A stretch of DNA of 64,000 bases. It comes from Treponema sp. (GTDB taxonomy: Bacteria > Spirochaetota > Spirochaetia > Treponematales > Breznakiellaceae). The position numbers and the translations under genes are program-made. Every line of letters begins with the position of its first letter. Positions within the stretch are counted from its first letter, which is position 1. The stretch lies in the NCBI GenBank assembly GCA_031267685.1, contig JAIRYV010000040.1:1-64000 (forward strand), read 5' to 3'. The notes below the pieces were generated by a model that saw only the letters and a program-made list of their open reading frames with translations, ran no database searches and was not told where the DNA came from. Shown piece by piece: positions 1 to 64,000 of the stretch.

Positions 1-172
1 ACCTCTGGGGGCGTCAGCCACTTGTGGGGGGGGCAGCCCCATTTGGTGGTGTCAGACACTTGGGCGGTGTCAGACACTTTGGCGGTGTCAGACACTTTGG
101 CGGTGTCAGACACTTTGGCGGTGTCAGACACTTTGGCGGTGTCAGACACTTTGGCGGTGTCAGACACTTTGA
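1..172. repeat. 18-bp tandem array carrying the palindrome GTGTCAGACAC
   Basis: The unit GGCGGTGTCAGACACTTT recurs with an 18-bp period. GTGTCAGACAC starts at 49, 67, 85, 103, 121, 139 and 157, and degenerate units lie at 1-45. The 11-mer is palindromic around its central base (GTGTC-A-GACAC), so each unit can form a short cruciform or act as a two-fold protein site. The unit is a multiple of three with no stop codons, so both strands stay open and read as repeated VSDTLA or CLTPPK peptides. I do not call a gene. Up to base 440 the rest holds only two copies of GAGATGTACAAGTCT at 250-285 and a promoter. Confidence 0.9.
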
Positions 173-403
173 GTCCCCACCAAAAGATACACATCTTTTT
201 TGAAAAACAGCACATACTTTTTTGAAGATATGCAGTACTCTTATATGAGAGATGTACAAGTCTCTACCGAGAGATGTACAAGTCTTTTAAAAAACATACG
301 GCAGACGCGACTCTTAGCCTATATCTACTGAAAACTGTTCTACAGCGCTCCTATTGCTCCTGGTCAGGTAGTGCCAGAGACAGCATCGACGCCAGAACTT
401 CCC

Positions 404-430
404 TTGACATACTCTTTGTCTCCTTATAAT
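404..430 (+). promoter_or_regulatory. Sigma-70-like promoter of the M23 peptidase
   Basis: A perfect TTGACA (404-409) is followed, after a 15-base spacer, by a perfect TATAAT (425-430). The spacer is two bases shorter than ideal. Transcription should begin near 437, only a few bases before the ATG at 441, so the message may be leaderless or nearly so. Confidence 0.6.
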
Positions 431-440
431 GTAACGTGAG

Positions 441-1430
441 ATGTTTATGACACAGGGAATAAGACGGCCTTTCAAAGCGGGTGTCAAGGGTGTGAATTCC
501 GCGTGGCTCATTGTTATAGCTTTTATCTTTTTGTTGTTCAGCAGAGTGCGGCTCTGGCCGCAGGTCGTGCCTACGTTCCCTCGCATTACCCGTCTTGATA
601 ATAGCGATACCATGTTTAAACAATACACCTCAGATGTAGCATGGGCGCGAGGACGGCTCTTTAATCTGCAATGGACCGCGGAAACAACAGCTAATACGCT
701 CCAGACAATTACTGAGGCACTGACCATCTACGCCTATAAACCGCCTGCAGGGGACGTCGATCTCCTTAATCTTGCGGCGCGCTGCAATGTCCCTATCTCA
801 ACACTGGCCACGCTTAACCACATTGCTCATGCTGGTTTGCTCCAAAACGCCGGAACCTTGCTCTTGCCATCAGCGCCCGGTCTCTTTGTCGCGGAACATC
901 CGTCGTCTGATCTGGAACAGCTTCTTGCATCAATACGAGCTAACGAGCGAGGCATTATGATAACAGTGGGCAGTGAGCGCTTCTTGTTTATACCCGGTGC
1001 TGATTTCACGGCTACGGAACGGGCGTTTTTCTATAACTCAGGCTTTCGCTATCCCCTGCGCACGTTCCGGCTCACCAGTTCCTTTGGCCGCCGTGTTGAT
1101 CCAATATCAGGTAACATGAGTTCGCACAGCGGTCTTGATCTAGCGGCTCCGCTCGGAACCGAGGTCTATGCTGCCCGTGAAGGCGTGGTAAGCGAAGTTG
1201 GCTCTGATGCGGTCTATGGCAACTACATCATCATTAGGCACGATGATAACTGGGTGAGCCTCTATGGGCATCTTTCCAAGATTGAGACTGTAGTGCGTGC
1301 GCGGGTTGCGTCCGGCACGCTTATCGGCAGGGTTGGCTCTACTGGGCGCTCAACAGGCCCGCATCTGCATTTTGAACTGCGGCAGAACGGCACTGCTCAG
1401 GACCCGACCAAGTATCTGTTTCAGAACTGA
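441..1430 (+). CDS. M23 family metallopeptidase (membrane-anchored)
   Basis: Murein endopeptidase of the LytM/M23 type, expected to cut peptidoglycan cross-links on the outer face of the inner membrane. The 329-residue product has one membrane-spanning segment at about residues 20-36 and a LysM-like stretch at about 85-150. The C-terminal M23 domain (about 205-325) has the zinc and catalytic motifs HSGLD (H229, D233), YGH (H277) and HLH (H308, H310), so it looks active. The first ATG is used because it includes the membrane anchor; no ribosome site is evident and the promoter sits just upstream. The terminator at 1536-1566 follows. The specific role (division or hydrolysis) is not visible. 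Confidence 0.85.
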   Translation: MFMTQGIRRPFKAGVKGVNSAWLIVIAFIFLLFSRVRLWPQVVPTFPRITRLDNSDTMFKQYTSDVAWARGRLFNLQWTAETTANTLQTITEALTIYAYKPPAGDVDLLNLAARCNVPISTLATLNHIAHAGLLQNAGTLLLPSAPGLFVAEHPSSDLEQLLASIRANERGIMITVGSERFLFIPGADFTATERAFFYNSGFRYPLRTFRLTSSFGRRVDPISGNMSSHSGLDLAAPLGTEVYAAREGVVSEVGSDAVYGNYIIIRHDDNWVSLYGHLSKIETVVRARVASGTLIGRVGSTGRSTGPHLHFELRQNGTAQDPTKYLFQN

Positions 1431-1480
1431 ATCCCTTACTATACTATTAAGGTTTGGCGGGTCGTGGTCGATATAATAGT

Positions 1481-1566
1481 GTCAGGTATTAGTTCCCCTC
1501 CCAAATCACTAATACCTGACATTGCCTCAAGGGCCGGGACGGTGCGAACCGTCCCTTTTATTTTTT
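1481..1566 (+). terminator. Inverted repeat plus rho-independent terminator
   Basis: Two hairpins follow the M23 gene. The first has 12-bp perfect arms (GTCAGGTATTAG at 1481-1492 and its complement at 1509-1520). The second has 8-bp arms GGGACGGT (1536-1543) and ACCGTCCC (1548-1555) with a GCGA tetraloop, followed by a T-rich run at 1556-1566. The second is a textbook intrinsic terminator. The first begins with the GTCAG core seen in dispersed palindromes of this genome. Confidence 0.8.
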
Positions 1567-1580
1567 ACAGAGGGTATATC

Positions 1581-2438
1581 ATGCATATTGGTGTTAGTTC
1601 ATACTGCTTTCAAAGATTGTTGGAGGGCAGCGGGTTTTCACTATTCGACGCTATTAAAGAAGCGAAGAAAGCAGGCTTTGACGCTATTGAATTTACCGAC
1701 TTTGCTGTGCCAAGTGGCAAAACGCAGGTTGCCTTTGCCGCTGAGTTACGCGCTGCCTGTCAGTCAGAGGGACTGAGTATTCCCTGTTACGCGGTTAGTG
1801 CGGATTTTATCAATGGTTCTGGGGGCGACATGGCCGCTGAAACAGCGCGGTTGAAAGCCAAGCTTGATGTTGCCGTGGCGCTTGGCGTGATGGCCATGCG
1901 TCATGATATAACGTGGAAGCCGTCACGGGGTATGTCTTACCAGGAGGTCGTTGTCCGTGTTGCGCCAGCTGTCCGTGAACTGAGTGAATATGCGGCGCAG
2001 GCCAATATCCGCACTATGAGCGAGAACCACGGTTACTTCATGCAGGACAGTGTACGTATGGCGGCGCTTGTGTCAGCCGTGAGGCATCCGAACTATGGTC
2101 TGCTTGTAGATATGGGGAACTTTTTATGTGCCGATGAAACAAGCGTCACAGCGCTTTCGAGCGTATTGCCCTATGCCTTTCACATACACGCCAAAGATTT
2201 TTTGTGGAAGAGTGGCGCTGAACCTTGTCCGGACGATTCGTGGTTTCCCACCCGTGCTGGCAACTGGCTGCGTGGCACTGTACTGGGACACGGTGTTGTT
2301 TCGGTGGGCCAGTGTCTCAGGCTTGTCAAAAACGCCGGCTATGACGACACGGTTTCGCTTGAGTTTGAGGGTCCCGAAGAACCGTTGTTCGCTATTCGCA
2401 AGGGCGCTGAGTTTTTGGCGAAGTATCTCGTGCCTTAA
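1581..2438 (+). CDS. Sugar phosphate isomerase/epimerase (xylose-isomerase-like TIM barrel)
   Basis: Protein of the AP endonuclease 2 / xylose isomerase-like TIM-barrel superfamily, acting on sugars or inositol-type substrates in the cytoplasm. From ATG 1581 it is 285 residues, the usual size; an upstream frame to 1464 runs through the terminator and is rejected. The start has AGAGGG at 1570-1575. Metal-ligand-type motifs are present in order: SENHGYF near 150, LVDMGNF near 180, HIHAKDF near 205 and SLEFEGPE near 258. No neighbour pins down the substrate, so the exact reaction is unassigned. Confidence 0.75.
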   Translation: MHIGVSSYCFQRLLEGSGFSLFDAIKEAKKAGFDAIEFTDFAVPSGKTQVAFAAELRAACQSEGLSIPCYAVSADFINGSGGDMAAETARLKAKLDVAVALGVMAMRHDITWKPSRGMSYQEVVVRVAPAVRELSEYAAQANIRTMSENHGYFMQDSVRMAALVSAVRHPNYGLLVDMGNFLCADETSVTALSSVLPYAFHIHAKDFLWKSGAEPCPDDSWFPTRAGNWLRGTVLGHGVVSVGQCLRLVKNAGYDDTVSLEFEGPEEPLFAIRKGAEFLAKYLVP

Positions 2439-2498
2439 GGCCGTGTTGTAAACGATTCGTCGCCTTGTGGTTTTTCTGAATACCTGTTATGCTAAAGT

Positions 2499-2720
2499 AT
2501 GACTTCTGAACAGGAATCGATACTACTTTCCAATGCTACATCTTTTGAGACGGTTCTGGATCAAACCTGTGAACGTCTATGGGGGAAAAAAGTGCGCTAT
2601 TCCCTGCGGCGTTTACAAGAGCTGGACAGCGATTTACAGAACCTTGAGGCTGAACTGGAGGTTTTCCTGCGTGATTATGAAAGGCAACACTCTATACACG
2701 ATCTACTGCATAGGGTATAG
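2499..2720 (+). CDS. Hypothetical small protein upstream of rpoZ
   Basis: A 73-residue, charged, probably helical protein (LRRLQELDSDLQNLEAELEVF suggests a coiled coil). I do not recognise a family with certainty. It ends 9 bases before rpoZ and reads in the same direction, so the rpoZ-miaA operon probably starts here. The position and size resemble small conserved spirochaete proteins next to rpoZ, but that is inference. It is superficially like the exonuclease VII small subunit, though the motif is not convincing. Confidence 0.55.
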   Translation: MTSEQESILLSNATSFETVLDQTCERLWGKKVRYSLRRLQELDSDLQNLEAELEVFLRDYERQHSIHDLLHRV

Positions 2721-2729
2721 TAGGTTATT

Positions 2730-2921
2730 ATGATTTTTCCATTAGAAGAACTTATCGAATACAACAAAAACATGTATGAAATCACTTCTGCTGCCTCCCG
2801 TCGTGCCTACCAGCTCTCGCGGCTTGAAGACCCGGACATTGAGCTTAATGATGGCAAGGTAGTTTCTCTTGCGGCTCGTCAGTTGTTCACCGAACAAATT
2901 GAATTTCACATCGAAGACTAG
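2730..2921 (+). CDS. rpoZ: DNA-directed RNA polymerase omega subunit
   Basis: Omega helps assemble core RNA polymerase by holding the beta-prime subunit. The 63-residue product has the family signature near the N-terminus (YEITSAASRRAYQLS, matching the usual ...LVxxAAxRARQL pattern) and the short length seen in spirochaetes. It lies between a small hypothetical gene and miaA; its TAG stop shares its last base with the GTG start of miaA, which suggests translational coupling. Confidence 0.8.
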   Translation: MIFPLEELIEYNKNMYEITSAASRRAYQLSRLEDPDIELNDGKVVSLAARQLFTEQIEFHIED

Positions 2922-3922
2922 TGTCATCGGCGTTTTCTATTCCGGTTTTCTTGCTCTTCGGCCCTACTGCTTCTGGTAAAACAGAGGTTCTTGAAACCCT
3001 GTTTACCGGTGCGGGAGTGTTTTCTTTGGCGGAGATCGTTTCGGCTGATTCCATGCAGGTATACCGAGGTATGGACATTGGAACGGCAAAGCCGTCGCAG
3101 GAATTGCGGGCGCGGATTCCGCATCATCTCATTGATGTGCGAGCGCCTGATGAATCGTTCAGTGTTGGCGACTTTGTTCACTTGGCCAGCGAGCTTTGCA
3201 CAGACATTGCTGCGCGGGGTAAGCTGCCGGTTCTTTCCGGCGGCACGGGTTTTTATCTCAAGAACTTTGTTCAGGGATTGCCCGCAGCCCCGCCGTCCGA
3301 TGTGCTGATACGGCGGGAACTCAGGGAAGAACTGAGTCTGCGCGGCGCAGCGGCTCTTGCCGAAGAACTTGCCAGCTGTGATCCAATAAGTGCAGCGCGT
3401 ATCCACATCAATGACACATACCGGCTGCTCAGGGCGCTTGAGGTCGTCCGGCTTACAGGCAAGCCATTAAGTTCTTTTGCTATGAATGGGCAACGGGCAT
3501 TGAGTCGCTACCGCTTCCTCCTCATTGGTCTTGAGAGGCCGCGAGAGGAGCTGTACCAGCGCATTAACGAGCGTTGCGCCGCCATGTTTAGGGTTGGCCT
3601 TGCTGATGAAGTTCGGCGGCTGTTTGAGGCGGGTTACACCCCGAAAGCCCCTGGTCTGCGGGCTATTGGCTATCACGAGTTTTTTGAGGAAGATGCTACG
3701 GGCAACTTCGCGCTTAAAACCAACCTTGACGAGGTAGAAGCGCTTATTGCCCGCGACAGTCGCCATTATGCCAAGCGCCAGATTACCTACTTTGCCTCGC
3801 TTACGAATAACGACGGCCAGCCTGTTCACTGGGTTTCCGCAGCAGCCCCGCCTGTCGAGTGTATCCGAGTGGAGCTGGAAAAGCTGCTTATGAAGCGGAG
3901 GCACGACTTAGTGCCTCTATAA
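2921..3922 (+). CDS. miaA: tRNA dimethylallyltransferase MiaA
   Basis: Transfers a dimethylallyl group to N6 of A37 in tRNAs reading UNN codons. The 333-residue protein has the P-loop GPTASGKT (about 13-20), the DSMQVYRGMDIGTAKP substrate motif (about 47-62), SGGTGFYLK near 105 and the RDSRHYAKRQITYF motif near 285. Length is normal. It starts at GTG and overlaps the rpoZ stop by one base. It converges with metG, whose stop is only 4 bases away. Confidence 0.95.
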   Translation: MSSAFSIPVFLLFGPTASGKTEVLETLFTGAGVFSLAEIVSADSMQVYRGMDIGTAKPSQELRARIPHHLIDVRAPDESFSVGDFVHLASELCTDIAARGKLPVLSGGTGFYLKNFVQGLPAAPPSDVLIRRELREELSLRGAAALAEELASCDPISAARIHINDTYRLLRALEVVRLTGKPLSSFAMNGQRALSRYRFLLIGLERPREELYQRINERCAAMFRVGLADEVRRLFEAGYTPKAPGLRAIGYHEFFEEDATGNFALKTNLDEVEALIARDSRHYAKRQITYFASLTNNDGQPVHWVSAAAPPVECIRVELEKLLMKRRHDLVPL

Positions 3923-3925
3923 TCC

Positions 3926-6148
3926 TTAATGCACTCCTCCGTTGGCTATGACTCTTGTCTTTATGGGTTTGCCGTCGATAAAGAGCGCTGTGCCGCCTGA
4001 AACTACGGTGTAGTCAGCTACAGCAAGCGGCACGGAGAAGAACGTGTCGATGTCTATCTCGGCAGGCGGCTCGCTGGCGACTCCCTCAAGCGTTACGTGG
4101 GTTCCAGTTGGCGCGTCACCTGCGTCAAGTGCTTCCACTGTTTCATTATCGTCCTCGTCTTTGAGTGATGCCGCAAGCAACATGCCACGACTCTCAACGC
4201 CGCGCAGTTTCGCTGGTTTCAGATTATATGCCACGATGATCTTTTTACCTAGAAGCTCTTCTTCTTTATAGAAGGGAACCAGACCTGACACGATCACTCG
4301 TTCCTCACCGGCGATTTCGAGCGTTTCGATATAGAGCTTGTCCGCCTTGGGGTGGCGTTCAATTTTGACGATCTGGGCAACGCGGAGGTCGAGGAAGCGG
4401 ATGAACGGCGGCAATGCTGGTAAGTCTGGTTTTTCAGCAGCGCGTTCCTGCTGAGTGCCAGCGTAACGCTGACGCAGCGTGTTGATAAAGTCGTCTTCCA
4501 GCCGAGAGAAAAGCACCTCGCTGCTAATACGGCTGAGACCGCTTGTTTCACCGAGTGAAGCCCATGTAAGGGCATCTTTGCCAATGCGCTGTCCCAAGAA
4601 GGCGGCAATCTTTTCAGCAGCTACAGGTATGTATGGGTGAATCAGTATTGCCAGGTCTTTAATGAGGTAACACAGGTCGTGGATCAGGACTGCGGCAGCA
4701 GGCGGGTTTTCCTTGCGCGTCTTCCACGGCTCACCCTCCTGAAACGTTTTGTTAGCAAATGACGACAGCTCGAAGATGGCGCGGAAGGCGTCGCGCAGTT
4801 CAGCCTTCTCAAGTTTGGCACTAATGTCCGCCTCGAACTCACGCACCTTGTTCCAGAACATAGCGCTGGCAGACCCGTCACTATCCGGTATCATGCCATC
4901 ATAGTAGCGGGTAACAAACGACAGAGTGCGGTTGACCAGATTGCCCAGGTTGCCGATGAGTTCACCATTCACCTTTTCCTGAAAATCCTTCCAAGTGAAG
5001 AGTGAATCCGCCTTTTCTGGACGATTGTAAAAAATATAGAAACGCCAGACATCAGCGTCAATGCCGGTTTCCTTCACGTCAGTGCCAAACACACCAACGC
5101 CTTTGGACTTGGAGAACTTGCCGCTCTCATAGTTTAAGTATTCGCTGCTGGACATGTGATGCAGCATAGTCCACTGCTCACCGGTTCCAAGCTGGCTAGA
5201 CGGGAAGATCACCGTATGGAAGGGAATGTTGTCTTTACCAATGAACTGGAACAGTTCCACATCATCTGGCGCTTTCCACCAGTGCTTAACAAAGTCATGC
5301 CAATCTGCCGGAAATCCTGGCTCACCGCTCCGCTCCGCCCCCAGATTACCAGTAATTGATATATAACCAATGGGCGCGTCGAACCAGACGTAAAAAACCT
5401 TGTTCTCATAACCTGCCTTTGGTACCGGTATGCCCCACTTGAGGTCACGGGTAATGGCCCGCTCACGCAGACCGTCGCGTATCCACGCCTGAGTCATCTG
5501 TACTGCGTTATTTGCCCAGTCGCCCTTTTCCGCCGCGACCGTGATCCATACCTCAAGCTGGTCTTTGAGCTTTGGCAGGTTGATGTACAGATGCTTGGTT
5601 GATCGAAGGATTGGCGTTGAGCCACAGCGTGAACAGCGCGGTTCCTTGAGTTCGGTAGGGTCAAGCAGCTTACCACACGCCTCACACTGGTCACCGCGTG
5701 CGTCTTCATAGCCGCAGTGGGGACAAACACCACGTACATAGCGGTCAGCCAGAAAACGATCGCACTTGGCGCAGTGTAACTGCTGGTCAGTATGTTCCAC
5801 AATGAAGCCATTGACGTCCAGTTTCGTAAAGATGTCCTGAGTAACTTCGGTTTGGATCGGTGTGGAGGTACGCCCAAACTTGTCAAAGGCGATATTGAAC
5901 CAGCGGTAAATATCAGCGTGGATTGCGTGATAGCGGTCGCAGAGTTCTTGCGGACTAATGCCCTCTTCAGCGGCGCGGTTTTCCGTAGCTGTTCCATACT
6001 CGTCTGTTCCGCACACATAGAGCGTCTCGTAACCGCGCAAACGGCAGAAGCGCGTAAAGGCATCAGCGGACAGCACCTGAATGAGATTCCCCAGATGGGG
6101 TACATTGTTCACATACGGCAGTGCCGACGTGATGAGTCTTCGTTTCAT
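3926..6148 (-). CDS. metG: Methionyl-tRNA synthetase
   Basis: Charges tRNA-Met. The 740-residue class I enzyme has the HIGH-equivalent PHLGN near residue 20, a zinc region with four CxxC-type knuckles (about 125-175), the KMSKS loop as KFSKSKG near 345, an anticodon-binding helical region, and a C-terminal EMAP/Trbp111-type tRNA-binding domain (about 590-690; FLDLRVAQI and KLRGVESRGMLLAAS). The extra domain implies a dimeric enzyme. It is monocistronic here and converges with miaA. Confidence 0.96.
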   Translation of the reverse strand: MKRRLITSALPYVNNVPHLGNLIQVLSADAFTRFCRLRGYETLYVCGTDEYGTATENRAAEEGISPQELCDRYHAIHADIYRWFNIAFDKFGRTSTPIQTEVTQDIFTKLDVNGFIVEHTDQQLHCAKCDRFLADRYVRGVCPHCGYEDARGDQCEACGKLLDPTELKEPRCSRCGSTPILRSTKHLYINLPKLKDQLEVWITVAAEKGDWANNAVQMTQAWIRDGLRERAITRDLKWGIPVPKAGYENKVFYVWFDAPIGYISITGNLGAERSGEPGFPADWHDFVKHWWKAPDDVELFQFIGKDNIPFHTVIFPSSQLGTGEQWTMLHHMSSSEYLNYESGKFSKSKGVGVFGTDVKETGIDADVWRFYIFYNRPEKADSLFTWKDFQEKVNGELIGNLGNLVNRTLSFVTRYYDGMIPDSDGSASAMFWNKVREFEADISAKLEKAELRDAFRAIFELSSFANKTFQEGEPWKTRKENPPAAAVLIHDLCYLIKDLAILIHPYIPVAAEKIAAFLGQRIGKDALTWASLGETSGLSRISSEVLFSRLEDDFINTLRQRYAGTQQERAAEKPDLPALPPFIRFLDLRVAQIVKIERHPKADKLYIETLEIAGEERVIVSGLVPFYKEEELLGKKIIVAYNLKPAKLRGVESRGMLLAASLKDEDDNETVEALDAGDAPTGTHVTLEGVASEPPAEIDIDTFFSVPLAVADYTVVSGGTALFIDGKPIKTRVIANGGVH

Positions 6149-6222
6149 AACTTTGTATTATATAATCTTGAAGGAAAAACGCCTATCCCTCTTGACAGCG
6201 ACAGGTGCTGGTATTCGTGTCT

Positions 6223-6237
6223 ACGTGTCTGACACGT
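6223..6237. repeat. Isolated GTGTC-N-GACAC palindrome
   Basis: ACGTGTCTGACACGT is a 15-bp palindrome around a central T, with the same core as the tandem array at 1-172. It lies 75 bases upstream of metG. The surrounding stretch 6240-6512 shows no credible gene. Confidence 0.7.
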
Positions 6238-6512
6238 AAAGGAGAGGACTTATTCTCCTTATTATCATCCGATATTCGCAGGCAAAAAGGAGAGTATGCA
6301 TGGCAAGCTCTCCTTACCCGTACACTCCACAACGCGCTTAAAAATAGCACACGCTGCGCATTGATACACGGTTATTCCCAGCCGCCCACAGTAGCAGCTT
6401 ACGTGCTATACAGGGTATCGCTCGCTTTAGCCGTGTTGTCGCGGTACTCAGCGCCACTAACAACATAGACCGCCATGCGTACCATGAACCGTTTTATACC
6501 GTAAAGCGGCGG

Positions 6513-7508
6513 CTATACTCCCAGGGCCCGCGTGATCTGCTCGTCGCTCAGGCCCAACACACGCAAATTCGTCATCGCTGTCTGTTACATTTTCTGCTCC
6601 AGCCTCTCTAGGCTCTCGTGATATTGCCGTTCCAGTAGCTCTTTCTCTCGGCGAATCATCTTCTCAAAATCAATCTCCATGTACTCAAACATGCCTCCAG
6701 CCTCCTTCCCCTTGATTGTATTGGTTATAGCGTTTGTGACTTCCTCCGGTATCTTCGCTTTCTCCAAAAACGCCCGAAATATGCTTATCACCACATTCTT
6801 CAGCGCTTCTGGAAGCCCATTCATAAACTCCATAAACGCCGGCGGTAAATCACGCAATAGCGGCAGGTCTTCCTCCCGGCGAACCTTGTCCAAAAGCAAC
6901 ACAAACGAAAGCGCATCACCAAGCCGCATCAGCATATCCCGATCGTAGCGGTTTAGGTCTACCACAATATACTCAAACGAAGGTATATACCGCGCAAATA
7001 GTTCACTCTTCCATACCTTCTTCATAAAGTTCGTCTCCACGTTCCAAGTACCAGGCCCATCAAAAAACGCTACCGCCAGTATCGGCGGGTACTTAAAACC
7101 TTTCCCGCGACTAGGACGCTTCCCTCCGCCACTCTCTCCTTCATGCGCCTTCGCATCCGCTTCTTCCTCATACTTGTGCCAGATTTATACCATGAAGCGC
7201 AGCACCTTAAATGGTTCTCTGAAGTTGACTCGCGACTCATGCTCTATGATGGCAATCACAAAATGTTCTAGCGACGAAGCATCTGGCTCGTGAAGGCGGA
7301 TTTTTTTCACTGTGTCAGACTCAATCTCGTCATGTTCCAGCGACGGATAACGCCCACTGACATCCTCAATATCCTCAACGCGTAAGCCCTTGAAGACATC
7401 CAGCGGCACAAAGTCCCGTATAAACTCAGCAAACAACTCGTGCTTGTCTAAGAGTATCTTGAACCCGCTGTCTTTTATCTCACGTGGCCGCTCTGTTTCC
7501 ATAAACAT
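6513..7508 (-). pseudogene. Rpn/YhgA-like PD-(D/E)XK transposase-family protein, broken by two in-frame stops
   Basis: One continuous frame runs from ATG 7508 to TAG 6513 except for TAA at 7185-7187 and TAA at 6585-6587. The N-terminal part (KDSGFKILLDKHELFAEF...) and middle (FKYPPILAVAFFDGPGTWN, EYIVVDLNRYDRD) match the Rpn family of recombination-promoting nucleases. The conserved IWHKYEEEAD follows the first stop in frame, and the normal tail NLRVLGLSDEQITRALGV follows the second. Thus nonsense mutation, not frameshift, broke it. Such genes are often multicopy in spirochaetes. Read-through is possible but unlikely. Confidence 0.85.
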
Positions 7509-7540
7509 AGCATACACAAGCACTTCACCCGCTGTCAAGC

Positions 7541-7607
7541 AACAGTGCATAGTGCGTCAGTGTACAGGGTGCAACGTGCGCTGTACACTGACGCACTATG
7601 CACTGTT
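7541..7607. repeat. Perfect 27-bp inverted repeat
   Basis: Arms 7541-7567 and 7581-7607 are perfect complements over 27 bp, separated by 13 bases. There is no T-run typical of a terminator. It sits just upstream of the Rpn-like pseudogene start, so it could be a mobile-element end, a bidirectional hairpin or a protein site. Its arms contain GTGCGTCAGTGTACA, loosely like the GTGTCAGACAC family. Confidence 0.9.
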
Positions 7608-7639
7608 ATTCCCAGTTAGTGGCCATTCCACATTCCGGG

Positions 7640-7745
7640 AGAAGTTATCGCTATAGCAGGAGAGATTACCTGCTATGGCAGGAAAGATTACCTGCTATGG
7701 CAGGAGAAGTTATCGCTATAGCAGGAGAAGAGATTTGCTATGATA
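7640..7745. repeat. Degenerate 21-22-bp direct repeats
   Basis: About five units built on GAGAAGTTATCGCTATAGCAG or the variant GAGAGATTACCTGCTATGGCAG follow one another. Each contains a small inverted motif (CTATAGCAG or CTGCTATGGCAG). From 7750 to 8184 I see no gene; the remainder is unexplained. Confidence 0.7.
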
Positions 7746-8184
7746 AAACGTTTCATCCTCCTTACGAAAAGGGTAGTCTGCCCCTTCAGACCGCATAGCC
7801 TATCCTGAAACAGCCAGTAACACGTGTTAAGCGCCTTCCCTCTCAAGGAATTTGCCGCCTGCTAGTCATCTTGGAGAGATAGAGGACGCGCTAACCTACA
7901 ACGTTTCTCACTACTCATGGAACCATCCTATCAGAAATATAAAGTTTTGTTAAGCAGGCATAGTCACATGAGAGAACAAAGCCGTCGCCCTTAGAAGGTA
8001 ATGTCCACGCTCGTGCCAGATACCCGTGAAGCTCCCCGTCTTATGCCCTGATACTTAGGCTTGTTGCTACTCTATTGGTGGACATGTTGTTTTTCCCGGC
8101 ATGTATGGATGTACGCTGACCGCCTGCCACGATATGGTGACAGGATAACGGTGTAACGATATCAGATACTGCGATACGCGAGCG

Positions 8185-9630
8185 TCAGCTTGTACCCGGC
8201 TGCCCGCGGAGCATCGACAGGCTATACCCACGTACCGCTTCTTTCCACTGATAGCCACGGTTGAATTCATTTTTGAACATACCGAATGACGCTGACCCAG
8301 GCGAGAGTACCATCACATCGCCGGCTTCCGCCGCTAAAAAGCTGGCACGTACTGCTAAATCAAGCGTGTCAAACGGACCCTGATATGAGAGTCCAGCCTT
8401 GTCCAGCAGGTTGCGTAGCTTATCTGTGCCGGTTCCGCTTAGGAGGATAAGGGCTTTGGCTTTGGACGCGGCCTGGACGAGCGGACTGTAGTCAAGGCTC
8501 TTGTCCGCACCACCGCAAACAAGTATAAGCGGCGCGTCAAACGCCTCAAGCGCCGCAACAACCGCTTCGGGAATGGTGGCCGTCGTGTCGTTGTAGAAAC
8601 GAACGCCTGCTGCCTCATGGAAAAACTCAAGTCGGTGTTCAATGCCGGGGAAGACTCCAAGGGTCTCCCGAATAAACGGAGCAGGGAGACCGAGGTCGAG
8701 GAGCGCCAGCGCTGCTGCTAGCAGATTTTTCTTTTGATGACGCCCCGGTACATGGAGCTTCGCGGGAAGTACCTCAAACGCTTCCGCATGAGCGGTAAGT
8801 CGCGTAAAGCCCACGCCACTTTCGCTTGAAAGCCAAGCGCCAGCAATTCCAGCGGGCAAAACGTTTTCTGTATACACAAGTGTACGGGCATGAGTTTCGC
8901 GTAGAAAACTCTGACCCCATACGTCGTCTGGCACAATAGTAAGATCAGCGCTATCCTGCCTCTGATAGATGATCCGTTTATCCGCCATATAACTTTCCAT
9001 AGAATCATAGTAGTTTTGGTGATCCGGTAGAATCGTTGTAAGTAGCGCAATACGCGGCTTAAACAACTTGCCCTGCAGGTCGCCGAGCTGCCAGCTTGAA
9101 AGCTCCAGCACCACATCATCTTCCGGGCATAGTTCGTCAAGGAACGAAAGTGGCGAAACTGTGATATTGCCACCCAGCCAGGCCTTTCCACGCATAAGGC
9201 CATGGTTCCGCGCCTCTGTAAGTCCCCAGTGAATGGCCGACGCGACGCTCGACTTACCCTTAGAACCAGTAACAGCGATAAGCCGTGCCGGTGAACTGGC
9301 TAGAAAGAGCGATATATCGGTTTCCACACACCGCGCTGCCTTGAGAAAAGGCGAATCGCGCCGCACACCGGGATTTTTGATTACCATGTCAGCATTTTCA
9401 AAATCGCGCATTTCATGGCGGCCAAGCACAAAGCGGATACCCTCAATGTCCCGCAGTTTTTCCAGGGACTGGGCAAGCGCGGCCTCGTCCTGTAGGTCGG
9501 TGATGGTAAGCGTGGCTCCACACCGCGCAAGATAGCGGGCAGACTCAAGTCCGCCGCTGTTTAACCCAAGTCCCATGATAAGAACGTTTAGATTGGCGTA
9601 ATCAGCGCTGGAGCGCTTCTGGATATTCAT
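8185..9630 (-). CDS. murD: UDP-N-acetylmuramoylalanine--D-glutamate ligase
   Basis: Adds D-glutamate to UDP-MurNAc-L-Ala in peptidoglycan synthesis. The 481-residue Mur ligase has the ATP loop TGSKGKSS (about 118-125), the ELSSWQLG motif near 175, the HRLEFF region near 308, and the C-terminal NDTTATIPEA and LVCGGADKSLDY motifs typical of MurD. Length and order are normal. It is divergently oriented from the MFS gene with a 75-base gap. Confidence 0.93.
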   Translation of the reverse strand: MNIQKRSSADYANLNVLIMGLGLNSGGLESARYLARCGATLTITDLQDEAALAQSLEKLRDIEGIRFVLGRHEMRDFENADMVIKNPGVRRDSPFLKAARCVETDISLFLASSPARLIAVTGSKGKSSVASAIHWGLTEARNHGLMRGKAWLGGNITVSPLSFLDELCPEDDVVLELSSWQLGDLQGKLFKPRIALLTTILPDHQNYYDSMESYMADKRIIYQRQDSADLTIVPDDVWGQSFLRETHARTLVYTENVLPAGIAGAWLSSESGVGFTRLTAHAEAFEVLPAKLHVPGRHQKKNLLAAALALLDLGLPAPFIRETLGVFPGIEHRLEFFHEAAGVRFYNDTTATIPEAVVAALEAFDAPLILVCGGADKSLDYSPLVQAASKAKALILLSGTGTDKLRNLLDKAGLSYQGPFDTLDLAVRASFLAAEAGDVMVLSPGSASFGMFKNEFNRGYQWKEAVRGYSLSMLRGQPGTS

Positions 9631-9669
9631 GCTGCCAGTATATCAGACGCGGCGCAAAATGTGAATACC

Positions 9670-9698
9670 TTGACGCCGTTTCCATTTTCTGTTATTGT
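9670..9698 (+). promoter_or_regulatory. Putative promoter of the MFS gene
   Basis: TTGACG (9670-9675), a 17-base spacer and TATTGT (9693-9698) precede the ATG at 9706. The predicted start of transcription would be about one base before the ATG, giving a leaderless message; no ribosome site is visible. Confidence 0.4.
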
Positions 9699-9705
9699 AA
9701 AATAT

Positions 9706-10941
9706 ATGAATATTATAAAAAATACAGAGGCACATTGGAAGCGAAATATTATTCTTTTTTTAGGTGGTCAAGCTCTGTCCCTCTTTGGTTCAGCACTGGT
9801 GATGTATGCCATCGGATGGTATATAACTCTGCAAACCCAATCCGGTTCAATGATGACCGTCTCAATAATTGTTGGCGTATTGCCGACGTTTTTTATATCT
9901 CCCTTTGGCGGTGTCTGGGCAGACCGGTTTAACCGGAAATATCTGATCAATATCGCGGATGCCTCCATTGCTCTGGTAACACTTATATTAGCGCTCTTTT
10001 TTATTTCTGGCTTTAAACCAATATGGCTTTTATTTATTTGTTCCGGGGTCAGGGCACTGGGAAGCGGTGTGCAGACTCCGGCGGTGAGCGCCATTATCCC
10101 ACAAATTGTACCAGAAAAGTATTTAATGCGTATAAACGGAATAAACAGTACCATTCAGTCAATTACCATGCTGCTTGCGCCTATGGTGAGCGGCGCACTG
10201 TTATCCTTTACTTCCATTGAATATATATTTTTTATTGATGTTATTACTGCGGCTATTGGCATAGCTATTGTATTCTTTTTTGTGAAAGCTCCATCGCCGA
10301 CGAAGTCAGCGGAAAAACGGCGTATACGTTATTTTCATGATATTAAAGAGGGTTTTGTGTATATTAAGACACTCGCCTTTCTCAAACGTTTGTTTATTAT
10401 CAGCGCTGTGTTTATGGCTATGGTCGTACCTGTGGCGTTTTTAACTCCCTTGCAGGTAGCTCGTGATTTTGGCGCTGACGTTTGGCGGCTTACGGCAATT
10501 GAAATTGCTTTTTCGTCCGGTATGCTGCTTGGCGGGCTGATCATTGGTCTTTGGGGTGGGTGCAAGAATAAGGTATATTCTATGACCCTTTCCTGTTCTT
10601 TATTTGGTTTGGGGACTATTTCTCTGGGTATTATGACGAATTTCTGGATATACCTGACATGCATGGCTGCGCTTGGTCTGGTTATGCCGCTTTTTAATGT
10701 CTCATGCATAGGGATATTTCAGACTAAAATCGAAGGCGCGTTTATGGGGCGCGTTTTCAGCGTCTACAGCATGATTTCCAGCGTGGTTACGCCAATGGGG
10801 ATGCTCGTATTCGGTCCCCTTGCTGATACTATCGCTATCGACATTCTGCTTATTGGAACTGGTTCGATCATTTTTTTACTGAGCTTCTGTTTCATTATAA
10901 GCAAGACCTTACGGGAAGCGGGAAAACCAGTAACTGTTTAG
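9706..10941 (+). CDS. MFS transporter, MefA/antibiotic-efflux-like
   Basis: A 411-residue integral membrane protein with about 12 hydrophobic segments, the MFS motif-A-like GGVWADRFNRK after the second segment, and FQTKIEGAFMGRVFSVYSM in the C-half, characteristic of the MefA/TetV-like drug exporter branch. Its substrate is unknown; drug or macrolide efflux is inference. A start upstream at 9661 would add 15 residues before the first membrane segment and is less likely. Base composition looks richer in A+T than neighbours (many ATT, ATA, TTT codons), which fits horizontal acquisition, possibly from Firmicutes. Confidence 0.8.
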   Translation: MNIIKNTEAHWKRNIILFLGGQALSLFGSALVMYAIGWYITLQTQSGSMMTVSIIVGVLPTFFISPFGGVWADRFNRKYLINIADASIALVTLILALFFISGFKPIWLLFICSGVRALGSGVQTPAVSAIIPQIVPEKYLMRINGINSTIQSITMLLAPMVSGALLSFTSIEYIFFIDVITAAIGIAIVFFFVKAPSPTKSAEKRRIRYFHDIKEGFVYIKTLAFLKRLFIISAVFMAMVVPVAFLTPLQVARDFGADVWRLTAIEIAFSSGMLLGGLIIGLWGGCKNKVYSMTLSCSLFGLGTISLGIMTNFWIYLTCMAALGLVMPLFNVSCIGIFQTKIEGAFMGRVFSVYSMISSVVTPMGMLVFGPLADTIAIDILLIGTGSIIFLLSFCFIISKTLREAGKPVTV

Positions 10942-10973
10942 CGCGAATAATCTTTCACGCTATCCTACGCCCT

Positions 10974-13900
10974 CTATGACACTGCGATAAAGGCACGGCG
11001 ACACACGGAAGATACTGTACACGTCCCGCAATTGCCACGGTCCTTTGTTACCTGATACGCGCCTTGTTTCACAGTGTCTGACACCTGCGCAAACAGCGCG
11101 TCAACCCCGTCCACCTCGCGCCGGTACTCTTCCGGGGTACGCGGCAGATGGTACTTACCCTTGCCGCCATTCTCGTCAACCACGTCGCGGAACTTGCGGT
11201 TGTCAATCGAGTAAAAGCGGGCGCGGGTAACGAGTGGCGGCGAGGCATCGTTGGTGTCAGAGGTGTTAGCGACGTTGGTAGCGGCAATGTTACCAGTATC
11301 AGAGCTATCGGTGTCAGAGGTATTCGCAGCTTTGTGATTGCCATGTTCGATCATGTTGATATAAGCCGCCATCTGCACATTTTGCGGGATCGCAGTTTCA
11401 GCGTCATCCATGGCGACAAGGGCAGCGGCTGGAGGCAGCGACGCGGTTTTGAAATCCATCACCAGCAAATCGCCGGCGCTGTCCTGTAACACGAGGTCGG
11501 CTTTGCCGGAAAGGACTGTTTCGGAAGGCGGATATTCACGGCGCAGGGGAATCTCCGCGCCCAACACCTTCGCACCGTCAATATCCGCCAGAACAAGATA
11601 GTCGCTGATGGCAGCCATGATGCGGGGGCGTAACATATCATAAACCGATTCCTGAAACGTGCCCTCGTTCATCTGTGCCTCGGCAATGGCCATTCTGCTT
11701 TCTTCTACTATATACGTCTGGTACTCATCCATGAGCAGGGCTGAGTGAAAGCGTCCGTCGCCATTTTCCTGTATGCGCTTGAAAATCGCCTCAATGATGT
11801 GGTGATAGAGCGTACCAACGTTCCGCTGGTCAATGGTTTCAATCTCGGTTTGCTTTGGCGCAATGAGCAATCCACGCTCCATAAGCCACTTGAAAGGGCA
11901 GACCTGATACTCGTTGAGGTCTGTTGGAGAAAGCCGAAGGTCGCGCACAGATTCATTGGTGTTTTCGTCGTCAATCGGAATGTGGCGCTTGATACGGCTG
12001 AAAAATAACTGCTTGCCGAGTCGTTCCCGCAGAGCCTCTCGGAGCGCGACATCGTTCATCGGGGTATAGCGCAGGTCAACGCCAAGCGGGGGACAGAGCA
12101 GGGTTTGCCGTGCCAGCCAGCCGCGTTTCTGTATCTCTGACACCAGAGACGGCGCATCAAGCGGCGCGTAATATGCGCCGCCCTCACCTCTTCCTTCGCT
12201 TAACCCAAGTTTTGATTCAATGTCGTAAGGGCTTTCTGGCAATAGCACATCTTTCGGATAAACCAGCCTGTCGTCCAACTCGTAGAGCCGACGGTGGGGA
12301 ATCACCGAGCCGGAAAAAGTCTGCAAAGATACGGTAAACACCGGAAAGCCTCCTGAAATGGCATAGGCGCGGATAAAGTCGGCGGACACATCACGGTCAG
12401 GTATCTTCAAAAGTCGCTTCCGGTCTTCCCGTAAGAACGACGCACCAGCAGCATATACCACAGTGGCGTCTTCCTGATTCATGTTAATGATAAAATGCGC
12501 CGCTGGCCCAATACCCGCCGCCATCCGATAGTCGTAAAGCGCAACACCCCGCGTGTCTGACTGGTACACATAAGGCTCTTCCTGTATGTACGAGAGGAAG
12601 ATAGGAAACGCCCGCCCGCCGGCGACCTTTTCATCGTCGCCCGACTCGGCACTGCCGGCAGACAGGCCGGGAAACTGCTTCTCGATCTCGATAAGGGCAT
12701 CAAGCTCCCGCATTGCCCGGGCGAAGAGCTTGTCAGTGTCAGAGGAAAGGGCTGTTTTGTCAAAATGATTCCTGCTGAAAATGTGCCACGCGGTTCGCAG
12801 GTCTGCGAAAGACGTTGCATTCACCACCGCGTTAATGTCTTTTTTAAGCTGTTCATAAAAAAGCGAGAGCTTGAACACTGGTCGCTCAAGGAAATCGCGT
12901 TTGATATGCCGCTCAAAGGTCTTTTCCCATACATCAATGTCGTGATAACCTTCGTGGAAGCCGGACAAACACCGATAGTGCAAACCAAAGTCAATCAGCA
13001 GATCAATCCATTCCTTGTCCTTCCAAGGGAATGCCTTGTCCAGAAGCAGATTCTTCAACGACCGAAACGACCACTTCTGGGCTGGGCAGGCAGAAAGCGC
13101 CGTAAAGATGCGCCCAGCAGGATGCTCGACCAGAGACTTGCCCTGACGCGGGTCAACGGGAATGTCATACAGGCAGAATTCCTGAATCAGCCGCTCAGGA
13201 TTTGACCCACCCGCAAAGGAAATAACAATGTCTTCATAACTGAGCCGCGCTTCATCCAGAAGCCGTCGAGTGAGTAGGGCAAGACAGCGGTACTCATCAG
13301 CGGAAAAGGTGAAGGTAATGTGCTTCCTCGCGTAAGAGCCAATGACAGCACGAACCGCCTCCCCCCGTGCGTTCTCACACGAAGGCGCGTCAATCGCGCT
13401 GAGTGGGATAATCCGCACGATTTCGCCCGCGTCTTGGGCAAGACGAAGCAGCTCTTCCTCATACTCGTCCCAGTCTGCGGCCAACTCCGGGTAAAACAGT
13501 AGCCACTTTTCATCAAAGGCGCTGAACGCGGCACGGTTCCACGACGGCTCATAAAAATTATGCTCCGCTAAAAACCGTGCATAACGCTCGTGAATCAGTT
13601 TGAGGTCATTGAAGTAGGCGTCGTCCCTGATTTCCGCTATTTCAGGCCGACGCAGAATCGCATCCAGCGTCGGCAAGAGCCGCGCAATGGAGCCAATAAA
13701 CGAACTGTACGAAGAATCAGCGTAATCAGGGTTTATGTAGTCGCGCAGAAGCGCCTTGCCCTTCTGAAACTCGCGGTGGTTTTCTCGCAGCAGGCTCGAG
13801 GCAAAGAGCGTCCGCACTGCACGGTTTATTTCCCGTCGCCCAGTCTGTTTTATCGAAAGTGCATGTTCCTTAAACCTGTCCCACGCCATGAAACGTCCCG

Positions 13901-14054
13901 GATCAAGCGGCCTGCCAGTAGCCAGCGCAACCTCCCGCGCCCAGAACTCCGCCGGTATAGCAAACGGAAACACAAACCGCGTGCGCCTGTCATCCAGCGC
14001 CCCGGCAACATAGTCCAGAATCCCGCTCTTGTTCCTCATTGGTTTATCATACAC
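10974..14054 (-). CDS. PD-(D/E)XK nuclease family protein, AddB-like
   Basis: Large (1026-residue) helicase-inactive/nuclease subunit resembling AddB of the AddAB recombinational repair complex. The C-terminal nuclease shows GKADLVLQ...LLVMDFKTAS (Asp and DxK catalytic motif) then QMAAYINM. The iron-sulfur staple is present: C in YQVCPFKW near 735 and a terminal CGTCTVSSVC. No Walker A was seen. Between the nuclease core and ARFYSIDNRKF there is a low-complexity insert (NTSDTDSSDTGN...NTSDTND, DNA about 11245-11330) derived from GTGTCAGA-type repeats; a perfect GTGTCTGACAC lies at 11074-11084. No AddA-like helicase is adjacent. Confidence 0.8.
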   Translation of the reverse strand: MYDKPMRNKSGILDYVAGALDDRRTRFVFPFAIPAEFWAREVALATGRPLDPGRFMAWDRFKEHALSIKQTGRREINRAVRTLFASSLLRENHREFQKGKALLRDYINPDYADSSYSSFIGSIARLLPTLDAILRRPEIAEIRDDAYFNDLKLIHERYARFLAEHNFYEPSWNRAAFSAFDEKWLLFYPELAADWDEYEEELLRLAQDAGEIVRIIPLSAIDAPSCENARGEAVRAVIGSYARKHITFTFSADEYRCLALLTRRLLDEARLSYEDIVISFAGGSNPERLIQEFCLYDIPVDPRQGKSLVEHPAGRIFTALSACPAQKWSFRSLKNLLLDKAFPWKDKEWIDLLIDFGLHYRCLSGFHEGYHDIDVWEKTFERHIKRDFLERPVFKLSLFYEQLKKDINAVVNATSFADLRTAWHIFSRNHFDKTALSSDTDKLFARAMRELDALIEIEKQFPGLSAGSAESGDDEKVAGGRAFPIFLSYIQEEPYVYQSDTRGVALYDYRMAAGIGPAAHFIINMNQEDATVVYAAGASFLREDRKRLLKIPDRDVSADFIRAYAISGGFPVFTVSLQTFSGSVIPHRRLYELDDRLVYPKDVLLPESPYDIESKLGLSEGRGEGGAYYAPLDAPSLVSEIQKRGWLARQTLLCPPLGVDLRYTPMNDVALREALRERLGKQLFFSRIKRHIPIDDENTNESVRDLRLSPTDLNEYQVCPFKWLMERGLLIAPKQTEIETIDQRNVGTLYHHIIEAIFKRIQENGDGRFHSALLMDEYQTYIVEESRMAIAEAQMNEGTFQESVYDMLRPRIMAAISDYLVLADIDGAKVLGAEIPLRREYPPSETVLSGKADLVLQDSAGDLLVMDFKTASLPPAAALVAMDDAETAIPQNVQMAAYINMIEHGNHKAANTSDTDSSDTGNIAATNVANTSDTNDASPPLVTRARFYSIDNRKFRDVVDENGGKGKYHLPRTPEEYRREVDGVDALFAQVSDTVKQGAYQVTKDRGNCGTCTVSSVCRRAFIAVS

Positions 14055-14232
14055 TCACGCTGCCTACTGTGCAAGCTATGCTCACAGCCTTGCTTCATGT
14101 TGACAAGCCCTATGCCCAACGCCAGCGATGTAACAGGTACCGATCTTCATCGCTGATACGTGGTTCCAGATTCCTATTGATGTTTCTTTAGCCATGTAAT
14201 AAGGTTATGAGTAGAGATGAATGGAGGTACGT

Positions 14233-14850
14233 ATGAACATAATAGCGTTTAATGGCAGTCCGCACGAAAAAGGCACGACGAGCGCTGGACTTTCGCTGGT
14301 TTGCGAGGAACTGAGAAGCGCTGGTGTCGAGGTGGAAGTGCTTCATGTCGGCGACAAGGCAGTTCACGGGTGCATTGGCTGTGGAAAGTGCCATAGGGCT
14401 GGGCTTTGCGTCATAAAAGACGATGGTGTGAACGAGTATATCGAAAAAACACGGCTGGCTGACGGCATTATTCTGGCATCGCCGGTGTATTACGGCGGTA
14501 TTGCGGGCGGCTTTAAGTGTCTCTTAGACCGGATGTTTTTCGCGGGACTGAACCTGCTCTACAAACCTGCGGCAGCGCTTGTCGTAACAAGGCGCTCAGG
14601 AGCTATCGCAGTGTATCACCAGCTCTGTAACTATCTCACCCTCGCTGGAACCATACTCACGCCGACTGTTTATTGGAACAATATTCACGGCGCAAGCGCG
14701 GAAGAAACACGGCAGGACCGCGAAGGCATGTATACCATGCGGTGTATCGGGCGAAATATGGCTTGGCTCCTCAATGTTCTCGATATGGGTAAAAAAACAA
14801 CGCCACTGCCGGACTTAGGTCCGCGTGTCTGGACGAATTTTATTCATTAG
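14233..14850 (+). CDS. Flavodoxin-like NAD(P)H-dependent FMN reductase family protein
   Basis: A 205-residue flavodoxin-fold protein: N-terminal beta strand and FMN loop NGSPHEKGTTSAG, a Cys cluster CIGCGKCHRAGLC near 47-59 that is common in the iron-sulfur flavoprotein/multimeric flavodoxin branch, and SPVYYGGIAGGFKCLLDRMF near 88-107. It should carry out reduction of quinones, nitro compounds or iron with NAD(P)H; the physiological substrate is unknown. ATG 14233 has GGAGG at 14222-14226. It is divergent from the AddB-like gene and stands alone. Confidence 0.8.
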   Translation: MNIIAFNGSPHEKGTTSAGLSLVCEELRSAGVEVEVLHVGDKAVHGCIGCGKCHRAGLCVIKDDGVNEYIEKTRLADGIILASPVYYGGIAGGFKCLLDRMFFAGLNLLYKPAAALVVTRRSGAIAVYHQLCNYLTLAGTILTPTVYWNNIHGASAEETRQDREGMYTMRCIGRNMAWLLNVLDMGKKTTPLPDLGPRVWTNFIH

Positions 14851-15067
14851 TGTTGTCCAAAGACCCGGTTGCTTCTCTCACAAGTCCATTGAACTCCATC
14901 AGATTGATGGGATGTACATAGAAATAGGGTTTGATATGAAGGAAGAATCGGGGAAGGGACAAGAATTTCTTCTCTTTGTATGTCCTGGTAGTTCGCTATT
15001 GCTTTTTAAGTGTATCTAGCGCTTTCATGGCAATGCCCTTTTCGCCATGGTTTCTTAAAAAAAGACA

Positions 15068-15360
15068 TACATCTCCTTCCTAAAATCTTTCAGACCCTTC
15101 CTAAAAACTTCTACACCCTTCCTAAAAACTTCTACACCCTTCCTAAAAAGTTTTACACCCTTCCTAAAAACTTCTACACCCTTCCTAAAAAGTTTTACAC
15201 CCTTCCTAAAAACTTCTACACCCTTCCTAAAATCTTTCAGACCCTTCCTAAAAACTTCTACACCCTTCCTAAAAAGTTTTACACCCTTCCTAAAAAGTTT
15301 TACACCCTTCCTAGAAAGTTTTACACCCTCCCTAAAAACTTTTACACCCTTCCCCTTTTC
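15068..15360. repeat. 21-bp minisatellite with phased A-tracts
   Basis: About 14 units with a 21-bp period, each holding ACCCTTCCTAAAAA followed by CTTCTAC, GTTTTAC or TCTTTCA. The three unit versions are interspersed. The plus strand is open and would read (F/Y)TLPKNF heptads, but there is no convincing gene start, so I treat it as a repeat. The A4-5 run in every 21-bp unit falls on the same face of the helix and should bend the DNA. Flanks 14851-15067 and 15361-15530 hold nothing recognisable. Confidence 0.9.
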
Positions 15361-15533
15361 CTTCAGACCTTACGCTTATAGTAAACGATAGATAAGGTTT
15401 AGGGTAACATAATGAACTTTTTCTTCAACTGGCATGGCTGACGAAATGGGCCATGTCTCTGCACTGTTCTGGATGCGATACGGGCGAACATCAATAGACA
15501 AGCCGGGATATAATCAAAATCAGTATGCAGAAG

Positions 15534-15562
15534 GGATGCCCGATCTTCCTAAGCGGGCATCC
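15534..15562 (-). terminator. Hairpin downstream of xylanase
   Basis: Perfect 9-bp arms GGATGCCCG (15534-15542) and CGGGCATCC (15554-15562) with an 11-base loop lie just after the xylanase stop. A strong T-run is missing, so it may be a stabilising or weak terminating hairpin. Confidence 0.5.
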
Positions 15563-15570
15563 GCTCCTTA

Positions 15571-16812
15571 CTATAACATAAGTGTTACAACTGGCTGTTT
15601 CCCGTCAAGGATGAAGGCGGCGCTCTTGTCGTTCAGACTTAGGGTGTATTGACCACGGAAGCCTTCAATCTCCAGCTCGCCGTTATCGTCAGTGGCAAGG
15701 CTTTGTTCGCCAGTCCACCACGCGCCCTTGATCTTCGCCATGAGCGCCTCATATACAGGCTTGGGGCTGTTATCTTTGCGGAGTAGGCCCGACGGCGCGC
15801 CGAGCCACTTGCCATCAGTGGCATCCCAGGTCGTGATGGCTTCCACCAGAGGGTGCGCGAACAGGGTCTCGTACATTTCAAGAACCTCGCGCGCCTGACG
15901 TTCTTCACCTTCGGGCGTGCTGGGCCATTCCGGTACCTGCCAGTCATTGAGGTCGATGATGTGCGCAGGCATGAGGTCTCCGGAGATGATCGTGTTCTCG
16001 GTGAAATGGATTGGCAAACCAAAGTGGGCGAAGCGTTCCAGTACTGTATGCAGCTTCTCAAGGCCCCAGTAGCCTTGATGCTGGTGGGACTGTATGCCAA
16101 TCACATCAATTGGCACGCCGGCTTGTAAACATCCGTCAACGAGGATCGCGTACTCATCGCTGGTGTTAAAGTCATTCAGCACGAGTGTTGCTGTGGGGTT
16201 TGCCTGCCGTGCTGCGGTGAACACTTCCTTAATCATGCGCACGCGCCCCAATTCTTTGCACACGCGGGTTATGGCGTTATCGTACTTATCAAAGATAGGC
16301 ATAATGACCACTTCGTTGATAACGTCCCAGCGCTCGATACTTCCTTTGAAGGCACTGATGTCCCGCTGGATTCTCGCCAGTTGTTTCTCAAGGATGTGTG
16401 CGTTGCTGTACTTCATCAGCCAGGGGGCGCAGACTGTATGCCAGCAGAGCGGGTGTCCTTTTGTGGCAATACCGCGCTCGGCGTACCATTGTGCTGCTGC
16501 CTTAACGCGGCGCTCGTCGGGCTTACCCTCCTCAGCTTCGTAGCGTGCCCAGTAAAAGGGCAGGGTGGCATAGTTGCAGAGGGCGAAGATGCGGTCAAGT
16601 CGCTCTTGTAGCATTGCTGCCCGCTCTGTATCAAGCGGCGTGCCGTCGGATGTTCCGCCGGCAAGTTCCACTGCGTCAAAACCACCCACGCCGAACAAGA
16701 ACTCGTGCTGGGTTTGCCGTACCTGTATTGTTACCCGGTCCAGCGGTGTTCCGTCGGTGCGGACCAGGCGTAATCGCTGTTTTGCCTGTCGATGGGCGTA
16801 TTGTTTGTTCAT
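15571..16812 (-). CDS. Endo-1,4-beta-xylanase, GH10 family
   Basis: A retaining glycoside hydrolase of family 10 that cuts xylan or xylo-oligosaccharides. The 413-residue protein shows the acid/base Glu in WDVINEV (near 165) and the nucleophile Glu in HFTENT (near 272), plus GHPLCWH and WDATDGKW substrate-binding motifs. There is no signal peptide (it starts MNKQYAHRQAKQR), so it is probably cytoplasmic and acts on imported oligosaccharides. It lies head-to-head with an ABC transporter operon, which suggests that transporter carries xylo-oligosaccharides. Confidence 0.9.
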   Translation of the reverse strand: MNKQYAHRQAKQRLRLVRTDGTPLDRVTIQVRQTQHEFLFGVGGFDAVELAGGTSDGTPLDTERAAMLQERLDRIFALCNYATLPFYWARYEAEEGKPDERRVKAAAQWYAERGIATKGHPLCWHTVCAPWLMKYSNAHILEKQLARIQRDISAFKGSIERWDVINEVVIMPIFDKYDNAITRVCKELGRVRMIKEVFTAARQANPTATLVLNDFNTSDEYAILVDGCLQAGVPIDVIGIQSHQHQGYWGLEKLHTVLERFAHFGLPIHFTENTIISGDLMPAHIIDLNDWQVPEWPSTPEGEERQAREVLEMYETLFAHPLVEAITTWDATDGKWLGAPSGLLRKDNSPKPVYEALMAKIKGAWWTGEQSLATDDNGELEIEGFRGQYTLSLNDKSAAFILDGKQPVVTLML

Positions 16813-16982
16813 AATAAACTCCTATAGATAGTGTACACAACAATGACCGCTGAATCACTTATTTACAAAATCTTTTATAAGATAGGGAAAATTCCCGATG
16901 TGCAGGCTTGCAAGTTACCTGTATACTCAAAAAAAAGTCCGGTGGGAAGGTATGTTCATCCGGCTATTCTTAGGAGGCTTAT
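16813..16982. promoter_or_regulatory. Divergent regulatory region between xylanase and CUT1 operon
   Basis: 170 bases separate the two divergent genes. An inverted motif ATCTTTTATAAGAT lies at 16870-16883, and AGGAGG at 16972-16977 is the ribosome site of the permease. No clear promoter hexamers or operator could be assigned. Confidence 0.4.
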
Positions 16983-17927
16983 ATGGCAATGGAGATGAAA
17001 GGCAAGTCCATGACTGAGTATCTCAAACGTATGTGGATGCTCTATGTGATGCTGCTCATTCCGATGGTGTTCTTTTTGGTATTTCGTTATGTACCTATGA
17101 CGAATATCGTTATCGCGTTTAAGGATTACAACATTTTTCGAGGGGTTTGGACTTCTCCCTGGGCGCAATCAAGTGGTGAAACCAACATTTTAAAATGGTT
17201 TGCCACGGCGTTTACCTCGCGGGATTTTGCAAACGCCTTGCGTAACACGTTGGTGCTGAATATCCTTGACCTGCTTGTCGGATTTCCTGCGCCGGTCATT
17301 CTGGCAATCTTGATGAACGAACTGCCCTTCCAGAAATACAAGAAGTTTACGCAAACGGTTGTCTACCTGCCGCACTTCCTTTCGTGGATCATCATCAGTG
17401 GTATTGCGGTGCAGCTCTTTGCCCCTCAGGGAGGTGTTATAAACATGCTTCTGGGGAGTCTAGGGCTGGGACCGATAAACCTGTTAATGGAAAACAATCT
17501 CTGGATCGGTACCTACATTAGTCTTGGTGTGTGGAAAGAGATGGGCTGGGGAACTATCATCTACCTGGCTGCCATTACGGGCATCAACCCAGAACTCTAT
17601 GAAGCTGCTGAGGTGGATGGCGCGGGGCGCTGGCGGAAAATCTGGAACGTAACCCTGCCCAGTATCCGCGGCACTATCATTGTGCTGTTGATAATGAGCC
17701 TTGGGCGTATGCTTGGCAGTGAGTTCGACCGTCCTTATACTATGGCAAACCCCACGGTTATGCAGGTTGCCGATGTGCTGGGAACGTATGTATACCGTGT
17801 TGGTATCCGTTCCGGTCAGTTCTCTCTGACCACAGCAGTTGGTCTGGCACAGTCGGTCGTCAATGTTGTTCTGTTAGTCGCGGCAGATCGGTTGGCGAAA
17901 AAGTTTGGTGAGCGCGGCATCTGGTAA
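16983..17927 (+). CDS. CUT1 sugar ABC transporter permease (LplB-like)
   Basis: Inner-membrane permease of a carbohydrate uptake ABC transporter. The 314-residue protein has about six membrane segments, the YVPMTNIVIAFKDY signature of the LplB/YtcP-type first permease, and the EAA loop EAAEVDGAGRWRKIWNVTLP (near 205-224) that docks with the ATPase. It overlaps nothing and is followed 16 bases later by the second permease. No ATPase is encoded here, so a shared MsmK/UgpC-type ATPase elsewhere must serve it. Confidence 0.92.
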   Translation: MAMEMKGKSMTEYLKRMWMLYVMLLIPMVFFLVFRYVPMTNIVIAFKDYNIFRGVWTSPWAQSSGETNILKWFATAFTSRDFANALRNTLVLNILDLLVGFPAPVILAILMNELPFQKYKKFTQTVVYLPHFLSWIIISGIAVQLFAPQGGVINMLLGSLGLGPINLLMENNLWIGTYISLGVWKEMGWGTIIYLAAITGINPELYEAAEVDGAGRWRKIWNVTLPSIRGTIIVLLIMSLGRMLGSEFDRPYTMANPTVMQVADVLGTYVYRVGIRSGQFSLTTAVGLAQSVVNVVLLVAADRLAKKFGERGIW

Positions 17928-17943
17928 CATAAGGAGGCTAAAA

Positions 17944-18822
17944 ATGAAAGTAAGGTCTAATCGGCTTGTTGGCGATGGTGTCATCGTCCTAATCATGGCG
18001 GGGGTCATTGTGTTGTGTCTCTTCCCCATGCTCAATCTGCTTGCTCGTTCTCTCAGCGATCCGCAGGCAATCATCAATCGGGAAGTGTCGTTTGTACCGG
18101 TACGTCCAACCACGGAATCGTACCAGTATGTGTTCCGGGATCCCGCGTTTTCCCGGTCCATGTACTGGACAGCTGTGCTGACGGTGATTTGTACGTTGGT
18201 ATCCCTGGGGATCACCATACTCTGTGCCTATCCCCTTACATACGAGCATCTGCGGGGGAAGAAGATGTTCAACACGCTCATCATCTTCACGATGTACTTT
18301 GGCGCGGGAACCATACCAAACTATATCCTGATGAAGGACTTGGGGTTGTTGAATAATCCGCTCGTGCTAATCATTCCAAACTGTCTGTCAGTGTTTAACA
18401 TGATTATTCTGAGGAGCTTTTTCTATGGCGTGCCGGAAAGTTTGCGGGAATCAGCGGAACTCGACGGGGCGCATCCGTTCACCGTGTTGCTTCGCATTTA
18501 CCTACCGCTGTCAACGCCTGTGCTGGCGACGTTGGCGTTGTTCTATGCGGTTGGGCGTTGGAACGGCTTCTCTGACGCGCTCTTGTACATGACCTCAGCA
18601 GCGCAGTTTCACCCGATTCAGCTCAAGCTGTATAACATCATCAATAACCTATCGTCGCTGGAGGTGGCGATTCAGGAAGGGAGTTCGGCGAGTACGCCTG
18701 CTGCGAGTGACGGTATGAAGGCGGCGGCGGTGATGTTTGCCACTGTGCCGATTCTGGTTGTGTATCCGTGGCTTCAGCGCTACTTCATCGCTGGTGTTTC
18801 GATTGGCGCGGTCAAGGGGTAG
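17944..18822 (+). CDS. CUT1 sugar ABC transporter permease (LplC/YtcP-like)
   Basis: Second permease of the same transporter: 292 residues, six predicted membrane helices, SLSDPQAIINREVSFVPVRPT after the first helix as is typical of this branch, and the EAA loop ESAELDGAHPFTVLLRIYLP (near 178-197). ATG 17944 is preceded by AGGAGG at 17932-17937. It forms the channel dimer with the upstream permease and should receive substrate from the two binding proteins downstream. Confidence 0.92.
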   Translation: MKVRSNRLVGDGVIVLIMAGVIVLCLFPMLNLLARSLSDPQAIINREVSFVPVRPTTESYQYVFRDPAFSRSMYWTAVLTVICTLVSLGITILCAYPLTYEHLRGKKMFNTLIIFTMYFGAGTIPNYILMKDLGLLNNPLVLIIPNCLSVFNMIILRSFFYGVPESLRESAELDGAHPFTVLLRIYLPLSTPVLATLALFYAVGRWNGFSDALLYMTSAAQFHPIQLKLYNIINNLSSLEVAIQEGSSASTPAASDGMKAAAVMFATVPILVVYPWLQRYFIAGVSIGAVKG

Positions 18823-18900
18823 CGGCGGACAAGGGCGCGGGCTATCAATTTTACATGGAATTACCCCTTTTAAGGGTAAGAATATTTTTGGAGGATTTGT

Positions 18901-20508
18901 ATGAAGAAAATCGTAATGTTGTTGCTTGCAGTTACGCTGACAAGTAACCTCGTGTTCGCTAATGGTCAGCAGGGCAGTGGTTCTGCTGCCGCGCCTTCTG
19001 CTAGCGGCGCTCCGGTGAAGATTTCGGTCGAAATCTTTGATCGCGGCACTGATGGCGGCAAGACTGACCCAACGAACAACAAGTGGACGCAGTGGATCCA
19101 CGATAAACTGCTGCGAGACGAGAACATTGATGTTACCTTTGTCGCCGTGCCTCGCTGGACCGAGACTGATGCTCTGGTAAACCTCTTTGCTGCTGGCACC
19201 CCGCCTGATGTGTGTTATACCTACTCGAATGACAACATTCAGATGTGGGCTGACATGGGCGGTATCTACAATGTGCAGCCATACATCAATACCGCACTGA
19301 AGGACCTCAACGCCTTCCTCGGAGCAGACAAAGCTATCTCTGGCAGGCGGATGATCGAGCGCAATATTGATATGCAGACTGGAGCGATCTACTCAATTCC
19401 CGCAAAACGTATGAACGTGGCCCGGATAGTTATGTGGATACGCAAGGATTGGCTGGATATACTCGGCATTCCGGTTCCTAAGACCACTCAGGAATACTAT
19501 AACGCGCTTGTGGCCTTCAGGGACAATGCTGCCAGACTGGGAGTTTCCCGTGTGATCCCCTTTATCACTGACGGTGACCGCCTTGACTGGGGGCCTGGGG
19601 TTATCATGGAGTCCTTTATTGATGTCAAGATCAGTGATAAAGAGCGCTGGATAAACAGTGTGGCTGAACGCAACTTCCTTATTCCCGGATATAAGGAAGG
19701 CGTCCGGTACCTAAACAAGATGTATAACGATGGTCTTATTGACCCGAACTTTCCGCTGTACAGGAGTGGCGATGATGTTGCTCCGGTTATCAAGAGCGGC
19801 GTAGTCGGTTCATGGGCGGGCGACTGGGATACAGTTTACCGTGAACCCAACGGAACGCTTTCCGGACTCAAGGTTAATATCCCCACTGCTGACATAATCC
19901 CTGTGGATTGCATCACTGATGCGAATGGTGTAACGACCAAAACCATCTACGATGAAGCTGGTATCTTCTATTTTATTCCCGCGTCCTGCAAGAACCCGGA
20001 CGCAGCCATGCGTTACCTCAACTGGCTGTCCAAGTATGAGAATTACCACTACATCCAGACTGGACCAGAGGGAATCACCCATACTATCGGTTCCGATGGC
20101 GTGGTAAAACTTGATGCCTCCGCAGCGGCGGACCCCACGTGGATCATGAACAGTAGCCAGAATATCGACTACACCATGCCGATGAACGGCCTGTTCCTCG
20201 AAACGCAGGAAGCCAGCGTCAGGGCATTAGCCGCGGGCTATAGCTATTCAGCTGACATTATCCAGCGTTCCTACAACATTGCCCTGGCCAATGGCCGTCC
20301 CTCTCTAGTGGTTAAAACTACTTCACCGCTGACTGCATCCGGCCCCCTGAGCCAGAGCCTGGCGGACAAAGCAAAGGTAATATACACTCAGTTGATCATG
20401 TGCCAGCCGGCGCAGTTTGACACGCTGTGGACATCGCTGATCAATGATTGGCTTGCCTCTGGCGCACAGACTGTTATTGACGAACGCAGAGCAAAATATC
20501 CTAACTAA
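18901..20508 (+). CDS. Extracellular solute-binding protein, copy 1
   Basis: Family 1/LplA-like oligosaccharide-binding protein, 535 residues. The N-terminus MKKIVMLLLAVTLTSNLVFA is a signal peptide, but the residue after it is Asn (ANGQQGS) where copy 2 has a lipobox Cys. Copy 1 is therefore predicted to be free in the periplasm, not lipid-anchored. The remainder is nearly collinear with copy 2. GGAGG at 18890-18894 is the ribosome site. It follows the two permeases by 78 bases and belongs to the same operon. Confidence 0.88.
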   Translation: MKKIVMLLLAVTLTSNLVFANGQQGSGSAAAPSASGAPVKISVEIFDRGTDGGKTDPTNNKWTQWIHDKLLRDENIDVTFVAVPRWTETDALVNLFAAGTPPDVCYTYSNDNIQMWADMGGIYNVQPYINTALKDLNAFLGADKAISGRRMIERNIDMQTGAIYSIPAKRMNVARIVMWIRKDWLDILGIPVPKTTQEYYNALVAFRDNAARLGVSRVIPFITDGDRLDWGPGVIMESFIDVKISDKERWINSVAERNFLIPGYKEGVRYLNKMYNDGLIDPNFPLYRSGDDVAPVIKSGVVGSWAGDWDTVYREPNGTLSGLKVNIPTADIIPVDCITDANGVTTKTIYDEAGIFYFIPASCKNPDAAMRYLNWLSKYENYHYIQTGPEGITHTIGSDGVVKLDASAAADPTWIMNSSQNIDYTMPMNGLFLETQEASVRALAAGYSYSADIIQRSYNIALANGRPSLVVKTTSPLTASGPLSQSLADKAKVIYTQLIMCQPAQFDTLWTSLINDWLASGAQTVIDERRAKYPN

Positions 20509-20520
20509 GTTCTATATAGC

Positions 20521-20548
20521 TAGGGGTGAATGGATCATTTGCCCCTAC
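20521..20548 (+). terminator. Imperfect hairpin between the two binding-protein genes
   Basis: AGGGGTGAAT pairs imperfectly with ATTTGCCCCT just downstream of copy 1. It is the diverged counterpart of the perfect hairpin after copy 2 (22255-22285), so it was probably duplicated with the gene. It may partly terminate or stabilise the upstream message. Confidence 0.5.
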
Positions 20549-20636
20549 GCTGTTAGCCCCTCACCTCATGGGAAGAGCGGTGGCTAAATCGCCGGCTATC
20601 AATTTTAAGGGTAAGAATATTTTTTGGAGGATTTTT

Positions 20637-22250
20637 ATGAAGAAAATAGTAAGATCGTTGCTTGCAGTTACGCTGACAAGCACCCTCATATTCGTGAGTT
20701 GTCAGAGGAGCGGTGGCTCTGCCGCTAGTGGCTCCGCTACCGCTAGTAGCGCTCCAGTGAAGATCACGGTCGAAATCTTTGACCGTGGCACTGATGGCGG
20801 CAAGACTGACCCCATCAACAACAAGTGGACGCAGTGGATCCATGATAAACTGCTGCAAGACGAGAACATTGATGCTACCTTTGTCGCTGTGCCTCGTTGG
20901 ACCGAGACTGACGCCCTGGTAAACCTTTTTGCCGCTGGCACCCCGCCTGATGTGTGCTATACCTACTCGACTGACAATATTCAGACATGGGCTGACATGG
21001 GCGGAATCTACAATGTACAGCCGTACATCAACACCACGCTGAAGGACCTCAACAAGTTCCTTGGACCGGACAAAGCCATCCCCGGGAAACAGATGATCGA
21101 GCGCAATGTTGATATGCAGACTGGAGAGATCTACTCAATCCCCTCAAAACGTATGAACGTAGCCCGAACCATTATGTGGATACGCAAGGATTGGCTGGAT
21201 AAACTCGGGCTTCCGATTCCCGCGACCACCGAAGAATACTATAACACCCTTGTGGCCTTCAGGGACAGCGCTGCTGCGCTGGGAGTCTCCCGTGTGGTTC
21301 CCTTTATCACTGACGGTGACCGCCTTGACTGGGGTCCCGGGGTTATCATGGATTCCTTCATTGATGTCAATATTAGTGACAAAGAGCGCTGGATCAACAG
21401 CGTGGCTGAACGCAACTTCCTCATCCCCGGATATAAGGAAGGGGTCCGGTACCTGAATAAGATGTATAACGATGGTCTCATTGACCCGAACTTCCCGCTG
21501 TACAAGAGCGGCTCGGATGTCTCTCCGGTTGTCAAGAGCGGCGTGGTCGGTTCATGGGCGGGCGACTGGGATACCATTTACCGTGAACCCGATGGAACGC
21601 TTTCCGGGCTTAAGCTTAATGTTCCGGATGCTGACATAATCCCTGTGGACTGCATCACCGATGCGAATGGGGTTACGACAAAAACCATCTATGATGAAGC
21701 TGGTCTCTTCTATTTCATTCCCCTTTCATGCAGGAACCCTGACGCGGCAATGCGTTACCTGAACTGGCTGTCCAAGTACGAGAATTACCACTTCGTTCAG
21801 ACCGGGCCAGAGGGAATCACCCATACTATTGATTCCGATGGCATAATAAAACTTGACCCAGCCGCAACCGCGGATACCACGTGGATCATGAACAGTAGCC
21901 AGAATATCGACTACACCATGCCGATGAACGGCCTGTTCCTCGAAACGCAGGACGCCAGCGTCAGGGCATTAGCCGCGGGCTATAGCTATTCAGCTGACAT
22001 TATCCAGCGTGCCTACAATATCGCCCTGGCTAATGGCCGCCCCGCTGTAGTGGTTAAGCCTACTTCACCGCTGACGGTAGCTGGCCCCCTGAGCCAGACC
22101 CTGGTGGAAAAAGCAAAGGTAGTATACACTCAGTTGATCATCTGCCCACCGGCACAGTTTGACACGCTGTGGACATCGCTAATCAATGACTGGCTTGCCT
22201 CCGGCGCACAGGCTGTTGTTGACGAGCGCAGAGCGAAGTATCCTGACTAA
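20637..22250 (+). CDS. Extracellular solute-binding lipoprotein, copy 2
   Basis: 537-residue paralogue of the preceding binding protein; almost every stretch of the two can be aligned without gaps. The signal peptide ends in a lipobox (IFVSC, Cys near residue 20), so this copy should be lipid-anchored. The real start is ATG 20637 with GGAGG at 20626-20630; a longer frame to 20526 has no support. The upstream leader CTATCAATTTTA...AAGGGTAAGAATATTTT also repeats that of copy 1, so the duplication included the promoter or leader. Confidence 0.9.
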   Translation: MKKIVRSLLAVTLTSTLIFVSCQRSGGSAASGSATASSAPVKITVEIFDRGTDGGKTDPINNKWTQWIHDKLLQDENIDATFVAVPRWTETDALVNLFAAGTPPDVCYTYSTDNIQTWADMGGIYNVQPYINTTLKDLNKFLGPDKAIPGKQMIERNVDMQTGEIYSIPSKRMNVARTIMWIRKDWLDKLGLPIPATTEEYYNTLVAFRDSAAALGVSRVVPFITDGDRLDWGPGVIMDSFIDVNISDKERWINSVAERNFLIPGYKEGVRYLNKMYNDGLIDPNFPLYKSGSDVSPVVKSGVVGSWAGDWDTIYREPDGTLSGLKLNVPDADIIPVDCITDANGVTTKTIYDEAGLFYFIPLSCRNPDAAMRYLNWLSKYENYHFVQTGPEGITHTIDSDGIIKLDPAATADTTWIMNSSQNIDYTMPMNGLFLETQDASVRALAAGYSYSADIIQRAYNIALANGRPAVVVKPTSPLTVAGPLSQTLVEKAKVVYTQLIICPPAQFDTLWTSLINDWLASGAQAVVDERRAKYPD

Positions 22251-22254
22251 AGCT

Positions 22255-22285
22255 AGGGGTGAATGATCGATGATCATTCACCCCT
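22255..22285. terminator. Bidirectional hairpin between convergent transport operons
   Basis: Perfect 14-bp arms AGGGGTGAATGATC (22255-22268) and GATCATTCACCCCT (22272-22285) with a 3-base loop lie between the plus-strand binding protein and the minus-strand permease. Confidence 0.75.
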
Positions 22286-22308
22286 ATTAGTCAGCCCTTG
22301 AGATGCAC

Positions 22309-23151
22309 TTAACCTTTCACCGCGCCGGCTGCGACGCCTTTGGTAATCTGCTTACGGAACATGAGGTAGAAAGCCACCATTGGAACCATGCCGATAACCA
22401 AAGCGCTGAACTGCTTGCCATAGTCTGTGGCAAGAGCGCCGGCAAACTTGTTGATGCCTACTGGCAATGACTTGATCGAGTCGCTGGAGGTGAGAATGTT
22501 TATCAGCATGAACTCGTTCCATGTGCCGGAAAAAGTCATAATACCAATGGTCATTGCCACCGGCGCAAGCATTGGAAACACAATGGAGCCAAAGATTTGC
22601 AGGTATTTGGCTCCATCTATACGCGCCGACTCAACCAGCGCCATCGGAATGCTGCGGCAAAACTCAGTGGCAAGGTACACCGACATCGGTAAGCCCAAAC
22701 CAATATAGGGAATGAGTACGCCGAGGCGCGTGTCGTATAAACCAACGGCGTTGGTCATCAGAAAGAGCGGCACCATGATCGATTGCAGGGTCAGCAGTAT
22801 GCCCACAATGAACATACCATGCAGGATCGGCGTTGCCTTAAACGGGATACGCGCAAAAGCAAAACCCGCCATGGTCCCCAGCAAAATCACCGCACCCACC
22901 GTGATAAACGTGTAGAATATACTGTTCAGCATCATACCGCCGAGATTTGCCATGTTCCACGCATACGGGTAGTTATCAAAGTACCACATCTTGGGCAAAG
23001 CCAGCTTGCTTGACGTGATGTATTCCTGCGTAGTCTTGAACGACTGGATAATGAGCCAGAAGATCGGGTAAATCGCCATGATGGTAAAAATCGCCATCAC
23101 CAGATAAATGATAATCTTTGCCCAGATCGGGCCTTTTCTTACGTCAGCCAT
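22309..23151 (-). CDS. CUT1 sugar ABC transporter permease (MalG-like)
   Basis: 280-residue inner-membrane permease with six predicted helices and the EAA loop ESARIDGAKYLQIFGSIVFP (near 176-195). It ends KQITKGVAAGAVKG, the usual C-terminus of MalG-type permeases. It lies 3 bases downstream of the MalF-like gene and forms the channel with it. The operon is independent of the plus-strand CUT1 operon and converges with it. Confidence 0.93.
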   Translation of the reverse strand: MADVRKGPIWAKIIIYLVMAIFTIMAIYPIFWLIIQSFKTTQEYITSSKLALPKMWYFDNYPYAWNMANLGGMMLNSIFYTFITVGAVILLGTMAGFAFARIPFKATPILHGMFIVGILLTLQSIMVPLFLMTNAVGLYDTRLGVLIPYIGLGLPMSVYLATEFCRSIPMALVESARIDGAKYLQIFGSIVFPMLAPVAMTIGIMTFSGTWNEFMLINILTSSDSIKSLPVGINKFAGALATDYGKQFSALVIGMVPMVAFYLMFRKQITKGVAAGAVKG

Positions 23152-23154
23152 ACG

Positions 23155-24060
23155 TTACTCCTTTCCGCCATAGCGTTTTTCAACCGCCTTGGTAAGGGCG
23201 ATGAGAGCGAAGCTGATCAGCACCATGACTGTTGAGATTGCATTCGCCAGCGGGTAATTAGGCGCGCCCCGGAACGCCATCATGTACATATACAACGATA
23301 GCACACTGGTACGGTTCGCCGGACCCCCGTTGGTCATCACATAGATTAGGTCATAGGACTTGAGTGAGCCAGATATGGCAAGAATGGCGCTAGTAACGAT
23401 CACTCCTGATAAGGCAGGCAGCGTGATGTAGCGCAGAACTTGAAACTCACTCGCACCGTCGATCTTTGCCGCCTCAATGATAGAAACGTCAATGCGCTGT
23501 ATGTTCGCAAGGAAGATGACCACATAAGTACCGGTATACATCCAGAGCATCACGACCAGTACAGGCGCCATGGGTGCCTGACCGATAGAATACTGCGCCA
23601 ACGGGTTGAAGATTCTGATGATCTGCATAGAGACGCTGTTTGAATTGAGGAAAAAGTTCTTCATCAGGATACCAATGATGACCGCAGAGATGACATTCGG
23701 CAGGTATATGACAGTTTGAAAAAAGTCGTCCCCACGGACCAGCTTACGCGAAAGTATGTAGGCAAGAGCAAAGCCAAGCGGAATCTGTCCAAACACCGAC
23801 ACCAACACAATAAGCATATTGTTTTTCAGCGCAAGCCAGAAGTAACCATTGGGATTAGTGAAGATTTCCACATAACTTTGCAGTCCCACCAATTTAATAT
23901 TAGGATTGCCAAAAATTTTACCACCATTGTAGTTGCTTATGCTCAGTATCACCGAAAATACCGTTGGGAAGGCTACAACAGAAAAGTAAATGATGACAGC
24001 AGGTAGTGCCAGTAACAGGTACGAAGCCCGTTCCTCACTCCTAGACGTTAAATTTTTCAC
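23155..24060 (-). CDS. CUT1 sugar ABC transporter permease (MalF-like)
   Basis: 301 residues from GTG 24060, which has AGGAG nine bases upstream; an ATG at 24111 lies inside the upstream hairpin and is less likely. Six predicted membrane helices and the EAA loop EAAKIDGASEFQVLRYITLP (near 205-224). Partners are the downstream MalG-like permease and the upstream binding protein. Sugar specificity cannot be read from the sequence. Confidence 0.9.
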   Translation of the reverse strand: MKNLTSRSEERASYLLLALPAVIIYFSVVAFPTVFSVILSISNYNGGKIFGNPNIKLVGLQSYVEIFTNPNGYFWLALKNNMLIVLVSVFGQIPLGFALAYILSRKLVRGDDFFQTVIYLPNVISAVIIGILMKNFFLNSNSVSMQIIRIFNPLAQYSIGQAPMAPVLVVMLWMYTGTYVVIFLANIQRIDVSIIEAAKIDGASEFQVLRYITLPALSGVIVTSAILAISGSLKSYDLIYVMTNGGPANRTSVLSLYMYMMAFRGAPNYPLANAISTVMVLISFALIALTKAVEKRYGGKE

Positions 24061-24093
24061 GACTCGTTGCTCCTTTTCATTTTTTAATGAAAA

Positions 24094-24127
24094 GAAAAGG
24101 CCAGCCAGCATGACCGGCCAGCCTTTT
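24094..24127 (-). terminator. Attenuating hairpin between binding protein and permeases
   Basis: On the minus strand AAAAGGCTGGC pairs with GCTGGCCTTTT (two wobble pairs, 7-base loop) in the gap between the binding-protein stop and the permease start. Such hairpins commonly keep binding-protein mRNA more abundant than permease mRNA. Confidence 0.65.
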
Positions 24128-24148
24128 CCTTGATTGCATGGTTACTAA

Positions 24149-25519
24149 TTACTGTTTAGCTTTCCATGCGTCATAGGCGCGCTGGATGTCCTGCGCAACC
24201 TGCACGGGCGTCTTAGAACCCAAACCGATCTCCTGCAAGCCGATATTGCATACCGTGGCTATAGAGGCGTCAAACACGGCGTCAAATACCACAGTACCAG
24301 CGGTGTACTGGCTGGAAAAGTTGGCAGACTGCTTCTGCAAAGGCTCAAGACTCAGTTTGGACACATCAACTGTAGTGTTTGCGGGTGTAGAGATAGCGCC
24401 GGTCTCAACCTGGAAGGTTTGGATCTCAGTGCTGAGCAGCCATTTGATAAGCTTCCACGCAGCCTGTTCCTTAGCAGAGCCGGCGGGAACCGCCACGCTG
24501 ATGCCATAACCAGTGCCGAGGGTGGTGGATGTTGACTTGTTGAGTTTGGCTTCCGCGATGTCTGGGAACACGGTCATAATGAAGTTACCCTGACGCTCAG
24601 GGGGAATGACCGCCTGTTTGGTGGTCTGGTCAGTAATAAAGGACCCGACACGCCAGTCGCCGTCAATGAAGTAGGCGCCTTCGCCATTGGCAAAGCGTCC
24701 AAGTCCATCGCCATAAGCCGCGCTGAGTGAAGACTGCTGAATAACGCCATCGTCATAGAGGGTCTTGATGAAGGTAAGCGCGGCGACAAAGTCTGCATCC
24801 GTGAACTTCACCTGGCCGTCAAGTATCTTCTTCTCCCAGCCCACACCGCCAAAGCGCCCGGCTATCGTGGAAAAGAGACAAGACTGCATCACCCAGTCGC
24901 TTTGGTTATCCATGATAACCGTATCTTTGCCCAAAGCCCTGAGTACCGGTACCTGTGCCTTGAGTTCAGCGTAGGTGGTGGCGGGCTTGAGCCCGGCGGC
25001 GTTCAGCACTTCGAGGTTCACAAAGAAGGCGTGGCTGGAGGTAACGGTTAGGGGGAGCATGGCAAGGTAGCCGGCAGCCTGACCAGAAACATCAAGCGCG
25101 GTGGATGAAAGCGTCTTGTCCAAGCCGTCCTGTCTTACCAGAGACCCCAGGTCTTTCAGCAGATGCTGTGTATGAACGGTGGTCGAGCGGCCTGCGGGCC
25201 ACACATACACCACGTCAGGGAGCTGGCCAGAAGCAGCATAAGCCGATGTCTTCTCATGGAACGGCTCGTTGTACAGGTCCTCTCGAACAACCCTGATGTC
25301 TGGGTTCGCCTGTGAGAACCCGTCCCAGATACGCGTAATGCCTGCGGCGGCATTCGCGGCCGAAAGGTCCGTGTAGTTTAATACCCGAAGCTCGGTTCGA
25401 CCATCGCTTGCAGCACCTCCGCTCGTGCTTTGTTGCTGCTGGCTACCTGTAGCAAACGCAGCGGTGGAAATAAGTGCCATAAGTGCGGCACAAGACACCA
25501 TTTTGAATACTTTTTTCAT
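24149..25519 (-). CDS. Extracellular sugar-binding protein (family 1, MalE-like)
   Basis: 456-residue periplasmic binding protein. MKKVFKMVSCAALMALISTAAFATGSQQQQ is a signal peptide ending AFA-TG, the typical treponemal form without a lipobox at the cleavage site. The body has DVVYVWPAGR, a hinge region, and SAKEQAAWKLIKWLLS near the C-terminus, as in family 1 binding proteins. ATG 25519 has GGAGG upstream; the five residues before it are not needed. It heads the SBP-MalF-MalG operon. Confidence 0.9.
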   Translation of the reverse strand: MKKVFKMVSCAALMALISTAAFATGSQQQQSTSGGAASDGRTELRVLNYTDLSAANAAAGITRIWDGFSQANPDIRVVREDLYNEPFHEKTSAYAASGQLPDVVYVWPAGRSTTVHTQHLLKDLGSLVRQDGLDKTLSSTALDVSGQAAGYLAMLPLTVTSSHAFFVNLEVLNAAGLKPATTYAELKAQVPVLRALGKDTVIMDNQSDWVMQSCLFSTIAGRFGGVGWEKKILDGQVKFTDADFVAALTFIKTLYDDGVIQQSSLSAAYGDGLGRFANGEGAYFIDGDWRVGSFITDQTTKQAVIPPERQGNFIMTVFPDIAEAKLNKSTSTTLGTGYGISVAVPAGSAKEQAAWKLIKWLLSTEIQTFQVETGAISTPANTTVDVSKLSLEPLQKQSANFSSQYTAGTVVFDAVFDASIATVCNIGLQEIGLGSKTPVQVAQDIQRAYDAWKAKQ

Positions 25520-25684
25520 AGTATTCCTCCTCAAAAAAGAAAAGATTCACAGAACCTGAGTTCCGCGCCAAGCGGCCCCGAAACGGGACCGGTGATTGGA
25601 AAAGAAAGCAAGATTCAATTAAATTAAGCACGACGCCGCGATCCTGTCAAGTGGCTTGGTATCAAAGATCAGCTAGCTTCGGCT

Positions 25685-25880
25685 GTAGTGCCAGACACAT
25701 ACCAGACACATAACACGTACCGTACATAGTACAGACACCTAACACACAAAAAAGTGCCAGACACCTACAAAGGTGCCAGACACATAACACATACCAGACA
25801 CACCCACGTACATGGTGCCAGACACCTACACAAAGGTGCCAGACACATAACACACATAACATAGTGCCAGACACAAAAAA
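25685..25880. repeat. Cluster of GTGCCAGACAC-type repeats upstream of RAYT
   Basis: At least six copies of (G/A)TGCCAGACAC and several shorter ACCAGACAC or TACAGACAC copies, separated by ACATAACACA or ACCTACAAAG linkers. They differ by one base from the palindrome GTGTC-N-GACAC found elsewhere. The cluster abuts the transposase gene, the arrangement expected for REP sequences and their RAYT. Confidence 0.8.
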
Positions 25881-25937
25881 ACTTCAAACTTGACTAAACT
25901 TCAAAGCAATGCACTTTCCCAGGGCCTTATCATAGGT

Positions 25938-26459
25938 ATGGGACACTACAGAAAAATTCAGCCCGGGGCAATCTATCACGTTACCTCGGAAATTAACCGT
26001 TACGAAATGGACCTCCAATCGCCACTGATCAAGGAGCTACTCTTGGCCTACATCACAAGAGCAAAAGAAAAGTACCCCTTTGAGCTTTTCAACTTCTGTA
26101 TCATGGATAATCACATCCATCTACTCATCAAACCAGAAAAGGATCAGTCTCTTTCCATCATAATGCAGTGGATCAAGGGGAATTTTGCGAAGCATTGGAA
26201 CAAATTACACAATAAAAAGGGTGGACATCTCTGGGGAAAACGGTTTTTCTCAGAGATTATCAATGATGTAAGACATTTTTGGCAGGTATTTAACTATATA
26301 GATCAGAATCCTAAGCGGGCTGGCCTAGTTCAACGAGCGGAAGACTGGCAGTTTGGCGGCTTATATCACCGCCAGCACGGAAGGATAGATGTAGTAGATA
26401 TATCTTGGAAAGCTATTCTAGAGCTATTCCTCAGCAAGGCCCCTGAATGCCCTGGATAA
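25938..26459 (+). CDS. REP-associated tyrosine transposase (RAYT, Y1_Tnp/IS200-like)
   Basis: 173-residue HUH-type single-strand transposase. The metal-binding HUH motif is MDNHIHLL (HIH near 58-60) and the catalytic tyrosine lies in FNYIDQNP near 120. The N-terminal GAIYHVTSEINR is characteristic of RAYTs. ATG 25938 is chosen because homologues begin close to the RKIQPGAIYH segment. The gene is intact. It is flanked upstream by REP-like repeats and has no IS200-type subterminal structure that I can see, favouring a domesticated RAYT over an IS. Confidence 0.9.
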   Translation: MGHYRKIQPGAIYHVTSEINRYEMDLQSPLIKELLLAYITRAKEKYPFELFNFCIMDNHIHLLIKPEKDQSLSIIMQWIKGNFAKHWNKLHNKKGGHLWGKRFFSEIINDVRHFWQVFNYIDQNPKRAGLVQRAEDWQFGGLYHRQHGRIDVVDISWKAILELFLSKAPECPG

Positions 26460-26573
26460 AGAGATCAGACAGGTAAAAATGAGTGCTTGAATCGGTTTTT
26501 CCTCTGCAGCTATAGCCAGTGCTTTGCGGTTACCGCCCAGAACCGCCCAGAACCGCGCCTTCCCTATGCCGTT

Positions 26574-27992
26574 TCACAGCGCCACCTTAAAAACACTGCT
26601 CTTGCCGTTACTCTCGACGCTGATAGTTCCACCGTGGGCGTGGACAATGGCTGCGGCTATGGCTAAACCTATCCCAACACCGCCAGTACTGCGGTTGCGA
26701 GACTTATCGGTACGGTAGAAACGTTCAAAAATATGGGGCAAGTCCACTTCTGGTATGCCAATGCCTGTATCAGTGATGAAAACTTCCCATTCCACTCCAA
26801 CCGTGGTGGCTTTTTGCACACTAACGATTACACAGCCATTGTCAGTATACTTCACAGCGTTGGACAGAAGGTTAATAAATACCTGTTTCAGCCGGTCATA
26901 GTCAGCGGTAAGCAGGCTTTCAACAAGGCACAGGTGTATTTCAACACCCTTTTCAGCAGCAGCAGCCCTGAACTGTTCCGCTGTTACGCGCAGTAAAGCC
27001 GCTAAATCAAATTCAGCCTTATTCAGAGTAAGGCGTTCCCATTCAAGACTTGTCAGGGTATTCAGGTCATTAACCAGACCAGCAAGGCGTATGATTTCTT
27101 CATGCAAACTCTCAAGACGTTCTCTGTCAGGCTTATACACGCCATCAATCATGGCTTCAATATCCCCTTGCAAACAGGTAAGAGGAGTGCGCAGTTCATG
27201 GGCCACATCAGACGTAAGCTGCTTTTGGCGACATTCCGCTTCCTCCAGTTCAGCGGCCAGACTGTTGATAGACCGAGCCAGTTCCGCTAGTTCCTTTGTC
27301 TGGCACTTGTCATCAATCCTAATCGTAAGCGGTTTCCCACCCACGCCCCCTGCATGAGCCTTCGCAATCTGCCGGGCAGCCTCAGCAGATTTATTGACAG
27401 GCCGGGCAATGGCGCGGGAAAGAATAACCGAAATTACAAAACTGGTAACCATTAAGATAATAGTAGCTATAACGAGAAGTCGATTAATCGAAGCAAGGAA
27501 GGTACTTTCCGTTTCACTATAGAAATAGGGACCATACGTTTCAATGGTAACGATTCCTACAGTTCTGCCCGCGTACATGATCGGGTACTGCTCCTTCCGC
27601 ATTGCACCTGACATACCAAATTGCCCTTCCATGCGTCCAGCAATCTCATATATCACGGTTATACATTCCCGCATATCACAGGCACGCGCATCCCACACCA
27701 AGCCCCCGCTTTCATCTTCTACAGTGGTGATATACCCTTCATGGACAAAGTACATGCCTATCGCCTCTATAATAACAGTGTCAAAACCACGGCTCATGGG
27801 ATTGTACCGCTCGCCCACCACCCGGACAATCTCCGTGCTTTTCGCCGCAATGTTCGTTTTTACCAGCGAAGTAAAAATAAGTCCAGTAAAAATGTTGATA
27901 ATGACCGTCAACACAGCCAGCGCAAAACCGATAAAGAGGGCATACGTTAATGCCAGCCGGTTTTGTAGACTGATAGAAAATATACGTTTCAC
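26574..27992 (-). CDS. Membrane sensor histidine kinase (BaeS-like)
   Basis: 472-residue sensor: membrane segment at about 15-37, periplasmic sensor of about 130 residues containing a Cys pair (RACDMREC), second membrane segment at about 170-192, HAMP linker, H-box SDVAHELRTPL (His near 272), N-box NLLSNAVKYTD, then DTGIGIP and GVGIGLA of the ATPase. No response regulator is encoded next to it, so it is an orphan here. Its promoter carries the same PhoB-box-like repeat as the divergent metal genes, which suggests it belongs to their regulon and may sense copper. Confidence 0.88.
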   Translation of the reverse strand: MKRIFSISLQNRLALTYALFIGFALAVLTVIINIFTGLIFTSLVKTNIAAKSTEIVRVVGERYNPMSRGFDTVIIEAIGMYFVHEGYITTVEDESGGLVWDARACDMRECITVIYEIAGRMEGQFGMSGAMRKEQYPIMYAGRTVGIVTIETYGPYFYSETESTFLASINRLLVIATIILMVTSFVISVILSRAIARPVNKSAEAARQIAKAHAGGVGGKPLTIRIDDKCQTKELAELARSINSLAAELEEAECRQKQLTSDVAHELRTPLTCLQGDIEAMIDGVYKPDRERLESLHEEIIRLAGLVNDLNTLTSLEWERLTLNKAEFDLAALLRVTAEQFRAAAAEKGVEIHLCLVESLLTADYDRLKQVFINLLSNAVKYTDNGCVIVSVQKATTVGVEWEVFITDTGIGIPEVDLPHIFERFYRTDKSRNRSTGGVGIGLAIAAAIVHAHGGTISVESNGKSSVFKVAL

Positions 27993-28021
27993 TTTTCACC
28001 TCTTCTCTAACCCATGACTTT

Positions 28022-28055
28022 ACACTATCATAAAATTGTGTCAAAACTATGACAA
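28022..28055 (-). promoter_or_regulatory. PhoB-box-like site, copy 1 (histidine kinase)
   Basis: Reading the minus strand: TTGTCAT (28055-28049), 4 bases, TTGACAC (28044-28038), then exactly 10 bases to a -10-like TAGTGT (28027-28022). It is the most divergent of four sites with identical geometry. Confidence 0.6.
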
Positions 28056-28113
28056 CTCAGACTTTCTCGAAGGTCCCCAGTGGGAAACGAAAAAAATTAC
28101 CCTATATTTCAGG

Positions 28114-28147
28114 CTGACATAATTCTGACACAATCCCTTGCTAGATT
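28114..28147 (+). promoter_or_regulatory. PhoB-box-like site, copy 2 (HMA-TauE gene)
   Basis: CTGACAT-AATT-CTGACAC (28114-28131), then 10 bases and TAGATT (28142-28147). Two 7-bp direct repeats 11 bp apart overlapping the -35 region is the layout of OmpR/PhoB-family activator sites. No good TTGACA -35 is present, so activation is probably required. Confidence 0.7.
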
Positions 28148-28210
28148 CAAAGTATCAAAGAAAGTAAAAGGCGAACAAATCAGTATTAAACATAAGCGGA
28201 GGTTTATGAT

Positions 28211-30112
28211 ATGTCAACAAAGACAATTCGTATCGGTGGCATGACTTGTGTAAACTGTCAAAACCGGATTGAAAAGAAGCTGAAAAGCACTGTAGGAGTG
28301 GAAGAAGCTCTAGCTAATTACAATACCGGCACGGCAACCGTTACCTGGAACGCTTCAGTGGTAACATTTAACGAGATAAAAGCGGTTGTTGAGAAACTGG
28401 ATTACAAGGTTCTTGACGATAGCGAGAAGGCTCCGGTTTCAGAAATAATCGGGACCCTGGTAATCATCATTGCCCTCTTTATGCTGGCACGGGGTCTGGG
28501 TATCAGCACTATCACGTCGGCCTTCCCTCTTGCAGAAGCAGGCATGGGCTATGGGATGCTTTTTGTCATCGGTCTTATTACATCAATACACTGTATCGCT
28601 ATGTGCGGAGGCATTAACCTTTCCCAGTGTATACCAGCAGTCCGCTACCTGGCTGCGCCGGGCAGGTACGGCAGTCGTTTTGCGATTCTTACTCCGGCTG
28701 TGCTTTACAACGCCGGACGGGTCGTTTCCTATACCATTGTCGGGGTTATGGTCGGGGCTTTAGGCTCGCTTGTCTCAGTTTCCGGGCAGTTTCAAGGCAT
28801 AGTGCAGTTAATCGCCGGCGTGTTTATGGTGATCATGGGCATCAATATGCTCGGCATTTTTCAGGGTTCCTTTGGGAGTGTCCTGCGTCGTTTCAACCTG
28901 CGTATGCCGGCAGTTTTTGCAAAGAAAATAAACGAACAAAAAACCAATAACAAGAACCCGCTTATTATCGGCCTCTTAAACGGCCTTATGCCGTGCGGCC
29001 CCTTGCAGGCTATGCAGCTGTACGCCCTGTCTACTGGCAGCCCCATTGCCGGAGGTATTTCGATGTTCCTCTTTAGTATGGGAACAGTTCCCTTAATGTT
29101 TGGCGTCGGGGCATTGAGTTCATTGCTTAGCGGGAAGTTTACCCATTGGATAATGAAGATAGGTGCGATTCTTGTAATCGTTATGGGCATGACCATGTTC
29201 ACTTACGGCTGGGGGCTTTCCAGTTTCGATTTTAATGTTACCGATAAAATCACCGCCGCTGTGAATCCCTTCGCGCCGAGAACAGCGGCAGGCAGAAATG
29301 AAGCATCCACAGCTATTATTGAAAAGGGCATGCAGATAGTTAATTCTACCCTGCTTCCCGGACGTTATCCGGCGATCACTGTACAGCAGGGCATTCCGGT
29401 CAGATGGACTATCACAGCCCCACAGGGCAGTATTAACAGCTGCAACAACCGTATGATAATCCGTGAATACAAAATCGAACACCGCTTTGTCCCAGGTGAA
29501 AACATCATTGAGTTTACTCCTGAAAAAACCGGCAGATTTTCTTACTCCTGCTGGATGGGCATGATCCGCAGTTCTATTACCGTAGTCGAGGAAGGCCAGA
29601 GCGTGACTGACATTAGCGAACCGAATCTTAATCCCACTCCAGCCGGTGTGTCCATTCCTACGGACAGTATCGCGTTAGCTGAAATACAAGACTCAGAAGC
29701 CTATGGCTTCCCCTATCAGACTATCGCCATCAAGCTCCATGATGACGGCATAGAACCCGCGATTGTTGTTTTACAGCGGAATATGCCGGCTATGTTGAGT
29801 ATCAACAACGATTCGCTTGATCCTGGAAACACCCGCCTCATCTTCCCGGCCTATTACACCCAGCTTGACATAAACCAGGGTGAAAACATTATTCAGTTAA
29901 TGCCTACCAGTGATTTTGACTTTTCGACCGGCGATAACGTGTTTTATGCTTATATAAAAGTAGTGGACGACTTAAACAACATAGACGCAGATATGATCGA
30001 GGCGATAAAGACGGACGTTTCCAACTTTGAAACACAGATTTATCCGGAGGCTTATTTTGAAACAGCAGCGGCTGTCGGTGGCGGCGGCTGCTGCGGTGGA
30101 GCCGAAGCATGA
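28211..30112 (+). CDS. HMA domain - TauE/SafE-type membrane domain - cupredoxin-like fusion
   Basis: 633 residues. An N-terminal heavy-metal-associated domain (GMTCVNC near 9-15) is fused to a seven-helix CcoS/TauE-SafE-like 'urease accessory protein UreH-like' domain (about 75-340) with SIHCIAMCGG near 129-138 and LMPCGPLQAM near 258-267. The C-terminal soluble part holds two beta-sandwich, cupredoxin-like modules (about 375-470 and 490-610); the first ends FSYSCWMGMI, placed like a copper-binding loop. It ends GGGGCCGGAEA with a Cys pair. Copper or heavy-metal handling across the inner membrane is inferred. ATG 28211 follows GGAGG at 28199-28203. Confidence 0.8.
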   Translation: MSTKTIRIGGMTCVNCQNRIEKKLKSTVGVEEALANYNTGTATVTWNASVVTFNEIKAVVEKLDYKVLDDSEKAPVSEIIGTLVIIIALFMLARGLGISTITSAFPLAEAGMGYGMLFVIGLITSIHCIAMCGGINLSQCIPAVRYLAAPGRYGSRFAILTPAVLYNAGRVVSYTIVGVMVGALGSLVSVSGQFQGIVQLIAGVFMVIMGINMLGIFQGSFGSVLRRFNLRMPAVFAKKINEQKTNNKNPLIIGLLNGLMPCGPLQAMQLYALSTGSPIAGGISMFLFSMGTVPLMFGVGALSSLLSGKFTHWIMKIGAILVIVMGMTMFTYGWGLSSFDFNVTDKITAAVNPFAPRTAAGRNEASTAIIEKGMQIVNSTLLPGRYPAITVQQGIPVRWTITAPQGSINSCNNRMIIREYKIEHRFVPGENIIEFTPEKTGRFSYSCWMGMIRSSITVVEEGQSVTDISEPNLNPTPAGVSIPTDSIALAEIQDSEAYGFPYQTIAIKLHDDGIEPAIVVLQRNMPAMLSINNDSLDPGNTRLIFPAYYTQLDINQGENIIQLMPTSDFDFSTGDNVFYAYIKVVDDLNNIDADMIEAIKTDVSNFETQIYPEAYFETAAAVGGGGCCGGAEA

Positions 30113-30129
30113 ATAGCTTAAAACTGAAA

Positions 30130-30290
30130 CCAAGACCTTCACTAACCACGATGTCCTCTGAGCATACCGCGATACCTTCTGAGCATATCGTGAGCAGCTC
30201 AGAGCTGCTCGTGATACCTTCTAAGCATACCGTGATACCTTCTAAGCATACCGTGAGCAGCTTAGAGCCTAGTCGGGTACTTTCTGAACC
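30130..30290. repeat. 21-bp minisatellite next to the metal operon
   Basis: About seven 21-bp units: most contain ATACCTTCTGAGCATACC or ATACCTTCTAAGCATACC, alternating with AGCAGCTCAGAGCTGCTC-type units that are themselves inverted repeats. The first units overlap the stop of the HMA-TauE gene region. It interrupts the 5' part of a truncated copy of the small membrane ORF described below. Confidence 0.8.
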
Positions 30291-30291
30291 T

Positions 30292-30348
30292 AGTTCCGAT
30301 TATCGTGATTGTCATTGTTATACTTTTGCAAGAAAGAGGCAAAAAGAC
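30292..30348 (+). pseudogene. 5'-truncated copy of the small membrane ORF
   Basis: The sequence reads VPIIVIVIVILLQERGKKT then TAA, paralogous to the C-terminal two thirds of the 34-residue ORF at 30396 (VPAAAIVIVMLLQRRNKK). Its 5' end is replaced by the 21-bp repeats. The homology continues into the following regulatory site, so an approximately 150-bp segment (promoter plus ORF) was duplicated in tandem. Confidence 0.6.
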
Positions 30349-30377
30349 ATAATTCTGACACAATCTTATGTTACATT
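30344..30377 (+). promoter_or_regulatory. PhoB-box-like site, copy 3 (small membrane ORF)
   Basis: AAGACAT-AATT-CTGACAC (30344-30361), 10 bases, then TACATT (30372-30377) as -10. Identical spacing to the other sites; the small ORF starts 18 bases later. Confidence 0.7.
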
Positions 30378-30395
30378 CCTTTTGGAGGCTAAAAC

Positions 30396-30500
30396 ATGGA
30401 TTTCATACTAAGCCACTGGCATTGCATAGTTCCAGCGGCTGCGATTGTCATTGTTATGCTTTTACAAAGAAGAAACAAAAAAAATCAGAACGATGAATAA
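30396..30500 (+). CDS. 34-residue single-span membrane peptide
   Basis: ATG 30396 to TAA 30500 encodes 34 residues: a short N-terminus MDFILSHWHC with two His and a Cys, one hydrophobic span (IVPAAAIVIVMLL), then a basic, polar tail QRRNKKNQNDE. TTTTGGAGG at 30380-30388 is a strong ribosome site, and it sits directly behind a PhoB-box-like promoter. These features support a real gene despite its size. A role in metal handling (His/Cys ligands, membrane location) is inference; no family is recognised. Confidence 0.6.
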   Translation: MDFILSHWHCIVPAAAIVIVMLLQRRNKKNQNDE

Positions 30501-30534
30501 AAGACATAATTCTGACACAATCTTGTGTTATATT
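30501..30534 (+). promoter_or_regulatory. PhoB-box-like site, copy 4 (DUF2318-copA operon)
   Basis: AAGACAT-AATT-CTGACAC (30501-30518), 10 bases, then TATATT (30529-30534). It begins one base after the small ORF stop and should drive the downstream DUF2318-copA-lipoprotein-copZ operon. Confidence 0.7.
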
Positions 30535-30579
30535 GCTTTTGGAGGTTACATTAGGTGTTATACCTCATGCAAAATTCCT

Positions 30580-30735
30580 ATGTTCATGATAGTTAAAAAA
30601 AGGAGCTGGACATCGTTGTGGAACGCTGAAAACCATCCGGCAAATGATATTACTAGGGATATGTACGGAAGGCCGTTGAAACCGCTTGTTTTGAAAACAG
30701 CCCCCGTAGAAAAAAATACTTGGAGGAAAAGATGA
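30580..30735 (+). CDS. Small hypothetical protein before the DUF2318 gene
   Basis: 51 residues from ATG 30580 (MFMIVKKRSWTSLWNAENHP...) to TGA 30735, whose stop overlaps the ATG of the DUF2318 gene. A strong GGAGG at 30541-30545 is too far upstream to serve this ATG directly, so either a start is misplaced or the frame is damaged. Rich in basic and polar residues, no membrane span. Function unknown; may simply be translated leader sequence. Confidence 0.35.
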   Translation: MFMIVKKRSWTSLWNAENHPANDITRDMYGRPLKPLVLKTAPVEKNTWRKR

Positions 30736-31214
30736 ACAAAACATTTATTGTGGTGGGAACCTTATTGGTAATGAGTTCCGCTATCGGACTAGCACCCGCT
30801 TTCGGACAGAGTAGTCAACTTAACGTGGTAAAACCCGCAATCGCTGACAGAGACTTGGTTATCCCGATTGCGGAACTCACGGGAAACGTGGTCTTTTATC
30901 CAGTGGACATTGACGGAACCCGCCTCGAAGTACTGGCGGTTAAGGCGCCGGACGGCACAATTCGTACGGCCTTCAATACTTGTCAGGTCTGCTACGGTTC
31001 AGGCCGGGGCTTTTATAAACAGCAAGGCACTGTGCTGGTGTGCCAGAACTGCGGCAACCGTTTCCGCATGAGTCAGGTTGAAGTGAGAAGCGGCGGCTGT
31101 AACCCTGTGCCGATTTTCTCACAAAACAAAACAGTAACCGATACGATCATTACCATATCAAAAGAGTTCCTGAAAGAAGCAAAGGCGATTTTTGCCCGCT
31201 GGAGGAGAGGTTAA
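30732..31214 (+). CDS. DUF2318-type Fe-S/metal-binding secreted protein
   Basis: 160 residues with a signal peptide (MNKTFIVVGTLLVMSSAIGLAPAFG). The mature part has the DUF2318 pattern: TCQVC near 85-89 followed by VCQNCGNRF near 106-114, and a further GGC near 126-128, suiting a metal or iron-sulfur centre in the periplasm. Start ATG 30732 has GGAGG at 30722-30726. It directly abuts copA. DUF2318 proteins commonly accompany iron or copper transport proteins; the electron or metal-handling role is inferred. Confidence 0.78.
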   Translation: MNKTFIVVGTLLVMSSAIGLAPAFGQSSQLNVVKPAIADRDLVIPIAELTGNVVFYPVDIDGTRLEVLAVKAPDGTIRTAFNTCQVCYGSGRGFYKQQGTVLVCQNCGNRFRMSQVEVRSGGCNPVPIFSQNKTVTDTIITISKEFLKEAKAIFARWRRG

Positions 31215-33782
31215 ATGGAAAATCAAACGGGAGTAACTCAAGTTACCCTCACTATTGGCGGCATGACCTGTGCTGCCTGCGCCGGACGGATTGAAAAGAC
31301 CGTGCGGAAAATCGAAGGTGTTAGCACTGCCACCGTGAACCTTGCCAGCGAAAAATTATTCGTTGAGCTTACCAGCAGCCAAACCTTAATCAGCGTCAAG
31401 GAAGCGGTTATCAAAATCGGCTATGAGGTCTTGGATAAACCAAAAGGCGCACGTGCGACTATTCCCATTGGCGGTATGACCTGCGCAGCCTGCGCCCAGC
31501 GGGTTGAAAAAGCCATCAAAAAGCTGGAAGGCATAGAAAGCGCCTCAGTGAACCTTGCCACAGAAAAGGCCACCGTAGTTTACAATCCCCAGCAAGTCCG
31601 AATCTCCGTTATCAAGGAAGCCATTGAAAAAGCGGGCTACACAGCGCTTGATTTTTCCAAAGAAGGGGCCATTGACCAGGACAAACTCCGCAAAGAAAAG
31701 GAAATCAAAACGCTCTGGACCAAATTCATCGTTGCCGCTGGTTTAGGGCTTCCCTTACTCTATATCGCAATGGTTCCGATGATAAAGGTCGTTACCCTGC
31801 CCTTTCCCAAAGCCTTAGGTCCGATGAATTTCCCCCTGGTTTATGCCCTGGCGGAACTGTTGCTGGTTATTCCGATCATCATCGCGGGGAATAAATTCTA
31901 CACAGTGGGCTTCAAAAACCTTCTGCACCGAAGCCCTAACATGGACAGCCTGATCGCTGTCGGCACCTCCGCAGCAGTGCTTTACAGTATTTACAACATT
32001 TTTGAAATCGCCGGTGGTAATTTCCACGCTGTGGATGCACTGTACTTTGAAACTGCCGGAGTAATTATCGCGCTCATCCTTTTAGGGAAATCCCTTGAAG
32101 CCGTGTCAAAAGGCCGTACCAGCGAGGCCATCAAAAAGCTGATGGGGCTTGCGCCAAAAACTGCACTCATTATTGAGAAGGGCGTGGAAAAAGAAATCCC
32201 CATTGACGAGGTTCTTCCCGGGGACATCATTGTTGTAAAGCCCGGCGCCAAAATCCCGGTGGACGGCGTTGTTACCGAAGGTCAAACCGCCATTGACGAA
32301 TCAATGCTCACTGGCGAAAGTATGCCGGTTGATAAAAAGAGTGGCGACAAGGTTTATGGCGCGACGATTAATGCCAACGGTGTTATTCGTTTTAGGGCGG
32401 AGAAAGTTGGTGAGGAAACTGTTCTGGCGCAAATCATCAAGCTGGTAGAAGACGCTCAGGGCAGCAAAGCTCCGATAGCGCAAATGGCCGACATTATTTC
32501 AGGTTACTTTGTGCCTATTGTGTGCCTCATCGCCTTTGTTTCCGGCATTGCATGGTTTGCTGCGTCATCTGCAGGTCTGGTAAGCCTGCCGTCCGGAAAA
32601 TCCACGTTGGAATTTGCCCTGACAATTTTTATTTCCGTGCTGGTCATAGCCTGCCCCTGCGCTCTGGGCCTTGCCACGCCGACTGCGATTATGGTTGGCA
32701 CTGGCAAAGGCGCGGAAAATGGCATTTTGATTAAAGGCGGCGAGGCGCTTGAGACTGCGCATAAAATCAACACGATTGTTTTTGACAAAACCGGCACTAT
32801 CACCGAAGGTAAGCCCGAAGTTACCGATGTGGTTACGGCTGCTGGAATAGAGCAAGACTATTTGTTACAAATAGCTGCCTCTGCCGAGAAAGGTAGTGAA
32901 CACCCACTGGGAGAGGCCATTGTGCGTGGAGCGCAAAATCAGGGCTTTACAATTTTTGCTGCAGAAAATTTCAAGGCCATTACGGGTCGGGGCATTGAAG
33001 CAAGCATACAAGGCGTTATTGTATTGGCGGGTAACCGGAAACTCATGGATGAAAAAGGCATTTCCCTTGCTGAACTTGAAAGGGAAAGCGACCGCCTTGC
33101 TAGTGAAGGCAAAACCCCGATGTACGTTGCTCTGGATGGCAAACTGGCTGGAATTGTAGCTGTCGCGGACGTGCTGAAAAAGTCGAGCAAGGCTGCTATT
33201 GAAAGTCTGCACAACATGGGTATCGAAGTTGCCATAATAACCGGAGACAACAAAAAGACTGCCGCCGCAATTGCCAAGCAAGTAGGCATTGACCGCGTGC
33301 TTTCTGAGGTACTGCCGCAGGACAAGTCCGCTGAAGTGAAAAAATTGCAGGACGAAGGCCGCAAGGTCGCCATGGTAGGCGATGGTATCAACGATGCCCC
33401 GGCGCTGGTTCAGGCCGACATTGGCATTGCTATTGGCAGCGGGACAGACGTGGCAATGGAAAGTGCGGACATTGTGTTAATGCGAAGTGATTTAATGGAT
33501 GTACCCACGGCAATCACCCTAAGCAAGCGGACAATCCGTACCATCAAACAAAATCTCTTTTGGGCTTTTGGCTACAACGTGCTAGGCATTCCCATTGCCG
33601 CTGGTGTACTCTATCTCTTTGGCGGGCCGCTTCTCAACCCGATATTTGCCGCTGCTGCCATGAGTATGAGTTCCGTGTCTGTGCTGACCAACGCCTTGCG
33701 GCTCAAACGCTTCAAGGCTCCCGGAGCGGCCAGGCCCCGTCCCGAAATTTTAGAAACAGCGACAGTGCGTGAGTGCTGCTAA
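31215..33782 (+). CDS. copA: Copper-translocating P1B-type ATPase
   Basis: 855-residue copper exporter. Two N-terminal HMA domains ([10 protein letters not shown] near 16-25 and [10 protein letters not shown] near 84-93), eight predicted membrane helices, the transmembrane metal site [10 protein letters not shown] near 480-489, the phosphorylation loop DKTGTITEG near 524, the HP motif in SEHPLGEA, and [10 protein letters not shown] near 719. These mark the Cu(I) (CopA) subgroup. It exports cytoplasmic copper, with the downstream CopZ-like protein as donor. Start is immediately after the DUF2318 stop. Confidence 0.95.
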
Positions 33783-33803
33783 ATAGAATTAGGAGTGTAC
33801 AAA

Positions 33804-34487
33804 ATGAAACAGTCTATAAAAATAGCTGGCACGGGACTTGCCGTCTTGCTTGTACTTATGGCAGCTTCCTGTGAGAAACTCGATGTGGTAGGCGCGGACT
33901 CTGCAAAATCCTTTGACAAGGTTTTACGGCAGATTCCCCAGTCGGTAACGCCTGACGAGATGAATGGCGGCTGGAGTCTTACGGCTCCGGATGGCGCGGC
34001 GCGTTTCATCTGGAGCAGGAATTACGCTGAAAGTCCCCTGCATGATGTGATGCTGGAATTCGATGCCGCCTCCTTTATTGCGGCGGGCCTTGATCCTGAA
34101 AGGCTTCCCGCAAATTTCGCCTTTTACGAAGGAATGATAATGGTAGGGACAAAGCTCGGACAGGAGACCTTACGATATTCTGGGGAAGTTACGCCCCTTG
34201 CCTCATACGAGCAAATTGTCAAACTGAAACGCCCCACAATTGGCTATCACGGTGCGCTGGATCACTATGGCGTGAACCTTGGGGATGGCAATCTTTTTGA
34301 ATGGGCGAAAGACATGGCCACTAACGACAAGGATATTGTCTTTGTATTAAATCCCGATCCGTTTATTGCTGCAGGCGTTGACCCTGCTCGTATTGAAGGC
34401 TGGGTCTTTGCAAAGGTAACGGTTGATGATGCAAATGGCAAGCCTGTCCAGGTGGACAAGTTTTTGAAACCCTTTGATTTACTGTAG
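33804..34487 (+). CDS. Lipoprotein of the copper operon, unknown family
   Basis: 227 residues beginning with a lipoprotein signal (VLMAASC, Cys near 23). ATG 33804 is preceded by AGGAG at 33791-33795. The mature part contains FDAASFIAAGLDPERLP near the middle and VLNPDPFIAAGVDPARIEG near the C-terminus, an internal repeat of the form (P/A)FIAAG(L/V)DP. No Cys or Met-rich copper motif stands out. Located between copA and copZ, it is probably co-expressed and may be a periplasmic partner; the family is not recognised. Confidence 0.8.
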   Translation: MKQSIKIAGTGLAVLLVLMAASCEKLDVVGADSAKSFDKVLRQIPQSVTPDEMNGGWSLTAPDGAARFIWSRNYAESPLHDVMLEFDAASFIAAGLDPERLPANFAFYEGMIMVGTKLGQETLRYSGEVTPLASYEQIVKLKRPTIGYHGALDHYGVNLGDGNLFEWAKDMATNDKDIVFVLNPDPFIAAGVDPARIEGWVFAKVTVDDANGKPVQVDKFLKPFDLL

Positions 34488-34497
34488 GAGGTAAAGC

Positions 34498-34707
34498 ATG
34501 GAAAAGAAAGTGTTGAAAGTTGATGGAATGTCCTGTGAGCATTGCGTCAAGGCTGTTACCAAAGCGGCGGGCGAACTGCCCGGTGTAAAAGATGTATCGG
34601 TTGATCTTAAAGGCGGAACCGTGTCTTTTAGCTATGACCCTGTCCAAACCGCGCTCAAAGAAATTGAAGCGGCAATTACCGACGCGGGGTATGAGATTTC
34701 CGCGTAA
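34498..34707 (+). CDS. copZ: Copper chaperone, HMA domain (CopZ-like)
   Basis: 69-residue stand-alone HMA ferredoxin-fold protein with GMSCEHCVKAV (Cys near 13 and 16). It carries Cu(I) in the cytoplasm to the CopA HMA domains. AGGAGG precedes the ATG. Last gene of the operon; a strong bidirectional terminator follows. Confidence 0.9.
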   Translation: MEKKVLKVDGMSCEHCVKAVTKAAGELPGVKDVSVDLKGGTVSFSYDPVQTALKEIEAAITDAGYEISA

Positions 34708-34719
34708 TGTAAGAATTTT

Positions 34720-34771
34720 AGCTCAAAATAAAAAGGACGCCCATTTTGGAGCGTCCTTTTTATTTTGAGCT
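34720..34771. terminator. Bidirectional terminator after copZ
   Basis: Perfect 21-bp arms (34720-34740 and 34751-34771) around a 10-base loop. The inner GGACGC/GCGTCC stem is flanked by A- and T-runs, so it can end transcription in both directions: the metal operon from the left and the CRISPR array transcript from the right. Confidence 0.9.
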
Positions 34772-34816
34772 ATTCAGGTGGTTAGTGATTAGCAGGCAGT
34801 GAGTAGTTTTTTCTTC

Positions 34817-35587
34817 ATTATAATCCCTTAAAGCAGGTCAAGTGTTAAAATATTCTCTATAATTCCTATAAAAGATAGCGAACTTTGCACGTTCCAAAAC
34901 TTGTTGTAATCCCTTAAAGCAGGTCAATGTTCAAATCAGGAGACGGATCGGAAGTTTCAGGAACTAGTTCCAATGTTGTAATCCCTTAAAGCAGGTCAAT
35001 TGTCCAAATCATGCTTGACTACTACCTTAGACAGACATTAGAAGCGTTGTAATCCCTTAAAGCAGGTCAATGGTTAAAATACAAGAGCCACTATTTCCTC
35101 ATTCCTTATCGTACCTTGTTGTAATCCCTTAAAGCAGGTCAAGTGTTAAAATATTCTCTATAATTCCTAGAAAAGATAACGAACTTTTCCAAAACTTGTT
35201 GTAATCCCTTAAAGCAGGTCAAGTGTCCAAATCATGATCGATTACTACCTTAGACAGACGTTAGAAGCGTTGTAATCCCTTAAAGCAGGTCAATGGTTAA
35301 AATCGGCAGTCTTGCACAATATCAAAGCAAAAACAATGTTGTAATCAGGTCAATAGTTCAAATAATCAAAGCCTGAACAGCTCCGTATCAAAGCAAAAAC
35401 AATGTTGTAATCCCTTAAAGCAGGTCAATAGTTCAAATTCTAGTCTTGGACATCAATGGGATACTTTTCTACCTATGGTTGTAATCCCTTTAATCAGGTC
35501 AATAGTTTAAATAGGAGCTTATTTATGCAGTTTAAAAAAGCAATAAAGTCTCGTTGTAATCCCTTTAATCAGGTCAATAGTTCAAAT
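34817..35587 (-). CRISPR. CRISPR array, 11 repeats, type III-A associated
   Basis: Repeats of 34-35 bp (plus-strand core GTTGTAATCCCTTAAAGCAG) start at 34817 (degenerate), 34903, 34975, 35046, 35118, 35198, 35269, 35338 (26 bp only, 9 bases deleted), 35404, 35478 and 35553. Spacers are 34-51 bp. The minus-strand repeat ends GGGATTACAAC, the form usual for type III, so transcription runs right to left with the leader next to cas2. The two leader-proximal repeats have GATTAAAGGG where distal ones have GCTTTAAGGG. Several spacers are diverged duplicates. Confidence 0.93.
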
Positions 35588-35863
35588 ACTACCCCTCACA
35601 ACTCCTTACCATACTGCAACTTACAAAGCAAGTTTCGCATACCTCCCGCAAAAAAGTTAATACACACCCGTCTCGCAGAGGAAAGACCGGCCTTTGTAAG
35701 CATAACTTTTTAAACTGCAAGTAATTATAGTTTTCGCATACCTCCCCTGTTTTCCGGCGGTTCTGCGGGAAAACGGAGATTTGCAATTCTGCCCAAAACC
35801 ACTTGAGCCATTGGAGCCACTTCGCTTCCCTTATGTCATACAAGATGAGCCAGCGCTGATGTT
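35588..35863 (-). promoter_or_regulatory. CRISPR leader with vestigial second cas2 start
   Basis: Between array and cas2. It has TTTCGCATACCTCCC twice (35634-35648 and 35733-35747) and a segment at about 35733-35825 homologous to the region upstream of cas1 (37220-37297), including a GTTTTCC...GGAAAAC stem. It also contains MKHQRWLILYDIREAK from ATG 35867, which overlaps the original cas2 stop by ATGA and looks like the first 16 residues of a second Cas2, truncated where the leader element begins. Confidence 0.6.
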
Positions 35864-36140
35864 TCATAGTATCTCAAAACTCACTTCTTCAACAAGAACC
35901 CCCCGTGACTTGGGTCCGCGCGCCGTGAAGACAATCTGAACAGAGCAGATACAACACGAGACTGTCCTCCTTTTCATTGATGATACCAAGTAATGTCCGC
36001 TTGATTTCCTCTGCCATTGAGGACTCTACATCACACTGAAAAAATGACTTCTGTACCCGCAAACCAAAACGCTCAAGTATTTTTGATACTTCTTGCCGGC
36101 GATGCGTATCGACAATGTCATAGGCAAACAGATACGTCAT
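35864..36140 (-). pseudogene. cas2: Cas2, C-terminus frameshifted
   Basis: Cas2 partners Cas1 in spacer integration. The first 80 residues look normal: MTYLFAYDIVDTHRRQEVSKILERFGLRVQKSFFQCDV is the ferredoxin-fold start with the YDI metal-binding Asp. A run of six G (minus strand, about 35897-35902) puts the natural end out of frame: with one G fewer the frame continues VLVEEVSFEIL to TGA 35864, which is a typical Cas2 tail. As it stands the protein stops at 35889 (83 residues, tail TGGSC). The core might still fold. It overlaps the cas1 stop (ATGA). Confidence 0.75.
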
Positions 36141-37187
36141 CGGTATAAAAACCCCTTGTATTCTTTTTCTTCACCCAGTAAGACCCGTTTGAGATGCTTT
36201 ACCTGTTCCATAATAATAGTGTTTAAGGAAACAGTGTGGTCAAGTCCCTGATATTGTACTTTATTTTCCATTTTTTTCTCAAACACTGGAATTACTTTCT
36301 TTAACCCGTCACGGGTAAGCAGAACTATTTTTTCGGAGGGCGCCTCACCTTCATTCGGGTCAAACAATGCCTTCTTTATATCAGCGGGGGATTTTTGTTC
36401 AAAATCCATGGGTGGCAAGTGTATTGAGATTAAAAAGCGAACAGCAGATGGTATCCACAAACGGCGTGCGGAACTCTTCCATTAAATCAAAAGTTAGCGC
36501 GTTTTTGCCATAATCAGAGGCGTGGAGAAAACCACGCCATTGGATCAAGACCAGCGGTTTCAATCGCAGTCTCAACGCGATACATGAGCAGGGTATAGAG
36601 AAAACTCAGCGTCGCGTTGACATTGGTCTGGGGCGGATTTTTGCTGCGGCTGGGAAATTCAGCCCAGTCGGGAATCAAATTATATCTGAATACTGAGAAA
36701 TAGTTTTTCGCGGCATTACCCTCATAGCCGCGCAGTTCATCGAGTGTCCGCACCTGTTCAGCGCGATCAAGCGTTACTTTTAGCGCCTGAATCGCTGTGG
36801 CACACGGCATCACTGTTCGTTTTTCGTTTGATACGCTGAACAAATGTTAATTCATTTTTGATCTTTGCGATCACAATGGATTTTGCGAGCGGCAACGCCT
36901 ACTGTTCATTATCAGAAATGGTATATTGCTTTTTTCTAAGCAATATATTTTTAGCGCTGGTAAAAACCAGTTTGCCATTAAACCGCCCGTTTGAACTGAT
37001 AAACAGCGTGTTAATCTGATACTTCATAAGGAGCCGCATTGCCGCGCCACTTATCGACACCACGCCTGATATAATAAGACTATCAGTACGGTGCGGGAAC
37101 ATTTCCCGCACCGTACTGTCAGGCTGGTGAATTCCAGCGTTTCGTTTGTGCAACTGAGCTTTCCATGCTCAGAAATGATATATACAA
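36137..37187 (-). pseudogene. cas1: Cas1, decayed by one nonsense and at least four frameshifts
   Basis: Cas1 is the integrase of CRISPR adaptation. All conserved blocks survive, but in different frames: YIISEHGKL (likely TTG start near 37187), frameshift, VREMFPHRTDSLIISGVVS, then TAG at 36899, in-frame SIVIAKIKNELTFVQRIKR, frameshift near 36800, LDELRGYEGNAAKNYFSVF (catalytic Glu), GLDP, frameshift near 36525, GFLH...FDLMEEFR (catalytic His and Glu/Asp), frameshift near 36415, then MDFEQKSPADIKK to the TGA at 36137. The neighbouring csm genes are open, so this is real decay or local error, not a general frame problem. Confidence 0.9.
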
Positions 37188-37226
37188 CCGATATTATTTT
37201 ATCCTAACTCTAATATTCACAAACAT

Positions 37227-37262
37227 CCTCTGTTTTCCAGCGGTTCGACAGGAAAACAGAGG
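37227..37262. repeat. Hairpin upstream of cas1, leader-like
   Basis: Perfect 12-bp arms CCTCTGTTTTCC (37227-37238) and GGAAAACAGAGG (37251-37262) with a 12-base loop, between csm5 and cas1. The surrounding 75 bp is homologous to part of the CRISPR leader at 35733-35825. Confidence 0.8.
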
Positions 37263-37296
37263 TTTGTGATGCTGTCAAAAACCTCTGAACCGTTTT

Positions 37297-38508
37297 TTAC
37301 AAAAACTTCTGGCGCGCTGGCTCCTTCACCGACAAAACACACCAGCCCATTGGTACATACTGGCCGTCATAGTCAAACACGGTACGGGTGTTGCCCGCGC
37401 CTTTAGGCGTGTTAGGCTTGCGGAAATTTTCCTCAAAGGTAACAAATTCAACCTGACTCCAGCGACCAACACGGAAAATACACTGGGTTTTGCTTCGGGA
37501 AGTATCAAGGGCCTGTTTCAAATCATGGATGATACGAAGACTTGAATCAATGGAGTTTTTATAGAACCGGTCATATTCTTCCTGAAATGCGCTCCAGTAA
37601 AAATCATTGCATGACTCTATGATTTCCTGCATGGAAAGTGGCATAGTTTTTTTGTTATCTTTAGGAAAGCGAGTAGCTTGTAAATCAGTATCAATACTGA
37701 TAACCATTTCAGCGAAAACATTTTTTCCACCCAGCAGGCTTCCACGCAATACTTCCGCCTGAATTTGCAGTTTATCAAGGCCGCTAAGTTCCCCGCTTGT
37801 CTTACTGCATGAGATATTTTTTAAGAGACCCGTCAGTTGTGTACCACTTGCTTTGAATGTACAGTCCGCAATTGAGAGACAGCGAAAAGGATCGTTTTTA
37901 GCGTCATTGTATTCGAGTAATTCTTTTTGCATTGTTGCCTCGTAACGCGCTATGTTTCTGACGAGAAAGCGCTCATTTCTTTCTGCCAACAGCGCATTAT
38001 AACCGTGCAGCAAATTATCATAGCGCTTTCTGTAATTAGGATCAGCCAGAAGATAATTTAAGATCGCGGTTCTGAAGGAACCTTTAATCGAGCTTCCCGG
38101 AATAGCCGGACGCGGTGAACCTTCTGTATGATACATAGACAGAACTTCCGCCGAGTTATCAAGAGGGTCTTTACTTCTATTTTCTTTATACTTTTGAATA
38201 AAACTGGCAGTTACATCACAAGGATAATCAGTATCGCTGATTTCCGTACATTGATCATTAAAAAACTTCTGTAACTCTTTCATGTTTCCAGCAACGCTTG
38301 CGCGATCAAAAGCTGTCAAGTCTTTTTGTTCTGCAATGAGCCGCTCAAGTATTTTGTCGCTGGAAAATTTGAAATACATCGGCTTTTTGAAATCAACTTC
38401 CCCAATTTTAGTGGCGATTTTATAATCCAGCGGCGTCAATGTTTTCCCTGTTCCAATGTGAACGCCGGTGAGCGGCCTTATGCTTACGGTGTATTGTTGT
38501 TTTGCCAT
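37297..38508 (-). CDS. csm5: Type III-A CRISPR protein Csm5 (RAMP)
   Basis: 403-residue RAMP-superfamily protein that caps the crRNA 3' side of the Csm complex. N-terminal TVSIRPLTGVHIGTGKTLTPLDY (RAMP first strand and glycine-rich turn) and IPGSSIKGSFRTAILN near 136-151 are the expected signatures. It is the last gene of the csm operon, 13 bases after csm4. The frame is intact. Confidence 0.9.
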   Translation of the reverse strand: MAKQQYTVSIRPLTGVHIGTGKTLTPLDYKIATKIGEVDFKKPMYFKFSSDKILERLIAEQKDLTAFDRASVAGNMKELQKFFNDQCTEISDTDYPCDVTASFIQKYKENRSKDPLDNSAEVLSMYHTEGSPRPAIPGSSIKGSFRTAILNYLLADPNYRKRYDNLLHGYNALLAERNERFLVRNIARYEATMQKELLEYNDAKNDPFRCLSIADCTFKASGTQLTGLLKNISCSKTSGELSGLDKLQIQAEVLRGSLLGGKNVFAEMVISIDTDLQATRFPKDNKKTMPLSMQEIIESCNDFYWSAFQEEYDRFYKNSIDSSLRIIHDLKQALDTSRSKTQCIFRVGRWSQVEFVTFEENFRKPNTPKGAGNTRTVFDYDGQYVPMGWCVLSVKEPARQKFL

Positions 38509-38521
38509 TATGTTTTTCTCC

Positions 38522-39394
38522 TCATGCTATGGCTATGACCGGCGTAAACGCGGACTGGCAAATGCGCTTATCTTTATGAACACCGCTAAGCAGCGCACCC
38601 GCGTACTCAAGCGGCGTTTTCGAGGTAAACACCGCGCCTTCATCGTATAATAAAACAGTTTTTTTATACGGCGATAAAACAGAAGCAAACATACCGCCAA
38701 TTCTGCCGGTTCTGACAAAAATATCAGCGCGAAGATTTTCGATATTTTGATGGCGCACAAAAGGCCCAAGCGCCATGTATGTTGCGCTGCCTTTATTTTT
38801 AGCTACAACCGGTTCCGCACCTTGTTTAACGCTTATCCTGCCTTTGCCTGTGGAAGTGTCCGCACCATAGCCGTTTTCAAGCGCCATCTCAAAAAGCTGC
38901 GTAACCCGCGCCGCGTCAAACAACGACAGCGCGTATACATCCCATTCCGATATTTCCGCCCAGTATTCCTCCACCGCGTAAAGCCCCTGGTCCAGCACCG
39001 TGTTTGTTGCGCGGTTTATCACGTTATGCATGAACTGCCTTGTCTTAAAAAACGCGGAATACTTGTATGACATATCCGGTGTGTTAGAAAAATATTGAGA
39101 CGCAGCTTCGTATTGTATCTTTTTATTTTTCTTGATGTCCGCGTATTTTTCCCGAGTTAAGGTTCCCTCTCTTAGTTTAGGTTCAGGCAAAGGCTTGCAT
39201 ATCATGTCCTTGGGAAACGCGCTTGAAACAATGAGCGGGGGCTGCCCGCTTTTTTCCTGTTCAAGAAAAGCCGCAACAGCCTCGTCTCCTTCTCGATTAG
39301 CAATGCCCCAGGCTATGTGTCCCCACAAGGTGTCGCCTTTAAGCAACGTTACCAGCGAAGAATGTATTTCTAGCGTGATTCGGTATAGTGTCAT
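38522..39394 (-). CDS. csm4: Type III-A CRISPR protein Csm4 (RAMP)
   Basis: Binds the 5' tag of crRNA and contacts Cas10. From ATG 39394 it is 290 residues; an in-frame extension to 39484 overlaps csm3 and lacks the fold start. It begins MTLYRITLEIHSSLVTLLKGDTLWGHIAWG, the standard Csm4 N-terminus, and has GYGADTSTGKGRISV near 195-209 (glycine-rich loop). Confidence 0.9.
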   Translation of the reverse strand: MTLYRITLEIHSSLVTLLKGDTLWGHIAWGIANREGDEAVAAFLEQEKSGQPPLIVSSAFPKDMICKPLPEPKLREGTLTREKYADIKKNKKIQYEAASQYFSNTPDMSYKYSAFFKTRQFMHNVINRATNTVLDQGLYAVEEYWAEISEWDVYALSLFDAARVTQLFEMALENGYGADTSTGKGRISVKQGAEPVVAKNKGSATYMALGPFVRHQNIENLRADIFVRTGRIGGMFASVLSPYKKTVLLYDEGAVFTSKTPLEYAGALLSGVHKDKRICQSAFTPVIAIA

Positions 39395-39404
39395 AAACAC
39401 CGCC

Positions 39405-40076
39405 TTAAAGCGTAATCTCTTTTCCGTGTTCATCGCGCAGACTGGCAAATTCAATCCGCCCGTTTCCCCGCGTGCCACCACCACCGAGGTAATCGTTCTG
39501 TAAAAGCCGCAAACTTTCTTTTACGACTTTTTCAAAGTTGCTCTCATCAATTGCCCCGTTATCGCCAGTGTCAATGACACGGTAGACCAGCTCAAAATCA
39601 AACCTGACCCCCGGAACAACCCGCTCAATCGGCCGGGGATTTGCCTCAGCAGTAATGCGGTTCAGACTGTTTTCGTGTTTTTCCTCAATAATCGGTTTAC
39701 CCTCATTAAATTTTTGCCGGTCTTCACTGGAAAGACCCGCGTCGCGGACAATCAGCCGCGTGGGACCCTTGCTATCATCAGCGCTTCCCCTGTTGTTATT
39801 CGCGCTGCCAAAAACGCGGCACACAGGACAATCAGCGCGACCACAAGCACAGGGCTTACCGCTGAATTGTTTTACCTTATCCAGCTTCCATTCCAACAGG
39901 GAACGCATTTTGCCTTTAATCGACGAACCGGGAATATACGGTTCCTGTGTCAGGGGATTGCGGATAATGGGATTATCCATACCACCAATTTCGACCCGGT
40001 CATTACCCGCGCCAATATGCAGACCGGTTTTGACTACCAGCGAGCCGCTTATCTTTTTTGATGCAATCTGTTTCAT
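39405..40076 (-). CDS. csm3: Type III-A CRISPR protein Csm3 (backbone RNase)
   Basis: 223-residue backbone subunit that cuts target RNA every six bases. The catalytic Asp is present in IGGMDNPIIRNP (near 31), followed by YIPGSSIKGKMRSLLEWK; a zinc-type cluster CACGRADCPVC near 77-87 and GGGGTRGNGRIEF near 199-211 complete the pattern. Intact, so target-RNA cleavage should be possible. Confidence 0.95.
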   Translation of the reverse strand: MKQIASKKISGSLVVKTGLHIGAGNDRVEIGGMDNPIIRNPLTQEPYIPGSSIKGKMRSLLEWKLDKVKQFSGKPCACGRADCPVCRVFGSANNNRGSADDSKGPTRLIVRDAGLSSEDRQKFNEGKPIIEEKHENSLNRITAEANPRPIERVVPGVRFDFELVYRVIDTGDNGAIDESNFEKVVKESLRLLQNDYLGGGGTRGNGRIEFASLRDEHGKEITL

Positions 40077-40088
40077 GGCTTGCTCCTT

Positions 40089-40565
40089 TTAATCTCTTTT
40101 GGGATTCTTCGCATAATAGAATCCATAGACAGCCTCAAACAAGGCCACAAAGACATGATAGTCTTTTGCTTCCTTAACCAAATCAATGCCCCGCGTGATA
40201 AAGTCAGCGAGATTTTTATAAACGCCTTCCTCAGACCGGTTCGTCCTAATCGCACGGGCAACCGCATAGTTGATCTTTGATTTGATCATCTTGATGTACG
40301 GTAACTGAGCCGCCCATTGTTCAGGAACAGCGTCAATGAGCCGATCAAAACGCTTGACCTCATCAAACAAACGCCGCAGTTGGGTGTTGCTCACTGCAAT
40401 CTTGCTCTCTTTAATAAAAAAGGTGTCAGCGATTTTGCTCGCCGTATCGCTAAAAAGATCAGGTTTGGGATTCTTTTCGCCATCAGCGTAAAAACTCTTG
40501 ATAGCAACCGGCGGTAACGCCTGCGGCCTCCCATCTCCCTCTCTTTGTCCTCTATTATCTACCAT
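40089..40565 (-). CDS. csm2: Type III-A CRISPR small subunit Csm2
   Basis: 158-residue helical small subunit that lines the crRNA-target duplex. The N-terminus is basic and disordered; the core FFIKESKIAVSNTQLRRLFDEVKRF and the C-terminal FVALFEAVYGFYYAK are recognisable Csm2 features. It starts directly after the cas10 stop and precedes csm3 by 12 bases. Confidence 0.88.
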   Translation of the reverse strand: MVDNRGQREGDGRPQALPPVAIKSFYADGEKNPKPDLFSDTASKIADTFFIKESKIAVSNTQLRRLFDEVKRFDRLIDAVPEQWAAQLPYIKMIKSKINYAVARAIRTNRSEEGVYKNLADFITRGIDLVKEAKDYHVFVALFEAVYGFYYAKNPKRD

Positions 40566-42878
40566 TTAGTTCTCCTTGTTTTTTCTTTGCTTATATAAAG
40601 CATAACTCACCGCAATACGCGATTTTTCAATGGCATCTGTCGTACCCAATTGCATAAACCATTCCCTCACTGTTTTATCCTTGATATTCCGCACTACCAT
40701 ATAGTTGAAGTTGCTCACCCAGACAAGATCGCGCAAATTACCTTGCTTAACGCTTTTTGCGCGGTTGGCAAGGTCTATCATCTGGTATACAACACTACTG
40801 CTCAGTTTATCTTCTTTCATATATTGAACTATTTGTTCGCCATATTCAAGATATTTTTTGTACTCATCCCAGCCCACCGTAACGCCAAACACCGATATGC
40901 CGTCTTTAACAAGACTGCCTTTTACTATCCGCTTTTTCGCCTCATCCAGCGCGGCATTTGCCTCCTCCGCGATATTCCGCACGGGCAGAGAAGAACTTGC
41001 CAGCGCAATGCCGCCGGAAAGGGTGATTGACGGATTGGTGTTGGTAAGCCTGTCAAGCTCTTTTCTAAAATCCGCCGCAAACCACATGACAGTATCCCAC
41101 GCGCCAAGCACACAGAGATCATCGCCACCAGAAAACACCGTGTATATCTTCTCAGTGTATTCGGGATTATTACGGACAAATTGCGCGTAATACGCTGAGA
41201 AGAAATAATGCAGATGACGGCTTAACTGTGCATAGCGCGAAAAAGACATACGGTTATCTTTACCCTCGCCCATTGAAGAGGTAAACATCAGCCCCAGATT
41301 GTCAATATCAGCCTTGAACATCGCCAGTTTATTCGCACCAACAGAAGTATCGGCGATTTCTTCAAACGTTTTGAGTTCACCGCGAGCTTCATCTTTCCAC
41401 GGAGCCACATAAGGCAAAAACATGAGCGGATAGCGAGGCTTAAACTCATTGATAAAAGAACCAAAGGACAAGTCGTCTCTTTTTATTATTTTGAGCATAA
41501 GCCCAAAATGCGACAACGTTTCTGGTTTCAGAATGATTTTGTTTGCCCGCAGTAAATCACGCCCAATATCAATCAGGTCCGCGCAGTTGCGGCAGAGATT
41601 CCCATCGTTTCCCGCAAATTCGTTAGGCATGGTTTCGCAGCACGTGCATTCTCCATTCTTCCACGGAAGGTTATCGTACAGCGAACCAAGCACCTGCCCA
41701 TCCGCCATAAGCGCAGCCTGCATCTTCCGCTGTTTCGCACACTCAGCAGCATAAGCAATCTTGTTAAGCAACTTTTGTATGCCCTCTTTTCGCACATCAG
41801 CGTAAGAAGCTGGAACCCCATCACTCAGCACAAACGCCAGTTTCCCCACGAATTCATCAATAACATACCGTTCAAGTGTAAGCCTCAGTTCCGGCACGAG
41901 CTTCCGCACCTCGTCCGTATTCGGAACCAGTAATAAAAACTTACCACCAGCCAAAGTAACGATATGCTCCCGCGAAACATTACATTGCGCGGCAACATGT
42001 TCAGCCATAATCTCGCTCAATGCCCATAACTCAAAACTGCGGGCGCGAAGCAGATTGGCGTTTTCACCCATGCCTTTCAGGTCAAAGATATATTTCTGTA
42101 TCCCCGACATATCGCCGTTTATAAACAAAAACTTCGGCTCATCATGATCAAGCGCCTCTGGCGTTTCCATTTGCCGCGCCTCGTGATACCGGTACAGAGC
42201 GCCCGCAAAGGCCGCCGTTGTCTTTGAGTGCTGATACAGGCTTATATCCGAGTCATCGTTAGTAGCCGACGGAATACACCAGAAATACTGTTCAAGAAGC
42301 GTATCAAGGGCAAGCATAAACTCAGGATACGCCAAGCCTTTGAGCGCCAGAAAATCCCGCTCAAACTGATCCCACAACACTCGGTATTGTTCCTTGCTCA
42401 CCTTGCTGTGCGTTACGGCAAGTATCGCGTCCTCCTCCAGCGCTTTAAGTGGACTGTATGCCCGTTTAGCCTGCGCCGCCTCTTTCAAGTGCAATGTAGA
42501 AAGCAGATGCGTAAGTGGCTTCTCATAAAAACGCGCAGGCGTTTCCTCTGCTTTGTCTGGAAGCACATCTCGGCGATCCGTACCACTGCTCAGCCTGTCG
42601 CCATGGGCAATAAGCCACTCATGGTATGAGGACGGGTTATGATGACTCGCGGCAAGGCGTATCACCTCCGCTGTGTTTAACTCTCCCGGCAGCACATCCT
42701 TCATTGATTGCAGAAACCCTTCGGTATACAGAACGTGCTTATGACTGTACCAGCCGCCTTTCTGTAGCTTGCAAAGCTGGCCTTCCATGTCTTTCGAGTA
42801 ATACTGTTCCACATCAGCTCGCTGGGCAAACTTCCCAACATCATGAAGCCATGCGGCAAGTATGATTTCTTTGTACAT
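40566..42878 (-). CDS. csm1: Cas10/Csm1 with HD nuclease and GGDD cyclase
   Basis: 770-residue large subunit of the type III-A complex. N-terminal HD domain with LHDVGKFAQRAD (near 10-21) for DNA cleavage; palm 1; a zinc ribbon CTCCETMP...CRNCADL near 410-440; palm 2 with FSGGDDLCV (GGDD near 582-585), the site that makes cyclic oligoadenylates from ATP; and a C-terminal helical domain. Both active sites look intact. It heads the operon, with a TAGAAT -10 at 42885-42890 and TTGGCA -35 at 42909-42914 on the minus strand. Confidence 0.95.
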   Translation of the reverse strand: MYKEIILAAWLHDVGKFAQRADVEQYYSKDMEGQLCKLQKGGWYSHKHVLYTEGFLQSMKDVLPGELNTAEVIRLAASHHNPSSYHEWLIAHGDRLSSGTDRRDVLPDKAEETPARFYEKPLTHLLSTLHLKEAAQAKRAYSPLKALEEDAILAVTHSKVSKEQYRVLWDQFERDFLALKGLAYPEFMLALDTLLEQYFWCIPSATNDDSDISLYQHSKTTAAFAGALYRYHEARQMETPEALDHDEPKFLFINGDMSGIQKYIFDLKGMGENANLLRARSFELWALSEIMAEHVAAQCNVSREHIVTLAGGKFLLLVPNTDEVRKLVPELRLTLERYVIDEFVGKLAFVLSDGVPASYADVRKEGIQKLLNKIAYAAECAKQRKMQAALMADGQVLGSLYDNLPWKNGECTCCETMPNEFAGNDGNLCRNCADLIDIGRDLLRANKIILKPETLSHFGLMLKIIKRDDLSFGSFINEFKPRYPLMFLPYVAPWKDEARGELKTFEEIADTSVGANKLAMFKADIDNLGLMFTSSMGEGKDNRMSFSRYAQLSRHLHYFFSAYYAQFVRNNPEYTEKIYTVFSGGDDLCVLGAWDTVMWFAADFRKELDRLTNTNPSITLSGGIALASSSLPVRNIAEEANAALDEAKKRIVKGSLVKDGISVFGVTVGWDEYKKYLEYGEQIVQYMKEDKLSSSVVYQMIDLANRAKSVKQGNLRDLVWVSNFNYMVVRNIKDKTVREWFMQLGTTDAIEKSRIAVSYALYKQRKNKEN

Positions 42879-42884
42879 GCTTAT

Positions 42885-42914
42885 ATTCTACCCTAGTAGG
42901 TTTCGTTCTGCCAA
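42885..42914 (-). promoter_or_regulatory. Promoter of the csm operon
   Basis: Minus strand: TTGGCA (42914-42909), 18 bases, TAGAAT (42890-42885), then ATG only six bases later. Transcription would start at or just before the ATG, so the csm1 message may be leaderless. Between 42915 and 43067 there is no gene. Confidence 0.5.
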
Positions 42915-43067
42915 GCTTCTTATGCACAAGTTCTGATGAAGCAGCACACAGAAATAAGACAAGCAGAATCAAACCATTCCTTACAAGTATCTTGCCTCAA
43001 TACACCGCTCAGCCTTTCGCCAGAGCAAAAACATGAATAGCACACATAAACAGTCCGCTACTCTGTG

Positions 43068-45272
43068 TCATTCCACTTTGAATTTTGACACCTCTCTGAC
43101 TAGAATATCAATGTTCTCCTTGTTATGCCAGCTAATCTCATTCACCTGACTCACCGTCGTGTTGATCTGAGCCGCGCCAATCGCCATTTCATTCATCCCA
43201 TTGCTTATCTCTTGAGTCGCTAGCTCAAGGTGCTTGCTCTCCTCGATCACCTGCTTGCTCCCCTCACGCATCTCGTCAGAACCGTCCTTCACCATCAGCG
43301 TTACTTCACTCACCCGACCAATCGCCTCCAGTATCTGCTTACTCCCCTCGCCTTGTTCCTCCATGGCGCCACGAATGTTCTCCACCTGCTCAGAAACAGT
43401 CCTTACACCACTGTCTATCGCCTCAAACTTGTCCAGCACGCCCTCTGTGGACGTGCTGATCTTGTCAATGGAGTCTTTGATCTTCTTAAGTACCATAGAA
43501 ATAGTCTTAGACTGCTTCCCCGAACTCTCCGCCAGTTTGCGTATCTCATCAGCCACCACCGCAAAACCCTTCCCCGATTCCCCAGCATGGGCAGATTCTA
43601 TGGCAGCGTTCATGGATAAAAGGTTCGTCTGACTCGCAATACTTTGCATCATCGCATTGATCTGCAAAAGCCCCTCGGATTCTTTAGAAATCTCCTGAAT
43701 GTCCCTTGCCACTCCCTGTAAACCCAGTTTCCCCACCTCAGAAGCCTCGATTAACCCCTTCACGTTGTCTGTGTTCTTGGTAAGCGTCTGGGTAACAGAG
43801 CGGATGTTAGTAAGCATCTCCTCAACAGCTGACGACGATTTCGCCACACTGCTGCTCTGATTGTCCACATGGCTATTGAGTCTATCGATATTACCCGTGA
43901 TCTGCTTCATCGTGGCATTGGTTTCCGTAACAGACGCACTTTGATTCACCACCAAACCCTTGATGCTCTGAATATTCGCGGTTATCTCATTCACCGCCGC
44001 AGCCGTCTCACTCATGTTGCTGGCAAGCTCATTGCCAATCTCAAAGAGAAATGCAGCCTGCTTTTTAATCGTAATAACCAAAAATTTGATCTTTCCCAAC
44101 GTGGCATTGAAGTATTTGGCCATATTACCAATTTCATCTTTGGAATTAAAGTCAAGTGTCTTGGTCAAGTCTCCCTCGCCCTCGCTTATATCTTTCATAG
44201 TTAAGGATATGTCGACAATCGGTTTAGCAATATGATGCGCCACACCATACATGATTATCGCCGCACCTATCACCGCCAAAACACCAAGAACAATAGTAAA
44301 AATGGTCATCTGCCGCACTTTCGCAAGGATCACCTGATCCTCAGTACCCAACATCAGAGTCCAGGTTACGCCAAACTTGCCAATCGTAAAGGGATACAGG
44401 ATAAGCTCCACGTCCATATCCAGTACCTCCGAATGCTGCGAAAACCTGCGTTTCTCTCCATTGAGTACCGCGTTGTGCGCCACATCCACTTGATCACTGA
44501 AGAGCGCCTTTTGCGCGTCGTTGAGGAGACGACCCACCTGATTAGGAGCACCACTGGCAATGATCGTACCGTTATGGGAGTAAACCGACATTGCCGCTAT
44601 TTCAAGGTTCGCATCAATCGTCGCGTTCACGTCATCTTGCGTATAAGCCGTATCCACGTTTACTCCAACCCGGCCCACAACTCGATTAGTAGCGCGATGA
44701 ATGATCGGCGCGCTGATCTTAATCGTAAAGGTATCCTTGCCAGCAACTGTTTGAAGAACCGGCTGATAGATCACCTCTTGCCGAGCTTCAGGCCCATTGA
44801 TAAAAGCCATCACCGTATCTACCTCGTTGTACGTCAAATGTTCAACCTGACCAGACTGTCTGGTATACCAGTTGGCGTATTGGCCCGTTGCAGTATTCCC
44901 AGGAGTTCCCGCAAAAGTCTCATCCCAACCCGCATCTATAGTATTGGATATAAACACCACATAGACTCCTACAATCTTTTCCTCAGACTCTAACACTGAG
45001 CGCAAAACCTGGCTAAACCGAGTACGCTGCTGCCCATCACTGCTCAAGTCATAATCAGCCATCATTGAGGCTAGTGTTTCCACAACTCGCAGATACTCTT
45101 CATACTGCGCTTTGATGCCCCTTGCATGCTCAGCTGCAAGACGTTCCTGACTCTGCAGCGCTGTTTCCATCTGCATCGAAGTTGCACGGTTGAGCATAAT
45201 GAGCGCCAGAGCTGCCACAACTACCACCAAAATCGCGGTGACGATAAGACTTAAACGATACGTTAACTTCAT
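43068..45272 (-). CDS. Methyl-accepting chemotaxis protein
   Basis: 734-residue chemoreceptor from ATG 45272 (GGGAG upstream). N-terminal membrane segment (about 9-31), a periplasmic double-Cache sensor (about 45-325; motifs [16 protein letters not shown] and [14 protein letters not shown]), second span (about 330-352), HAMP (about 355-410) and a long signalling hairpin whose tip includes [38 protein letters not shown]. It controls flagellar rotation through CheA/CheW. No C-terminal pentapeptide for methylation enzymes. It is monocistronic. Confidence 0.92.
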
Positions 45273-45356
45273 AAACACTCCCTTATTCCTGAATACAGGT
45301 TGTTCTCCAATACAAGTAATAATGCTATACTCAAGAAATTGCGCATGCACCACGTG

Positions 45357-45630
45357 TTACCCTACTTTGCATTGTACCACCGCTCTGACCAGTACAGCAA
45401 TGTTTTTTTTGTTCCGCCTGCTCATCTCATGCACCTGCTTACTCCCGGCTCCTTGTTCTTCCATAATACTGTGCATGTTCTCTGCCTGCTCAGAAACCGC
45501 CCTTACACCGCTGCCTCGCGCCTCAAACGTGTCCAACACGCGCTCAGTGGACGTGCTGATCGTGTCAAAGCGATTGCACTGTCAGCCAGCATCAGTCAGG
45601 TCATAGTCAGCTAGTATAGCTGCTTTGCCA
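45357..45630 (-). pseudogene. Internal-deletion remnant of a chemoreceptor gene
   Basis: The sequence reads, in one frame, ILADYDLTDAG (sensor-domain start), a TGA, then FDTISTSTERVLDTFEARGSGVRAVSEQAENM...EEQGAGSKQV and finally NKKNIAVLVRAVVQCKVG. Each block matches a separate part of the adjacent intact chemoreceptor (near residues 70, 600-655 and 715-734). Two large deletions have removed the rest. It is a tandem paralogue reduced to about 85 codons. Confidence 0.85.
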
Positions 45631-45671
45631 GAGGATGTCTATCAATTCTCAACATTTGTTGGAGAAAGGGT

Positions 45672-46706
45672 CTATGGAACGCGTAAGTCTTTCACACTGT
45701 TTCCAATGACAAGACTCACGTCCAGTCGAGTGTTACGCTGACTCGGCGTCTCCTGGCGGATCAGGCTGAGCAGCATACTTACCGCGCAGACAGCCTTGCC
45801 CAATACCGGCTGCTTTACCGTAGTAAGTTGAGGACGGCACTGAGTCGCAAAGATGTTGCCGTCAAAACCACAGATAGAGATGTCCTCGGGAACCCGCACG
45901 CCTTCATCATACAAAGTAACAATGGCATCCACTGCATAAAAGTCCGACGAAAAGAACAACGCAGTATACTTCTTCATGCGGGTATGGACGAAGTCCCGCA
46001 GAAACGCGCGACGTTCATCAGCCCGGTGGCTGATAAGCAAGTAATCATCCTCATCAATCGGCAATCCATGTTCCCTGAGCGCATCACGGTAGCCGGTAAG
46101 TCGCTCCCGGTCGATCCCTTGCGGTGGTTTCCCATTGTTAGCAAGAAACGCGATAGATCGGTGTCCCTTTTGTATAAGGTATTCGGTGATGAGGTAGGCG
46201 CCGCGTCGGTCTTCCAACCCCACATTGACATACGGCAAGCCATCATCATGGAAGTACGTATCAATGAACACCAATGGTATGAACGTATGTCGCATAAAGT
46301 AGGCGCTGTCGTCTGCCATACATCCCAGCACGATGAGACCATCAACCTGCCATGATTTTGCCATGCGGATACATTCCTCCGCGTTTTCGGATATGTACAG
46401 CATCATAAAGTAGCCATGTGAACGAATCTCCCGCTCCAGAGACCCGATGATTTCACCAAAAAATGGGTCTTTCGCCACATTCTGCTCATCACGCCGCGAC
46501 CACGTAATGAGTACACATATAAGTCGCGAATCACACTTATTCAAAAGCCGGCCGCCCATGTTAGGAACATAGCCAGTTTCTTTGATAACCCTCTGAACTT
46601 TTCTCAGAGTCTCTTCTCTTACTTTATGGTAGCGACCATGAATCACATTCGTGACCGTTGTCGGGCTTACCCCAGCCAGTGCTGCAAGTTGTTTTATGGT
46701 AGTCAT
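45672..46706 (-). CDS. LacI-family transcriptional regulator
   Basis: 344 residues from ATG 46706; the 30 residues upstream in frame are not needed. Helix-turn-helix TTIKQLAALAGVSPTTVTNVIHG (2-24) followed by RVIKETGYVPNMGGRLL hinge, then a periplasmic-binding-protein-like effector domain with QVDGLIVLG near 110 and ICGFDGNIFATQCRPQLTTVKQP near 285. It binds a sugar effector and a palindromic operator. Its likely target, the neighbouring transporter at 46986-48290, is now pseudogenes. Confidence 0.92.
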   Translation of the reverse strand: MTTIKQLAALAGVSPTTVTNVIHGRYHKVREETLRKVQRVIKETGYVPNMGGRLLNKCDSRLICVLITWSRRDEQNVAKDPFFGEIIGSLEREIRSHGYFMMLYISENAEECIRMAKSWQVDGLIVLGCMADDSAYFMRHTFIPLVFIDTYFHDDGLPYVNVGLEDRRGAYLITEYLIQKGHRSIAFLANNGKPPQGIDRERLTGYRDALREHGLPIDEDDYLLISHRADERRAFLRDFVHTRMKKYTALFFSSDFYAVDAIVTLYDEGVRVPEDISICGFDGNIFATQCRPQLTTVKQPVLGKAVCAVSMLLSLIRQETPSQRNTRLDVSLVIGNSVKDLRVP

Positions 46707-46985
46707 GGTACAAGTATACAATGATAATCGAAATATTTCCCGATCCAGATCCGGATCACGCACATAGGCTCTCATACAACGTGTACCCGAATACATTCGC
46801 CTTCATACACAGCTGACTACAGCAGTTTCAGTCTAAGCGATAGCCGTTCAAGCAGTACTCAAGAAGCTCTTTCTTTAGTTTCAACATGCTTTGTTCATCT
46901 GTCATAGTGTCTCATGCAGAAACGCGAGAATGCAAAAAAGGGTGATACATGCATAATCTTCCCTACACTTGGACTGCAAAACGCC

Positions 46986-47474
46986 CTATTTGATGACGCT
47001 ATTATCCTCATAGCATTCCTCAAGGATCCCGCCCAGACAGCATGCAAAGAGAGCCATGATCCCGCCTCTGCCTTGATAGGTAGCATAGAGAATTATGCAA
47101 GCTGACTTGGCTCTGGCATGAACCGTGTGCCAATCATCAATGGTCAAAGGCACTTCCATGCCCCACTGAGTGAGCAAGTCGTGCCAAACCATAGATACAC
47201 TGCTAATCCGCCGCGATCCAGTTTGAAGAATAATCCAGATATGACTATCACTGTCCTTCAAGTTCGGATATTGACTGGAATTCGCCTTGATGATAGTGTC
47301 AACAGGAAGCCACACGGCAGTATACAGCTTAAGCGTTGGCGCATCAAGGATGACCACATCGGTACTATCTCCAGATGCCATCATCACATTGTACTGCTCA
47401 TTGACTCCAGCAGCAGGATTCAAGGTTCCGTTGATCTTCACGCCGATTGCGGTGTCAGAGACCGCGTTCTCCAA
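46986..47474 (-). pseudogene. Fragment of a sugar-binding protein gene
   Basis: About 160 codons with QYNVMMASGDSTDVVILDAP and LLTQWGMEVPLTIDDWHTV, which correspond to the middle of a family 1 (LplA-type) solute-binding protein (compare WLDKLGLPIPATTEEYYN in the intact copy at 20637). The signal peptide is absent and the C-terminal two thirds are missing. Low-confidence further remnants continue to about 46895. Confidence 0.65.
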
Positions 47475-47513
47475 CTGCCCGACTGCTATGGACGCCGCAT
47501 CAGTTATCTGGCT

Positions 47514-47822
47514 CTACAAAACGATTGTTCTCAGCCATAATTGCAGCAGGTAGAATGGGATGTTCTGGGAAAATGTCCGCATGACAATCATATTCCCTGT
47601 ACTGATCGCGCCCGAAATAATCATAACCGAGAAGGTGTCAAGCATGTTATAACTGCTAATCACGAGATACACGGGGATCAAGCCCTCACCAAAGAACATG
47701 GTTAGGGTGATCATAAACGTAAAAAAGCTCTTTCCAAAGAACTGCCTCTTGTTTTGGGACAGCGCATAAGCGCCTGCAATGGTCAAGATACGGTTTACCG
47801 CAGTGCCACAGACCGTATACAT
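47514..47822 (-). pseudogene. Fragment of a CUT1 permease (second permease)
   Basis: YALSQNKRQFFGKSFFTFMITLTMFFGEGLIPVYLVISSYNMLDT matches the region YPLTYEHLRGKKMFNTLIIFTMYFGAGTIPNYILMKDLGLLNN of the intact LplC-like permease at 17944. It then ends after MIVMRTFSQNIPF, before the EAA loop, so the C-terminal half is missing. Non-functional. Confidence 0.75.
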
Positions 47823-47843
47823 AATCGTATCCTAGTAACCAGT

Positions 47844-48290
47844 CTAGATAGAGGGATAGTTCAGCACTACCTTATAGGCATTGAAGTTCAGCCTCTGGTG
47901 AATGATGCCGACCATGCATCGGATCACTGTCTCGTTACTGGAAAGAGAGTCTGTCGGCACAAACAAAAAGGGATAGCGCATGATCACACAGATGCCAAGC
48001 ATGAAACAGATAGTAAACACCTCAAACACAAGCCAGTTACGGTACAATGCTTTGATCAAACCGCGTCGGTACACATACGTTGCTATGACATCAGCGGTTT
48101 CGTACATAGCAGGATTGTACAGCAGGATGATAGAGTCTGAGCCTATTGAAAACAGCGCTCCCACACGGACGATCAGCATGATGATGATAGTGCTGACGAT
48201 TCCCGGTATGGATACGATGATCACAGTAGAGATAAAGGTCGGCAGATAACTGTAATCTTTGAACGCAATGACAGTATCGTACATTGGCAC
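47844..48290 (-). pseudogene. Fused remnants of two CUT1 permeases
   Basis: MYDTVIAFKDYSYL (start of a LplB-like permease) is followed by PAMYETADVIATYVYRRGLI...WLVFEVF (its C-terminal region), and then, without an intervening start, CVIMRYPFLFVPTDSLSSNETVI...FNAYKVVLNYP, the N-terminal region of the second permease. The middle of the first permease, including the EAA loop, is deleted. Together with the fragments downstream this is the wreck of a complete LplBC-type transporter. Confidence 0.7.
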
Positions 48291-48506
48291 CTAGATGATT
48301 CATTGTCTCATCAGTATGCTGTCTTGATTTCATAAGCGACTGGCAATGTTGGTTTATGCCGCTTGCATAACTGCCGGGTAGCAGGGTATAGTTGATGGCA
48401 GCACTACTGTTGTTGTGCAAGGAAGTGAATAGTAGTGAGCTATGAACAGTGGATAAGTGGCTATCCTTATGATTGGCGTGCATGAGGTATAGCATGATTC
48501 TATACA

Positions 48507-48780
48507 CTGAGCTTTATTTACAGTTGACAACGCTTTGTTTACAAGTGAGAATGCTTTGTTTACAACTGATAACATCTTGTTTACAACTGGAAACGTTTTG
48601 TTTACAAGTGATAACGCTTTGTTTGCAGGTGAGAACAAGGTGTTTACAAGTGAGAATGCTTTGTTTACAGCTGAGAACAAAGTGTTTACCAGTGGAAACG
48701 GTTATTTTACAAAGGAGAACAAAGTGTTTACCAGTCAAAACAATATGTTTGCAGGTGAGAACAAGGTGTTTACAAGGGAT
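48507..48780. repeat. 21-bp minisatellite inside a decayed gene
   Basis: About 13 units of 21 bp on the theme TTTGTTTACAAGTGAGAA plus three variable bases. Frame stays open on both strands: LFTSENA-type heptads on plus, CKQSVLT-type Cys/Lys heptads on minus. The minus frame is continuous with the beta-propeller fragment to its right, so the repeats grew within or next to that gene. From 48291 to 48506 nothing else is recognisable. Confidence 0.9.
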
Positions 48781-48799
48781 ACAATTTTGTTTTTCAGTT

Positions 48800-49080
48800 G
48801 AAATTCTCCGTTTTTCGCTCGAAATGTCCTCTTTTTCCATAATAAGCATATCCTTTGCCCTTATAAGTCGGCTGATTTCGCCGCTATCAATGTCAATGCA
48901 GTATAGATTACACGCGTTATTGCGGTCAGCAATGAAGAACATTTTTCGATTAGTATCGAACCAGCCGTCATCGGTGAAATAGGGGTGTTAACGATGTCCT
49001 TTGAAGCTGGTGAGTTGCTGGATACTGAGGCTGCTAACCCAGTCTTGGAAAATTTTGCCTTCTGCGGGGTAGACAACATA
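48800..49080 (-). pseudogene. N-terminal remnant of a beta-propeller lyase-like gene
   Basis: The minus strand reads GKIFQDWVSSLSIQQLTSFKGHR, a TAA, then in frame HPYFTDDGWFDTNRKMFFIADRNNACNLYCIDIDSGEISRLIRAKD. This pattern (PYFT..., FFIADR...NLY.IDI.SGEI) is that of WD40-like PD40 propellers and resembles oligogalacturonate lyase. It runs straight into the 21-bp repeats, where the rest of the gene is lost. Pectin-related function is inference. Confidence 0.6.
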
Positions 49081-49575
49081 CGGTTTCATCTTTTCATAGG
49101 TATCCAGACAGCCCCATAGCTGCTCCACTACCCAGGGTTATGGCAAAACACCAAAACGATGCAGCTCATTACGTTTCACCACTGTTCTTTAGTACATGCA
49201 GCGGGTGGATTAACTGGGATGCAGAGAACTTACGTCCCTGCTTATTCGTTCCCCAGATACTGAGCGGTATTTGAGTTCGCTGCTTAGGGCTTAGTAAGGA
49301 TGTTGATTTGTGTTATGAACGGCTCTCTGTGGAGAATATCCCTGTTGACGATTCACCAAACCACATTATACCCTGTCCGCGTTACCTGTAATACATATAA
49401 AACCGCTGTGTGGGGCTGCATATATCTTCCCATTCAGGATACTCTTGTGCTAATATGTATGCATGAGTATCAGCATGATAATACAGTTGGTAAAGAAACA
49501 TTTTGTCCGGGGCATGAGAAGGTTGCCAGCCCATCGTGGTTTGGTGCGGTTGAGGATTGCGTGGGGCTGACAGTC

Positions 49576-50328
49576 ATGAGAAAAAACAGTAATGCAGTGT
49601 TCTGTTCACGCGCGAAGATTTTTACCCGTGCCTTTCGGGTGTCCATTCCAGTGCTTCTTGGATTTTTTGCTCTTGGTGCTGCTTATGGTCTGCTTCTTGT
49701 TAATTCAGGCTATTCCTGGTGGCTGGCGCCACTTTCGGGTATCCTCATTTATGCTGGTTCTGGTCAGTTTCTTGCGGTTGGCCTCTTTGCCTCAGGCGCT
49801 GCTCTGGGAGAAATAGTTGCGGCGGAGCTTGCGCTTAACGCCCGTCATATAGCTTATGGCATTTCCCTCTTTAAGCGCATCAATAATTCTGGCTGCTATA
49901 AATGGTATCTTGTTTATGCTCTTGCCGATGAAACGTTTGCGCTTATTTCAAATCTGGACGATGACAAAGGCGTAAAAGAAAGCAGTCTCTCTGATCGTAA
50001 TCTTCTTATGTTTTTCATTGCCATTCTCGATCAGTGTTATTGGATAGTTGGTTCTGTGATAGGCGCTGTTGTCGGGTCCTTTATTCCTTTTAATTTTGAG
50101 GGTATAGGCTTTTCACTTACGGCGCTTTTCATTGTGCTTATGTGCGAACAGATTCTCAAGGTAAAAAAAGCAGTTCCCTTTCTTGTATCTGCAGCTGTCG
50201 CTGTTCTTGCGGTAGTGTTTCTGCCGTCGCGTTTTGCGTTGTTCGCATCACTAATGGCGGCAATTATGCTCACGCACGCAAGTTCAGGCCGTGCTTTGAG
50301 TGATGCTGTATCTGGGGAGGCGGAGTAG
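49576..50328 (+). CDS. azlC: AzlC family branched-chain amino acid exporter subunit
   Basis: 250 residues from ATG 49576. AzlC with AzlD forms a small-molecule exporter for branched-chain amino acids. Features: about six membrane segments, FFALGAAYGLLL near 32, SGILIYAGSGQFLAVGLFASGA near 50-71 and ELALNARHIAYGISLFKR near 81-98, all diagnostic of AzlC. No ribosome site is clear; an in-frame ATG at 49459 is an alternative, giving a hydrophilic extension with no family support. 49081-49575 otherwise holds no gene. Confidence 0.88.
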   Translation: MRKNSNAVFCSRAKIFTRAFRVSIPVLLGFFALGAAYGLLLVNSGYSWWLAPLSGILIYAGSGQFLAVGLFASGAALGEIVAAELALNARHIAYGISLFKRINNSGCYKWYLVYALADETFALISNLDDDKGVKESSLSDRNLLMFFIAILDQCYWIVGSVIGAVVGSFIPFNFEGIGFSLTALFIVLMCEQILKVKKAVPFLVSAAVAVLAVVFLPSRFALFASLMAAIMLTHASSGRALSDAVSGEAE

Positions 50329-50331
50329 ACT

Positions 50332-50712
50332 ATGCTTGATATTAAAACCGCGCTGCTTTATACGGTGGCGGTAGGTTTTCTGGTTTTTCTCTGCCGAGCT
50401 TTTCCGTTTTTGTTTTTACCTTCAGGGAAAAAGGGCTCGGGCAGGGCGGGTGTCGGTGGAAAAACAGTAAAGCAAAAAGCCTTTGACCGTTTTCTGTTGC
50501 TTGTTGAAAAGACAGTGCCTCTGGCGGCCATGACCGTGCTTGCGGTAAACAGTATTGCTGTGCCGGTAAAAGAGAATCCTACAGGCGGGATTCCAGTATT
50601 GGCGGCGTCGATCTTCACTCTCCTTGTACATTTGTGGCGACGGAATTTCCTTATCAGCATTTTAGGCGGAACGGTACTTTACATGGTACTGGAACGTCTT
50701 CTTGTCTGGTAA
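50332..50712 (+). CDS. azlD: AzlD family branched-chain amino acid exporter subunit
   Basis: 126 residues with three or four membrane spans; VGFLVFLCRAFPFLFLP near 15-31 and AASIFTLLVHLWRRNFLISILGGTVLYMVLERL at the C-terminus match AzlD. It starts 3 bases after the azlC stop and is surely co-translated with it. It carries a basic linker (KKGSGRAGVGGKTVKQK) that is longer than usual. Confidence 0.85.
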   Translation: MLDIKTALLYTVAVGFLVFLCRAFPFLFLPSGKKGSGRAGVGGKTVKQKAFDRFLLLVEKTVPLAAMTVLAVNSIAVPVKENPTGGIPVLAASIFTLLVHLWRRNFLISILGGTVLYMVLERLLVW

Positions 50713-50879
50713 TATAGATACTACGCGGGAGACTGGCGTCTGTGGTGTTACAGTAAGCCTATGTCCAAGATGGCAAATATGCCGGGGGTGTTGCGGTGGT
50801 GATAAACCCCCGTAGAGGGGGAAGTGGAAAAGCCGTAGGCTTTGAAGTGAGGGAGAGACTTTGCCCTCTTTGTATCTTA

Positions 50880-51869
50880 TTAAATGGAAAACATTGATGG
50901 GGTCTTCATCGAGCAACGGGTAAAGTGTGGCGGCTTGTCGGGTGGGGCATTGTTTGTCAGCTCACTGGGGGCGGTGGAGCAGGCGGGACAAAGCGATGGG
51001 CAGCGCGAAGCGTAGCGGCATGGCAGGGCGGGCGTGGTGTCAGAGGCAGTGTTGGTGCTATCTTCGTCGAAAATGTCAGTGGCGGCGGTGAGTAGAGCGC
51101 TGGTGTATGGGTGTGCCGGCGCGTTATACACGGCATCAGCCGTACCGAGTTCCACGATTTGGCCTTGATACATCACTGCAATACGGTCGCAGAGGTAATA
51201 GACAACGTTCAGGTTGTGGGAAATGAAGAAGAGGGCGAGGCCGAGTCGGTGATGCAGGTCTTGAAAGAGGTTGAGTATTTGCGCTCCAACTGATACGTCA
51301 AGGGCGCTGATGGCTTCATCGGCGACGATGAGTTTGGGCGACAGCATCAGGGCTGAGGCGATACAGACCCGTTGGCGCTGTCCTCCGGACAGCTCACGCG
51401 GCGTGCGCAGTTTGTACGAGGGGTCAAGGCCCACGAGATTGAGCGCGTCATCAACGCGGCGGTTGCGTTCCCACTTATCGCCAAGCTGGTGTATCTTGAG
51501 CGGTTCCTCAAGGGTTTCGCCCACGCGCTTGATCGGATTGAGCGACGTCAACGGGTCCTGAAACACTGCCTGAACCTTTCTCGCCAGGGTGAGCCGTCCA
51601 CGCTGGTTCAGACGGTCAAAGCTGTTCCGCTGCGTCATACCATCAATAGTAATAAGACCTTTGTAGTCGATCAGTCCCAGTATGCTTCGTCCCAGCGTGG
51701 TTTTGCCGCAGCCGGATTCGCCTACCAGTCCAAAGAGTTCGCCGGAACTCAGTTCAAGGTTGATGCTGTCAAGCACGGGCTTTACCTCTTTCCTGCCAAA
51801 GAGACCATAGGCGCGACTTGTGTACGTGTTAGAAACGTTTTCAATACGTAACAGTGGCGTGTCAGTCAT
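50880..51869 (-). CDS. Oligopeptide/dipeptide ABC transporter ATPase (DppF/OppF-like)
   Basis: 329 residues from ATG 51869, which overlaps the dppD-like stop by eight bases. Walker A GESGCGKTT near 48-56, signature LSGGQRQRV near 155-163, Walker B LIVADEAISALD near 174-185, and the C-terminal oligopeptide-specific CRYASRCP...CxxR cluster near 290-315. Directly before that cluster is a low-complexity STNTASDT insert whose DNA (about 51036-51065) resembles the GTGTCAGA repeats. It powers peptide uptake with the DppD-like subunit; permease and binding-protein genes are not adjacent. Confidence 0.9.
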   Translation of the reverse strand: MTDTPLLRIENVSNTYTSRAYGLFGRKEVKPVLDSINLELSSGELFGLVGESGCGKTTLGRSILGLIDYKGLITIDGMTQRNSFDRLNQRGRLTLARKVQAVFQDPLTSLNPIKRVGETLEEPLKIHQLGDKWERNRRVDDALNLVGLDPSYKLRTPRELSGGQRQRVCIASALMLSPKLIVADEAISALDVSVGAQILNLFQDLHHRLGLALFFISHNLNVVYYLCDRIAVMYQGQIVELGTADAVYNAPAHPYTSALLTAATDIFDEDSTNTASDTTPALPCRYASRCPSLCPACSTAPSELTNNAPPDKPPHFTRCSMKTPSMFSI

Positions 51870-52848
51870 GACGCGCTCCGTCAGCGTGAACACAGTGAAC
51901 GCGGTGCTGGGCATTGAGGGTTGTGGCTTTGGGGAAATGGGTTAAACAGGCTTCTATGGCTGTGTAACAGCGGGGAGCAAAAGGGCAGCCATCGCGTATG
52001 CTGCCCAGTTCCTCAAGGGACGGAACCTTGCCCGGAATGTTTACCAGCGCCATGCCCTTACGACCGCGATCAGGAATTGAACCGATAAGTCCTCGTGTGT
52101 ATTCATGGACGGGTGCGGTGAAAAGCTCGTCAGCCGCGCCTTCTTCCACGATTTTGCCTGCGTACATGACCAGCATACGGTCGCAGACGCGGCTCAACAG
52201 GGCGAGGTCGTGGGAGATGAAGAGGATCGCCACGCCAAGCTCGTGGTTTATGCGCCGTAGAAGTCGCAGTATCTGTGCCTGAATGGTAACATCGAGTGCG
52301 GTGGTGGGTTCGTCGGCGATGAGCAAACGGGGGCCGCATACGATAGCGAGTGCGATCATCACCCGCTGGCGCATACCACCGGAAAGCTGGTGCGGGTACA
52401 TGGCGGCGTGCCTCACTGGGTCGGGCAGTCCCACCTGCCGCATAATGTCCAGCGTTTTTTGCCTGACGCGAGCGCAGTTAGTATCGCCGTGCAGTTCAAG
52501 GCTCTCCGCGATCTGCCGTCCTACTCTGAGCAGAGGGTTCAGTGAGGTCATGGGTTCCTGAAAGATCATGGATATATCCTTACCGCGTCGCGCTGTCAGT
52601 TCGCGGGGCGACAGCGTACCTAAGTCAACGCCGTCGAACACGATGGAGCCGCTTACACGGCTAATGCCTTCCGGCAAGAGCGCGGGTATGGAGAGCGCGG
52701 TGAGGGTCTTGCCACAGCCAGACTCACCCGCGATGCCCACAATTTCGCCGGCGCGTATCGTGAAGCTAATATCATCAACCGCGAGGAGCGGCTTGTTAGC
52801 ACCAACGCCAATCGACAGCCGCTCAACCTGTAAACAATTCGTTGCCAT
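51862..52848 (-). CDS. Oligopeptide/dipeptide ABC transporter ATPase (DppD/OppD-like)
   Basis: 328 residues: Walker A GESGCGKT near 40-47, Q-loop MIFQEPMTSLNP near 93-104, signature LSGGMRQRV near 152-160, Walker B LLIADEPTTALD near 171-182, and the C-terminal CPFAPRCYTAIEAC cluster near 285-298 found in peptide-transporter ATPases. Paired with the DppF-like gene, it energises peptide import. No dppABC genes occur in the window, so the partners lie elsewhere or the cluster was split. Confidence 0.92.
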   Translation of the reverse strand: MATNCLQVERLSIGVGANKPLLAVDDISFTIRAGEIVGIAGESGCGKTLTALSIPALLPEGISRVSGSIVFDGVDLGTLSPRELTARRGKDISMIFQEPMTSLNPLLRVGRQIAESLELHGDTNCARVRQKTLDIMRQVGLPDPVRHAAMYPHQLSGGMRQRVMIALAIVCGPRLLIADEPTTALDVTIQAQILRLLRRINHELGVAILFISHDLALLSRVCDRMLVMYAGKIVEEGAADELFTAPVHEYTRGLIGSIPDRGRKGMALVNIPGKVPSLEELGSIRDGCPFAPRCYTAIEACLTHFPKATTLNAQHRVHCVHADGARHD

Positions 52849-52891
52849 ATCTACTATCCCAGTAGCTTAAACCGCGAGAAACGGCTTACTA

Positions 52892-52916
52892 GTGCCAGAC
52901 ACCGCGTGTCTGACAC
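52892..52916. repeat. Pair of GTGYC-N-GACAC repeats
   Basis: GTGCCAGACAC (52892-52902) and the perfect palindrome GTGTCTGACAC (52906-52916) stand side by side in the short gap between the CYTH gene and the DppD-like gene. Same family as the repeats at 1-172, 6225 and 25685-25880. Confidence 0.75.
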
Positions 52917-52961
52917 CAGCACTCTCGCGTGTAACACCAATGCCCACTGCGTGTCCCATAC

Positions 52962-53567
52962 CTACTGCCCCAGCAGCTCAGTGTAGTAACGGCTCTCAAT
53001 GCGATTGCGGGCTATACCGAGCAGATCAAGCAGTGCGAGGAGCCTTTCCCGCGCCAACGACACGGTGTCTGGCGTATCGTTGCTCGCCAGTATCTCCAGC
53101 TCGATAAAGTAGCCAAGCCGTTCAAGCAGGACAAGCTCCATCGTGATGCTATCCTCAATGTTAAGCGCATCCTTGTCATACACCCAGGCCCAGCCAGTCT
53201 TGTGTTTGCGCTTTATGGGGATAAGCCCCAGCACTGTCAGCAGTTCCTCAAACACAGCGCCATCCGATACGGTGAACTCCTGCTCGTGGTTAACTTCAAT
53301 GCTATCTCGAACTTCTTTTGCCTTATAAGTGATTCGGGTGGTTTCAACGCTGTTCCGTATATCCCCGCGTCCATCCCCGACGCGCTCTTTCCGTACCCGT
53401 ACGCCTGACGCCGGAAACCCCAAGTATTGCGCCGCTAATTCTAGCGTAGGATACCAGTAGGTGTCCAGCTTGTCAAAAACGCCGGTAAAGCGGGCAATAG
53501 CGTCAATACGTTGCTTCAGTGATTCGGGCGTGTCAACCCACGCCTTAACTTCGATCTCAATGGCCAT
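52962..53567 (-). CDS. CYTH domain protein (class IV adenylate cyclase/triphosphatase-like)
   Basis: 201 residues with the N-terminal ExExK motif EIEVKAW (near 3-9) and a series of charged beta strands (ARG/LYS: GVRVRKERVG, RITYKAKEVR, YFIELEIL) that build the triphosphate tunnel. CYTH proteins hydrolyse inorganic or thiamine triphosphate or make cAMP (CyaB). The exact activity is not resolvable. It stands alone upstream of the peptide transporter ATPases. Confidence 0.82.
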   Translation of the reverse strand: MAIEIEVKAWVDTPESLKQRIDAIARFTGVFDKLDTYWYPTLELAAQYLGFPASGVRVRKERVGDGRGDIRNSVETTRITYKAKEVRDSIEVNHEQEFTVSDGAVFEELLTVLGLIPIKRKHKTGWAWVYDKDALNIEDSITMELVLLERLGYFIELEILASNDTPDTVSLARERLLALLDLLGIARNRIESRYYTELLGQ

Positions 53568-53670
53568 GAACGCATACTAGCATACTTTCCGATCTTTGAA
53601 AACTTCAAGTCTCAACAGTTACTGGCACGTTTAAATTTCCCTCAGCCCATTTCCGATATATAAGTAAAGT

Positions 53671-54405
53671 ATGAATTTGCGATATGGTCTTCTATACCTT
53701 TGTTTTCTCGTGTTAATCCCCGCCTGCTTCGGGCAGAATCAGACCCATGTGGTCAGGCAGGGCGAAACTATCACGTCGATAGCTCGCACTTATGGGGTTG
53801 ATGCCAATAAGCTGATGAGCGTGAACAACATCACTGATCCACAGCGGCTTCAAGTCGGCAAGCGACTGGTCATACCAAGCGTCGCAAGCATTGCGCATCG
53901 CGTGGAGCGCGGCGAAACCCTCTACGGCATTGCCCGCCAGTACGGTATCGATGTTAAAACGCTGAGAAGCATAAACAATCTGTCAGAAACGTATGTACTA
54001 AAAGTAGGCGATATACTCAGTATTCCGCACGAAAGTGCAACAATATCTAACGCATACATCTGGCCTATAGCCGCGAAAGAGGTGGCATACCGAAACGGGA
54101 ACCTGGGGGGAGTGATCCTGATAGGGGAACCTTCCGAAACAGTGAAAAGCCTCACCACCGGAACCGTTATATCAGCAGGACCCTACCACGGATTTGGGCG
54201 AGTCGTGGTTGTTAAAACAGCAGGGGGATATTCTTATGTATACGGCGGTTGCGAAAGTCTGTCAGTGAAAACTGGCGATACAGTGCGCCCCGGAACAGAA
54301 CTAGGACGTCTGGGCGTAGACGCGACAACTGGAAAGCCGCAACTTTCGCTCATGGTTTTCCTGCGTAACAATCCTGTTGATCCAGCCACAACTCCACGTG
54401 CCTAG
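53671..54405 (+). CDS. LysM lipoprotein with degenerate M23 domain (NlpD-like)
   Basis: 244 residues. Lipoprotein-type signal (VLIPAC, Cys near 19), two LysM peptidoglycan-binding modules (about 25-70: HVVRQGETITSIARTYGVD..., and 76-118: HRVERGETLYGIARQYGID...), then an M23-fold domain (about 130-240) with GTVISAGPYHGFGRVVVVKTAGGYSYVYGG. The zinc His/Asp of HxxxD and the HxH motif are missing (YRNGNLG and KPQLSLMV instead), so it should be inactive as a peptidase and resembles amidase activators NlpD/EnvC. Confidence 0.85.
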   Translation: MNLRYGLLYLCFLVLIPACFGQNQTHVVRQGETITSIARTYGVDANKLMSVNNITDPQRLQVGKRLVIPSVASIAHRVERGETLYGIARQYGIDVKTLRSINNLSETYVLKVGDILSIPHESATISNAYIWPIAAKEVAYRNGNLGGVILIGEPSETVKSLTTGTVISAGPYHGFGRVVVVKTAGGYSYVYGGCESLSVKTGDTVRPGTELGRLGVDATTGKPQLSLMVFLRNNPVDPATTPRA

Positions 54406-54430
54406 CCCATCCTGCCTAGACAAAGCGCTA

Positions 54431-55288
54431 GTGCGTGAACCGATAAACTACGACTCTCCAAGTGCGCTTCGCGCTTTTCTTGAAGCAGAGGGCTTAGGGG
54501 CGCGTAAGCAGTTTGGACAGAACTTTTTAATCAGGCGGGAAATCCGTATGCGCCTGCTCGACGCCCTTGAGTTTGAGTCAGACGACGCGGTCTGGGAGAT
54601 TGGTCCTGGACTTGGCGCCATGACAGCCCCGCTTCTTGAGCGTGGCGCGCATATTACCGCGTTTGAGATTGACGAAGGGTTCTGCCGTATACTGCGCGGC
54701 CTTTTCGGTGAGCGCCTCACGCTTATCCAAGGCGACGCACTCGCCACCTGGCGCAACACAGCCGCCGCGCCATACCTGATCGGTAACCTTCCCTACAACA
54801 TAGGCGCGCGCCTCATCGCCGAATTCATCGAACAGGGACGCTTTTTTCAGCGCATGGTCGTAACCATACAGCGCGAAGTTGCCCAACGCATGAGCGCCCG
54901 CCCTCATACAAAGGACTACTCGTCGTTTTCGGTACTCTGCGCCTCTGCCTACACGGTAACGCCACTCATGGTACTCAAAGGCTCATGTTTTTATCCTGCG
55001 CCTCACGTTGATTCACAGGCAGTTCGTCTTGATCTCCGGCCTAATCGTCCTCGCTACCCCGCGCTGTTTTACCCGCTGATACGCGCCTTGTTTTCGTCGC
55101 GCCGGAAAACCGTCAAGCACAACCTGCGCGATTTCATAGCGCAACGCTCCGATAGCGCGGTGTGTCTTATGGATGCGGCCATTGTTCACTGCGACATAGA
55201 CGCTGGCGCACGTGCCGAGAACCTATCGCTGGAGGACTTTGCAGCGCTAGCAATATGGCTGACAGATGCGCTGCAAGATCAGGGATAG
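54431..55288 (+). CDS. rsmA: 16S rRNA dimethyladenosine transferase RsmA (KsgA)
   Basis: Dimethylates A1518 and A1519 of 16S rRNA. From GTG 54431 about 285 residues; an upstream TTG at 54377 would overlap the NlpD-like gene by 29 bases. Methyltransferase loop EIGPGLGAMT near 55-64, FEIDEGF near 78-84 and the catalytic NLPYN near 119-123 are all present, and the C-terminal small domain is normal. It appears to be transcribed with the NlpD-like gene. Confidence 0.93.
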   Translation: MREPINYDSPSALRAFLEAEGLGARKQFGQNFLIRREIRMRLLDALEFESDDAVWEIGPGLGAMTAPLLERGAHITAFEIDEGFCRILRGLFGERLTLIQGDALATWRNTAAAPYLIGNLPYNIGARLIAEFIEQGRFFQRMVVTIQREVAQRMSARPHTKDYSSFSVLCASAYTVTPLMVLKGSCFYPAPHVDSQAVRLDLRPNRPRYPALFYPLIRALFSSRRKTVKHNLRDFIAQRSDSAVCLMDAAIVHCDIDAGARAENLSLEDFAALAIWLTDALQDQG

Positions 55289-55530
55289 TTGTTCCGTAAA
55301 CCCTCTTCTTTAAGGTAGGTACGTGTCTTCTTCTAGGGAGTGTTCACACAACGCAAAGAGATACAAATAATGGCCAAATGAATAAAGATTGTGTCGTATT
55401 CCAGCCTAGCTTAGCCTCATAGGTTGCTATTGTGTTTCCGTTCAGGTTTACGCCTTCGGTCATGGTGTCGCTACCAATGATGATCTTGGCCTTGTTCTCC
55501 GAACAATCACCTCTCGAATGATAGCAAGGA

Positions 55531-55719
55531 CCGGCTTAACGTGATGAAGAACAGTACAGATGGTTTTGTCATAGCAGAGGAAGACCTGCGACTCCGCGGT
55601 CCGGGTCAGATTGCAGGTATTGAGCAGTCAGACAACATTGGTTTGAGCATCGCTGATCTGATACGGGACATACACATCCTTGAACATGCCCGCGCTGATG
55701 CTTTCGCTATGTCGAATTA
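55531..55719 (+). pseudogene. recG: RecG helicase C-terminal fragment
   Basis: In one frame: RLNVMKNSTDGFVIAEEDLRLRGPG...GIEQSDNIGLSIADLIRDIHILEHARADAF then stop. The motif DGFxIAEEDLxLRGPG is diagnostic of the RecG C-terminus. No helicase motifs lie upstream, although MAFGHG...-like sequence near 55440-55480 could be further debris. About 62 codons remain, so it is dead; a functional recG should exist elsewhere. Confidence 0.8.
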
Positions 55720-55804
55720 GACCCTGGGCTGATCAGAGCGAACATCACTGTGTCGCGCAGGTACTCAAACGCGCTCCGCCTTTTGCCAACGTCGCCTTAT
55801 ACAG

Positions 55805-55976
55805 AGACGATGTTGACGGGAACAGAGACGATGGGGATGGGAACGGAAGAAATGGGGATGGGAACAGAGACGATGGGGACGGGAACAGAAGAAATGGGGA
55901 CGGGAACGGAAGAAATGGGGACGGGAACAGAGACGATGGGGACGGGAACAGAGACGATGGGGACGGGAACAGAATT
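55805..55976. repeat. 21-bp minisatellite next to the recG fragment
   Basis: Eight 21-bp units on the theme GGGAACAGAGACGATGGGGA, alternating with GGGAACGGAAGAAATGGGGA. Strongly purine-rich on the plus strand, which could form triplex or G-rich structures. Both strands are open (NRDDGDG and CSRPHRL heptads). No gene is called. Confidence 0.9.
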
Positions 55977-55977
55977 T

Positions 55978-56322
55978 AGTTTTTAGCTCCTTTGGCGTCA
56001 TATCCTCTTCTTCATCCTTTCTCGCCACTTGCTGTAATGCAAGAAAAGTTTCACCTGGGGGGCTTGGAGGAAACGTATCCAAAATCTCTTTATTTACTGA
56101 GGGCGCAGCAACCCCCATAAAATGGATTCTACCAATAAGGGCAACAGCTCTCCCTTGATAAGGTCGGGGTATGCATCAAGTTCGTCAATCAGGGCGCATA
56201 TATAGCTTTTATCCCGGAATCCTTTAGGACTTTGCTCCCGTAAAAATGCAGAAAACCTCCACTGATGTTTTCATCAATCCCGTATCCACGTTGACATACA
56301 TCTCCCGTTTGTTTGCCTCCAT
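55978..56322 (-). pseudogene. Frameshifted remnant of an unidentified gene
   Basis: Starts MEANKREMYVNVDTG at ATG 56322, then after frameshifts IDENISGGFLHFYGSKVLKDSGIKAIYA, LIDELDAYPDLIKGELLPLLVESILWG and NKEILDTFPPSPPGETFLALQQVARKDEEEDMTPKELKTK. The pieces look like real protein sequence but lie in three frames. No family recognised. It runs into the 21-bp repeats on its 3' side. Confidence 0.5.
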
Positions 56323-56465
56323 AGTGCTTTCCCCCTCTGCTAGCATACTACTATAAGCTATCCCGTATGCCAACCTTTACTAACAGTGTCTAGTGAGAAA
56401 ACTACATTACATGACCCCTTCTCATAAGATGAAAGATATGCTAACGTAGTCTTTAAGAGGGTTTT

Positions 56466-56879
56466 ATGATTACAGAATGTACGCTTGTGGTTCGTACCTA
56501 TGAATGTGACCACTATGGCCATGTGAACAACGCTAATTATCTTAACTACCTTGAGTTTGCACGTTACGAATACCTCCGAAGCATTGGTTTTGATTATCCA
56601 ACCTTGCTCAAGGCTGGATATGGCCTGTATGTGGCTCGTGTTGAGATTGACTACAAGAAATCAGCGGTTACGGATGATGCACTGTGTATCCGCACATGGC
56701 CGCTCAATAAGGGAGCAGTGAGTGGCCTGCTTGCCCAAGAAATACGACGTGGCAATGACATCATCGCTGTGGCAAAGGTTACCTGGGCCTGCGTGGATTC
56801 TACCGGTAAGCCATCCCGCTTGCCGTTGCAGTGGGATGTACCCGGACTGAAACCAGAGCATTCACCGACTGCTTCGTAA
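56466..56879 (+). CDS. Acyl-CoA thioesterase, hotdog fold (YbgC/FadM-like)
   Basis: 137 residues of the 4-hydroxybenzoyl-CoA thioesterase-like family that hydrolyses acyl-CoA. The active-site region YECDHYGHVNNANYLNYLEFAR (near 12-33; Asp15 or neighbouring residues) is intact, and LYVARVEIDYKKSAVTDDAL follows. ATG 56466 has AGAGGG upstream. It converges with ddl and the two genes overlap tail to tail by 18 bases. Substrate unknown. Confidence 0.85.
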   Translation: MITECTLVVRTYECDHYGHVNNANYLNYLEFARYEYLRSIGFDYPTLLKAGYGLYVARVEIDYKKSAVTDDALCIRTWPLNKGAVSGLLAQEIRRGNDIIAVAKVTWACVDSTGKPSRLPLQWDVPGLKPEHSPTAS

Positions 56880-57950
56880 GCGTTTCTCTTTCTCAAAGCG
56901 TGAGAACGCAAGTCCGATAAGTCGGTCAATGAGTTCAGTATAAGAAACGCCGCTCGCTTCCCAGAGCTTTGGATACATACTGATCCGCGTGAACCCAGGC
57001 ATGGTGTTGATTTCATTGATTAAGAGCGCGCCATCGCTTTTGAGAAAGAAGTCAATGCGGGCAAGTCCTTCGGCGTAGAGCGTCTTAAAGGTCTGAAGCG
57101 CGAGGCTTTGAACAGTACGTGTCGTGTCTTCCAGCAAGTGGGCAGGAATATCCAGAGCCACACCGTTTTCATCGAGATACTTTGCGTCATAGGAATAGAA
57201 CTCGTGGGAAGACCGCACTTCACCGGGGAGCGAGGCGATTGGCTCTTCATTCCCTAAAACAGAACATTCAAGTTCCCGTGCTTTGATGTATTCCTCAATT
57301 ATGAGTTTGGTGTCGTACTGAAACGCCTCGGTGATAGCAGCCTTATACTCAGCCTCGTTATGTACCTTGCTCACCCCTACCGACGATCCCATGTTTGCAG
57401 GCTTCACAAACAACGGTGTTCCTAGTTCTCGAACAATAGCATCATAAATCGGAACCGGCTCATATGTAGTAAGCGCCCGAAAACCGCCTATAGGTAGGCC
57501 CGCGTCGCGTAACAAACGCTTCATGACATCTTTGTCCATGCCCACTGCCGATGCCAGCACACTCGATCCCACGAAAGGCAGGTCCGCGAGTTTGAGCAGC
57601 CCTTGCACTGTACCATCTTCTCCAAACGGGCCGTGGAGTATGGGAAACACCACGTCGATCTTTTGCCTGGTATTGGCGATAAGCCCTCCGCTTTCCGGTG
57701 TCAGAGACACTTCAACACTGGACTCATTGAGCGTGATTCGGTACAGGTCATCGACATTCAGGATAGAGTGTGGCGTATGGGTGTCTGGCACTGGGGCGAG
57801 CCACTTACCGTTTTTATTGATCCCAATGAGCAGTGGCTCGTACTTTGTCTTGTCGATAGCGTCAAAGACATTTTTGGCCGACTGCAATGACACCTCATGT
57901 TCTGCTGACTTGCCGCCAAACAGTATGCCAACCGTGATTTTCTTACTCAT
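56862..57950 (-). CDS. ddl: D-alanine--D-alanine ligase
   Basis: Joins two D-Ala for peptidoglycan. 362 residues: N-terminal GILFGGKSAEHEVSLQSA (near 8-25), ATP-grasp region VKPANMGSSVGVSKV near 180-194, FLKSDGALLINEINTMPGFT near 300-319 with the Mg-binding E-x-N. The sequence has the usual Ddl length. Nothing unusual in the frame; it is monocistronic. Confidence 0.95.
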   Translation of the reverse strand: MSKKITVGILFGGKSAEHEVSLQSAKNVFDAIDKTKYEPLLIGINKNGKWLAPVPDTHTPHSILNVDDLYRITLNESSVEVSLTPESGGLIANTRQKIDVVFPILHGPFGEDGTVQGLLKLADLPFVGSSVLASAVGMDKDVMKRLLRDAGLPIGGFRALTTYEPVPIYDAIVRELGTPLFVKPANMGSSVGVSKVHNEAEYKAAITEAFQYDTKLIIEEYIKARELECSVLGNEEPIASLPGEVRSSHEFYSYDAKYLDENGVALDIPAHLLEDTTRTVQSLALQTFKTLYAEGLARIDFFLKSDGALLINEINTMPGFTRISMYPKLWEASGVSYTELIDRLIGLAFSRFEKEKRLRSSR

Positions 57951-58131
57951 GCAATGTTACCTCCGTACGGCAGCGATTCTTTATTGAAGCCCTACATACG
58001 ATGGGCAGTCTGTTCATGCTTAAACCGTCTCCTCCAGAATACACGAATCATAACTGATATTATACAGGGCTTTCTCAAAAAAGGCGGTTCACCGGGGATT
58101 TTCGTGATAATATGGCCAGACGAAACGTAGG

Positions 58132-58794
58132 CTATGCTTCGTGAGCGGGATACTGTTCTCTCGTGTGAAGAGACTCTAGGAATAGTGCGAAATAGTCAGG
58201 AAGCGGCGCACTGATGTCCAGCGAAAGGTTGCCGTCGTTCACTATGAGACGGGAGGCATGGAGCAGGAGCCGCTTGAGACCGGTCTTCCGCAGTGTTTTG
58301 TTCAAGGCAAAATTACCGTACTTATCGTCGCCAAGAATTGGGTTGCTTGTTTGCGCGAGATGGCGGCGAATCTGATGCATACGGCCTGTGCCAAGTTCCA
58401 GTTCTAGGAGGGAAAAGTCATGGTTCCCGGACAGGCGTTTGTACCTTGTTTCAGCCTGTTTCGCCACGCCGCGCACTTCAAGTTCAAGCGTGATACTGCC
58501 CGTTTCTGTGCGCGGACTGCCCGCGCAAACCGCAAGATACTGTTTGCTGACACCGCGCTTACCGGCAAGCAACGTAGAAAAGCGGGCTGCGGATGCGTGG
58601 GTTTTTGCAACGAGGATAAGGCCAGAGGTGTCCTTGTCCAGCCGGTGTACCAGCAATGGATGAGGTGACCGTAGTTCAGCCAGAATGGTGTCCAGTGAGG
58701 AAGCCACCCGCTCGCCGCCCTGCGTGGCAAGGCCCGCGGGTTTGTTGATTACAAGGCAATCTTCGTTTTCAAACAGTATCTCAAGGTTTCGCAT
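58132..58794 (-). CDS. RluA-family pseudouridine synthase (RluC/RluD-like)
   Basis: 220 residues, on the short side for the family and without an S4 domain. The catalytic Asp lies in HRLDKDTSGLILVAK near 52-66, and RMHQIRRHLAQTSNPILGDDKYG near 138-160 is the conserved C-terminal motif. It modifies U in rRNA or tRNA; the exact target cannot be read. It follows the Toprim-like gene by seven bases and is co-transcribed with it. Confidence 0.9.
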   Translation of the reverse strand: MRNLEILFENEDCLVINKPAGLATQGGERVASSLDTILAELRSPHPLLVHRLDKDTSGLILVAKTHASAARFSTLLAGKRGVSKQYLAVCAGSPRTETGSITLELEVRGVAKQAETRYKRLSGNHDFSLLELELGTGRMHQIRRHLAQTSNPILGDDKYGNFALNKTLRKTGLKRLLLHASRLIVNDGNLSLDISAPLPDYFALFLESLHTREQYPAHEA

Positions 58795-58801
58795 AGCGTT
58801 T

Positions 58802-60076
58802 TTATCGTTTTAGCTTTGAGAAAAACTTTTTTAAGACGTCCAAGTGGTTGAATGTCTTATGCGCTTGTTCTTTGGAAGAACTGGTCTCTGGCAAGAGTCC
58901 AGTGTAATCAATGATTTCCTGTTCAATTCCCATACCGTTTTCCTCTATCCGCGCAATAAGCTCCGCGATGCCTGACAGGGAACGGGTTGTTTCGTTAATA
59001 CGGTGCGTGTAGTTCAGCATGTTTTTGTGCAGCTTTCTTCCGTATTGAGCGTATTCGTCAAAGGTTGCGCTGTCCATGCGGAAGGGTGTTATCGTCTGTC
59101 CCGCGTAATTGGTCAATTCCTGAAGAATTAGGATGCCGTCAATGTCCAGGTCCCCGGCGTGGTAAAGCGCGAAGCCTGAATTGGCGAGTATGGCCACTAG
59201 CGTCTGGACCGCTGCATTCGGATAGCCACCAGTATAGAACAGGCAGTCAAAGCCTGAGAGCCGGTCACTCAGGGCGTAAAAGGTTTCTTTGTTTTCGATA
59301 CTGAGCGCTGATTGGGTTCTTGTCTTCAGTGGACGCGCTGCGCTTATCTTCTGAATCGTAGAAAACGGCAGTCCGAAAATGCTTCCACTTTCGTTTACCG
59401 TTTCATATCCCGCGATACGAAACGCCACGCGCCCCGCGATCATAGTATCGGGATAGGAGCGATTGAGCGACGTGAAGTCCGGAATCACCACGCCTTGAGC
59501 ACTAGCCTTGTTCAGTAGCTTATTGAACAGGGTAAGCAGAGCTTCTAAGCGTTTAGAATCCGCATACAGGGCAACCGAAAGCGCACGCGGGGTCATACCC
59601 TGATCCGTATGTTCTGTGATATACAAAGCAAGACTTGCGAAGTCTTCCACAGCACGCTCGTCAATTCCCCTCGCCATGTCAGCTATAGTCAGGTTTTCCG
59701 CAAGAAAGGTGAAAAACGGCAGGGGACAACGCAAGGCTGCCTCGCGTATCGGGGCTACGCGGGCCGAGGGAGGAACCAAGCCCACGCCAGCAAAAAGCGC
59801 CTCACCAGCAACACATATTATGCTGGAAAGCTCCGTCCCTTGCTCACTTCTGTTCCACACCAGAGAAACCATGCCAGACTTCTCAAGCCGCTCCGCCGCT
59901 TTAATGAACAGGTTTCGTTCACTAGCAGAGGCACTTTCAAAATTAGGAAAAAGCTTCTTTGCTTTAAGCCGCAATGTCTTGCTGCCTCCTGCCGCAACAG
60001 AGGCAGGGTACTTTGCCAGAAAAGCGTCAACAATACGCCTTTCCCATGAACTCATTTTTGAAATATTCAGTTTCAC
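58802..60076 (-). CDS. Orphan Toprim/JetD-like protein (DUF2399/DUF2220-type)
   Basis: 424 residues. N-terminal half is helical, with a winged-helix-like start MSSWERRIVDAFLAKYPASVAAGGSKTLRLKAKKLFP. The C-terminal region holds SIENKETFYAL near 262-272, FYTGGYPNAAVQTL near 284-297 and LYHAGDLDIDGILI near 309-322: the IEN...G.P...GD.D..G pattern of Topo VI A/Toprim-like domains found in JetD (Wadjet) and TIGR02679/DUF2399 proteins. No JetA/B/C gene is near, so a complete Wadjet system is not supported. Role unknown; it may nick or bind DNA. Confidence 0.6.
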   Translation of the reverse strand: MKLNISKMSSWERRIVDAFLAKYPASVAAGGSKTLRLKAKKLFPNFESASASERNLFIKAAERLEKSGMVSLVWNRSEQGTELSSIICVAGEALFAGVGLVPPSARVAPIREAALRCPLPFFTFLAENLTIADMARGIDERAVEDFASLALYITEHTDQGMTPRALSVALYADSKRLEALLTLFNKLLNKASAQGVVIPDFTSLNRSYPDTMIAGRVAFRIAGYETVNESGSIFGLPFSTIQKISAARPLKTRTQSALSIENKETFYALSDRLSGFDCLFYTGGYPNAAVQTLVAILANSGFALYHAGDLDIDGILILQELTNYAGQTITPFRMDSATFDEYAQYGRKLHKNMLNYTHRINETTRSLSGIAELIARIEENGMGIEQEIIDYTGLLPETSSSKEQAHKTFNHLDVLKKFFSKLKR

Positions 60077-60090
60077 TTACACTATACTCC

Positions 60091-60486
60091 TTAGTTTTTT
60101 ACTACAAAACTTACTACACGGTATTGCAACATTTGCAAAAGTTCCAGTACACGGTTTACATACTCAAAAGGTGTATCCCGATCCGCAATGATGTGGATGC
60201 GCGTGTCCGGCGCTGTCTGGTAGGTGTCAATAATGCCATTCTGGATGGCACTCAGTTCACTCGGAAGCCCGTCAAGGTAGAGCGCGCCTTCACGGTCAAC
60301 CCAGATTTCCAGGTTCTTCTCCGCGCTTGTCTTTTTCGCAGTCTCAGCTTCAGGATACTCGATCTTCACTTCCCTACGGTAGTTAATTAAGGAAACCAAC
60401 ATGATAAAGATGAGGAGTAAAAAGGCCACATCAGACATGGAGTTAAGGGGAATGATAAAGCGCTTTTGCTTCCGCGCAAGGTTCAC
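60091..60486 (-). CDS. exbD: ExbD/TolR family protein (second)
   Basis: 131 residues from GTG 60486, which overlaps the stop of the preceding exbD (GTGA); a longer frame from 60570 lies inside that gene. One membrane anchor with IPLNSMSDVAFLLLIFIM (near 11-28; the conserved ion-path Asp is in MSDVAFLL), then a periplasmic domain ending SFVVKN. With ExbB it couples proton flow to outer-membrane transport. Confidence 0.88.
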   Translation of the reverse strand: MNLARKQKRFIIPLNSMSDVAFLLLIFIMLVSLINYRREVKIEYPEAETAKKTSAEKNLEIWVDREGALYLDGLPSELSAIQNGIIDTYQTAPDTRIHIIADRDTPFEYVNRVLELLQMLQYRVVSFVVKN

Positions 60487-60884
60487 GACTGCGTCTCCCA
60501 CATTGAAAACGAGAAAGACTCTACGCGCAATTTCTGAGCAAGTTCCACAAATGAAACCACCTGCTGCCAAGGGGCAGCAGGCGCGATGCTCAAAACTACC
60601 GCAAGGTTCGGATGTATGTCAATGGCGCCACGTATCTCAGATTCAGCAGTAGCGAAACTGAGCGTCTCCCCCTCGTGCCAGAGGACACCGCGCTCGTCTA
60701 GCTCAAGGCGCAGAAGCTCGTCTTTCAGGATGAGACGGGTCGAATCCTTTGCCGGCAAGTTCATAATAAAGCCACGATTAACATTAAAGCCCGCGATCAC
60801 AATGAAATAGATAATGAGCAAAAAGGCAATGTCGCTTGAGGCGCTTGAATCTTCAAACACGCTCCGGCGGCGGCGGAGTTTCAC
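60483..60884 (-). CDS. exbD: ExbD/TolR family protein (first)
   Basis: 133 residues: MKLRRRRSVFEDSSASSDIAFLLIIYFIVIAGF has the transmembrane helix with the essential Asp in SSDIAFLL near 18. The periplasmic domain follows (LRLELDERGVLWHEG, HPNLAVVLSIA). ATG 60884 overlaps the exbB stop (ATGA). Two different ExbD proteins in tandem suggest a heteromeric anchor in the ExbB-ExbD complex. Confidence 0.88.
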   Translation of the reverse strand: MKLRRRRSVFEDSSASSDIAFLLIIYFIVIAGFNVNRGFIMNLPAKDSTRLILKDELLRLELDERGVLWHEGETLSFATAESEIRGAIDIHPNLAVVLSIAPAAPWQQVVSFVELAQKLRVESFSFSMWETQS

Positions 60885-61573
60885 GAGTATTCCCCCAGAC
60901 TTATGAAGGGCGAGTGAGCTATCCTTGAATGTTTGCTTTTGGTAAGCACAGTCTCCATGATAAGGTCAGTACAAGTCTTTTCCACATCCGCTATGAACTT
61001 ATCAACCACATGGCTCAGGAGCGAATGGGCAATCATGGCGATGATGGCAATGATGAGGCCGAACACAGTGGTGATAAGCGCCTCATAGATACCGTTGGCT
61101 ACGATCTGCGCGTTCACATCAGTGGCTTCGGCAATAGACTTGAATGCCCCGATCATGCCTGACACCGTACCCAAAAAGCCAGTGAGCGGAGAAAGGGAAC
61201 CTAGAGCAGTCAAAAAGTTAAAGCCATCTTCCAGTGAGTTGATGCAACTTGCCGCCTCCGCCTCGACCGCTCTCTCCATCTGATGCTCGGAAACCTGGGC
61301 CTTGCTCACCAGCGCCTGTAGTATCCGCGCCCCAAGTCTGCGCTGGTCAAGGCTGTAGAGATAGTCCCGTGCTCCGTCCATGTCGTTTTCCTGAATATAT
61401 GCCAAAAGCGCATATTTCAAGTCATCAAGACGTAAATTGTGGTACAACAGGAAGATAACCCGTTCAAGGGTAATGCCTATCGTGGCCACTGAAAACAATA
61501 GCAGAGGCCACATAAAGACCCCGCCCATTCTGAATAGCTCAAGTAATGAAAAAGAGCTTGTTCCACTTTCCAT
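60881..61573 (-). CDS. exbB: ExbB/TolQ/MotA family proton channel
   Basis: 230 residues with three membrane spans; VFMWPLLLFSVATIGITLERVIFL near 14-37 and SLSPLTGFLGTVSGMIGAFKSIAEA near 127-151 are the ExbB signatures, followed by YEALITTVFGLIIAIIAMIAHSLL. It forms the pentameric proton channel with ExbD to energise the TonB receptor upstream. It starts 7 bases after the lipoprotein gene. Confidence 0.93.
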   Translation of the reverse strand: MESGTSSFSLLELFRMGGVFMWPLLLFSVATIGITLERVIFLLYHNLRLDDLKYALLAYIQENDMDGARDYLYSLDQRRLGARILQALVSKAQVSEHQMERAVEAEAASCINSLEDGFNFLTALGSLSPLTGFLGTVSGMIGAFKSIAEATDVNAQIVANGIYEALITTVFGLIIAIIAMIAHSLLSHVVDKFIADVEKTCTDLIMETVLTKSKHSRIAHSPFISLGEYS

Positions 61574-61579
61574 GATCCC

Positions 61580-62407
61580 TCACTTTGTTCTGCTTAACAG
61601 ATAATCTTTTGAGAATCTCTCTCGTATATACGTTTCCTGGTAGACAAAATATATCCAGGTAACCGCCTCCTCCCAATCCCGCAGGAGCGCGCCTGAGTCG
61701 CGCAGTGTGCATAGGGCTTCCGGGAACATAGTCGCAGTGTAGGTGGCGTTCCACGCAATATCCTCAGCGTGTTTCCACACGGCATCTTCCCGCGTCCATA
61801 TAACCGGACGTTCAGCAGCAGGCGTCAGTTCCGGCAGGAGCAGCGGCTTCCAGTATGCCTCAAACACAGGCTGGGTTCTGAATGCCGGCGCGGTTATGTC
61901 CCGCATCCACGCAACCAGCACCCTTATACGCTCAGCACGGTTACGCAGATTACTCAACGCAACCTCGCCACTAAGCCTCGCTCCGTTGTGGAGTATCTCG
62001 CCAGCGGAAATATCCACTGGAATAAGCGTATCAATTCGCAGCCGCGCCGCAGCCTCCTCTATAGTTAACACGCCGGAACCTGCAAGATCAAGCGTAAACT
62101 CATTCCACCCATCAAGGTTACTCGATAAAAACTGAAACGCAACAAGCTGGAACCGACCACTTTCACTAGGGATGGCGCGTAACGTGATAAACGGGAAGGC
62201 ATCAAGGTTCATCAGCAAGTACTCAGTTCCATCCCGCGCTCTGGTCAGCCGCATCTCAACGCCCTCGCCTTGATACACCGCCAGAGTCTTTTCAGCAAAC
62301 AGAGACCCGTCCACCACCCGCGCCCCTTGTTCAACCAGACTCACACACGCTATACAGAGCAGAGCTAACGCTAAAGACGCAAGAGCCGCAACAACATTCT
62401 TCATCAA
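61580..62407 (-). CDS. Lipoprotein of the TonB-receptor operon
   Basis: 275 residues with a lipoprotein signal (ALLCIAC, Cys near 20). The mature part is a mainly beta region (residues 25-150) and a helical C-terminus rich in Trp (WKPLLLPELTPAAERPVIWTREDAVWKHAEDIAWN). No domain is recognised. Lying between the TonB-dependent receptor and ExbBDD, it may tether the receptor substrate or act as part of the same transport machine. Confidence 0.75.
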   Translation of the reverse strand: MMKNVVAALASLALALLCIACVSLVEQGARVVDGSLFAEKTLAVYQGEGVEMRLTRARDGTEYLLMNLDAFPFITLRAIPSESGRFQLVAFQFLSSNLDGWNEFTLDLAGSGVLTIEEAAARLRIDTLIPVDISAGEILHNGARLSGEVALSNLRNRAERIRVLVAWMRDITAPAFRTQPVFEAYWKPLLLPELTPAAERPVIWTREDAVWKHAEDIAWNATYTATMFPEALCTLRDSGALLRDWEEAVTWIYFVYQETYIRERFSKDYLLSRTK

Positions 62408-62457
62408 GAACCCATCCTAACAACTTGTTGGCAGCATGAAAAGGTGAACGGCTCGTC

Positions 62458-64000
62458 TTATTCCTCTGTATTACCGCGCTTCTGCGCAAAGTCTTTCGTG
62501 ATACGTATACCAAGGGTTATGGTGAACCCAGGCATAGGATAAGCAAGCATGGACTCATAAGACTCGTCGAATATGTTTCGCAGAACCAGAAAAGCGCTCA
62601 TGTTTTCCCCAATCTGCTGGTTAGCGGTGAGGTTAAACAGAATATATGGGTCTAGCTTCGTGATATTCTGGGTTTCAGTGTAGCGCAGGCTCTCGTAGTG
62701 CATGGAAAGGATGAGAGAGCCGCCCTTAAACCCAATGAACTCCAATGATGCGCCTAGGGTGTGCATGGGCATATAGGGAATACGCCGGTCTGAGGCAAAG
62801 CTGAGGTTGCCACTCAGGAGGTAGCTCAACAGAAACTGGTACGACACTGAGACGTTCAGTTTCTTTATCAGGCTCACGCTTATGGGAGGCGTGATGCGTA
62901 CGCTAGAGTCAATGCCGAAGAAGGCCGCTTCGCTGATGTTACGGGGTTTCCATGAGCGGCCGTCATTGCTCCAGTGAATCGAGTCTGTTGTCCACTGGGC
63001 AAACACAGAGCTTTCCACACCGAGAGTGTCGGTTCTGTACGCTGCTGTAAGGTCCACACCCCAGCCATCCTCGCTGTTAAGCTCACTGTTGCCCGAATAG
63101 CCCGCGCCTTTCCAGTAAAGGTCGTCAAAGTCAGGGAACTTGAAGCTGCGGAAGTAGTTATGCTTCAGGCTAAAAGTGTCTGACACCTGCCACGCAAGCC
63201 CTAGCTTTGGTACAGGTACTAACTCAGCGCGTTTCTCACTGCTTTGGTTAAAGGCCAGTTTCACCGAAGGTATGATGAGGAAGCGTTCAAGCGCCTCAAG
63301 CTCCGCCGTGAGAGAAAGCCCAGCGTCATAGCCATCGTGCCTGCCGCTATCGGTCGAGTCCAGGTAGGTATAACGATAGTCCCCGCTGGCGTTTAACGTG
63401 AGTCCAGTCTGGGGATACCAGTTCCAGCGGTTTATAGCCAGGAGGCTGTGTTCGTTGTGGTGTGAGGCCGGCCTAGGCTCAAGCTCGTAGCCTATGCGCG
63501 ACCAGTTGTAAGTGAGCGACGCCTCTGTTGCCAAGTCATCGCGGAAGGCGCGTGGTGCGTCAAGCATGAGGCTTTGACGCGTGGAGAAATCAGTCTGCTG
63601 TGCCGCAATGCTTGACGTGCCAGAGGTGGGTATGTTCTTGTCGCCATAGTACACGCTCCCTGTAGCAATGAGTGTTGCCCACTGTGGCAGGTCGCGGGTA
63701 AATGAAAGCGACGCGCCCAAGTCCCATACCTCGTTGTGATCCTTCCGACGGGCAATGCCATAGTAATCCTGATAGCGAAAGTGATTAGCAGCGCGATTAG
63801 TGAACAGGTTCGCGCTCAGGGAATACTGCTCGGCGCCAAAACCAGCGCTTACGCTGAGGTTCTGGCTGTCGAACAGGTCTTCTGGATGGGACGCACCCGC
63901 CGCGCCGCTGCGTTCTTTGTAATCGTCGCTCGGTATGACCGACGTATTTGACGCATTGAGCGAAAGGCGCAATCCTGCATCCTGTTTCCTTGTGGTGATG
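62458..64000 (-). CDS. TonB-dependent outer-membrane receptor (partial, C-terminal)
   Basis: At least 514 residues of the 22-stranded beta barrel; the frame is open at the window edge and the plug is outside. BtuB-like motifs: NYFRSFKFPDFDDLYWKG, then LRNIFDESYESMLAYPMPGFTITLGIRITKDF at the C-terminus, a typical barrel closure. A perfect GTGTCTGACAC lies within the gene at 63176-63186 (encoding VSDT). Ligand unknown (corrinoid, siderophore or sugar); cognate ExbBDD is downstream, but no tonB is visible. Confidence 0.88.
   Translation of the reverse strand, partial: ITTRKQDAGLRLSLNASNTSVIPSDDYKERSGAAGASHPEDLFDSQNLSVSAGFGAEQYSLSANLFTNRAANHFRYQDYYGIARRKDHNEVWDLGASLSFTRDLPQWATLIATGSVYYGDKNIPTSGTSSIAAQQTDFSTRQSLMLDAPRAFRDDLATEASLTYNWSRIGYELEPRPASHHNEHSLLAINRWNWYPQTGLTLNASGDYRYTYLDSTDSGRHDGYDAGLSLTAELEALERFLIIPSVKLAFNQSSEKRAELVPVPKLGLAWQVSDTFSLKHNYFRSFKFPDFDDLYWKGAGYSGNSELNSEDGWGVDLTAAYRTDTLGVESSVFAQWTTDSIHWSNDGRSWKPRNISEAAFFGIDSSVRITPPISVSLIKKLNVSVSYQFLLSYLLSGNLSFASDRRIPYMPMHTLGASLEFIGFKGGSLILSMHYESLRYTETQNITKLDPYILFNLTANQQIGENMSAFLVLRNIFDESYESMLAYPMPGFTITLGIRITKDFAQKRGNTEE

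Follow-up and report, generated by a model that had tools for sequence, protein, structure and literature searches.

A type III-A CRISPR-Cas locus of Treponema sp. with a broken adaptation module and open effector genes

The stretch of DNA analysed here (64,000 nucleotides, hereafter the window) corresponds to contig C32 in a Treponema sp. draft assembly of 2.67 Mb, which comprises 109 contigs and is 82% complete. A type III-A locus lies on its minus strand in the order cas10, csm2, csm3, csm4, csm5, cas1, and cas2, with a CRISPR array adjoining the operon (table 1). In the named genome collection, csm3 finds its best match in Nc350_bin164, a Spirochaetia MAG, and most of the next matches come from Treponema MAGs.

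Table 1. Features of the type III-A locus (coordinates refer to the window)
Feature	Position	Strand	Remarks
cas10/csm1	40566..42878	-	770 aa, intact; TIGR02578 579.5 bits (cut-off 170); aligned with six relatives
csm2	40089..40565	-	158 aa, intact; TIGR01870, PF03750
csm3	39405..40076	-	223 aa, intact; TIGR02582 229.7 bits; Asp34 invariant in the alignment
csm4	38522..39394	-	about 290 aa, intact; TIGR01903 84 bits (cut-off 55)
csm5	37297..38508	-	403 aa, intact; TIGR01899 50.5 bits (cut-off 38.3)
82-bp hairpin-bearing element	37205..37286		in the csm5-cas1 interval; forms a direct repeat with the element at 35722..35803
cas1 pseudogene	36140..37194	-	ATA at the start site, in-frame TAG at 36901-36899, four frameshifts
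cas2a	35889..36140	-	open frame of 83 aa; the conserved tail at the C-terminus lies in another frame; PF09827 67 bits
82-bp hairpin-bearing element	35722..35803		at the cas2b remnant
cas2b remnant	35700..35867	-	first ~17 codons recognisable, remainder degenerate
Type III-A CRISPR array	34817..35587	-	11 repeats of 35 nt, 10 spacers

Each of the five effector genes occupies a single open frame and exceeds the respective NCBIfam cut-off. For csm4, the listed GTG start at 39484 would overlap csm3, and the ATG downstream of it agrees with the relatives. The catalytic residues are kept, that is, the HD pair, the GGDD motif, and four conserved cysteines of Cas10, and Asp34 of Csm3. At otherwise invariant alignment columns, changes are few (cas10 4/113, csm3 2/98, csm4 2/44, csm5 2/41, and csm2 0/17), and this deviation does not exceed that of functional relatives. 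Thus, the scores and the alignments bear out the claim of an earlier note, made from the sequence of the window, that csm1 to csm5 are full-length with HD, GGDD, and the Csm3 aspartate in place.

The cas1 gene is broken. It was aligned in a frameshift-aware manner with five intact type III-A Cas1 proteins, and every alignment showed the one in-frame TAG and four frame changes, located near 37125, 36772-36802, 36537, and 36410 of the remnant (the fitted positions differ by at most 30 bp from reference to reference). Pfam Cas_Cas1 matches fragments of the remnant which are spread over all three frames. Both results confirm the damage that the earlier note had described, namely the TAG at 36899 and at least four frameshifts with the conserved blocks in three frames. 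In addition, the initiation codon is lost and a usable in-frame start is absent nearby. A strong palindrome (37080-37122) is located within the remnant, near the first frameshift.

All six lesions fall within cas1, which makes up 1055 of the 6602 bp of cas1 and the csm genes, whereas the 5.5 kb of csm sequence carries none. If lesions were spread evenly across these genes, such a concentration would have a probability of P = 1.7e-5, or P = 1e-4 when five lesions are counted. The residues of the remnant have scarcely drifted, with 3 of 84 otherwise invariant columns altered and a relative rate near 1, so that the death of cas1 is recent.

The damage extends to both cas2 genes, which the earlier note had overlooked together with the degenerate array and a second, intact cas1 (both described below); the loss of cas1 itself, as that note reported it, stands. 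In cas2a, a frameshift beside a G6 run precedes the conserved C-terminal tail. A second cas2 is found in the III-A loci of several relatives, and what is left of it here (cas2b) aligns with scores of 45-51 against shuffled maxima of 32-38. A functional cas1-cas2 pair is usual for subtype III-A, although not defining; in this locus, cas1 and cas2a are broken and cas2b is a remnant.

The remnants of cas1 and cas2 are bracketed by the two 82-bp elements, which are direct repeats of each other, 76% alike, and whose core motif occurs nowhere else in the genome. Elsewhere in the window there are minisatellites with units of 18 or 21 bp (42-171, 15075-15353, 48511-48776, and 55801-55973), and arrays of 21-bp units resembling them are also found on contigs C97 and C82.

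Errors of sequencing or assembly in a cas1 that is in fact functional would produce frame breaks as well. In favor of this, the assembly is a draft of 109 contigs, the Cas1 sequence away from its breaks is no less conserved than that of intact proteins, and the cas2a break adjoins a homopolymer. On the other hand, the same window contains 47.8 kb of open ORFs (38 that do not overlap, each 200 aa or longer), and a uniform error rate is thus not the cause of the cas1 breaks. These breaks lie away from long homopolymers, and the nonsense codon, the lost start, the degraded cas2b, and the degenerate array would each need an error of their own. This explanation is, therefore, considered highly improbable, the least credible of those weighed here.

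Among the 11 repeats of the III-A array there are 10 distinct sequences, one of them with a 9-nt deletion; the III-A arrays of relatives hold 1-5 repeat kinds among 6-53 repeats. Its spacers include diverged duplicates, and there is no run of identical repeats at the leader end. The 5′ crRNA handle ATTACAAC is nevertheless conserved in 10 of the 11 repeats. In its repeats and spacers the array looks fossil. Its state suggests that uptake had already become rare before cas1 died, which does not agree fully with the recent death of that gene.

The spacers gave no targets in phage records, the four spacer patterns searched gave none in viral contigs, and most spacers lack a clear target. Partial matches were found in a genome of the same genus (G004). 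One of them, at L188:7502-7535, covers 34 nt of spacer 2 at 94%; the other, at L189:1846-1872, concerns spacers 5/8 and lies approximately 360 nt from a TnpB-like ORF. Another genome of the genus (G001) has an array of III-A type with duplicated spacers at a contig end (L187:11116-12049), and neither cas10 nor cas1 was detected in that genome.

There is no cas6 in the csm operon. A solitary cas6 of the same family, intact and 307 aa long, is located on contig C82, and it is this copy that supplies the cas6 usual for subtype III-A. Its changes at otherwise invariant columns (4/49) are on the high side. In G002, a genome of the same genus, the syntenic cas6 is broken and cas10 was not detected, an absence that is provisional as G002 is ~81% complete. 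Type I-C systems, one of which is present in this genome (see below), do not use Cas6, and Cas5 performs that step. For this reason the intact cas6 fits a continued use of the III-A array, and its integrity here, set against the broken copy in a sister species where cas10 was not detected, speaks for retained interference.

The operon is also devoid of a CARF effector gene such as Csm6 or Csx1, which is common in III-A loci but not defining. A search of the 82% complete genome with a Csx1 profile, run without a positive control, gave no match. In relatives, the position of the effector gene is taken by Csx1, Card1, CARF-deaminase, or related genes. For instance, a gene located between csm5 and cas1 of G103 (L020:3462-5552) joins a CARF-like region (Cas_NE0113) to an adenosine deaminase domain.

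The same genome carries a type I-C locus on contig C97, with intact cas4, cas1, and cas2 as well as effector genes. The Cas1 of this locus scores 499.9 bits with TIGR03640 (cut-off 385), its gene shows a dN/dS of 0.135 against G002, and the array consists of 12 identical repeats. Contigs C32, C82, and C97 diverge from the genomes of the same genus to a broadly similar degree, which argues that the three very probably belong to a single lineage. The I-C system can probably still record spacers. The earlier note had read the locus as one where target interference is kept and spacer acquisition dropped. At the III-A locus this holds, since the effector genes are kept and adaptation is lost, but for the genome as a whole it is refuted by the intact I-C cas4-cas1-cas2 and its clean array, and the search for a second cas1 which that note had proposed was positive on C97. 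Furthermore, the interference set that is kept is a reduced one, as the operon has neither cas6 nor a CARF effector gene.

Given the intact I-C adaptation genes and the dN/dS of 0.135 of their cas1, Cas1-Cas2-Cas4 of that system might feed the III-A array in trans, in which case the III-A cas1 would have been redundant and its loss would not have frozen the memory. It has been demonstrated for types II-C and VI-B that spacers can be acquired in trans despite unlike repeats (PMC8092290). However, the repeats of the III-A array show no sequence relationship to those of the I-C array, and an array with diverged duplicates and no run of identical repeats at its leader end is the opposite of what active uptake would leave. 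Supply from the I-C system is, consequently, very unlikely.

In the reading that we consider probable, the adaptation module of the III-A locus (cas1, cas2a, and cas2b) became non-functional recently, while the effector genes have been kept under constraint. The sequence is best read as that of a III-A system whose memory is frozen and which would in principle still be capable of crRNA production and interference. With its own adaptation machinery dead, the array would be a closed memory, altered by nothing but point mutations and duplications within it. The distant cas6 on C82 would provide the enzyme that cleaves the array transcript, and the conserved repeat handle would load into Cas10-Csm2-5. 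The complex would then act on transcribed targets through the RNase of Csm3 and the HD DNase of Cas10. The cyclase motif of Cas10 is intact and a signalling effector was not found, so the signalling arm is uncertain. From the state of the genes we infer that crRNA production, complex assembly, and interference persist.

We likewise infer that the csm genes are still selected at present, because their frames are intact beside a decayed neighbor. A sugar-transporter operon (a binding protein and two permeases) survives only as remnants at 46959-48230 of the window and is intact in the same-genus genome G001 (L192). The intact csm genes stand out from this background of gene decay. The contrast of lesions between cas1 and csm, though, speaks of past constraint and not of present constraint.

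This leaves room for a decay of the whole locus, in which the adaptation genes were struck first and cas10 to csm5 are unselected but not yet hit. As the death of cas1 is recent, unselected csm genes would have had little time to break. The absence of cas6 and of a CARF effector gene from the operon, the fossil array, the failure to see cas10 in genomes of the same genus, and the decayed transporter operon nearby are all in line with it. Against it stand the absence of any lesion in csm next to the six in cas1, the intact catalytic motifs, and the open orphan cas6. Decay of the entire locus is thus regarded as unlikely, although it is the strongest of the alternatives.

No close relative with this locus was found; G210 shares no more than the N-terminal 230 aa of Cas10, located at the edge of a contig. 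In the sister genomes, the flanks of the matching site lie at contig ends. A Cas10-only scan across the named genomes gave no match, and the literature search on treponeme type III loci yielded no relevant paper.

Complete treponeme III-A loci (G132, G108, G103, G142, and G118) share with the window the order cas10-csm2-csm3-csm4-csm5, and their Cas1, Cas2, and repeats are related to those described here. In these loci cas6 lies beside cas10 and cas1 is open, whereas in the window cas6 is distant and cas1 broken. Most of them also carry effector genes and a second cas2, in contrast to the window operon, which has no effector gene. In G108, cas10 is interrupted.

Two genomes of the same family (G042 and G201) have a csm operon like that of the window. 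No cas1 was detected in either genome, one of which (G042) has a completeness rating of 100% and consists of a single contig, whereas the window retains a pseudogene. In both, the HD motif of Cas10 is lost and a Csx1-like gene is present; the window keeps the HD motif and its operon is without such a gene. The Csx1-like gene adjoins csm5 in three loci (L017, L019, and L196 of G042, G094, and G201, respectively), all of which have lost the HD motif. Among the 80 csm3 loci retrieved, cas1 was present in the retrieved DNA of 31 and split between frames only in L097; in loci with full 10-kb flanks, it was present in 7 out of 10.

In Marinomonas mediterranea, too, a type III effector shares the genome with a complete type I system, and there a III-B complex beside a type I-F system was shown by experiment to use type I crRNA (PMC5576922). 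In the genome studied here, guide sharing is only a possibility. It is improbable, but conceivable, that Csm was kept after the loss of the recorder for reading the guides of the still-updating I-C array. If this were true, one system would record and the other would serve as a second, transcription-dependent route of interference.

Loci without adaptation genes are already known, and the one described here is a well-resolved snapshot of such a locus arising rather than a new type of system. In many CRISPR loci the adaptation genes are simply missing, and here the transition is caught early. A single genome shows the lesions, the fossil array, a cas6 that stands apart, and a second recorder that is still intact, and in a sister species cas6 is breaking and csm was not found. 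The locus lends itself naturally to the question of how long a CRISPR memory remains useful once it is closed.

Subtypes III-G and III-H and type VII characteristically consist of an effector module without adaptation genes, and the arrays of type VII have repeats with many substitutions, interpreted as a sign of rare uptake (PMC12669027). In those systems the absence of adaptation is characteristic, whereas in the window it is a recent loss within a subtype, III-A, in which cas1-cas2 and cas6 are usually present (PMC5576922).
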